Part shown: positions 1-35,448 of the stretch, piece after piece
How positions within the stretch are numbered: the first letter of the stretch is position 1
How the letters are laid out: each line of letters begins with the position of its first letter
From: Archaeoglobaceae archaeon
GTDB lineage: Archaea; Halobacteriota; Archaeoglobi; Archaeoglobales; Archaeoglobaceae
Direction: 5' to 3'
Assembly (NCBI GenBank): GCA_015520485.1
Contig: WAPX01000049.1
Span: 1 to 35,448 of the forward strand
DNA length: 35,448 nt
Notes under the pieces: generated by a model
What the model saw: the letters and a program-made list of their open reading frames with translations, nothing else
Told to the model about the DNA's origin: nothing
Databases searched by the model: none
Position numbers and translations under genes: made by a program

Positions 1-92
1 GCATGAGAGTTAAAATTTCTGGCCAGCAGCAGAACGGAATCTGAGGCATAACATAAAAAACGTTTTAATTCCAGATGCTTTAGCGAGCACCC

Positions 93-2750
93 ATGTCAGG
101 TAATGGTAACAGCATCTCAGATTCAGGAGAGCTGAAAAAAGAGTACGAAGCAGGAGAAGTTGAGGAGAAGTGGGTGAGAAAATGGAAAGACGACATGTAC
201 TATTTTGACTGGAATTCGAAAAAACCGCATTTTATAATTGACACTCCTCCCCCCTATCCTACCGGATCTTTTCATATAGGTAATACACTCAACTGGTGTT
301 ATATCGACTTCATAGCAAGGTACAAGAGGATGAAGGGATACGAGGTTATGTTCCCTCAGGGGTGGGACTGCCACGGATTGCCCACTGAAGTAAAGGTCGA
401 AACCCTTTACGGAATCAAGAAGAACGACGTTCCGAGAGAAGAATTCAGGAAACTCTGCGTCGAATTTACAGAGAAGAACATAGAGAAAATGAAGAAAACG
501 ATGAAGAGATTGGCTTTCTCCATAGACTGGAGCAAGGAATTCATAACCATGTACCCGGAGTACTACACGAAAACCCAGATTTCTTTCGTTAGAATGTACA
601 GAAAAGGACTGATATACAGGGGCTATCACCCGGTAACGTTCTGTCCGAGGTGTGAAACGACAATAGCTCTAGCAGAAATAGAGTACAGGCAGGGGAAGAC
701 GAAGCTGAACTATATCCGATTTGGAGACGGAGAGAATTCTATAGTGATAGCCACAACAAGACCAGAGCTGATTCCCGCGTGTGTGGCCATAGCCGTACAC
801 CCAGAGGACAAGAGGTTCAGAGACAAAGTTGGAATGAGGGTAAAGGTACCGACAACCGATTACGAAGTGGAGGTTATAGAGGACGAAGAGGTTGACCCGG
901 ATTACGGTACAGGAGCCGTTATGATCTGTACTTTTGGAGACAAGCAGGACGTCAGGTGGTGGAAAAAGCACGGTCTGGATCTCAGAATAATTATCGGCAG
1001 GGACGGTAGACTAAACGAAAAAGCTGGAAAGTACGCTGGAAAGACCACGGAAGAGGCGAGAAAAGCGATATTAGAGGATTTGAAGGAGGAGGGCAGGTTG
1101 CTCAGGCAGGAGGAGGTCGAACAGAACGTTGGAGTTTGCTGGAGGTGCAAGACCCCGATCGAAATAATAGCTGAGGAGCAGTGGTTCGTGAAAATTGACA
1201 GGAAAAAAGCGCTTGAAGCTGCCAGAAAAATAAAATGGATACCGGAACACATGCTTTCGAGGCTTGAGAGCTGGGTGGAGGGAATGGAGTGGGACTGGGT
1301 CATAAGCAGACAGAGGGTATTTGCCACTCCGATTCCCGTCTGGTACTGCAGGAAGTGCGGAGAAATCGTGGTCGCAAAAGAAGAGTGGTTGCCTGTTGAT
1401 CCGACAAAGGACAAACCGAAGGAGCCATGCCCAAAATGCGGCTCCACTGAATTCGAGGGAGAAAGCGATGTGCTGGATACGTGGATGGACTCGTCCATAA
1501 CTCCTCTCGCGATAACGGGCTGGCCTTACGAATGGAAGGATTTCGACTATCCGACGAGTCTGAGACCACAGGGTCACGACATAATACGAACGTGGGCTTT
1601 TTACACGATAGTAAGATCCCTCGCTCTGGTTAACAGAATACCTTGGAGGGAGATAGTCATAAACGGTATGGTTCTCGGAGAAGACGGTAAAAAGATGAGC
1701 AAGAGCCTCGGAAACATAATTCAGCCGGACGAAGTGGTGGAGAAGTACGGTGCAGATGCCATGAGGCAGTGGGCAGCTACGGGAGTGATAGGAAGCGACG
1801 TCGTGTTTACGTGGAAGGAAGTCGTGGCCGCTTCCCGATTTCAGCAGAAGTTCTGGAGCATAATCAGGTTTACAACCAGACACCTTAGAGGGTGGAAGGT
1901 AAGGGATTCAGAACCTGAGCTCAGATTAGCCGACAGGTGGATTCTGTCCAAACTGGCCGGACTCGTGGACGCTGTAAACAGGGCAATGGAATGTTACAGA
2001 TTTGACGAGGCTCTGAAGGCGATAAGAAATTTCGCATGGTACGAGTACGCTGACAACTACTTAGAGATAGTAAAGAACAGGCTTTACTCCGGGAGCGACG
2101 AAGAAAAAGAGTCTGCGAGGTTCGTGCTTTACACAGTCGCAAATGCCCTGATAAGAATGCTTGCTCCCATAACGCCGTTTCTGGCTGAGGAGTGCTGGCA
2201 CGTTCTGCTTTCCTGCGTGAATGCGGAGTGCAGGAGCGTGCATCTGGAAAAGTTTCCAGAATTCGAGGATTACAGTAGATTCGTTGACGGGATAGCTGAA
2301 GATTGCGGAGATTTAATGAGGGACCTGATTGCAGAAATCAGAAGGCTGAAGCACGACAGGGGTCTGGCCCTGAACGCTCCTTTGAGAATGATCAGGATTT
2401 ACTCGCCAGTGAAAATCGACCCAAGAGACGTTGGAGGCGCTTTAAACTCGAAGGTAGAGGTGCTGAAGGAGAGACCAGAGGTTGAGGAGAGGATAAAGGA
2501 GGTTAAGCCCGACTTCAGCGTGCTCGGTCCGAAGTTCAGAGACAGGGTGAGGGACATAGTAAAAATCGTGAACTCTCTCGAAGAGGAGGAGAAGGAAAAA
2601 CTCGTTACTGAGGGTCTAAAGCTGGAAGTTGGCGGAGAGACAGTTGAGCTCAAGCCTGAGTGGTTCAGAGCAGTCAGGGAAAAAGTCGTGAGCGGGAAGG
2701 TTGTGGACGTTGTGGAGGTCGGAGAGGCTGTGGCTTTTGTTGAGTTTTGA
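93..2750 (+). CDS. valS: Valyl-tRNA synthetase
   Basis: Charges tRNA-Val with valine in the cytoplasm; class Ia aminoacyl-tRNA synthetase, 885 aa, a normal length for the family. The HIGH-type signature reads PTGSFHIGN at residues 56-64 and the KMSKS loop is exact at residues 534-538. Between them lie the editing (CP1) domain and several zinc-ribbon cysteine pairs (CPRC, CWRC, CRKC, CPKC). The C-terminal part carries the helical anticodon-binding domain and a charged tail. The ATG at 93 has no clear Shine-Dalgarno; an AT-rich stretch near 48-60 could be the TATA element, giving a short leader. It is convergent with the restriction operon, whose hsdS ends about 170 bp downstream. Confidence 0.97.
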   Translation: MSGNGNSISDSGELKKEYEAGEVEEKWVRKWKDDMYYFDWNSKKPHFIIDTPPPYPTGSFHIGNTLNWCYIDFIARYKRMKGYEVMFPQGWDCHGLPTEVKVETLYGIKKNDVPREEFRKLCVEFTEKNIEKMKKTMKRLAFSIDWSKEFITMYPEYYTKTQISFVRMYRKGLIYRGYHPVTFCPRCETTIALAEIEYRQGKTKLNYIRFGDGENSIVIATTRPELIPACVAIAVHPEDKRFRDKVGMRVKVPTTDYEVEVIEDEEVDPDYGTGAVMICTFGDKQDVRWWKKHGLDLRIIIGRDGRLNEKAGKYAGKTTEEARKAILEDLKEEGRLLRQEEVEQNVGVCWRCKTPIEIIAEEQWFVKIDRKKALEAARKIKWIPEHMLSRLESWVEGMEWDWVISRQRVFATPIPVWYCRKCGEIVVAKEEWLPVDPTKDKPKEPCPKCGSTEFEGESDVLDTWMDSSITPLAITGWPYEWKDFDYPTSLRPQGHDIIRTWAFYTIVRSLALVNRIPWREIVINGMVLGEDGKKMSKSLGNIIQPDEVVEKYGADAMRQWAATGVIGSDVVFTWKEVVAASRFQQKFWSIIRFTTRHLRGWKVRDSEPELRLADRWILSKLAGLVDAVNRAMECYRFDEALKAIRNFAWYEYADNYLEIVKNRLYSGSDEEKESARFVLYTVANALIRMLAPITPFLAEECWHVLLSCVNAECRSVHLEKFPEFEDYSRFVDGIAEDCGDLMRDLIAEIRRLKHDRGLALNAPLRMIRIYSPVKIDPRDVGGALNSKVEVLKERPEVEERIKEVKPDFSVLGPKFRDRVRDIVKIVNSLEEEEKEKLVTEGLKLEVGGETVELKPEWFRAVREKVVSGKVVDVVEVGEAVAFVEF

Positions 2751-2751
2751 C

Positions 2752-2780
2752 GTTTTATTATTTCGTTTTGTTCGTTTATT
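2752..2780 (+). terminator. T-rich terminator after valS
   Basis: Directly after the valS stop the coding strand has several T-runs (TTTT, TTT, TTTT, TTT), typical of archaeal termination without a hairpin. Weak evidence from composition alone. Confidence 0.35.
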
Positions 2781-2922
2781 GTTAGGATGAGGCTGATGTT
2801 TATATGTTGTTTGGTGTGATGGTACATAATAGTACTGGAGCAAGCGACGACGAGTGGAAGAGTGGACCCGGCGAGAATTTATGCCCCTCATGGTATTACT
2901 TCTGTTATTAATAAGTTTAGAC

Positions 2923-4188
2923 TCAATACTTATAAGATTGTAAAGAATTATCATGATTGAACACCTCATCCAAAATGCTCTCTTTCATCTCCTCAAGCAG
3001 AGTTATCTGCTTCTGGATTTTCTCTTTTAAGGTTTTGATTTTCTCATAAACGCTGTCAAGGTAGTTTGCTATTTCTTTTTGCTTTTCAAGGTCTGGCTGG
3101 TTGTTGCGGAAGGGGATTAAAATTGGCAATTTTTTGACCATTTTTTGATTTATGTGTTTAAAGGTTGTTTGTCCTCTTAGCAATAATCTTTTAGCATTTT
3201 GTAGAAGGTAATAATATAGATATTTAAACAATATATCGTTCTTAGGTACTATTGCTGTGATTTGCTGATTTATAGCCAAGTCAATTCCTGCTATTGCTAC
3301 ATTACCCACCGAGGCTGTAGTTACTAATAAAATTGAATCTTTAGGAGCTATCCGTGCATTACTTTTCTTAAGTCCTTTTTCAGTTATGTACCGTGTAGGC
3401 TTAGTTATGTAAACATCATTATTGCTAAACTCTTTAGCACTTATCCAAGGAATGTTTCCATCCCAATATTCATCTACTGTGGTTTTTGGTGTTCCACCCA
3501 TAAAATGATCTGCAACATCCCCTAATCTAACCTCTTTCCACACCTCCCCCTCCTTCGGCTTAAACGCCTGCTCCAATACACTTTCCCACAGCTCATCGAG
3601 TTGCTCAAGCTCTTTCTTTTTCTTCTCCAGAATTTTGTCAATCCTTGAAAAGTTTGCCTCAATGTATTCAACGATTTTCTTTTGAGTTTCTAAATCTGGC
3701 TTGCCGTTGCGGAATGGGATGGGGATTTTAAATCTCTTTATTATGGTCCAAGACACTCTTGGAAGATGAACACCTTTCATCATGGAAGTTGCATAATTTA
3801 TAAAAATATTTGTATGTAAGAAAAACACAAGATAATATGGTAGTATCTTATCTCTTATTGGTTTTATTACTATGAAATCCGTAGAACATATACCTTCTTT
3901 ATCGGAAACAACAGCTTTATCTAAATATGGTCTAAGCTTGCCATACAATATATCATCTGGATAAAATTTGTATTTCATGCTCTTTACTTTATTGCTATAT
4001 TCCCATCTGTTTAGCTTAATTTCGCCAGAGTTAATATGTTCTAAACCAATATAAATCTGATTTTCACCAGCTGGGATTACATTTTCGCTTCTTCTCTGGC
4101 AAACTTCCCCCAACTTCACCTCTCTCCACTCAACCCCTTCAACTTCCCACGGCTTTTTTGTTTTTATATAATCATCAAGGGTTTTCAT
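2923..4188 (-). CDS. hsdS: Type I restriction-modification specificity subunit HsdS
   Basis: DNA-recognition subunit that directs HsdM methylation and HsdR cleavage. It has the classic two-half structure. Each half starts with a target-recognition domain (W(R/K)EV(K/R)LG(E/D)V motif) and ends with a conserved helical repeat. The two repeats read alike: IPFRNGKPDLETQKKIVEYI and IPFRNNQPDLEKQKEIANYL, each followed by a coiled coil. I set the start at the ATG at 4188 because GGAGGAG lies just upstream; an in-frame start at 4221 would add 11 residues and has no such site. It overlaps the preceding membrane-protein gene by 14 bp, so it is the last gene of the operon. The reading frame is intact (421 aa). 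Confidence 0.92.
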   Translation of the reverse strand: MKTLDDYIKTKKPWEVEGVEWREVKLGEVCQRRSENVIPAGENQIYIGLEHINSGEIKLNRWEYSNKVKSMKYKFYPDDILYGKLRPYLDKAVVSDKEGICSTDFIVIKPIRDKILPYYLVFFLHTNIFINYATSMMKGVHLPRVSWTIIKRFKIPIPFRNGKPDLETQKKIVEYIEANFSRIDKILEKKKKELEQLDELWESVLEQAFKPKEGEVWKEVRLGDVADHFMGGTPKTTVDEYWDGNIPWISAKEFSNNDVYITKPTRYITEKGLKKSNARIAPKDSILLVTTASVGNVAIAGIDLAINQQITAIVPKNDILFKYLYYYLLQNAKRLLLRGQTTFKHINQKMVKKLPILIPFRNNQPDLEKQKEIANYLDSVYEKIKTLKEKIQKQITLLEEMKESILDEVFNHDNSLQSYKY

Positions 4189-4675
4189 TTTGTATCTCCT
4201 CCGGTTTGTAGAAGTAAACATCTATCATTTTTTTGAGCAACCACAAACACCTGAATAAAGAAACCATTGCCCATATAAAAAGAATTATAAGCAAAAATAC
4301 AAGAAATGCAGGAACATAAGGCATCAAGATTTTAAAAACAAAGCTCAATATTGCTAAAATAACAAAAAGAGCTATTGAAACTGTAAACGCATGAAAAATA
4401 TATTTATACGTTTGATGTAATCTTATAAATTTAATTCGATTATTTTCTGGAAAAACAAAAAGAATAGTTAATGAAGTTATAAGGAATCCAGCTAAAGTTA
4501 TGCTGATTGTTAGTATAGTGCCAAGACTGTCAAGTATATTACAAAAGATAAAACTTAAATCAAAAAAATAGATAACAGCGACCAAGAGGGATCCTAATAT
4601 CAGGCTACCAATAAAATCGTTTTTGAGTTCTTTTATCTTAAAAGTGGTAATCATAATCTTACCATTAGTGTTCAT
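4175..4675 (-). CDS. Four-helix membrane protein, RexB-like
   Basis: A 166-aa polytopic membrane protein with four hydrophobic helices at about residues 20-45, 51-75, 91-117 and 121-146, and a short soluble tail. From memory it parallels lambda RexB (144 aa, four helices, ion channel) in order and spacing: DSLGTIL here against DGLGATL in RexB before helix 2, and a basic loop NRIKFIRLHQTY against RRLAKIREYGY between helices 2 and 3. It follows the RexA-like gene with an 11-bp overlap, as rexA precedes rexB in lambda, and it overlaps hsdS downstream. In a Rex-like system it would depolarise the membrane when the soluble partner is triggered. The start is uncertain: the ATG at 4675 sits immediately after GGAGG, and the next in-frame ATG is at 4654. 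A Kiwa KwaA-type protein is the main alternative. Confidence 0.6.
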   Translation of the reverse strand: MNTNGKIMITTFKIKELKNDFIGSLILGSLLVAVIYFFDLSFIFCNILDSLGTILTISITLAGFLITSLTILFVFPENNRIKFIRLHQTYKYIFHAFTVSIALFVILAILSFVFKILMPYVPAFLVFLLIILFIWAMVSLFRCLWLLKKMIDVYFYKPEEIQNENP

Positions 4676-5624
4676 CCTCCGCCGTAACAGGATTCATAAA
4701 TTTTTCAAGTTCATCTTTTAGTGCTGAATACGAGTCTATTATCTCTCGGTACATTGAATCTGGATTTACTGCTCTTGTTCTATCATCTAGCTTCGGAACT
4801 CTTTTTTCAGTTAACATAAGCTCTTCCAGAACATTAATAGACTCTATGGTATCACTACCTTCCAATTTTCCTCTTATTTCCAATACGTTAACGTTATTCT
4901 TGCTGTCTTCTCGTGAAAGAATTTTCTTAACTGATTTGAGTACTTTTTTAAATTTTGTAGGGTCGCCGTGTTTTCTTCCTTTGCCTAAGGTAAAAGATAG
5001 ATTAAGCCACATATTATCAACTAACTCTGCTGCTGAGAACATCTGCTCAAAGCTTTGGGGATCCTCTTGCTTTAACAATTTTGCATAATTTGTAGCAACA
5101 GAAATGCGAATGCCTTTTATCTCTATAAACTTTTCTATTAAGTCATAAACTTCCTTTTTTAGAATGGGCTTTATTTCTACCCTCTTTGTGCCTATTTGAG
5201 GATTATTTTTAAGATAATCATTAATTAGCCATGCTAATTTAGAATGCACCCACTTTACACCATAGTGGTTATATTCTGCGCCAATTATTTTACCGTCGAA
5301 TATTACAAAATGTGAAGGTTCAAATAATCCTTGATAGTCTTTCAGGTCAAGAGGAAAGACATTCTTTTTATTTATGTCAAATCCCAACGGTAAATCTGAT
5401 TTTCTAATTTTCGATATTCTGTATAACTGCCTTACGGAGTCTGATAAGGTTGTCTGTTGATAAGGCTCAAGATATAGTAATTCATCGCTATTTTGTTGAA
5501 TTAACTGTCCAGAAATATTAGATAATATACTTTGAATAAACCATGCATTTTTCTGCACTTTATCTCCATTATTTTTTACCCATATTATTTGATAAAAATG
5601 TATCTTTCTCAGTACTTCACTCAT
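4665..5624 (-). CDS. Soluble RexA-like abortive-infection protein
   Basis: A 319-aa protein with no predicted membrane segment, lying between hsdM and hsdS. Comparing from memory with lambda RexA (279 aa), I see the same sequence of landmarks. These are an aromatic N-terminal strand (IHFYQII), EPSHFVIFDGKIIG at 102-115 (RexA PSFLFVEGDTIG), KRVEIKPI at 147-154 (RexA ERVQIEPL), and a helical C-terminus of the form SMYxxxxxxYxxLKxELxKF (RexA MAYCYARMKSDILECF). RexA is described as a DNA-binding sensor that activates RexB. A Shine-Dalgarno-like GAGGTGG precedes the ATG at 5624. Together with the next gene this looks like an archaeal Rex-type module captured inside a restriction operon. The relationship is remote and not verified by a search; KwaB (DUF4868) is the alternative to exclude. 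Confidence 0.6.
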   Translation of the reverse strand: MSEVLRKIHFYQIIWVKNNGDKVQKNAWFIQSILSNISGQLIQQNSDELLYLEPYQQTTLSDSVRQLYRISKIRKSDLPLGFDINKKNVFPLDLKDYQGLFEPSHFVIFDGKIIGAEYNHYGVKWVHSKLAWLINDYLKNNPQIGTKRVEIKPILKKEVYDLIEKFIEIKGIRISVATNYAKLLKQEDPQSFEQMFSAAELVDNMWLNLSFTLGKGRKHGDPTKFKKVLKSVKKILSREDSKNNVNVLEIRGKLEGSDTIESINVLEELMLTEKRVPKLDDRTRAVNPDSMYREIIDSYSALKDELEKFMNPVTAEDEH

Positions 5625-5666
5625 TTATACCACCTCTGCTTTCATCCTAGCATCCCCCTTAATTCC

Positions 5667-7079
5667 TCAAGCAAACTCATAATCTCTCTTTCCCTCTCTC
5701 ATAATATCCTCTAAAATTTCTCCAGCAGGCCTATACTCCTTCTTCCTCAACTTATTTGGATTTCTCGGAGTTAATTCATAAGTTTCCTTATCAATTTCAT
5801 CAATTTTAACGATCCACGAGTTTTCGCTTATCTCTCTGTTCTGCCATTTCTCATAGCAGTCCTGCCAGTCCTCATCCCTCATGGGTCTTGTTTTTGTAAA
5901 ATTCTTCCTTCCTTCAGGTGGCTGGATTTCGTAATACCATATTTCCTCTGTTGGTCCAGTTTTGTCAAAAAACAGCAGATTTGTTTTAACAGGTGTTTTT
6001 CCGGAAGCGATAAAAACACCCTTAGGCAGGGAAACAATTGTATGAACATTGTAATTTTCAAGGAGTTCTTTTCTCACCTTAACAAAGGGTCCTGTTGTGT
6101 TGGATAATACACCTTCGGGAACAACTATTCCAGCTCTTCCACCCTGCTTTATCTTTCTCATAACATATTGCAGAGCCATTAACTCTGTGTCAGAGCTTTT
6201 AACAGGGAAATTAGACTTAAACCGTTCATCAAATTTTCCACCAAATGGCGGATTGGTGAGGATTATATCAACTCTATCCTTCTCCTGAATCTTTCTCACA
6301 TCCTCCGCAAAGGTATCAACCTTGTAAATGTGGGATGTAGGGAGATTATGCAAAAGAAGGTTCATAATACCAATAAGATAAGGTACATCTTTCTTTTCCT
6401 GTCCATAAAACATGTTATGCAAGATTTTCGTTTCTTTCGTTGTGAAAACTTCCTTACTCCTCAAAATATGATTGTAGCTTTCAATCAGGAATCCAGCAGA
6501 ACCTAAGAAAGGATCCAAAATTATTTCACCAAGTTTCGGATTTACAATCTTCACCATCAGCCTGATAACCGGCCTTGGAGTGTAATACTCGCCAGCATAC
6601 TTACCCATTTCCCCAATTTCTGGCAAAAGCTCTTCATAAAGTGTTGAAATAACATAAATGTCTTCTTGGGTTCTAAATCTCAGCTCATCAAGGAGCAAAG
6701 CCACCTCTCTTAGCTTATAGCCATCTCTTAGAAAGTTCTGTATTTCTTTTCCGCTAAAGATAGTGGCAATTAACTCCTTTTCACCATCCCCATTCAATTT
6801 GGAGAGAAAAGGAAATAGTTTGTTATTAACAAAATCGATTAACTCCTCACTTCTCCAGTCTTTGTGAACCCAGTCTTTCCATCTGTAAGGAGAGGGAATG
6901 TTTCTTTGGTAAGTTTCTCCTTTTAATTTCGCCTTTAACTTCCTCTCATCCTCAAGATCATCATAAAGTTTCAAGAAGAGCATCCACGATAGCTGAATTA
7001 TATAATTCACAGAAGCAATCTCATTTCTTAACAAATCGCAAGCCTGCTTGAACTTTGATTTTAATGTCTGTCTATCCAT
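5667..7079 (-). CDS. hsdM: Type I DNA adenine methyltransferase HsdM (3' end frameshifted)
   Basis: Transfers methyl groups from SAM to adenine N6 at the sites chosen by HsdS. An N-terminal HsdM_N helical domain is followed by GEYYTPRPV at 163-171, the SAM-binding motif DPFLGSAGF at 189-197 and the catalytic NPPF at 276-279. The ATG shares one base with the hsdR stop (TAATG), indicating translational coupling. The annotated frame ends REGKRDYEFA, which is not a normal HsdM end. Dropping one G from the GGG at 5692-5694 gives REEREIMSLLEELRGMLG and a stop at 5642. That is a typical HsdM C-terminus, and it leaves about 17 bp before the next gene instead of 42. The catalytic part is intact, so activity may survive either way. 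Confidence 0.92.
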   Translation of the reverse strand: MDRQTLKSKFKQACDLLRNEIASVNYIIQLSWMLFLKLYDDLEDERKLKAKLKGETYQRNIPSPYRWKDWVHKDWRSEELIDFVNNKLFPFLSKLNGDGEKELIATIFSGKEIQNFLRDGYKLREVALLLDELRFRTQEDIYVISTLYEELLPEIGEMGKYAGEYYTPRPVIRLMVKIVNPKLGEIILDPFLGSAGFLIESYNHILRSKEVFTTKETKILHNMFYGQEKKDVPYLIGIMNLLLHNLPTSHIYKVDTFAEDVRKIQEKDRVDIILTNPPFGGKFDERFKSNFPVKSSDTELMALQYVMRKIKQGGRAGIVVPEGVLSNTTGPFVKVRKELLENYNVHTIVSLPKGVFIASGKTPVKTNLLFFDKTGPTEEIWYYEIQPPEGRKNFTKTRPMRDEDWQDCYEKWQNREISENSWIVKIDEIDKETYELTPRNPNKLRKKEYRPAGEILEDIMREGKRDYEFA

Positions 7080-9601
7080 TATCTAGCACCTCCTGCCTCG
7101 TATAAACCTTGAGATATGCTTTCAAGTGCATGCATGAGATTCTCTATTCCACCAAAGGAATCTATAATCTCTTTTAGTTTTCCTATCTTTTGAATATCCG
7201 GGGATTCCAGAGCTTCAGGAGAGACTTCATCAATGCCGCCAATCTTATATTTCTCTATTAGGTTAAGCAAAACTTCTTTTGCTGTTTTGTTGAAAGAGTT
7301 AATGAACTGCTGTTTTTCATTTAACAGAGCTTGAGCCCTATCATCCCTACTCAATACAGGGGCATCAAAAGCTACATGGGCTATAACATCAAAAGCATCC
7401 GCATCAGGTCTGTCCAGCAATTGAGCTATTAACTCTGGATTTATGCTCTTCGCTTTCAAATCTTCTAAAAATTTCTTCCTGCTCTCTCTATTTATCCAGA
7501 TTTTTCTCAGATCATCTAGTGTAAGTACTTTCTTTCTCACGTTTTCTTTAGCGTATTCAATGTATTTCGCCTTGTTGAGCCTTTTACCCTCCACTTCAAC
7601 ATATATCTCTTCTTCAATGTAAACGTTAACGCCTTTAACAACTATTTTTCCCTCTTTTGGTTTTTTCTTTTTCAATTCAATTACAACAGCAATTTTATCT
7701 TTAAACGGGATTGGATCTACACTCACTTCTCTTGTCTTATAATTTTTAGCTTCAACTTTTACTTTTACAGGAGAATGAGGGCAACCATCTATGATGAATT
7801 CCCCATTTCCATCCGTTCTCGCTGGTTTAATCATGTTAACTCCTAATTTTGCTGTTACCCTTGCATTAACGATAGGAGTTCCTTCTTCGCTGTCAACAAC
7901 TCTACCTTTTATAAAGTAATCGAAAGGACCTTCCGGGATGTCTGGTATATACCCTTCAGGTGGCATATCCCAAGGATCTAAGAGGCGAGTGGCATTCACG
8001 AAGTCTATAATTCTAAAATAGAATTTGTCTGCATCTTCACATATTCTACTTCCTCTCCCCAAGATTTGTTTAAATAAAACCTTGGAAGCTATAGGTTTCA
8101 TGAAAACTATGTTTTTTACAGGAGGAATATCAACACCTGTACTCAGTAAATCTACAGTTACAGCAATAATGGGTGTCTGATATTCAGAATCCGCCATCTT
8201 TTCGGCAAGTTCTATTGCGTTTGGTTCTTCATCAACAATTCTAACAACAAACTCATCTGCATTTACACCAGTTGAGGCTATTTCATAAGCCAACTCGTTC
8301 TGTAAGATCTTTACAACATCAAGAGCATGTTCTTTAGTTACACAGAAAACTATGGTTTTTTCCGTTGGACCATAAATTTTTAATATTTCAGCAAGTTTCT
8401 TTGTCATAACTTCTGTTCTGTCTGGTAAAGTTATTATTCTTTCAAATTCACCAACAGAATAGAATTCCTTAATTTCTGTTTCTTCAGGAGCCTCAATAAT
8501 GGCTCCTTCACTAGCCACATCAGTAAGGGAAATTCCACCCCTCTTGTCGATATTCATGTAAATCTTGTGGATTTTGTAAGGAGCGAGAAAGCCGTCTTCT
8601 ATACCCTGTCCCAAACTGTAAACATAAACAGGAGTGCCGAAATAGGCATAAGTATCTATGTTATCATCCCTTTTTGGTGTTGCGGTCATACCGAAATGAA
8701 CAGCATCTTTAAAATAATCAAGGATTTCTTTCCATCTCCCGTAACCTGATCTATGACACTCATCAATAATTATCATGTCAAAAAAATCTGGAGGATATTC
8801 CTGATAAAGTCTATTTCCGTTCTTCTCTGAGTAGAGAGTTTGATACGTAGCAAAATAGATATCTCTTATTTTGGGAGCCTTACCCTCTTTAATTATTTCT
8901 CTCGCACCACCAAACGGTTCAAAGAATTTATTACAGGCCTGATCCCTTAGCATTACTCTATCAGCGAGATAAAGAATTCTTCGAATTTTCTTTGTATGGT
9001 AAAATTTCCATGCCACTTGAAAAGCAACATAAGTCTTACCCGTTCCGGTAGCCATAGCAAGTAGAATACGCTTTTTTCCATTTAGAAAAGCCTCTATAAT
9101 ATTTTTCACTGCTGCAATCTGATAGTATCTTGGAATTTTGTTCTGGACTATTTTATAGGGATACAAGAGCGGGTTCTCTTCTTTGTTGAAAGGCAAGACT
9201 CTATTAAACTTCCATAATGAATATCTTTTCCACAATTCCTGTGGTGATGGAAAATTATCAAGAGTTCTTTGCTTCTTTGTTATGAAATCGTATTCTTCTA
9301 TTTTGTGTCCATTTGTTGAATAAGCAAAGGGGACATTAAGCATTTCAGCATATCTTTTTGCTTGTTGCATTCCTGCAGCATAATGTTTTGACTCTTCTTT
9401 TGCCTCTACAATGGCTATTGGAAAATATCTCTCTAAAAATAGAATGTAATCAGGTTTCAACCCCTCTTTTCTGTTTCCGTATTCATCTACTATTCTACCT
9501 TCTGTTATTTTCAATTCGCGTTGAATCAAATCTTCTGACCAACCAGATTCATGTAATTTCGGATCTATTAGCTTAGCTCTAGTTTCTGCTTCGTTTAGCA
9601 T
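7079..9601 (-). CDS. hsdR: Type I restriction endonuclease HsdR with an inserted beta-sandwich-like domain
   Basis: Motor and nuclease subunit of the type I complex, 840 aa, closest in layout to the EcoAI/EcoEI type. The N-terminal PD-(D/E)xK nuclease shows PDY (D51) and VEAK (E66, K68). The SF2 helicase has Walker A ATGTGKT (184-190), DECH (280-283), TATPK, STGVDIP and QILGRGSRI. The C-terminal region matches the EcoEI_R_C type. Between helicase and C-terminal domain, residues about 564-644 read like a carboxypeptidase-regulatory beta-sandwich (IKGRVVDSEEGTPIVNARV, TDGNGEF, VKVEAKNY), which is unusual here. I chose the ATG at 9601 because AGGTGA lies 5 nt upstream; a GTG at 9610 has no such site. 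First gene of the hsdR-hsdM-RexAB-like-hsdS operon. Confidence 0.94.
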   Translation of the reverse strand: MLNEAETRAKLIDPKLHESGWSEDLIQRELKITEGRIVDEYGNRKEGLKPDYILFLERYFPIAIVEAKEESKHYAAGMQQAKRYAEMLNVPFAYSTNGHKIEEYDFITKKQRTLDNFPSPQELWKRYSLWKFNRVLPFNKEENPLLYPYKIVQNKIPRYYQIAAVKNIIEAFLNGKKRILLAMATGTGKTYVAFQVAWKFYHTKKIRRILYLADRVMLRDQACNKFFEPFGGAREIIKEGKAPKIRDIYFATYQTLYSEKNGNRLYQEYPPDFFDMIIIDECHRSGYGRWKEILDYFKDAVHFGMTATPKRDDNIDTYAYFGTPVYVYSLGQGIEDGFLAPYKIHKIYMNIDKRGGISLTDVASEGAIIEAPEETEIKEFYSVGEFERIITLPDRTEVMTKKLAEILKIYGPTEKTIVFCVTKEHALDVVKILQNELAYEIASTGVNADEFVVRIVDEEPNAIELAEKMADSEYQTPIIAVTVDLLSTGVDIPPVKNIVFMKPIASKVLFKQILGRGSRICEDADKFYFRIIDFVNATRLLDPWDMPPEGYIPDIPEGPFDYFIKGRVVDSEEGTPIVNARVTAKLGVNMIKPARTDGNGEFIIDGCPHSPVKVKVEAKNYKTREVSVDPIPFKDKIAVVIELKKKKPKEGKIVVKGVNVYIEEEIYVEVEGKRLNKAKYIEYAKENVRKKVLTLDDLRKIWINRESRKKFLEDLKAKSINPELIAQLLDRPDADAFDVIAHVAFDAPVLSRDDRAQALLNEKQQFINSFNKTAKEVLLNLIEKYKIGGIDEVSPEALESPDIQKIGKLKEIIDSFGGIENLMHALESISQGLYEAGGAR

Positions 9602-9678
9602 GGATTTCACCTAATTTCATTAATTATTTCCGTGTCTCAATTTTTTACAGCCGCCGAGCCGAATTTCTGCTAACTCAG

Positions 9679-9762
9679 TATACGAACTTCGCATTTTGTC
9701 CCAATATGAAAGGATATACGAACTTCACATTATCTCCAAATTTAGAAATATATACGAACTTT
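9679..9762. repeat. Three TATACGAACTT repeats at 36-bp period
   Basis: Identical cores start at 9679, 9715 and 9751, exactly 36 bp apart. The first two extend to TATACGAACTTC followed by similar text (GCATTTTGTCCCAA versus ACATTATCTCCAAA). They fill the space between the integrase remnant and hsdR. Arm-type integrase binding sites, a dead attachment site or binding sites for a regulator of the hsd operon are all possible. Confidence 0.75.
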
Positions 9763-10719
9763 TCAACCATCCCCTTTATTATCTCCAATCAAATCTAATG
9801 GGCTTCTAATTCTCCTTAAATCTTCCATCGCAACATGAGTATAAATCTCTGTCGTTTTTGAGCTTTTATGCCCTAACAACTCCTGAATGTACCTCAGATC
9901 AATTCCACTTTCAAGCAGATGGGTGGCAAATGAATGCTTCAGAGAATGGACTGCAGCATCCTTTTCAATGCCAGCTTTATCCCTTGCTTTTTCAAAGATT
10001 GCCTGAACAGTTCTGGTTGAAGTATACTTATCCTTCCTCTGCCCCGGAAACAACCATTTTTTTCCTGCCCTTTCCACCTCTTATTCTGATTAACCGCCTT
10101 TCAACATCCTCAACTCTAAGCTTAACAACCTCTCCAACCTTCAATCCGGCAGAATACATGAACATCAGAATTAGCCTGTGCGTGAGATTTGTAACGGAAG
10201 ATAAAATCCTTGAAATCTCTTCTTGGCTTAAGACAACGGGCAGCTTTCTATCTTTTTCGGCCTCTTTATTTCATAAACAAATCTCCGCTTTAAAATCTCA
10301 CCATAGTAAAATTTCAACGCATTTATTGCTATGTTCAGAGTTGATGCCGAACAGTTCTTCCTTTCTGCCAGATAATACAGGTAATCTACCACGTCATCAT
10401 TTGACACCTGATAAGGTGTTTTATTCCAGAATTTCAAAAACTCTTCATTGTGGTGCAGATAAAGCTTTACTGTCCTCCTGCTGTACTTTCTTGCTATGAG
10501 TTCTTTTCCCAGCTCATAAAGCCACACCGATAGATCAACTTTAACTTTCTCACCGTCAAATGCTGACAAAAGATTCTTCAATTCCGAGTAAGGAACGCTC
10601 CAGTATTTTTCATTGGGATGCCATCTGTAGCCTTTAATACTCTTAATTTTGGCAATGTAATCAGGGTTGTACGGGAATTTGACTATGACAGCATCTTTGC
10701 CGCTTTCAATCTTTATCAT
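9763..10719 (-). pseudogene. Decayed tyrosine recombinase/integrase (XerC/D-like)
   Basis: Three reading-frame pieces of one integrase. The first (10228-10719) has an N-terminal module with GYRWHPNEKYWSVP, then a SAM-like core-binding domain (SVWLYELGKELIARKYSRRT). Its frame breaks at the T5 run 10253-10257; one extra base would continue it as KRPKKDRKLPVVLSQEEISR and on to the box I region MFMYSAGLKVGEVVKLRVEDV. A second break near 10055-10075 joins RGGKGRK directly to KKWLFPG. About 25 residues that normally separate these motifs are missing, so this is a deletion. The last piece has [26 protein letters not shown] and the Tyr. The usual HxLR arginine is Lys here. It lay directly behind the PRiA4_ORF3 gene, 9 bp apart, as one transcription unit. 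Confidence 0.9.
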
Positions 10720-10728
10720 TTTATCCCT

Positions 10729-11305
10729 TTAATCGTATTTACCACCCTCGTACCCGCAAACACCGCATCTTGGCGAGTTAACGACAGGCAAAAGCATCTC
10801 CTCACCACACTCATGCTCTTTTGCACATTCTTCGCAGAAATAGCAGTTTTCCCATTTCAACAAGGCATTGAGTGCAGACCCACTTCGCCTTCTTACCGCA
10901 ACTACACCTTATGTCAGGAGGCTCGTTCCTCGCGAGAATTCTGACCTTCTCCTTCATCATTCCCATCCTCTCTCCTATAACCTTAAGCCTTAGCTCTGTA
11001 AAAGAGCCGAAGTCGTAGATGTGGTAGAATTCCATTCCCGGATCCAGAACTTTGCTCAGTGGTACGTTCATGTCTTTCGCCGTCGGATCCAAATCGAAAT
11101 CGAAGTAATCGGAATGATAGCTAACACCATCGATCTCGAAAGCGCTAAGGTGTCCGCAGCACTCAAGCCATATATCTCTCAAAAATTGATCAAGATCTTT
11201 CAGCTTCGCATTAGCTTTAATTTCAATGTGAAGCCAGTATTGAGGCAGGTATAATCCATCGACCATGATGTGGTAAAGCTTTGTGTCTCCATCATCTTTC
11301 AGATG
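10729..11305 (-). pseudogene. PRiA4_ORF3-family protein, frameshifted and 5'-truncated
   Basis: The readable part contains KLYHIMVDGLYLPQYWLHIE, LDQFLRDIWLECCGHLSAF and FYHIYDFGSFTEL. These are hallmarks of the plasmid pRiA4b ORF-3 family, a family of unknown function often found on mobile elements. The C-terminal zinc-ribbon region begins CSCGKKAKWVCTQCLVE and then leaves frame at about 10852-10858. Removing one base in the AAA run restores WENCYFCEECAKEHECGEE, CGVCGYEGG and a stop at 10729, 9 bp before the integrase start. The 5' end runs without a break into a transposase fragment (GKGYNIKTH), so the native start has been lost or replaced. Confidence 0.82.
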
Positions 11306-11309
11306 CGTT

Positions 11310-11590
11310 TTGATGTTGTAACCTTTCCCCCTTAGTATTTTCTGCAATACAATTGCATTACACCTGTATTCCTCGTATGTATCTCTTATGGCGTTTATCT
11401 CCTCTTCCGTTAGTTTCTTAGGTCTTCTTGGCTTCCTTAACCTGGGAATCTCCCCGGTGTCTTTGTATTGCTTGTAAATCTGATTTACTCTTCTTGGCGT
11501 TACCCCTTCTATTTTTGTTATCTCCTTTGTTGGTGTTCCCTTTTCTTTCTATCTTGTTATCCATTTTATTGCTTTCTCGTCAAGTTTCAC
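11310..11590 (-). mobile_element. Transposase N-terminal fragment (helix-turn-helix part)
   Basis: Reading from a GTG at 11590 gives KLDEKAIKWITR, an in-frame TAG at 11549-11551, then PTKEITKIEGVTPRRVNQIY, PRLRKPRRPKKLTEEEI and YEEYRCNAIVLQKILRGKGY. This is the two-helix-turn-helix N-terminus typical of archaeal IS481/IS630-like transposases. The DDE catalytic part is absent; the sequence passes straight into the PRiA4_ORF3 gene. Either a recombination scar or an insertion remnant. Confidence 0.7.
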
Positions 11591-11639
11591 ACAGGTTTGT
11601 TGAACTGGGAAATAATTTCGGGAAAAGACAATAAACAAA

Positions 11640-12110
11640 TGACAAGGTAAATTTGTGAAGGTAACTCAGAGTCTTAAAGCAACCGAGAAAGAGGAAGAGA
11701 AGGCTTATTGCAATAGATGAAACAAAGATAAAAACTTGAGAAGAAACAGATCTTTGTATGGGCTGCTGTAGATTGATTCGAAGGAATGCTGTATGGCTTC
11801 TGAAGGAAGAGGAAGCTTTGAAGCCTATGTTTTGAGAGAAGTCAAATACTGCGAAAACAAGCCAGAAATCATCGTTGATAGAGGACACTGGTATTTATGG
11901 GTTCTGAAAAGATTGGGATTAAAATACAGGCACGTTAGGGGATATAAATGCAGTTGAGGGAACACTTCTTTAAGCTTAAAGAAAAAACGAAGAGATTTTG
12001 GAATCGATTCCCTTAAAAGTTCTTTTGAGTGCAGAGCTGGTTGGAAAGTTTTATGGCTTTCTATAACTACTGGGGGTTTTCTTGACACCCTCGGTGGAGT
12101 GTGAGTTGCA
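11640..12110 (+). mobile_element. Degenerate DDE transposase remnant (IS6-like)
   Basis: In shifting frames I read RLIAIDETKIK (near 11690), YCENKPEIIVDRGHWYLWVL and LKRLGLKYRHV (11840-11935), then NAVEGTLL, RFWNRFPLK and an aromatic tail. This is the order seen in archaeal IS6-like transposases, with the first D in IDET, the second in VVDR and the E in a RNxVE-type motif. At least four frame changes and stops make it non-functional. No terminal repeats could be matched. The gap from 12111 to 12253 holds only AT-rich promoter-like sequence. Confidence 0.75.
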
Positions 12111-12199
12111 TAAGTTGTATTCTGGTTATTTATTTTTCTTATTTTGGCACTACCAAACCATCTTAGAGAGTGTTGTTCTCCCGTTTTCCTACAGTACTT

Positions 12200-12217
12200 G
12201 AGTTTAAAAAATATACC
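12200..12217 (+). promoter_or_regulatory. Putative TATA element for the Fe-S/radical SAM pair
   Basis: An A/T stretch (TTTAAAAAATATACC) lies about 40 bp before the ATG at 12254, in the range for an archaeal TATA box with a short leader. Composition-based call. Confidence 0.4.
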
Positions 12218-12253
12218 AAAAATTAAAAATAAGTTTAATACCTCAATACTATT

Positions 12254-12790
12254 ATGAAGCTAAAAGAGGTTCTGCCCTGCATGGCAGATCCAAAAAAGAT
12301 AAGGGTGATCGGAAAGATAGATGTCGAGGATTTCACACAGGTTATGCCGTATCTTGCTAGGAGTATTCCGAATGCATCTTACAATGAAAAGAGTGGCTGG
12401 ATTACGTTTAAAAAAGGTGTGAGAATTATCACGATACACAGTGACAGCTTCGTTGCAATGACGCAAATAAAGGATGAGAAGGAAGCTATAGAAATCCTAA
12501 AAGAAATAGAGGAAAAAGCTAAGGAAGTTTGGAAGAATAGGGATAAAATAGACTTAAACAAGCCGGCTAAGGCGAGTGTGATAAACTCTCTTGACGTCTA
12601 TAATTATCTACCTAAGACAAATTGTAAGAAGTGCGGTGAGCTAACGTGTATGGCCTTCGCAGTTAAACTGCTGAATGGTGAGAAGGATATTAGGGAGTGC
12701 ACACAACTGTTTGATGAGGAAAAATACGCTAATGCGAGAGAAGCTTTAATAGGCATGCTCGTTGCAGCCGGTTACGATGTCGAGCTCTGA
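12254..12790 (+). CDS. Fe-S cluster domain protein
   Basis: A 178-aa protein of unknown specific role. The C-terminal part holds C-x2-C-x4-C-x16-C (C124, C127, C132, C149) inside NYLPKTNCKKCGELTCMAFA. This is the putative Fe-S domain (PF04060 type) found at the N-terminus of the corrinoid/Fe-S subunit of CO dehydrogenase/acetyl-CoA synthase and in stand-alone archaeal proteins. The N-terminal half is a small alpha/beta domain (RVIGKIDVEDFTQVMPYLAR). A radical SAM gene follows 70 bp later on the same strand, so electron delivery to that enzyme is possible, but this is inferred from position only. A 9-bp inverted repeat sits between the two genes. Confidence 0.8.
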   Translation: MKLKEVLPCMADPKKIRVIGKIDVEDFTQVMPYLARSIPNASYNEKSGWITFKKGVRIITIHSDSFVAMTQIKDEKEAIEILKEIEEKAKEVWKNRDKIDLNKPAKASVINSLDVYNYLPKTNCKKCGELTCMAFAVKLLNGEKDIRECTQLFDEEKYANAREALIGMLVAAGYDVEL

Positions 12791-12795
12791 TTTAA

Positions 12796-12818
12796 AAATT
12801 AAACGAAAAGTTTAATTT
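12796..12818 (+). promoter_or_regulatory. 9-bp inverted repeat between the Fe-S and radical SAM genes
   Basis: AAATTAAAC, a 5-nt loop (GAAAA), then GTTTAATTT: a perfect stem just after the stop at 12790 and about 40 bp before the next ATG. It could be a weak terminator, an RNA processing site or an operator; A/T-only pairing makes RNA function less likely at high temperature. Confidence 0.4.
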
Positions 12819-12860
12819 AACTTTCTGTACTAAAATACATTTTGGATATGGGGTGAGAAT

Positions 12861-14285
12861 ATGGAAATAATTTTAACTGCTCCGGCAACGGAAATGAGCG
12901 ATCATAACGGAAAAGAATTCTTAGGCTTTGCAACGTGCACTCCCCCATCTGTCGTCCCTGTTCCGTTTTTAAAACGCTTTTTCTACCCGAAAGTTAAAAT
13001 AAACAGAGATGGAAGTGTTAAGTACGCTCCCTACGGTCTTAGGAAGATTGAAGCGATTCTGAAAGATAGCTTCGAGGTAATAGCAGTTCACCCCGATGAT
13101 ATAGAGGATTTCATCTCCGATGCAAAAGTTGTCGGCATATCAGCTATGGATCCTTTGGGCTACGGTCCTGTAAGCACGACATTTACAACGTTTCTCGGCG
13201 GAGAAGCTATGACAAGGATCGAATTTCTCAAACTATTAGACGTCGTAAGGGAATACGATTGTAAAATCGTTGTCGGAGGGGCTGGAGCTTGGCAACTGTT
13301 ACGCGAAAACTTAGACGTTGATTGCATCGTCATAGGAGAGGCTGAGAAAGTTGTAAAAAACATCTTTGAAAAACTAATCAGAAACGAAGATGTTCCGAAA
13401 GTGGTGTATGCTGAGAAACCGGATATTAAGGATATAAGGGCAATTACCGGAGCATCGATAAACGGGCTTGTCGAGGTTTCGAGAGGTTGTTCGAGACACT
13501 GTAGATTCTGCACAACTGCTGGAAGAAAAATAGATTTCCCAATAGAAAGAATTCTGGAGGAGGTTAAGTTAAACATAAAAGAGGGGACAAATGGTGTTTT
13601 GCTTCACGCTGAGGACGTTCTGGTGTATGGATCAAGGCTTATTCCGTCTGAAAATGTCATAAAGCTATTCAGAGAAGTTTCAAAAGTTACAAAGAACGTT
13701 GGTGTAAGCCACGTTGCACTTGCGAGCGTCGCAGCAAAACCGGATTATGTCACTAAGATCATGGAAATCCTCGAATTAGACTTTCTCGGAGTTCAGACCG
13801 GTGTTGAAACGGGCAGCTCTGAATTGCTTAGGAAATACATGCCTTCAAAAGCATACCCATTCAAAATAGATGAGTGGGCAGATGTTGTCGAATACGCGTT
13901 CGGTGTGATGAAAGATAACAGTTGGGTTCCAGCGGCAACGCTAATGATAGGTCTTCCAGATGAGAGAGACGAAGATTTAATAGCAACAATTGAGCTGATC
14001 GAAAGACTAAAAGATTATCCTTCCCTATTAGCGCCTTTAATCTTCGTTCCCATGCTACAATCTGCAATGAAAGATTACGCAAGGAGGAACCTTGAACAAC
14101 TGCACTTCGAGATAATCGAGAGATGCATAAAACATAATTTGAAACACGTGGAATGGATCATGAGCAAGTACATGAGGGGATTGAAAGGTTTCGTCGTTAA
14201 GAGTTCCTATTACGGGCTTAAAAGATGGATAGAGAAGAGGTTAAGAGAGATAGATTGGAAGGAAGTAAAAAAGCTTAGTGGGTGA
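12861..14285 (+). CDS. Radical SAM enzyme with N-terminal B12-binding-like domain
   Basis: A 474-aa enzyme. The radical SAM motif is SRGCSRHCRFC, with cysteines 210, 214 and 217 for the 4Fe-4S cluster that cleaves SAM. Residues about 60-170 look like the Rossmann fold of a cobalamin-binding domain (VVGISAMDPLGYGP, KIVVGGAGAWQL, DCIVIGEAE). However, the usual DxHxxG motif is missing, so cobalamin, if bound, is base-off without the lower His. The N-terminus ILTAPATEMSD and KYAPYGLRKIEAIL look family-specific. The ATG at 12861 is preceded by GGGGTGA. The substrate is unknown. Archaeal members of this broad class act on lipids, tRNA or proteins; a lipid role is only a guess. Confidence 0.85.
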   Translation: MEIILTAPATEMSDHNGKEFLGFATCTPPSVVPVPFLKRFFYPKVKINRDGSVKYAPYGLRKIEAILKDSFEVIAVHPDDIEDFISDAKVVGISAMDPLGYGPVSTTFTTFLGGEAMTRIEFLKLLDVVREYDCKIVVGGAGAWQLLRENLDVDCIVIGEAEKVVKNIFEKLIRNEDVPKVVYAEKPDIKDIRAITGASINGLVEVSRGCSRHCRFCTTAGRKIDFPIERILEEVKLNIKEGTNGVLLHAEDVLVYGSRLIPSENVIKLFREVSKVTKNVGVSHVALASVAAKPDYVTKIMEILELDFLGVQTGVETGSSELLRKYMPSKAYPFKIDEWADVVEYAFGVMKDNSWVPAATLMIGLPDERDEDLIATIELIERLKDYPSLLAPLIFVPMLQSAMKDYARRNLEQLHFEIIERCIKHNLKHVEWIMSKYMRGLKGFVVKSSYYGLKRWIEKRLREIDWKEVKKLSG

Positions 14286-14368
14286 GAGCACAATCTTCTG
14301 TTAAGTTTGCAAAAAAAACTGGTATGGAGTACCTATAATACACTCTGCTATATGTGCACAGTAGAAAG

Positions 14369-14437
14369 GTTATATAAAGAAAGACTTCGGATTTTTCCCT
14401 TAAAGCTCAATCCGATTACGCTATCTGAGACCGAAGT
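14369..14437 (+). other. Possible short transcript: TATA-like box followed by an ACTTCGG/CCGAAGT inverted repeat
   Basis: A good archaeal TATA-like string (GGTTATATAAAG) near 14369-14379 is followed by ACTTCGG (from about 14383) and its complement CCGAAGT (about 14431). No reading frame of note follows. It may be a small RNA gene, a fossil of an IS end, or chance. Confidence 0.25.
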
Positions 14438-14516
14438 TTTCTGTTAATATATTTTTGTTAAGAGAAATAAGCAAGGAGAACATAGAATTTGCGAGGTCAC
14501 CAAGCTTAAGGAAAGA

Positions 14517-15140
14517 TTAGAGCAAAGGCTTTAATATCACCGCATTCTTCACATCTTTTTTAAACTCCTCTGGATTTGCTTCTGTGCTCGGTATTTCTCC
14601 GTAATGCATTGGAATGAAAAACTTTGCATTTATATCCTTTGCAGCCTCTGCAGCCTCTTTAACATCCATCGTATATGTTCCGCCTATCGGAAGCAGAGCT
14701 ATATCCACATTAATCCCCTTCATCTCAGGAATTCTGTCGGTATCTCCAGCATGATATATCTTAATCCCATTTACATCAATTATATATCCGACGCATCCGG
14801 ATTTGTGGAAGGGTTTATCGATGTTGTATGCTGGAACGGCTTGGATTTCAACACCCTTTATCGCTACCTTGCTGTTCACATCCATTTCGCACGTCTGATA
14901 ACCCTCGATTATGCAACCTTTCGGATGGACTATCGTCGTATCCGGCTTCGAAAGATTTTTGATCGATTTGAAATCCATGTGATCGAAATGCTCGTGGGTT
15001 ATCAGAATTATATCTGCTTTCTCAAGCTCCTTGTTAATATCGTAAGGATCGATGTATATTACGACGGAGTTTCTTATCTGAAATCCTGCATGCTTCAGCC
15101 AGGTAATTTCAACACCCTTGTATTCGAACGTACTCTCCAT
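14517..15140 (-). CDS. Metallo-beta-lactamase-fold hydrolase, UPF0173/UlaG-like
   Basis: A 207-aa cytoplasmic metal-dependent hydrolase. The metal-binding motif is THEHFDH, followed by HPKG, the HAGDTD loop and a C-terminal PMHYGE, the full set for this family (UPF0173, related to L-ascorbate-6-phosphate lactonase UlaG). The physiological substrate is unknown. I placed the start at the ATG at 15140 (MESTFEYKGVEITWLKHAGF). The open frame runs further back to 15221, but those 27 codons (ARGITNFWTLPGL) are the C-terminal end of the neighbouring decayed transposase plus its terminal repeat and are not part of this protein. A T/A-rich stretch (CTTTTTATTTTT on the minus strand) just upstream could serve as the promoter. 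Confidence 0.9.
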   Translation of the reverse strand: MESTFEYKGVEITWLKHAGFQIRNSVVIYIDPYDINKELEKADIILITHEHFDHMDFKSIKNLSKPDTTIVHPKGCIIEGYQTCEMDVNSKVAIKGVEIQAVPAYNIDKPFHKSGCVGYIIDVNGIKIYHAGDTDRIPEMKGINVDIALLPIGGTYTMDVKEAAEAAKDINAKFFIPMHYGEIPSTEANPEEFKKDVKNAVILKPLL

Positions 15141-15188
15141 GAAATTATTTGAGTTTTGAAAAATAAAAAGTTTTCTAAGACCTGGGAG

Positions 15189-16040
15189 TGTCCAAAAATT
15201 CGTGATGCCTCGTGCTTCCACCTCAAAGCAATTTTTATACAGTAGACTATTTCTAGCGTAAATTCTCGTTTCATCGCTCTTACCTCTTGATTTTAATCTC
15301 TCGCCGAATTCAACGCTTAATGCTCCAAAATATCCCTCACCAACACTTCTATATCTGTAAACGGACTTATCGAAAAAGAGGTCCCTTATCTTCGAACCGA
15401 GACCATCCGGCTTTCTCTTCGTTGGCTTTACGACCGGTAAATAGCTTTTCTCGACGAGTTCGTTTAGGACTTAGTGTCGAAGGCTCCATCAGCTAAGGCG
15501 AATCCATTTCCTTCAGGAGCTCCTTCAACGAATTCTTCTTCTGAGCTGGTTAAATCGATATGGACTGGAATGGGAGTTTCTCCGACTCTAACGCAGACGA
15601 AGAGCTCGATTAGATTTTTGTGCCAGTTCGGAAACCTCGTAGAATCGAGAAAAGTGTAGAGGTAGTCTATCTGCTCTAAAAGTGTATTTAGAGCCCTGAG
15701 AACTTCTTTTATAAGATCTGAATGATTTACCTCCCAGTAGTTCAGCGTTGATTTTGGAATTCTAACTTTAAGGAATTTCTTCGCCAGAGATTCTGAATAT
15801 CTTAAACTGCACTTGAAGACCTCTTTCAGATCGCTTTAATGTAGAAGCCTGGATATCTTTTAGGCTTTCTTCCTCTACGCTTTTCAAATCTTTCATCGAC
15901 CTTAAGTGCAGTCAAAATCACGTGAAGGAATTTGAGCGTGAGATCGACATCGTAAATAGCAGAATTCCACCTCTTGAGCATGGAGAAATTTAATACAGCT
16001 ATATTTTAATGACACGATCTCAGAAAATTATTTTTGGACA
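15189..16040 (-). mobile_element. Decayed 852-bp insertion sequence with 11-bp terminal inverted repeats
   Basis: The ends carry TGTCCAAAAAT (15189-15199) and its reverse complement ATTTTTGGACA (16030-16040). Read on the minus strand between them is one transposase in at least three frames. In order: MLKRWNSAIYDVDLTLKFL, KVDERFEKRRGRKPKRYPGF, SLAKKFLKVRIPKSTLNYWE, DYLYTFLDSTRFPNWHKNL, IPVHIDLTSSE, GFALADGAFDTK, DGLGSKIRDLFFDKSVYRY and GYFGALSVEFGERLK. The order of ADGAFDT and GxFGALSVxFGxRLK suggests an IS4/IS5-type DDE enzyme. Frame changes occur near 15840 and 15475, so it is dead. Confidence 0.82.
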
Positions 16041-16268
16041 TGCTCACTCCATCGTAATTTTTAAGTTTATCATTCCGAGTTTGCTGAACGTCTTATTGCA
16101 GAGAAAGCACATCCAGATATTGTTATTTGCCAATTTGAAAATTCGTCGCACGAAGGTTTTTTGTTACAACGGAAAGAGGTTTTGGCGTCTTCTGACACTC
16201 TTTGTGGGGTTTTCTACGAGTTTTATCTGAAAAAATTAAAAAATTTTAAATAATTATGAAACGATACA
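16041..16268. other. Intergenic stretch without recognisable gene
   Basis: No supported gene. The last 40 bp before 16269 are AT-rich (AAAAAATTAAAAAATTTTAAA near 16229-16250) and probably contain the promoter of the following membrane-protein gene. Confidence 0.4.
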
Positions 16269-17111
16269 GTGCTGATGGAAAATGGTGCAAGTGGTGCAGC
16301 TCTCAGTACTGGTAGCCGCACAGAAGTGAGCGGGGAAGAAAGTGCACTCGGCAGGATAAAGGAGGCAGTTTCGGAGGGAGACAAATTCCTGAGTCCAGCA
16401 TGGATCGTTTTGCAGCTCGCCTTATCTTTTGCTATGTTTGTTCTAATGTTTTATAATAGGGTGAATTTCTTTGAAAGTATATACTACCGTGAATTATATA
16501 AAATTAATCACAACTACTACAATTTACAGATGTACGCTCCAGCTCAAAATTTTCAGGTGGGTAACGTTTACCTGACGTTAGTTTACGGTCTGCTTGCAGT
16601 TCTGCTTGAAATAGTTAATATTTACATAATCCTTTCGCTTATATCGAGGAGAAACAAACATCTGGAAAGGACGAGAAAGCTCTACACATCTCTGGCAGAT
16701 TACTTGGAACTGAAGGGAAAGGACACACGGTTTTTGAGAGAACTGATAGTCAGAGAGAGGGTTGAGAACGGTAACAAAAACACGGCGGGCTGGACGATTC
16801 TTTCGATACTTCCGGTAATAAACATCTTTGCGTTACCGTACGTCTATCACTTCCTGACGAGAGATTATTTCAGACACAGCGTATACGAAAAGATGGTACT
16901 CGAATGCGTATTCGACTCCCTTGGCGTGAAATCGAAGGTCGTGAAAGACTATCCTGACAGAGATACGGTAATGTACTACCTGCTCAGCGTTGTAACTCTA
17001 GGAATAGCGTGGATATACTGGCTTTACACGCTGTTTGCTGATCCGAACGAACACTTCAGGGAGCATGCAGTGATCGAACAGGAAATTTTGAGAAGTCTGA
17101 ACGTTAGCTAA
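16269..17111 (+). CDS. Four-helix membrane protein, DUF4234-like
   Basis: A 280-aa integral membrane protein with helices at about residues 45-65, 101-127, 173-195 and 235-257. The last helix ends TLGIAWIYWLYTLFADPNEHF, the pattern of DUF4234-type proteins. A polar, Ser/Gly-rich N-terminus of about 35 residues precedes helix 1. Between helices 2 and 3 lies a charged cytoplasmic loop (RRNKHLERTRKLYTSLADYL). The start is either GTG at 16269 or ATG at 16275; the context does not decide. Function unknown. It stands alone, followed by about 100 bp of AT-rich intergenic sequence and then the 3' end of rtcA. Confidence 0.75.
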   Translation: MLMENGASGAALSTGSRTEVSGEESALGRIKEAVSEGDKFLSPAWIVLQLALSFAMFVLMFYNRVNFFESIYYRELYKINHNYYNLQMYAPAQNFQVGNVYLTLVYGLLAVLLEIVNIYIILSLISRRNKHLERTRKLYTSLADYLELKGKDTRFLRELIVRERVENGNKNTAGWTILSILPVINIFALPYVYHFLTRDYFRHSVYEKMVLECVFDSLGVKSKVVKDYPDRDTVMYYLLSVVTLGIAWIYWLYTLFADPNEHFREHAVIEQEILRSLNVS

Positions 17112-17208
17112 TTGTGTTTACTGATTTGAAAATTTTTTGAAATTAATTGTTATTAAGTAACGTTAACTAAATAATTATTATTTTTGTAATTCACTGAACT
17201 GGATACAA

Positions 17209-18231
17209 CTAAAGCAGGTCTAAACCCCTGATTTCAATCATCCTGTTTTCATCATCCACATTCACGCATCCGTCAAAGAAGCTGTTTATGACGTAGGCGT
17301 TGCTTATCTGATGTCTGGTTACCTTCGAAACGGTGTAGGCCGTTTTACCCCTTGCGAGCGCTGCGAACACCATCATCTGGTCGCCAGCCCATTCGTCCAC
17401 GGCAGCTCCACTTTTTACGCTGTAAAGAATTTGATCTGCTGCCTCCTTTCCAACTACCTCAGCTCTTTTTCCTTTCTCGCCAAGAGAGCTGCCCCCAGCA
17501 AGAATGCTATCGCACCAAAGCGTTATGCCACTGCCAGTCGATACCGATTTCCAGACCTCCACGTCGATGTTTACCAATACTTCCTGCAGTTCTTTAAGCC
17601 TGTTTTTTGCAGACGAAGCCTGTCTTTCCGCAACATGTTCTGGAAGATTTGAGCAGTGACTCACACCCCTGACTTCCCGGACTTTTTCAGCTTCAAAGTT
17701 CTTTCCTTTGAGTTTTGAAGGCTCCACTCTGACCGAAACAATTCCGCCACCCTCGGGGTAATAACCTCTCTGCATGAGCCTTAAATCCACAGTTCCGCCC
17801 ATTTCTTTTACACCTCTCAGCGTAACGTTTTTCAGATAGTCCACGGGTGGAGACCACCTGACGTCTGTTCCACCGGTTACCCTCAGAGTAACGGGACTTT
17901 CAGCTGCCATGCCTACGGGAATTAAAACCTGAAGTACGAGAGATATGCTACCTGCGGTTTTAATGTCTATTCTGTAATCTCCTCCTCTTACCTCCTTTGG
18001 AGCAAAGAAGATTTTTGTCGAGCCCTTTTTCAATCCTTTAACTTCAGCGTTGCTGAGGATCTTTGCAGCCTCTATACCCTTCAAGTGCTGCATGCTCAGT
18101 CCCGGTCTGGGTCTGTTAGCCCTTATGTTGTAAACTTCAACGGGAATTCCTGTTATGCAGGATAGCACTATTGCCGTTCTGAGAATCTGACCTCCTCCTT
18201 CTCCAAAACTGCCGTCTATTTTAATCGGCAT
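17209..18231 (-). CDS. rtcA: RNA 3'-terminal phosphate cyclase
   Basis: Converts RNA 3'-phosphate ends to 2',3'-cyclic phosphates using ATP, through an enzyme-AMP intermediate on a histidine. 340 aa, normal for RtcA. It shows GSFGEGGGQILRTA at 7-20 and NRPRPGLSMQHL at 39-50. The nucleophile region RHQISNAYVIN follows, with the His at residue 307, and VDEWAGDQMM precedes it. The ATG at 18231 has no clear ribosome site. It is divergent from the transglutaminase-like gene; the roughly 118 bp between them must hold both promoters. Confidence 0.96.
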   Translation of the reverse strand: MPIKIDGSFGEGGGQILRTAIVLSCITGIPVEVYNIRANRPRPGLSMQHLKGIEAAKILSNAEVKGLKKGSTKIFFAPKEVRGGDYRIDIKTAGSISLVLQVLIPVGMAAESPVTLRVTGGTDVRWSPPVDYLKNVTLRGVKEMGGTVDLRLMQRGYYPEGGGIVSVRVEPSKLKGKNFEAEKVREVRGVSHCSNLPEHVAERQASSAKNRLKELQEVLVNIDVEVWKSVSTGSGITLWCDSILAGGSSLGEKGKRAEVVGKEAADQILYSVKSGAAVDEWAGDQMMVFAALARGKTAYTVSKVTRHQISNAYVINSFFDGCVNVDDENRMIEIRGLDLL

Positions 18232-18349
18232 CGCTTTCGAAGTTTACTGTTCACCTATTTTGCTTTTGCTGGATTTAAACGAAGAGGTTACCTGAACGTT
18301 AGCATTGGCAATCGAAAAATCTGTAAATTGCGAGTTTCAACTGAAAACC

Positions 18350-19537
18350 ATGCGAAAGCTCACGCTGATTTTTCTGATATCTCTCGCAGTAGCGGTTGCG
18401 TTTTACACCCATTCTGCAAACAGTAGCTTCAATGCCTTCTCACACCCCAATCGAAAAGTTGAGAAAAAAAGCGAAAATAGAAATTTAATCAGCGTACCTG
18501 AAGTGAAGATAACAAAACCCGAAATCAGCGTGCAGGCATCACAAACAGCTCAAGTAAAAAACCCGAATCAAATATGCCGCAAGCTCTGGCGGTACAACTT
18601 CGTGTGTGCCCTGAAGTATGCTCTGAACAGCACAAATCTGGCGGAGGTAAAGGCACTTGCAGAGAGGTTGAAGGCTAAATCTCCAAATCAGGACGTCTGG
18701 AACGTTCTGGAGTGGGAAGGTAAAAACATAAGGTACAACTGGAGCAAGGCAAGGTTGCCTGCGACGGTGGTGGAATACTGGTCAGGCAGTCAAAACGGGC
18801 AGAGCAGAGTGGAAATAGTCAGAAAGGGAATCTGGTATCAGACGCCCGGGGAAACGGTGCACAGAGGGAGCGGTATATGCGGTGACTACGCAATACTGAC
18901 GTCCGCTTTACTCTTGGACATGAACATTACGCCGTATCCGGTAATCGTTAACTTTACAAACGGTGCAGGTCACGCAGCCGTTTTCGTAAAGCTGAAGGGC
19001 TGGTACTTCGTTCTTGATCAGCATTTACCTCCAATGGATCTCGGGGCATACTACCGGGAGTGGAAGTACTACAGAAGCAAAACCTTTGGCAGCAGAACTG
19101 TAGAGAACGTGCATGTTTACGAAGTGAAGCGGGGAGATAAAGAAGCAGAAGTTGCCGACCTCGGTGTGCTGAAGCAGAAGCAGATACTCTCGGAAAACTA
19201 CGACATTACCAATAGCGATCTGTACACTCTGAGTTACGGTCTGATGAAGAGGTTTGAAAGTATAGGCCTAAAAATCGATCCAAACCTTAAAGGCTTAAAA
19301 CCGGGAGCGTACCTTCCAGAGGGTTATTCTTCGGGAAGGTACTGGACGTTTACTTTTCCTCACTACGCTGATTACTATAACCCCGTGTTTTACAAACAGT
19401 ACGTTAACTACTTCTTTTCGCAGATATGCAGGGGAGCTGTAAAAGTAGATGCCGAAAGCTGTAACAGAGTGTGGATAAACTGCAGCGTTAACGGTACGGA
19501 TCTCGTGTTCCACGTCTTGTTTGCTCAATACGGATGA
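18350..19537 (+). CDS. Secreted transglutaminase-like cysteine protease-fold protein
   Basis: A 395-aa exported protein. The ATG at 18350 gives MRKLTLIFLISLAVAVAF, a clean signal peptide/N-terminal anchor; a TTG at 18305 would put 15 polar residues in front and is less likely. The transglutaminase-core triad is visible: Cys177 in GSGICGDYA, His208 in GAGHAAVF, Asp223 in YFVLDQHLP. The region before it (about 25-75) is polar and low in structure, as in an extracellular linker. The C-terminal 100 residues contain extra cysteines (QICRG, ESCNRVWINCS) that could form disulfides outside the cell. The likely role is cleavage or cross-linking of cell-surface proteins; the substrate is unknown. Confidence 0.82.
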   Translation: MRKLTLIFLISLAVAVAFYTHSANSSFNAFSHPNRKVEKKSENRNLISVPEVKITKPEISVQASQTAQVKNPNQICRKLWRYNFVCALKYALNSTNLAEVKALAERLKAKSPNQDVWNVLEWEGKNIRYNWSKARLPATVVEYWSGSQNGQSRVEIVRKGIWYQTPGETVHRGSGICGDYAILTSALLLDMNITPYPVIVNFTNGAGHAAVFVKLKGWYFVLDQHLPPMDLGAYYREWKYYRSKTFGSRTVENVHVYEVKRGDKEAEVADLGVLKQKQILSENYDITNSDLYTLSYGLMKRFESIGLKIDPNLKGLKPGAYLPEGYSSGRYWTFTFPHYADYYNPVFYKQYVNYFFSQICRGAVKVDAESCNRVWINCSVNGTDLVFHVLFAQYG

Positions 19538-19610
19538 GTTAACAGAGGATGGTGTAAGTTGAGAATGTGCTTTCAGCCGATGAGCGTTCAATCAGGTGAA
19601 AAATCAAACT

Positions 19611-19654
19611 GAAAATTTAATATACCATATTTCAAACAGTACTCAAGGGGGTGG
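19611..19654 (+). promoter_or_regulatory. sepF promoter and Shine-Dalgarno
   Basis: A TATA-like AAAATTTAATATACC (19612-19626) is about 30 bp before AAGGGGGTGG (19645-19654). The latter is a strong ribosome site placed correctly for the TTG at 19660 and too close for a GTG at 19651. Confidence 0.55.
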
Positions 19655-19659
19655 ATTCT

Positions 19660-20037
19660 TTGGGGTTCATGGAAAAGCTTATAGGGGCTGGAAAGTCTCA
19701 GAAATACTCTCCCTCAGACTACGAGGAGCTTGACCTTTCAGAGTACGAAACCGAAATAGAGGGAGAGGCTGAAACGTTTGTTAAAGTTGCTGAGATAACT
19801 GGACTGGCTGAAGTCGCTGAAATAAGAAAGCAGGTTTACGAGGGAAACATAGTGATAGCTGACGTCGCTTTCCTAAGACACGACCAGCTCACGCTCGACA
19901 GAATAGTTAAAGACCTGAAACAGCTTGCAGATGACGTGAACGGAGACGTTGTCTGGCTCGGTGAGGAATACCTTATTGTAACCCCTACCGGCATAAAAAT
20001 CGACAGAAATAAGATAAGGGGTATAAAAGACAAGTAA
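19660..20037 (+). CDS. sepF: Cell division protein SepF (archaeal FtsZ anchor)
   Basis: Membrane anchor for FtsZ at the division site in FtsZ-based archaea. 125 aa, with an N-terminal membrane-targeting helix (MGFMEKLIG), an acidic linker (EELDLSEYETEIEGEAE) and the DUF552/SepF core. The core includes EVAEIRKQVYEGNIVIADVA, VKDLKQLADDVNGDVVWLGE and the closing ITPTGIKIDR-type strand (here IVTPTGIKIDR). I chose the TTG at 19660 because it gives the family's MGFM start and sits at the right distance from GGGGGTGG; GTG at 19651 and ATG at 19669 are alternatives. ftsZ is not in the window. The ZPR1-like gene follows 26 bp later and is probably co-transcribed. Confidence 0.92.
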   Translation: MGFMEKLIGAGKSQKYSPSDYEELDLSEYETEIEGEAETFVKVAEITGLAEVAEIRKQVYEGNIVIADVAFLRHDQLTLDRIVKDLKQLADDVNGDVVWLGEEYLIVTPTGIKIDRNKIRGIKDK

Positions 20038-20063
20038 TTTTTAAGAATATATTTGCAGATATC

Positions 20064-20642
20064 ATGGAGATCACCTGTCCCTCCTGTGGAAGAAAAACCG
20101 AACTCGTAACGGTCAGACACGACATACCCTACTTTGGGGAAATCGTTCTCACATCGATAGCGTGCGAGTGCGGATTCAGGCACAACGACTGCATAGTGCT
20201 CAGCGTAAAGGAGCCCGTTCGCTACAGAATTAAAATTAGAGAAGACAACCTCTTCATCAAGGTCGTTCGTTCCACGTCAGGAACGATAAGGGTGCCCGAG
20301 CTCGGAGTGGTCGTGGAACCGGGGCCAGCGTCTCAGGCGTTTATAACCAATCTGGAGGGCGTTCTCGACAGAATCAGGGATGTCGTCTTAATGGCCATGA
20401 GATGGAGGAGCGAGGAGGGAGACAGCACGGCAGTTGACAGATGTCAGGAAATACTGAAGAGAATAGAAGACGTGATTGAAGGAAAAGACGAGTTAACGCT
20501 TGTGCTCGAAGATCCGTTCGGAAACAGCCTCATAGCGTCTGAAGAAGCGGAAAGAGAAAAAATAAGTGTAGACGATTTAAAGAATTTGAAAACCGGTTTA
20601 ACGGTTCTTGAAATTTCCGGAGATCTGGAGGAAAATCTGTAG
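20064..20642 (+). CDS. ZPR1-family zinc-finger protein
   Basis: A 192-aa single-domain archaeal ZPR1-like protein. The zinc finger is CPSC (residues 5-8) with its partner CECGF, followed by the conserved beta-domain (YRIKIREDNLFIKVVRSTSGTIRVPELGVVVEPG, abbreviated view: SGTIRVPELG and EPGPASQAFITNLEGVL). Eukaryotic ZPR1 carries two such modules and acts as a chaperone for elongation factor 1A. The archaeal single-module role is not established. The C-terminal helix region includes DPFGNSLI, a family signature. Its stop codon ends at 20642, immediately next to the stop of the convergent taw3 with no base between them. Confidence 0.9.
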   Translation: MEITCPSCGRKTELVTVRHDIPYFGEIVLTSIACECGFRHNDCIVLSVKEPVRYRIKIREDNLFIKVVRSTSGTIRVPELGVVVEPGPASQAFITNLEGVLDRIRDVVLMAMRWRSEEGDSTAVDRCQEILKRIEDVIEGKDELTLVLEDPFGNSLIASEEAEREKISVDDLKNLKTGLTVLEISGDLEENL

Positions 20643-21233
20643 TCAGGTTTTGACGTCAGCTTTCCGGGCAGCATTTCGGGTCAGTATCTCTGAAAAACGC
20701 ATAAATCTGCTTCTGCTCCTTTCGAGCTTCATTTTCGCTATCTTCAAGACCGCTTTTGCGTCCACAGGTAAAAATTTTTCAAACCTTACCGGAATTTCCA
20801 TTCTTTCGTGCCCGCAAACTTCAACAACCATGTTTTTCAGAGAAATTATTCCCGCCCTCCTTATTCCCGCATCCTGAGCTGAACGAATCAGAATTTCCGC
20901 ATGCTTTTCGCTTTTGCAGGCTATGTGCAGTATCGGGGGGTGAAGCATAAGCCACGTCGTCCTTTTTCCCATTTTTATCGCCTTTTCTACCTCCTCAGGT
21001 TCGGGTATGCTGTGCCATTTACCGAGGAAAACGGCATCACCCTTGTTGCCGAAGTCGGGCATGTCCATCACAGCCAGTCTACCCGCACAGCTCGAGAGTG
21101 TTACGTAGCAGCTCAGGGAGTTAATTCTGTCCAGCAATGGTATTATCCACTCGTCAACTTCGTTTTTTTCTCTGGCAATTCTGAGTTTTTCGAGCTTTCT
21201 CTTTCTGTAGTCATTCCACGCTTCTGCTCTCAT
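20643..21233 (-). CDS. taw3: tRNA wybutosine-pathway methyltransferase Taw3 (TYW3)
   Basis: SAM-dependent methyltransferase that acts on the N4 position of the wyosine-family base at position 37 of tRNA-Phe. 196 aa. It has the TYW3 hallmarks: LSSCAGR (residues 46-52), a short LGKWHS segment and LMLHPPILHIACK. IISLKNMVVEVCGHERMEIPV follows (read as two stretches). The C-terminus is basic (KLERSRSRFMRF). The ATG at 21233 is preceded by a region with no clear ribosome site. Convergent and exactly abutting with the ZPR1-like gene. Confidence 0.93.
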   Translation of the reverse strand: MRAEAWNDYRKRKLEKLRIAREKNEVDEWIIPLLDRINSLSCYVTLSSCAGRLAVMDMPDFGNKGDAVFLGKWHSIPEPEEVEKAIKMGKRTTWLMLHPPILHIACKSEKHAEILIRSAQDAGIRRAGIISLKNMVVEVCGHERMEIPVRFEKFLPVDAKAVLKIAKMKLERSRSRFMRFSEILTRNAARKADVKT

Positions 21234-21342
21234 CCTGTCAATTCACGTCAGGCAGGTTTTATTTAGCTTTTAGCTAAATTTTAATGCATAAATTTTAAAA
21301 CTGGGAAATGCCACCCCCTTCACAATAAAGGCACAATAAAAG

Positions 21343-21414
21343 CGCCCCGGCCGGGAATTGAACCCGGGTCAGGGGTTCCGGAGACCCCCAGGATATCCAC
21401 TACCCCACCGGGGC
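21343..21414 (-). tRNA. tRNA-Arg (anticodon CCG)
   Basis: On the minus strand, acceptor GCCCCGG pairs with CCGGGGC. The T-arm is CCGGG-TTCAATT-CCCGG and the anticodon stem GGGGT/ACCCC encloses the loop CTCCGGA, giving anticodon CCG (Arg, CGG codons). Discriminator G; CCA not encoded. There is one more nucleotide than usual between the D-stem and anticodon stem in my fold, so the exact D-arm pairing is uncertain. The first 15 nt overlap the end of dtdA. Confidence 0.88.
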
Positions 21415-22266
21415 AAAATGCTTTTTGGCCTGCTTTGCCTTGAACATCTCCACGCCGATTTCGTCACAAACTTCAGCAACCATCTTTTTTACCTTCGATA
21501 CAGTTGACTTTTCATCTATAACAACTATTTCCGCCTCGCTCAGCTCTATTGCTTTCTTCAGAAAACTGCTGTTTAAGCCATCAAACGTGTACTTCGCAAA
21601 GTTGTGAGCAAAGGCAATTTCAGTTGATAGCTCGAGCTCGGTCTGCCTTGGAGCGTAGTGGGTTCCTCCAATCCCAACTGCAACCACCCAGTCTCTCTTC
21701 TCACACGTTATTGCCTCTGCTATTGACTCCGCAACTGCTCTTGCTGCCCTTTCGTCTTTCCACTCAGTCTCAGTTGAACCAATCTCGTAAAAGGCTGAAG
21801 GCACGTCTATTTCACTTGGACCGTGGTGAGTGACCTCTAAACTGAACGTGTAATCTTCGAGCCCGTGTTCCTTCATCTTTTCTACAAGAGTTAAGGCGTA
21901 ATTTTTCATAGTGACTGGAGATGGCTTTGCGAGAGAGTATGGCTTTCCTCCATAATCTGCAGTGGCAACATTTCCCGAAACGTGGCAGGAAAGCAGCTTC
22001 CTCCCGTCCTTGCTCGTGTGGCGTGATGCGAACACTATCTCCACTGGAGACACGTTAAATACGTCGCGTATTTTTTTGTCTATTCCGTCAGCATAAATCA
22101 GCCTTTGCTCTATTTCAACTACGCACGCATCTATACCTTCAAGCTCCATTAGCGTTAAACCGTCTTCAACTCTCTCGTCCCTACACCTAAACATTTCGAG
22201 CAGCCTGTTTTTTATATTCATTGAAGCGGGATCAGCTCTACTGCACAGCACGATCGTACATTCCAT
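21400..22266 (-). CDS. dtdA: D-aminoacyl-tRNA deacylase, archaeal/plant type
   Basis: Hydrolyses D-amino acids from mischarged tRNAs (DTD2/GEK1-type, zinc-dependent). 288 aa. Signatures include VFASRHTSKDGRKLLSCHVSGN, TFSLEVTHHGPSE and AVGIGGTHYAPRQTE (each a known block of this family), then IDEKSTVSKVKKMV near the end. I place the start at the ATG at 22266. A TATA box (minus-strand AAAAATATAAAAC, 22288-22299) is about 27 bp upstream, which predicts a leaderless mRNA starting at this codon; an in-frame start at 22284 would fall before it. The last five codons (APVG and the TAG stop) lie inside the tRNA-Arg gene on the same strand, so processing of the tRNA would cut this message. Confidence 0.94.
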   Translation of the reverse strand: MECTIVLCSRADPASMNIKNRLLEMFRCRDERVEDGLTLMELEGIDACVVEIEQRLIYADGIDKKIRDVFNVSPVEIVFASRHTSKDGRKLLSCHVSGNVATADYGGKPYSLAKPSPVTMKNYALTLVEKMKEHGLEDYTFSLEVTHHGPSEIDVPSAFYEIGSTETEWKDERAARAVAESIAEAITCEKRDWVVAVGIGGTHYAPRQTELELSTEIAFAHNFAKYTFDGLNSSFLKKAIELSEAEIVVIDEKSTVSKVKKMVAEVCDEIGVEMFKAKQAKKHFAPVG

Positions 22267-22287
22267 GAATGAAAGATAACCCACCTG

Positions 22288-22299
22288 TTTTATATTTTT
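22288..22299 (-). promoter_or_regulatory. TATA box of dtdA, leaderless
   Basis: Minus-strand AAAAATATAAAAC centred about 27 bp before the ATG at 22266, the standard archaeal spacing from TATA to transcription start. This decides the dtdA start codon. Confidence 0.6.
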
Positions 22300-22524
22300 G
22301 GCCGATTTTCAGGATTTTAAACTTTAGGAATTTTTTGAACTTTCTCTTCCGTTGAACTGTCAAAAATTCAATCATATCGGCATCTGCGAAATTATTACAA
22401 GAATAAATTTATCTATTATTTTGTGATTATGATTATTTCCGAATTTCAATAACCATGTTATTTTAATTATTTCGAAAAATAAAATTAAAAAAATTTATTT
22501 ATTGGATATGTAAAACTAACAGAC

Positions 22525-23340
22525 ATGATTACAAGAAGGGGATTTCTGGGATTAATGGGTGCTGTTGCCGCTGCTGCAGCCGGACTCGGATGCACGGAGA
22601 ACAAACCGGTTACGCACAACCAAACAGTTACGCAAACAGCGAAGTTCTCGCAGGTACCTTGGCCGTACGTCAAGCTCGACCCGGATAGCGTGGCTGACAT
22701 CGCTTACGAAGGCTACATGCACCACCACTGCATGTACGGTGTCGTCAATGCAGTCGTTCAATCTCTTGCCGATAAAATTGGAGAGCCCTACTCTTCATTC
22801 CCAACGCTGATAACTGTTTACGGAAAAGCCGGAGTTTCAGGCTGGGCAACTCTCTGCGGTGCGCTGAACGGAGCGGCAATGGTGTGTTATATGGTTCTGC
22901 CGGAGAAGGAGGCTGATGCAGTAATCAACGAACTGTTTTCGTGGTACGAGTACACACCTCTACCGGAGTACGTACCGGAACACCCGGTAAAGTCTGACCT
23001 CAGCCCCTTTCCAAAATCAAAAGCCAATTCTCCCCTCTGCCACGTTTCGGTCAGCAACTGGTGCAAGAGCTCGGGTTACAAAGCGTTCTCCAGGGAAAGA
23101 GAGGAGAGGTGCGGCAGGTTAGCTGCTGACGTGGCCAGAAAGCTCGTCGAGCTTCTTAACGAAATGAAGGCGGGAACATTTGTACCGAAGTATCCGCTGG
23201 ACAACGTTACGATGAAGTGCAGAGCCTGCCACTGTAAGGGAAGCTCTTTGCAGAATACAAGAGGAAAGATGGCGTGTTGGGAGTGCCACACTAAGAACAT
23301 AACGCTGATAGATGAAATGGAGGGGCACCCGAAGATTTAG
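22525..23340 (+). CDS. Tat-exported split-Soret-type dihaem cytochrome c
   Basis: A 271-aa exported redox protein. The N-terminus has a twin-arginine signal (TRRGFLGLMG, then an alanine-rich stretch) and a possible lipobox (AAGLGC). The C-terminal part contains two haem c attachment motifs, CRACH (232-236) and CWECH (251-255). The central domain, with HHHCMYGVVNAVVQ, GWATLCGALNGAA and CYMVLPE, matches the C_GCAxxG_C_C/split-Soret cytochrome family known from Desulfovibrio. It should sit outside the membrane in respiratory electron transfer; partner and direction are unknown. It stands alone between dtdA and the exosome operon. Preceding sequence (22285-22524) is AT-rich and holds the promoter. 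Confidence 0.88.
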   Translation: MITRRGFLGLMGAVAAAAAGLGCTENKPVTHNQTVTQTAKFSQVPWPYVKLDPDSVADIAYEGYMHHHCMYGVVNAVVQSLADKIGEPYSSFPTLITVYGKAGVSGWATLCGALNGAAMVCYMVLPEKEADAVINELFSWYEYTPLPEYVPEHPVKSDLSPFPKSKANSPLCHVSVSNWCKSSGYKAFSREREERCGRLAADVARKLVELLNEMKAGTFVPKYPLDNVTMKCRACHCKGSSLQNTRGKMACWECHTKNITLIDEMEGHPKI

Positions 23341-23346
23341 GAAATC

Positions 23347-23367
23347 TTTTATATTTTTCTTTTTTAT
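23347..23367 (+). terminator. T-rich terminator after the cytochrome gene
   Basis: Runs CTTTTATATTTTTCTTTTTT begin 7 bp after the stop codon, typical of archaeal oligo-T termination. Confidence 0.5.
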
Positions 23368-23521
23368 CTATTGTATTCTCTGATTTACCGCTAATTTACT
23401 ATCCGCTTTTAACTATTCATTCGAGTAATGTGGGTTGAAAGAATACAGCTCAGTGTAGTTACAATCGTTAATTTATCAGTAATTAATAACCCTTAAAAGC
23501 TGTAACCGATGCCTGCAGGTT

Positions 23522-24010
23522 GTGAAGGAGGCAAAAAAGGCAAAAAAAGCAAAGAAGAAAAATTACCGGATTGACAGAGTAACGGTTTCAGCAGTTGTTC
23601 ATTCAACTGAAGACATGGAAAAGGTTGGTGAGGCAATAGCTGAACTCTTTCCGTTTGAATTTGAAATAGAGGTCAGCAGGGCGAAAGGCCATTACGGTAA
23701 CGAGCTGAAGTTTCTCGAAGTGGAGGTAAAGGACAGAAAAAAGATAAGAGAATTTTTAAACCACGTTTTCAGCAAATTAAAGGAGGGCGGAGAACTCGAA
23801 CAGCTTAAAAAAAGTCTGGAAGACAGGATCGATGCCGGTAACGTGCTGCACATAAGGTTGGATAAGCAGAAGGCATATCTGGGTGAGCTCGTACTCGGCA
23901 GTGAGGATCCAATAGCTGTTAAAATAAAAATTGTGACGTATCCATCCAGAAAAGAGATGGCTCTGGATGCTGTCAGGGACATAATCGAGGAGATCGAACA
24001 TGAGCTGTAA
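23522..24010 (+). CDS. RNA-binding protein of the exosome operon (COG1325)
   Basis: A 162-aa protein from the family that travels with archaeal exosome and RNase P genes and is predicted to bind RNA through a ribosomal-L5-like fold. It starts with a lysine-rich tail (KEAKKAKKAKKKN) and has VSAVVHSTEDMEKVGEAIAE, LKFLEVEVKDRKKIREFLNH (two key blocks) and HIRLDKQKAYLGEL. The start is a GTG at 23522; no better-placed ATG is present. It overlaps the RNase P gene by 11 bp and is the first gene of the superoperon here. The ribosomal L15e gene found next to it in some archaea is absent. Confidence 0.85.
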   Translation: MKEAKKAKKAKKKNYRIDRVTVSAVVHSTEDMEKVGEAIAELFPFEFEIEVSRAKGHYGNELKFLEVEVKDRKKIREFLNHVFSKLKEGGELEQLKKSLEDRIDAGNVLHIRLDKQKAYLGELVLGSEDPIAVKIKIVTYPSRKEMALDAVRDIIEEIEHEL

Positions 24011-24662
24011 AAGCAGGTACGTTGACTTCGTCAGGTTCAGCCTGAAACAGTCTGAACTCTTTGAAGGATACGACCTCGCTGTGTGCTTTCAGAACGGCTT
24101 TCAAAACTGTTTTAATGATGTGAAAAACAGTCAGAATACCGTGTATCCGGGCACGTTCATCGAAGCTGATAACGTCAGCGAGCTAAAAAAGAAGCTGAGG
24201 AGAGCGAGAGGCTTCATAGGAGTTTTGAGCCCGGACGTGAAGGTGAACAGGGAAGCAATAATGAGGAAAAAGGTTCACGTGATACTGGATTCTGAAAGGA
24301 GAAAACTCGACTACGCTTCGGTGAAGCTCGCAGCGGAGAAGGATGTTGTGATTGAGGTTTCCCTTTCAAAATTTCTTAGAGTTAAAGGATTTAAAAGAAT
24401 GAAACTCCTTGACGAGACAAGACTCCTCCTCAGACTGCTCGTGAAGTTTGGCACGCCGTTCGTGGTTACAAGCGGTGCGGAAAACGAACTCGAACTCAGG
24501 CCGAGGTATCAGCTGTACAGCTTTTTCTCTCTGCTTGCAAGAGATGCGGGGGTTGATGAGCTCAAATTTCTTGAATCACTGAGAAACACAAGCACGAGAA
24601 TTTACAGAAGACTCGTTGACGAGAACTACATTATAGACGGAGTTGAGATTGAGAGCGGGTGA
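24000..24662 (+). CDS. rnp3: RNase P protein component 3 (Rpp30)
   Basis: Protein subunit of archaeal RNase P, which matures tRNA 5' ends; TIM-barrel PHP-like fold, forms a pair with Pop5. 220 aa. Visible features are YVDFVRFS at the start, GVLSPDVKVNREAIMRKKVH, LDYASVKLAAEKDVVIEVSL and VTSGAENELELRPRYQL; the last block (SGA.....LRPP/R) is characteristic. The ATG overlaps the previous gene by 11 bp, and the stop overlaps the Pop5 start by 4 bp (GTGA). Confidence 0.9.
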   Translation: MSCKSRYVDFVRFSLKQSELFEGYDLAVCFQNGFQNCFNDVKNSQNTVYPGTFIEADNVSELKKKLRRARGFIGVLSPDVKVNREAIMRKKVHVILDSERRKLDYASVKLAAEKDVVIEVSLSKFLRVKGFKRMKLLDETRLLLRLLVKFGTPFVVTSGAENELELRPRYQLYSFFSLLARDAGVDELKFLESLRNTSTRIYRRLVDENYIIDGVEIESG

Positions 24663-25081
24663 GAGTTTTGAAAGGTCTGCCACCTGCTCTGAGGAAAAAA
24701 AAGAGGTACGTCGCATTTAAGATCGTTTCAAACAGGTCAAACAGGGGCGATTCGAGCCCTTCAGTTTCCGAAAGCTCGGGTTCTGAAAACGCCGGTTCTG
24801 ACATAGCCCGGAACCTGTGGCATGAACTCTGGCAGAACGTACTTTCCCTTTACGGAGAGTGGTATGGAAACGTCGGGCTGAGAATAGAGTACTTCGACGA
24901 GAAAAGCATGGAAGGAATAATAAGGTGCAGCAGAGATAGAGTGGAATTCGTGATAGCGGCTCTGACTTTCGTAACAGAGCTCGGAAACGAAAGGGTGGCT
25001 GTAAAAACCCTTGGCGTTAGCGGAACGATTAAGGGGTGCAGAAGGTTCCTGTCTTTAACCAGCGAGAGTGTAAAGAAATAA
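24659..25081 (+). CDS. rnp2: RNase P protein component 2 (Pop5)
   Basis: Subunit of archaeal RNase P and the direct partner of Rpp30. 140 aa. The N-terminus LPPALRKKKRYVAFKIVS is the typical Pop5 opening. The core includes WYGNVGLRIEYFDEKSMEGI and EFVIAALTFVTE, ending VKTLGVSGTIKGCR. Residues about 27-48 form a Ser/Gly-rich insertion (DSSPSVSESSGSENAGS) that is longer than I expect for the family. It starts with GTG in a GTGA overlap with rnp3, implying coupled translation. About 190 bp separate it from psmA. Confidence 0.9.
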   Translation: MRVLKGLPPALRKKKRYVAFKIVSNRSNRGDSSPSVSESSGSENAGSDIARNLWHELWQNVLSLYGEWYGNVGLRIEYFDEKSMEGIIRCSRDRVEFVIAALTFVTELGNERVAVKTLGVSGTIKGCRRFLSLTSESVKK

Positions 25082-25271
25082 ATACGAGGAGTAATATCTG
25101 AGTTGAGTTGCTGCAAAAATGCTGCAAAACTTGTCAGCAGTCGGTGATGCTGGCATTAAAAATCAATTTAAATAGTAATTTGAAATTGTAGATGGAAAAT
25201 TAAAAATGAATAACTGTGCAGAAATTGGTGAAAAATCAGAATTGAAATGAGTGTTACGAGGAGGTGAACAC
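25082..25271 (+). promoter_or_regulatory. Intergenic region and probable second promoter upstream of psmA
   Basis: AT-rich TATA-like strings occur at about 25160-25172 (CAATTTAAATAGT) and 25196-25208 (GAAAATTAAAAAT). Two GCTGCAAAA repeats 11 bp apart lie at 25110-25118 and 25121-25129, with a complementary CAGCAG at 25135. GAGGAGGTGA at about 25257-25266 is the psmA ribosome site. This suggests independent transcription of psmA and the exosome genes. Confidence 0.5.
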
Positions 25272-26009
25272 ATGCATTTACCGCAGATGGGATACGACAG
25301 GGCAATTACGGTATTCAGCCCTGATGGCAGGCTGTTTCAGGTTGAGTATGCGAGAGAGGCTGTGAAAAGAGGAGCAACGGCTATAGGTGTCAAAACCAAG
25401 GAAGCTGTGCTTTTGTTAGCAGACAGAAGGGTTGCGAGCAAACTGCTCGAGGTTACGACCATTGAAAAAATTTACAGAATAGACGATCACATATATGCAG
25501 CTACCTCTGGACTCGTAGCTGATGCGAGGGTGCTTGTGGAGAGGGCGAGAGTTGAGGCGCAGATAAACAGGCTTACGTACGATGAGCCAATAAGCGTCAA
25601 GGATCTTGCAAAGAAAATCTGCGATTTCAAACAACAGTACACCCAGTTTGGAGGAGTTCGACCCTTCGGCGTTTCTCTTCTGATAGCTGGATTCGATAAC
25701 TCACCGAGGCTATTTGAGACTGATCCGAGCGGCGCTCTGCTCGAGTACAAGGCAACTTCAATAGGCTCGGGAAGAAGCATAGTCATAGAGCACTTTGAGA
25801 ACGTTTACAGGGACGACATGAGCGTTGACGAGGCGGTGGTGGAAGCCATGGTTGCAATGGGTAAGGCAATAGAGGGGGAGCTGAGCGAGGATGGAGTTGA
25901 GCTTGTCATCATAACTGAAAAAGAAGCGAAAAGCGTGGAAGGTGATGAACTCAAAGCTTACATAGACAGAGCCAACGAGAAAATAAGAGAAGAGTTGAAG
26001 AAGCAGTAA
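25272..26009 (+). CDS. psmA: 20S proteasome alpha subunit
   Basis: Outer-ring subunit of the archaeal 20S proteasome; controls entry to the proteolytic chamber and docks the ATPase PAN. 245 aa. The family N-terminus MHLPQMGYDRAITVFSPDGR includes the gate residues (YDRAITVFSPDGRLFQVEYA). Further blocks are RPFGVSLLIAG and TDPSGALLEYKATSIGSG. The ATG at 25272 is chosen because it follows GAGGAGGTGA and matches the known A. fulgidus start; an in-frame GTG lies at 25251. No N-terminal catalytic Thr, as expected for an alpha subunit. First gene of the psmA-SBDS-rrp4-rrp41-rrp42-L37Ae unit. Confidence 0.97.
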   Translation: MHLPQMGYDRAITVFSPDGRLFQVEYAREAVKRGATAIGVKTKEAVLLLADRRVASKLLEVTTIEKIYRIDDHIYAATSGLVADARVLVERARVEAQINRLTYDEPISVKDLAKKICDFKQQYTQFGGVRPFGVSLLIAGFDNSPRLFETDPSGALLEYKATSIGSGRSIVIEHFENVYRDDMSVDEAVVEAMVAMGKAIEGELSEDGVELVIITEKEAKSVEGDELKAYIDRANEKIREELKKQ

Positions 26010-26011
26010 AC

Positions 26012-26025
26012 CCGCTCAGCGGGGG
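26012..26025 (+). promoter_or_regulatory. Short hairpin between psmA and the SBDS gene
   Basis: CCCGC-TCA-GCGGG, a GC-rich 5-bp stem directly after the psmA stop. Its 3' arm merges into the GGGGGG ribosome site of the next gene, so it could lower SBDS translation or mark an RNA-processing point. Confidence 0.4.
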
Positions 26026-26033
26026 GATTGACC

Positions 26034-26741
26034 GTGGTCTCTCTCGACAGGGCAGTGATAGCAAGGTTGAAAAAACAAGGTGAGGTTTTCGAGGCTCTCG
26101 TTGATCCGTACCTAGCAAGAGACCTCAAGGAGGGCAAAGAGGTTGACTTCGAGAAGCTGCTGGCAGTGGAGGAAATATTCAGGGATGCCGGCAGGGGTGA
26201 CAGAATAAGCAAGGAAGAACTGAACAAAGTTTTCGGCACTTCTGACATCAGGGCGATAGTCAGGACGATAATACTTGAAGGGGAAGTACAGATCACAGCG
26301 GAACAGAGAAAAGAAATGCTGGAGCAGAAGAGGAAACAGATAGTCGAATACATAAGGAAAAATGCCGTTGACCCGAGAACTGGAGCGCCTCATCCCCCCT
26401 CGAGGATTGAAAGGGCCATGAAGGAAGCCAAAGTTCACGTGGACATTTTCAAGCCCGTTGAAGCTCAGGTCAAGGACGTCGTCAAGTCCATAAAGAAAAT
26501 TTTGCCGCTGAGGTTTGAGGAAGTGGAGATAGCGATTAAAGTCCCAGCTGACTACACCGGAAAAGCCATTTCGGCTCTCTACTCTTTTGGAAACGTGGAG
26601 AAGGAGGAATGGCAGAAAGACGGTAGCTGGATTTGTGTTATAAAAATTCCGGCTGGCATGCAGGGTGATCTTATCGATTTGCTTGCCAAGGTTACAAAGG
26701 GTGAGGCTTTAACGAAAGTTCTGAGGAGGATTCAGGGATGA
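26034..26741 (+). CDS. sdo1: Ribosome maturation protein SBDS (Sdo1)
   Basis: Archaeal orthologue of the Shwachman-Bodian-Diamond protein, which helps release the anti-association factor aIF6 from the large ribosomal subunit. 235 aa in three domains. The N-terminal FYSH domain runs to about residue 85 ([19 protein letters not shown]). A helical middle contains [17 protein letters not shown]. The C-terminal ferredoxin-like domain runs from about residue 160 ([19 protein letters not shown]). The GTG at 26034 (MVSLDRAV) is chosen; it follows GGGGGG at good distance and matches the A. fulgidus N-terminus, while the TTG at 26028 does not. The stop overlaps the rrp4 ATG (ATGA). Confidence 0.96.
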
Positions 26742-27418
26742 GGAAGATAGTTATGCCCGGGGATTTAATAGCGAAAAATCCGAGAGCTGCAGGATACGGC
26801 ACTTACGTTGAGAAAGGTAAGGTTTACGCCAAGTTTCTCGGCTTGCTCGACAAAACGGACACCAGCGTTAGAGTTATACCGCTTAAAGGCAGGTACATCC
26901 CGTCTTCGGGGGACGTCGTCATTGGAATAGTGAGAGAAGTAACCGCCAACGGCTGGATAGTTGACGTATACTCACCGTATCAGGCTTTTCTGCCCGTTCT
27001 GGAATACCCAGAGAATGCTATGAGGAACAAAAAGGTAAACGAACTTCTGGACATAGGGGATGCAATAATAGGAAAAGTCCTGAGCATCGATCCAAAGATG
27101 AAGGTGACCCTGACGATGAAGGATAAGGTGTGCAAACCCGTCAGAGTGGGAAGAATAGTTGCAATAAATCCCGCAAGAGTTCCGAGGGTTATAGGTAAGA
27201 AGGGCAGCATGATAAAAATGCTGAAATCTGAGCTTGGAATACAGATTGTTGTCGGGCAAAACGGTCTTATATGGATTAACGGAGACAGAAGAAAGGTTTC
27301 AATTGCCGAAGAGGCAATATACATAATAGAGGAGGAAGCCCATACTGAGGGTCTTACCGACAGAATTACTGAATTTATAAAAAAGAAAAAGGGTGAATTG
27401 GAAAATGCAGAAACCTAA
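26738..27418 (+). CDS. rrp4: Exosome subunit Rrp4
   Basis: RNA-binding cap protein of the archaeal exosome, sitting on the Rrp41-Rrp42 hexameric ring. 226 aa. An N-terminal beta domain ([20 protein letters not shown]) is followed by an S1 domain at about 62-130 ([20 protein letters not shown]) and a KH domain at about 140-205 with the GxxG loop IGKKGSMIK. The ATG overlaps the SBDS stop by 4 bp and the end overlaps rrp41 by 14 bp. Confidence 0.97.
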
Positions 27419-28157
27419 GCTTATTGTTGATGGTAAGAGGCTGGACGGCAGGGGCTTTGAAGAACTGAGGCCCATAAAAATAGAAGCAGGTGTTTTAAAG
27501 AGGGCTGACGGCTCCTGCTACCTCGAAATGGGAAAGAACAAGATAATAGCCGCTGTTTACGGTCCAAGAGAGGTTCATCCGAGACACCTGCAGGATCCGA
27601 GCAAGGCTGTAATCAGGTACCGCTACAACATGGCACCTTTCAGCGTGGAAGAGAGAAAGAAGCCGGGTCCGGACAGAAGGAGCGTGGAGATATCAAAAGT
27701 GAGCAGAGAGGCTCTGGAGCCGGTAATAATGAAGGAGCTCTTTCCGAGATCGGGTATAGACGTTTTTGTCGAGGTTCTTCAGGCAGATGCTGGAACGAGA
27801 ACAGCATGCCTGAACGCAGCAAGCGTGGCTCTGATAGATGCTGGAGTTGCCATGAGGGGGATGGTAACTTCAGTGGCTGTGGCGAAAGTGGAGGGCAACA
27901 TAGTTCTGGATCCCATGAAGGAAGAGGACAACTACGGGGATGCTGATGTTCCAATAGCGTTTTTGATAAGAAATGATAGAATAGAGTCCATAGCTCTGCT
28001 TCAGATGGACGGCAGGCTAACTCTCGAAGAAATGAAAAAGGCCATGGAACTCGCGAAGAAAGGTGCGATGCAGATTTACAGGCTTCAGAGAGAGGCGATA
28101 ATGAAGAAGTACATGAAAGAGGAGACTGAGGAGCCCGAAGAGGAAAATGAGCAGTAA
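27405..28157 (+). CDS. rrp41: Exosome catalytic subunit Rrp41
   Basis: Phosphorolytic 3'-5' exoribonuclease subunit (RNase PH fold); alternates with Rrp42 in the ring and also adds A-rich tails. 250 aa. Visible are [39 protein letters not shown], the phosphate-binding [16 protein letters not shown] and the catalytic aspartate region [15 protein letters not shown]. The tail is acidic ([12 protein letters not shown]). The ATG at 27405 follows GGGTGA; a GTG at 27393 in frame is less well placed. Confidence 0.97.
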
Positions 28158-28210
28158 ATGTGCGGGAATTTGATAGGTTGAAAAGAGGTCCGAAAAACAG
28201 GAGGAGTAAA

Positions 28211-29029
28211 ATGGCTGAAGATATACTGATGGATATAAAGAGGGATTACGTCCTCTCAAGAATAAGGTCGGGAGAAAGAATTGACGGCAGGAGATTTGAC
28301 GAGTTCAGGCAGATTAGCGTTCAGACCGGTGTAATCGAGAAAGCCGAAGGCTCTGCCCTCGTAAAGCTTGGCAACACGCAGGTCATCGTGGGAATAAAAA
28401 TGCAGGTTGGAGAACCTTTTCCGGATACTCCCGAAAAAGGAATTATAATAACGAATTCCGAACTTGTACCTCTGGCTTCTCCAACCTTTGAACCCGGGCC
28501 ACCGGATGAAAATTCGGTGGAGCTCGCAAGAGTTGTCGACAGGGGAATCAGAGAGAGCGAGGCTGTAAACCTCGAAGAGCTGTGCATAGAGGAAGGGGAA
28601 AAAGTGTGGGTGATATTCATCGACATTCACGCCCTTGACGATGACGGCAATTTGATGGACGCTTCTGCCATAGCCGCAATTTCGGCTCTGATGAACACGA
28701 CCGTTCCGGCTGAGAAGTTCGAGGTCGGAGAGGACTTCAGGCTACCGGTTCGGGACATACCGATCAGCGTTACATCCCTGATAGTGGACGACTACTCGCT
28801 CGTAGATCCGTGCAGGGATGAAATGAGCGTTGGAAACAACCTGATTACGATAACATCGGATAAAAACGGAAACATCGTGGCGATGCAGAAAAGTGGAAGT
28901 TACCTGCTATCTGAGGAAAAGTTTTATGAAGTGCTCGAGCTGAGCGTTGCCAAGGCTGAGGAGGTCAGAAAACAGGTTGTGTCTCAAATAAATCAGGGTG
29001 ATAAAGATGGGGAGAACGAAGAAAGTTAA
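28211..29029 (+). CDS. rrp42: Exosome subunit Rrp42
   Basis: Non-catalytic RNase PH-fold partner of Rrp41 in the exosome ring. 272 aa. It shows AEDILMDIKRDYVLSRIRSG, ERIDGRRFDEFR, GSALVKLGNTQVIVGIKMQ, PTFEPGPPDENSVELARVVD and DIHALDDDGNLMDASAIAA. The catalytic aspartate pair and phosphate-loop arginines of Rrp41 are replaced, as usual. I set the start at the ATG at 28211, which follows GGAGGAGT and matches the A. fulgidus N-terminus. The open frame begins at a GTG at 28160, but those 17 residues are basic and without family match. It overlaps the L37Ae gene by 23 bp. Confidence 0.96.
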   Translation: MAEDILMDIKRDYVLSRIRSGERIDGRRFDEFRQISVQTGVIEKAEGSALVKLGNTQVIVGIKMQVGEPFPDTPEKGIIITNSELVPLASPTFEPGPPDENSVELARVVDRGIRESEAVNLEELCIEEGEKVWVIFIDIHALDDDGNLMDASAIAAISALMNTTVPAEKFEVGEDFRLPVRDIPISVTSLIVDDYSLVDPCRDEMSVGNNLITITSDKNGNIVAMQKSGSYLLSEEKFYEVLELSVAKAEEVRKQVVSQINQGDKDGENEES

Positions 29030-29267
29030 AATGGCTGCCAGATTTGGGCCGAGGTACGGTTTGAGGGTCAGAAGGACGATCATAAAGATAGAGGAAAAGC
29101 AGAGGAAGAAGTACCAGTGTAAAAAGTGCGGTAAGGTTGCTGTAAAGAGAATAGGGACGGGCATCTGGCAGTGCAGGTCGTGCGGTTATACCTTTGCCGG
29201 AGGCACCTACATACCCGAGACTCCGGCTTTGAAGATAGTCGAAAGGGCGGTTACCAAGAGGAGGTAA
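29007..29267 (+). CDS. rpl37ae: Large-subunit ribosomal protein L37Ae (eL43)
   Basis: Zinc-ribbon ribosomal protein, 86 aa, very basic. The C4 zinc finger is CKKC ... CRSC with 14 residues between the pairs, followed by the family end TFAGGTYIPETP. The ATG at 29007 is preceded by GGGTGATAAAG; an in-frame GTG at 28998 would add three residues. Last gene of the superoperon here; the RNA polymerase subunit P gene that follows in some relatives is not seen. Confidence 0.96.
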   Translation: MGRTKKVKMAARFGPRYGLRVRRTIIKIEEKQRKKYQCKKCGKVAVKRIGTGIWQCRSCGYTFAGGTYIPETPALKIVERAVTKRR

Positions 29268-29290
29268 ACGAGCAGTTTTAACCAAATAAT

Positions 29291-29308
29291 TTACATTTTT
29301 ATTATTCG
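29291..29308 (+). terminator. T-rich terminator at the end of the exosome operon
   Basis: TTTACATTTTTATTATT lies 25-40 bp after the L37Ae stop, in the gap to the convergent guaAA. Confidence 0.45.
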
Positions 29309-29329
29309 TACTGGTTAACGGATGCAGCA

Positions 29330-29884
29330 CTACTGCCTGCAGATTTTGATGAAGTTTCTGTAAAACTCCTCACCTTTTTCTGTGTGGTACACTTCGGGGT
29401 GCCACTGAACGCCGTATACCGGTTTTCGCCTGTGCCTCATCGCCTCCACCTCGCAAACGTCAGAAGTTGCCAAGAGCTTGAAGCATTCGGGCATCTTTTT
29501 TACCTCATCCGAGTGGCTCGCCCATACCTTCAGCTTCTCCGGCAACCCCTCGAATATTTCGTCCCTCTCAACAATTCTCACCTCGACCTCTGCGTAGCCA
29601 CCCACCTCACCTCTTCCAACTTCACCGCCAAAGATTTTGGCGAGGAGCTGGTGCCCCAGACAAACTCCGAGAACTGGCACGTCGAGCTCTTTAACGTAAA
29701 GCTCGCAGTTACCGGTTCTGTCGAGAGAGGGCCCACCACCGAGCACTATTCCGTCCGCATCTTTCAGCTTTTCCACCGGCGTCGTGTTTTCGACGAGCTT
29801 CGTTTCGGCTCCTAAGTCTCTCAGAGTTCTGTGTATCAGGTGGTTGTACTGCCCGAAGTTGTACACGACGTATATTCTGACCAT
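29330..29884 (-). CDS. guaAA: GMP synthase glutamine amidotransferase subunit
   Basis: Class I glutamine amidotransferase that releases ammonia from glutamine for XMP amination by the separate ATP-pyrophosphatase subunit, as in other archaea with split GMP synthase. 184 aa. The catalytic triad is Cys75 (GVCLGHQ), His162 and Glu164 (QWHPEV). [17 protein letters not shown] and WASHSDEV are family blocks. The second subunit (guaAB) is not in the window. The ATG at 29884 has no strong ribosome site. Convergent with the exosome operon. Confidence 0.95.
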
Positions 29885-30370
29885 AGAAAATGCTGGAAGG
29901 TTAGAATTAAGAACTTACTGGTTTTTGTGAATGTCTGATTTAGCTGTTTTGAAAGTTTTATCCACTTTAGCAAACACGTAAAGAAGCTGAACCGTAAAGA
30001 TAACTGGTCACAGGAATTAATGAACACTGTTAAAATTTTTAATGCTGTCGGTGCGTGTTGCTTATTTAACGCTTTGAGGAGTGTATAAGTCTAATTCCTC
30101 AGCAAGATTTTCGTATGCAGCTTTACATCTGACGGAAAGCGAAGATCTTGTAGGGCTTGACTGAACACATGTTCGATGGGGCAACCTTTGACGGAAAGCG
30201 GGCTGTTATCTTCTGACCAAGTGCGACGAAAGAACGGCCAGTTCGTAAATCTGGTGAAAAGGAAAAAGTTTTGCAGGTAGCAGGAAAGCTGGAGTTTTAA
30301 GGTGTGCTGTTTTAGAGTTTGTTCGGACGTATCTAACAGAACAAAAGTATTAATGCAGAACGTTCGGTGA
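29885..30370. other. Long intergenic region, no gene recognised, one 12-bp repeat
   Basis: No convincing reading frame on either strand. TGACGGAAAGCG occurs twice (30130-30141 and 30189-30200), 59 bp apart. The last part (about 30335-30370) should contain the promoter for the small ORF and radical SAM gene; AAAAGTATTAAT near 30341-30352 is the best TATA candidate. Confidence 0.45.
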
Positions 30371-30376
30371 ATGCTC

Positions 30377-30463
30377 ATGGTTATTGCATACAGATTTGAA
30401 TGCAACTCCGAAAACGGTGGACTGACGCACTACGTAATGCAAAGCGAAGAATCACCATTTTAA
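30377..30463 (+). CDS. Small ORF, candidate radical-SAM-modified peptide precursor
   Basis: Encodes 28 residues, MVIAYRFECNSENGG then LTHYVMQSEESPF. The ATG at 30377 follows GGTGA by 6 nt; an earlier in-frame ATG at 30371 would add two residues. It ends 18 bp before the radical SAM/SPASM gene, on the same strand, with that gene's GAGGTGG between them. A single Cys, a GG and a T-H-Y triplet are the notable residues. I recall short peptides called CbpA that accompany SPASM enzymes called CbpB in methanogens and relatives and share a VIAYR/THY look, but this memory is not checked. If real, the peptide would be a RiPP precursor. Confidence 0.55.
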   Translation: MVIAYRFECNSENGGLTHYVMQSEESPF

Positions 30464-30481
30464 TTTTTTTGAGGTGGTTCA

Positions 30482-31729
30482 ATGGAAAAAATTAAATTCG
30501 AAGATTTTAACGTATTCATAGATCCGGATTCCGGTTTCTGGGCCATTGCCGATGCCGAGCTTCCAGATGAGGTTAGGAAATTCTGGTTAAAAAACAGAGA
30601 TAGTCTGGCTGCGGAAATGAAAAGGTACCGATTTGAAACTGATGTGAAAGTCGTTTACGTAAATCCCACCGACCGCTGCAACGCCTCCTGCCCGTACTGT
30701 TACATTCCCGGCAAAATAAAGAGCAGAGGCAGAGACATGAGCTACGAAGAACTGAGCGGTGTTTTAAACTGCTTAATGGATTCTGGCGTTGAGTGGGTAA
30801 TATTTCACGGAGCCGAGCCGTTACTCGTAAAGGATCTGATCTTCAAGGTTATTGAAGAATACGACGAGTTCAACTACGGAATCCAGACGAACGGACTTCT
30901 GCTCAATAGGGATGACATGGACTTTATAATGGACAGTGAAATCAACATAGGCATTTCTTTTGACTCTCCCAGAAAGGACGTAAACGATTTTCTGAGAGGA
31001 AAAGGGCATTACGATACCGCTGTAAGAGCTCTGGATTACATGCAGGGGTATAAAAATCTGAATGTCGTAACGACCATAACACGGTACAACTACAATCAGC
31101 TTGCCGATATGGTTGACTTTCTAGCGGGAAAGGTGGAAGTTGTTTTAATGAATCCCGTAAGAGGGACAAGTGAGGGTGGTAGAAAATTCAGAGCTCCACC
31201 AGTCGAAGCGGCTGGAGAGTTTATAAAGGCCGTCAGCAGGGCTATTGAACATACGAAGAATGGTGAAAGGATAGTAATCGGTGATTTTGCCAACATTCTC
31301 CTTGGAATCGTCGCTCCTACCTCCAGAGTTTTGCAGTGCGACATATCGCCCTGCGGTGGTGGAAGGAGGTTCTTTGCCGTAGCATCCGATGGAAACGTTT
31401 ATCCCTGCGGGGAGTTTATAGGAATGGAAGAGTTTTCCGTACCATTCGACGAAGTGGTAAAAAATGGCTGTAAAAACGCCTTCAAGTCCGTTAACAGCAG
31501 GGTTGTTGAAAAGATAGAAGAGTGCAGAACATGCGCTTACAGGCACATCTGCGGCTCCCCGTGTCCAGCGGAAGTGTACGCCGAAAAGGGCACGTTTTTT
31601 GAAAAGAGTCCGTACTGCGAATTCTACAGGGCGGTAATAGATTACGCCTTTAAAATAATAGCTGAAGGGATGGAGGACTTCGTTATAAGGAAGGATGCAA
31701 TGAAAGTCAAGTACAGTTTGGGGCTCTAA
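30482..31729 (+). CDS. Radical SAM/SPASM peptide-maturase-like enzyme
   Basis: A 415-aa enzyme with the radical SAM cluster motif CNASCPYC (C66, C70, C73). A C-terminal SPASM domain for auxiliary Fe-S clusters carries cysteines 286, 291, 309, 330, 348, 351, 357, 361 and 379, with SDGNVYPCGEF and CRTCAYRHICGSPCPAE as its landmarks. About 60 residues precede the barrel; such N-terminal extensions in RiPP maturases often help bind the leader peptide. Enzymes of this shape make thioether or C-C cross-links in ribosomal peptides or activate sulfatases; no sulfatase is nearby. The immediately upstream 28-residue ORF is the natural substrate candidate. GAGGTGG precedes the ATG. No transporter or protease gene follows. 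Confidence 0.88.
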   Translation: MEKIKFEDFNVFIDPDSGFWAIADAELPDEVRKFWLKNRDSLAAEMKRYRFETDVKVVYVNPTDRCNASCPYCYIPGKIKSRGRDMSYEELSGVLNCLMDSGVEWVIFHGAEPLLVKDLIFKVIEEYDEFNYGIQTNGLLLNRDDMDFIMDSEINIGISFDSPRKDVNDFLRGKGHYDTAVRALDYMQGYKNLNVVTTITRYNYNQLADMVDFLAGKVEVVLMNPVRGTSEGGRKFRAPPVEAAGEFIKAVSRAIEHTKNGERIVIGDFANILLGIVAPTSRVLQCDISPCGGGRRFFAVASDGNVYPCGEFIGMEEFSVPFDEVVKNGCKNAFKSVNSRVVEKIEECRTCAYRHICGSPCPAEVYAEKGTFFEKSPYCEFYRAVIDYAFKIIAEGMEDFVIRKDAMKVKYSLGL

Positions 31730-31964
31730 CAGGATTCGAAAGCTGGTTTAGGTACTCCAAACGGCACAGTGGTAATCTTGGTATATCTTTTTGCTGACAC
31801 TTTGCTGAATGAGAAACAAATCCAGTAGGTTTCGCGGACTGATTGCGTATTTGTATTGGAAGAAAACCGTAGCCAACGAACTCAAAAGTTCTCCTGAAGG
31901 AACCCGAAGATGTGCCGCATAATACTTTTAATAGCTACCCCTTGCAGTAGCAGTACTGCTAACT
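31730..31964. other. Boundary region with a 14-bp perfect palindrome
   Basis: No gene recognised. TAGCAGTACTGCTA (31948-31961) is fully self-complementary and lies 4 bp from the stop of the winged-helix gene; CTTTTAATA (about 31926-31934) upstream looks like a TATA box on the plus strand. The start of the plasmid-like segment is probably within this stretch, but no duplicated att site could be found. Confidence 0.4.
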
Positions 31965-32312
31965 CTAGTGGGCACCGTCAAGAATAACAACAAAAAATAT
32001 CAAGTTAATCACGTGTAGGGCACGGGCAGGATTAAGCTTTATTATTTTAAACTTGAAATTTTTAGGAGATTCGATTACGACTAAACCATGCTTTGCTAAT
32101 GTCTTAATTCTGCGGTAAGTCCTCTGATATGCTTTCCTTCTCTCTTTTGGATTATGTAAGTTAAGTTTGTTGTAGAAGCATAGTGTTGTTACCCATGATA
32201 CTTTTACGCCTTCCGGATGCTCTAAAAGTGATCGTAAAATTCGCTGAGTAAATTCATCTCTCAAAATTCGAGCAATAATCCTTATATTCCCCGAAGTTGT
32301 ATATCCCCTCAA
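31965..32312 (-). CDS. Winged-helix DNA-binding protein of the mobile segment
   Basis: A 115-aa basic protein with a winged-helix pattern: RIIARILRDEFTQRILRSLL (helices 1-2), GVKVSWVTTLCFY (recognition region), RRKAYQRTYRRIKTLAKHGL (wing helix) and VVIESPKNFKFKIIKLN (wing). The C-terminus is hydrophobic (VINLIFFVVIL). The start is a TTG at 32312, supported by GGAGGGA 6 bp upstream. Its promoter (minus-strand AAACTTTTAAATTGAG, about 32370-32385) places the start of transcription inside an inverted repeat, so autoregulation is likely. No family name can be given with confidence. Confidence 0.7.
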   Translation of the reverse strand: MRGYTTSGNIRIIARILRDEFTQRILRSLLEHPEGVKVSWVTTLCFYNKLNLHNPKERRKAYQRTYRRIKTLAKHGLVVIESPKNFKFKIIKLNPARALHVINLIFFVVILDGAH

Positions 32313-32347
32313 GGTGGGTCCCTCCGGGTGTTGCTGTTTTGGGGGAG

Positions 32348-32366
32348 GTAGGTTGGGGCTACCTAC
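32348..32366 (-). promoter_or_regulatory. Inverted repeat at the winged-helix gene promoter
   Basis: GTAGGT, 7-nt spacer, ACCTAC. It lies about where transcription of the gene ending at 31965 should start, so it could be an operator or a leader hairpin. Confidence 0.45.
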
Positions 32367-32402
32367 TCAATTTAAAAGTTTTGATGCGATAAAAAAGGAC
32401 AT

Positions 32403-32433
32403 ATCTCAAAATTGAGATGTAGAAGGTTCTACA
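32403..32433. promoter_or_regulatory. Two tiled 7-2-7 palindromes
   Basis: ATCTCAA-AA-TTGAGAT (32403-32418) and TGTAGAA-GG-TTCTACA (32418-32433), perfect in the arms and sharing one base, so centres are 15 bp apart. A third, ATAG-TTTA-CTAT, follows at about 32442-32453. They look like adjacent dimer-binding sites upstream of the winged-helix gene. Confidence 0.6.
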
Positions 32434-32639
32434 TGGGTATAGATAGTTTACTATATCCAGAGCGGAGTAAAGCTAAAATAGGATAAAGAGAGAAGAGAAA
32501 ATGTTATGATACTGTCCTTTTTGCGGAAGATACTTTTGAAATAAGCAGGCGCTGAGAGCGCATTTAAAACACTGTCCAATCCGTAAGCTGGTTGAGGGAG
32601 GCTACATAGATGTGGAAACCGCACGTTCTGTTTTTTTAT

Positions 32640-32990
32640 TCAAAGTAAAACCGCACTTTCTATTCGACGTTTTTATATATTTCCACCTTCTTTCTACCTT
32701 GTTTCCACCTTGTTTCAACTTTTCTCCAAAATTGGAAGCGCACTTTCACAATGGCACTTTCCATTAAGTATGGAAATATTCCAACCTTGTTTCCGCTTTG
32801 TTTCAACCTTGTTCCAACCTTTTTGATCGCACTTTCTATTTGATGTTTGCGACTTCTTACTAACTTCTTGGAAACTGATGGCATTTTCACAGTGGCACTT
32901 TTCACAAGCAAAGTGAAGAGTATCTATAATATGTCCATGACATATCTCCAACATATCTACGGCTTTGACCGCACTTTCTTCTCATTTTTA
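32640..32990. repeat. Repeat-rich non-coding region, possible replication origin
   Basis: CGCACTTTC occurs at 32652, 32739, 32828 and 32970; the first three are 87 and 89 bp apart, and the first and third share the longer CGCACTTTCTATT. Between them, on the minus strand, are two clusters of about 11-bp tandem units of the form AAACAAGGTGG: one at about 32690-32727 (three to four units) and one at about 32781-32820 (three to four units). GGCACTTT occurs twice more. Two open frames here are made of these repeats and are not credible genes. Helically phased repeats in a gene-free stretch near a rep gene suggest an origin or a partition site. Confidence 0.6.
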
Positions 32991-33012
32991 AGAAGCTTCT
33001 CAAATTTGAGAA
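32991..33012. promoter_or_regulatory. Overlapping perfect palindromes
   Basis: AGAAGCTTCT (32991-33000) and TTCTCAAATTTGAGAA (32997-33012), both fully self-complementary. The second shares TCTCAAA/TTGAGA with the palindrome at 32403-32418, suggesting one regulator binds both places. Confidence 0.6.
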
Positions 33013-33133
33013 CCTTGAAATAGTATCCTGCTTTTCTCAATAGAGCATCCTTTTTGAGGGCTTCGATCAGAATTAAGACCAATTCGTCTACTTTTTAACT
33101 ACTTGTTAACTAAGTGAATAAGTATCACCGAAA

Positions 33134-33173
33134 GATTTAAAAATCATTTGGTCAATAGTCAATAAACTATTGA
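33134..33173 (+). promoter_or_regulatory. Promoter and operator of the ribbon-helix-helix-like gene
   Basis: A TATA element GATTTAAAAAT (33134-33144) is followed by TCAATAGT, 6 nt, ACTATTGA (33152-33173). The expected transcription start falls inside this inverted repeat, a layout for repression. GGAGGAGGG then precedes the start codon. Confidence 0.6.
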
Positions 33174-33197
33174 GCAACTATAAAAAAAGGAGGAGGG

Positions 33198-33782
33198 ATG
33201 ATGGAAATTAAGAAGGTGATTAAGGTGAGTATCGATGTTTATGAGGAATTAAAGGAACTTGCGCTACCATATATGGAACCAGAAGACACTGTTAACGACG
33301 CAATTGAGAAGGTAATTAGGATATGGCTGGAAAAGTGTAAAGATGTAGTTAGAGGACCGACAGAACCGACAATTGAGGGCGTTTTAGAACGGATTCCCGA
33401 ACCCTACAGGCACCTAGCAAAGGAGATAATAGAGGGAGTTAGAAATTTTGAAAAAGATGCATTAGTAGTGGATGAAGAGGTATCAGTTCAGAGAGTAGGA
33501 ATAGAAATTACACTTCCGAGTGATAAAGCTTGGAGAGAAGGATACAGGTGGATTACCTTTAAAAAAGAGATGCCAAGGGGGAGAAGAAAAATTATAGGAT
33601 GGATAGAACCAAGGAACTACGGTTTTTTGATAGGGATCTACGACCCATCGAAAAAAAGAGATATAAAACTGAGAATCGGAAAAGATCAAGAGTTTACAGT
33701 TACAAAAATAGGAGACAACAGATATAAAGAAATCAAAAACAAAATTCTTAGTATGCTCAAGAAGGCATTCGAAGCACTATGA
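33198..33782 (+). CDS. Ribbon-helix-helix-like protein of the mobile segment
   Basis: A 194-aa protein not recognised as a whole. Residues 3-45 (IKKVIKVSIDVYEELKELAL and TVNDAIEKVIRIWLEK) fit a ribbon-helix-helix DNA-binding domain: a short strand, then two helices. Residues about 100-194 form a second basic, beta-rich domain (RRKIIGWIEPRNYGFLIGIY, KRDIKLRIGKDQEFTVTKI) ending in a lysine-rich helix. ATG at 33198 or 33201; GGAGGAGGG is directly upstream. It sits next to the repeat-rich region with an operator over its own promoter. It may be an autoregulated plasmid copy-control or partition protein, but that is inference from position. Confidence 0.7.
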   Translation: MMEIKKVIKVSIDVYEELKELALPYMEPEDTVNDAIEKVIRIWLEKCKDVVRGPTEPTIEGVLERIPEPYRHLAKEIIEGVRNFEKDALVVDEEVSVQRVGIEITLPSDKAWREGYRWITFKKEMPRGRRKIIGWIEPRNYGFLIGIYDPSKKRDIKLRIGKDQEFTVTKIGDNRYKEIKNKILSMLKKAFEAL

Positions 33783-33884
33783 TTTATTTTTAATTTTTTT
33801 ATTCTGAAGGAAATAACAAACATCTAGCCGTAGAGAGATACCAAAGAAGATGAGGATTTATATGTAAAAATTTTAAGCTCCTGA

Positions 33885-34145
33885 TTACTGTTGAACAGGC
33901 TCAACCTTCTTAGGTTTTACATGAATGTGGGCTATTACGTTGTGCTTAATCCCAATTAAATCGACGTGAGCGATGTTTTTCCTTCCTATTACCTTTGCAT
34001 TGGTCAAAATGTAATAATCTCCATCCTTTGCCGTGAAAATCCCATCATATATGATCCCATACTTACTTTGGATGATTACTCTCTTCCCTAACAGCAAATC
34101 CAAAAATCCTTTTTTCTTCCCTCTCTCCTTTTTTTCAGACTTCAT
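33885..34145 (-). CDS. LSm/Sm-like small protein
   Basis: An 86-aa basic protein. LLGKRVIIQSKYGIIYDGIF followed by TAKDGDYYILTNAKVI reads as the Sm1 strands: gk-V-v-lk-G-xx-y-x-G-x-l, then the D-xx-n/y-i-l-x-n-A segment. LIGIKHNVIAHIHV fits Sm2, where canonical proteins have (I/V)RG. The middle loop is short (GRKNIAHVD). So it looks like an Sm-fold protein with a diverged RNA-binding loop. GGGAGGG precedes the ATG at 34145 and the gene overlaps the rep 3' end by 11 bp, so the two are co-translated. Possible role: RNA-based control of replication, or a structural ring. Confidence 0.65.
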   Translation of the reverse strand: MKSEKKERGKKKGFLDLLLGKRVIIQSKYGIIYDGIFTAKDGDYYILTNAKVIGRKNIAHVDLIGIKHNVIAHIHVKPKKVEPVQQ

Positions 34146-35090
34146 AATTAAACCCTCCCGGCGGAGATTTTAATTTCTGTTCAAGTAAGTAGTCTAAAAT
34201 TGAAGCTATCTCAAATTCGTAAACGCTCATGTAAAACTCATAAAGCCCTAAAGATTCATGCTCCTCTCTTGGTAGCTGTAAATCTTTCGAGTTCGTCCAA
34301 AATCTGGTGTTTAAAGCCCAATGGAGAGCCATGTTAAGAAGGTCATAGTCGTCAAAGTTCTCAAGCTGGGAAGGGTCTTCAATTCCTGCATAATTTGTTG
34401 AAAAGTAAAAGTAAACATCTGGTAAAGCCTGTAATGAACTTCCACCGTCCGTTTCCATGCCCGTTTTATACCTCCTGTAATGTCGATATCTTTCGTCATA
34501 ATCCTTCGGCTTTCGCTTGAACCTCCACCGTCCTCTAACGATAATCAACGTTTTAACGTCCACAAACCCTAAACGCCAATGCTTTTGGGCTAATTCGTTT
34601 TCGTTCTTAATCCAACGGGTTCCAAAAACTATTATGTGGTAATGGGTTCGTCCATTCTTTTGGTATTCAATGAAACGGACATAAAGGTAAACCTTCCCCG
34701 TTTTGCCGTATTTTCTGGTTCTTTGCTTTAAAAACTTCTTTAACCATGTCATGAATCGGTTAAATTCTTCTTGCGCTAAATAACGGGCTTCCCAAATGTT
34801 ACTTATGATGGGTCAATGGTCAATGTTATCATTACTGCCCAGCGGTAGCGTTTAGCCGTTTCCTTCCAGAAGTGGCGGTATTGTCGCTTATACCTCTTAG
34901 CCTTCCGCTTGCTCGTGAATCTAACTTCATAGTCATCTCTGAACTTCTTTTTAAGTATTAATATGATTCGCCGTTTTCGGACGTCAACGATGTATTCCTT
35001 GAATAGGTCAATAAGCTCCTTCTTTTGCTCGTCATTTAGCTCCTTGTCTTGATTAGGATTTGTAGAGCCTTCAGCTTCGTGCTTACGCAA
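34135..35090 (-). pseudogene. HUH-type rolling-circle replication initiator, split by a frameshift
   Basis: Two adjacent frames make one Rep protein. The first (34803-35090) is a basic domain ending RWAVMITLTIDPS, which carries HUH motif 1 (TLTxDP). The second (34135-34752) starts downstream but is open further back in frame as ISNIWEARYLAQEEFNRF, then MTWLKKFLKQ, YLYVRFIEYQKNGRTHYHII and VFGTRW. THYHIIVFG is the HUH motif 2 metal-binding pair. Adding one base at about 34803-34815 joins them as TIDPIISNIWEARYL. I cannot assign the motif 3 tyrosine with confidence. The start (TTG at 35090) is uncertain. Programmed frameshifting or a sequencing error are alternatives to a dead gene. Confidence 0.75.
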
Positions 35091-35319
35091 TCTGGGAGCT
35101 CTGGATTGTCCGCATTCACCTTTAAAATCGCCTCAGGGTCTTTTTTCGCTATTTGTTTACGGGTTTGAGAAACGCAACTGAGCCTACTATCTTTAATCAA
35201 GATTATAACATATGCAACCCACGCTAAGGTAGTTAGTGGACTGCGTTAGGTCTACAAACTTTAAAGGAATAAGAAAGGTATAGAGTTAAAGATATTAGTT
35301 TTATTATACTTCTTCGGTC
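35091..35319. other. Region upstream of rep, no gene recognised
   Basis: A minus-strand frame (KKDPEAILKVNADNPELPDC) overlaps the presumed rep start in another frame and could be a displaced N-terminus of Rep, but I cannot support it further. Confidence 0.3.
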
Positions 35320-35448
35320 TTTCTTCAGAAACAAGTTCTTATCACTTTTCGAGAAAATAAGTCACGAATCAGTTAGAATCTACTACCACAGACTCAAAGC
35401 AGTCTTAAAACAGCTAAAAAAAGAAAAGAAGGTTAATAGCGATAGATG
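35320..35448 (+). mobile_element. Partial transposase remnant running off the window edge
   Basis: ISHESVRIYYHRLKAVLKQL is followed, after a frame change in the A7 run near 35422, by KKRRLIAID at the last base. The order (helix-turn-helix end, then LIAIDE) equals that of the remnant at 11640-12110, so it is the same transposase type. Continues beyond the window. Confidence 0.6.

Follow-up and report, generated by a model that had tools for sequence, protein, structure and literature searches.

SCIFF maturases and QhpD are known to produce S-Cbeta or S-Cgamma thioethers, and the product that MftC generates from MftA is a redox cofactor (PMC8326336). The SPASM motif found in such enzymes reads CX9-15GX4C-gap-CX2CX5CX3C-gap-C, and within the SPASM subfamily similarity is a poor basis for predicting function (PMC6231123). 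The class that concerns us here, CbpA/CbpB, was predicted earlier by NCBIfam (models TIGR04164 and TIGR04163). No biochemical report on CbpA/CbpB was found in the literature searched, and neither was any literature on Archaeoglobus fulgidus with SPASM. What is new here is the co-occurrence of the two genes, the invariant residues of the peptide, and the CobT context of some loci.

The locus lies in a 35,448-nucleotide stretch of archaeal DNA (referred to here as the window), and its features are listed in Table 1. The initial annotation had described a 28-residue ORF located 18 bp upstream of a radical SAM/SPASM enzyme, with a ribosome site for each, and the sequence bore this out: the spacing between the end of cbpA (stop codon TAA at 30461-30463) and the start of cbpB was exactly 18 bp, and both genes were preceded by candidate ribosome binding sites. 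A second in-frame ATG at position 30371 would yield a 30-aa form of CbpA. The 28-aa start appears more likely, because the GGTG sequence sits 7 nt upstream of ATG 30377. Judged by length alone, an ORF of 28 codons would be at chance level; the homologues and the codon bias described below speak for a real gene.

Table 1. Features of the cbpA-cbpB locus
Feature	Position	Strand	Basis
Source: Archaeoglobaceae archaeon, GCA_015520485.1, contig WAPX01000049.1	1-35,448	forward	
Candidate RBS of cbpA	30366..30369	+	GGTG, 7 nt before ATG 30377; read from sequence
cbpA, predicted 28-aa precursor peptide MVIAYRFECNSENGGLTHYVMQSEESPF	30377..30463	+	TIGR04164, conservation before CbpB, codon-position bias
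Candidate RBS of cbpB	30471..30477	+	GAGGTGG, 4 nt before enzyme ATG; read from sequence
cbpB, predicted 415-aa radical SAM/SPASM peptide-modifying enzyme	30482..31729	+	TIGR04163, PF04055

NCBIfam equivalog models with curated cut-offs were used to assign the two proteins, and the CbpA/CbpB pair that the initial annotation had named was the right one. The enzyme scored 496 bits against the TIGR04163 cut-off of 375 (residues 5-400), and the peptide scored 35.1 bits against the TIGR04164 cut-off of 35, a margin of 0.1 bit that was reached by the 30-aa form only. In a six-frame search, CbpA scored 33.2 bits, slightly below the cut-off. The TIGR04164 model is narrow, because only 5 of the 55 Archaeoglobaceae genomes exceeded its curated cut-off and most family members scored lower. 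The window's pair also shared the gene order and adjacency of the CbpA/CbpB family. The cbpB product matched PF04055 in Pfam, and the Pfam SPASM model reached 18.3 bits, slightly below its cut-off of 21.5. The window's genome contained one CbpB above the cut-off, plus seven weaker radical SAM stretches, and the nearest named relative of its CbpB was found in an Archaeoglobaceae MAG (79% identity).

The next-best models on CbpB were those for the SCIFF maturase (107 bits), PapB (107 bits), HxsB (100 bits), QhpD (91 bits), and the sulfatase maturase (91 bits), all far under their respective cut-offs; the models for the cyclophane makers YhhB, WgkB, and AmcB also matched, at 64-73 bits. Three other identities were examined and rejected. 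A SCIFF maturase/ranthipeptide system was rejected based on the TIGR03974 score (cut-off, 425 bits; 340 bits in the case of PapB) and the presence of one Cys in the peptide instead of six. A mycofactocin system was rejected based on a TIGR03962 (MftC) score of 68 bits versus a cut-off of 265 and the lack of MftA-F-type neighbors. A sulfatase maturase was rejected because TIGR03942 fell well short of its 349-bit cut-off and none of the 40 intact peptides contained a CxPxR motif; hence, the enzyme did not group with the anaerobic sulfatase-maturing enzymes. Thus, the pair is a confirmed member of the predicted, apparently uncharacterized CbpA/CbpB family. At the gene level, it has one of the hallmarks of a RiPP system, namely a ribosomal precursor paired with a putative modifying enzyme.

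The conservation of the pair was examined in 394 genomes of the phylum, of which 39 carried a CbpB above the cut-off and one more carried a CbpB slightly below it. The loci of the sampled genomes, together with three from named MAGs, made up 43 distinct loci (L048-L050 duplicate contigs that were already counted). Homologues of the 28-residue ORF were found where the initial annotation had suggested that they be sought, upstream of orthologues of the enzyme. Specifically, a CbpA-profile match was located directly upstream of cbpB in all 27 CbpB-containing Archaeoglobaceae genomes (E ≤ 0.0124), and there was no significant match in the 28 Archaeoglobaceae genomes that lack CbpB (none better than E = 0.15). 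An intact CbpA was encoded upstream of CbpB in 40 of the 43 distinct loci, at a distance of 2-91 bp (median, ~20 bp).

In the remaining three loci, cbpA was damaged; cbpB was intact in two of these. In genome G141, cbpA contained a one-base deletion; in G020, it contained an in-frame TAA; and in G118, both genes were frameshifted. Sequencing error is a possible source of the damage in all three copies. The G141 locus (L018, contig G141:C10), whose enzyme is the nearest relative found for CbpB of the window (79% identity), lies ~280 bases from a contig end. An internal ATG in its damaged cbpA would yield a Cys-less core, MHSENGGLTHYVMLDEKSPF, and the alternatives for this copy are decay, recent loss, or sequencing error. 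In the G020 locus (L045), the CbpA reading frame runs to GGLTHFV, is interrupted by the in-frame TAA, and continues with KEENFPF; its enzyme is intact and among the lowest scoring.

The intact peptides followed the pattern [YF]-x-[LFY]-E/K-C-x(3-5)-[GA]-G-L-[TS]-H-[YF]-x(5-10)-P/L-F-stop, which includes the single Cys, the GG, and the THY triplet that had been picked out in the initial annotation. Five residues were identical in 40 of 40 peptides: C, G, L, H, and the F at the C-terminus. The first four were required by the search pattern, whereas the F was not, and the only loci without the motif were the three with damaged copies. The exchanges observed were T/S, Y/F, and G/A, with Y-to-F in three intact peptides. 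The spacing between the Cys and the Thr varied by 2 residues, and the tail after TH[YF] was 8, 9, or 12 residues long and always ended in Phe.

At the DNA level, cbpA had diverged by 12%, 17%, and 57% at codon positions 1, 2, and 3, respectively, among the relatives without the seven family f7 genomes, and by 18, 17, and 57% when these were included. The invariant Leu was specified by all six Leu codons. Because position 3 had diverged far more than positions 1 and 2 and synonymous codons were used freely, selection acts on the CbpA peptide. Taken with the co-occurrence, this makes cbpA a genuine gene under constraint at the protein level and a partner of cbpB. The same findings bear on the idea that the short ORF serves cbpB as a translational leader or attenuator, the enzyme having another protein as its target. 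The ORF does lie close upstream of cbpB, as such a leader would, but the residue-level invariance with free codon choice and the wide spread of the gaps make this explanation very improbable.

Mean identity was higher for CbpA (60%, for the segment starting 4 residues before the Cys) than for CbpB (52%), in contrast to bacteriocin cores. No conserved neighbors of cbpA-cbpB were found in the Archaeoglobaceae, and no conserved peptidase or transporter was found beside the pair. The greater constancy of the precursor relative to the enzyme, together with the lack of an adjoining conserved peptidase or transporter, argues against matured CbpA being a variable secreted bacteriocin. With such strong conservation, CbpA seems to belong to the machinery of the cell itself rather than being an antibiotic. 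In broad terms, the pair resembled the mycofactocin MftA/MftC and PqqA/PqqE systems, which have a tiny invariant precursor, a SPASM enzyme, and a cofactor-like distribution; unlike these systems, cbpA and cbpB had no conserved RRE partner gene, peptidase, or dehydrogenase beside them.

CbpB contained the full set of cluster cysteines that had been noted in the initial annotation, and these were near-invariant in 40 homologues. The SAM-cluster motif was CNASCPYC (C66, C70, and C73; CX3CX2C). The SPASM set was C291-x12-G304-x4-C309, C348-x2-C351-x5-C357-x3-C361, and C379, which conforms to the published motif (PMC6231123), plus C286. Foldseek placed CteB first and anSME structures next, and CteB was also the best PDB sequence match. 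Like the SCIFF/ranthipeptide maturases (ScfB/CteB and PapB), CbpB is a radical SAM enzyme with a two-cluster SPASM domain that is encoded beside a short Cys-containing peptide and has a broad conserved distribution; the nearly leaderless CbpA, with one Cys versus six, differs from their precursors. A further difference involved C286, an anSME-type fourth Aux I Cys, which aligned with the first member of the anSME Cys pair and with a non-Cys position in CteB, where Aux I is open. With eight Cys available, both auxiliary clusters of CbpB should be fully ligated, as in anSME; if so, the peptide Cys need not bind Aux I, unlike the situation in CteB.

The anSME-type C286 and the anSME structures among the best fold matches are what might be expected if CbpB oxidized the CbpA Cys itself, to formylglycine or a related product, and made no cross-link. 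This is improbable given the low score of the sulfatase maturase model and the absence of the CxPxR motif from the peptides. In addition, no sulfatase was found adjacent to cbpB, in agreement with the initial annotation.

AlphaFold was run on CbpA fused to CbpB, with the two intervening stops read as Gly. In the model of the window's pair (pTM 0.84), CbpA residues 2-9 were placed as a strand (pLDDT ~80), which might reflect leader recognition through RRE-type beta-strand pairing. In the model of the JdFR-42 pair (pTM 0.81), CbpA had a pLDDT of 23-26 and the strand was absent. Because this hint of docking did not replicate, it was not relied upon.

Together, cbpA and cbpB would constitute a RiPP-type maturation unit of two genes, in which CbpA is likely to be the substrate of CbpB. 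We think it reasonably probable that CbpB oxidatively cross-links CbpA to give a non-variable intracellular peptide. In the proposed pathway, CbpA would be translated as a nearly leaderless peptide of 26-28 residues with a short N-terminal segment, [YF]xxEC, that probably serves in recognition. The [4Fe-4S] cluster held by C66, C70, and C73 would cleave SAM, one residue in the invariant GL(T/S)H(Y/F) block would lose a hydrogen, and the two fully ligated SPASM clusters would accept the electron. The sole invariant Cys would meanwhile close a thioether ring through its thiol; with Thr/Ser as the acceptor, the ring would span 7-9 residues.

By analogy, we give a thioether from the Cys into this block about an even chance; it is our best guess because thioethers are what SCIFF maturase, PapB, and QhpD make, and these are among the top-scoring characterized relatives. 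Several points count against the proposed pathway: the change in Cys-to-Thr spacing, the difference from CteB at C286, the three damaged cbpA loci, and the unreplicated docking. The sulfatase maturase and HxsB models also scored close to the thioether enzymes, in a subfamily where similarity does not readily reveal function (PMC6231123). Among possible acceptors, the T/S exchange speaks against the Thr gamma-carbon. The Tyr phenol was disfavored as the reacting group by the Y-to-F exchange.

In MftA, the target of MftC is the Val-Tyr pair at the C-terminus. CbpA likewise has an invariant aromatic C-terminus, and its Phe, retained despite the variable tail length, leaves room for a mycofactocin-like step. 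There is accordingly a smaller but appreciable chance that CbpB modifies CbpA without forming a thioether, for example by joining the His/Tyr block into a C-C cyclophane, or by an MftC-like oxidative decarboxylation at the C-terminal Phe, with the Cys serving in recognition or metal binding. The matches to the cyclophane makers fit such chemistry, but they score below SCIFF, PapB, and QhpD, and the single invariant Cys would be left unexplained. For the cross-linked product that we favor, a role as an intracellular cofactor or as a metal- or protein-binding peptide seems more likely than one as a secreted antibiotic, because the peptide is unchanged across the phylum and no dedicated peptidase or exporter adjoins the locus.

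In two other families, f7 and f9, CobT was encoded 1-60 bp after cbpB in 7 of the 9 loci examined; in 8 of the 9, cbpA was preceded by a gene for a divergent ribbon-helix-helix (RHH) protein. The C-terminal part of the RHH protein resembled AIR synthase, below the Pfam cut-off only. Genes for a TrpD-like phosphoribosyltransferase and for a zinc dehydrogenase came next in some of these loci. The operon-like order cbpA-cbpB-cobT with a divergent RHH protein was seen in L056-L059, L077, L087, and L088, and we guess that the family name "cobopep" may come from this context. CobT (PF02277) had no match in the window's genome (99.96% complete) or in six further CbpB-containing genomes of the family, and it was present in 16 of the 28 Archaeoglobaceae genomes without CbpB. 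These distributions weakened the case for a general cobamide role. Because CobT is missing from those seven genomes, the cobamide link is not obligatory and the pair works without CobT.

The window contained several other features. Type I restriction-modification genes (HsdS, HsdM, and HsdR) and an adjacent tyrosine recombinase, whose sequence is divided between two ORFs (10228-10719 and 9763-10077), were located at 2923-10719. Residues 567-658 of the HsdR-like protein formed an inserted carboxypeptidase-regulatory-like domain. At 12861-14285 (+), the window encoded a radical SAM protein with a domain whose resemblance to B12-binding domains fell short of the Pfam cut-off; a similar gene was found two genes from cbpB in L077. 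Downstream of cbpB, at 34135-34752 (-), there was a gene for an ORF2/G2P-type replication-associated protein (PF23343), which suggests that a small mobile element is integrated there or lies adjacent. No plasmid DNA match was found.

CbpA/CbpB has apparently gone without a biochemical description, even though the precursor is more conserved than the enzyme across the phylum searched. The 28-residue CbpA can be synthesized, and this, together with the full SPASM cluster set and the five invariant residues, makes the action of CbpB on CbpA directly testable. The cobT operon provides a lead on function. It is a speculative idea, which we rate as rather unlikely, that matured CbpA is a new intracellular factor in Archaeoglobi and their relatives, either a peptide-derived cofactor or a metal binder. 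Under this idea, some lineages, with the operon-like cbpA-cbpB-cobT order and a divergent RHH regulator, would use it in cobamide/phosphoribosyl metabolism or regulate it together with that metabolism, and others would have recruited it independently of such metabolism. A study of the CbpB reaction would add the pair to the small number of archaeal radical SAM peptide systems that have been examined.
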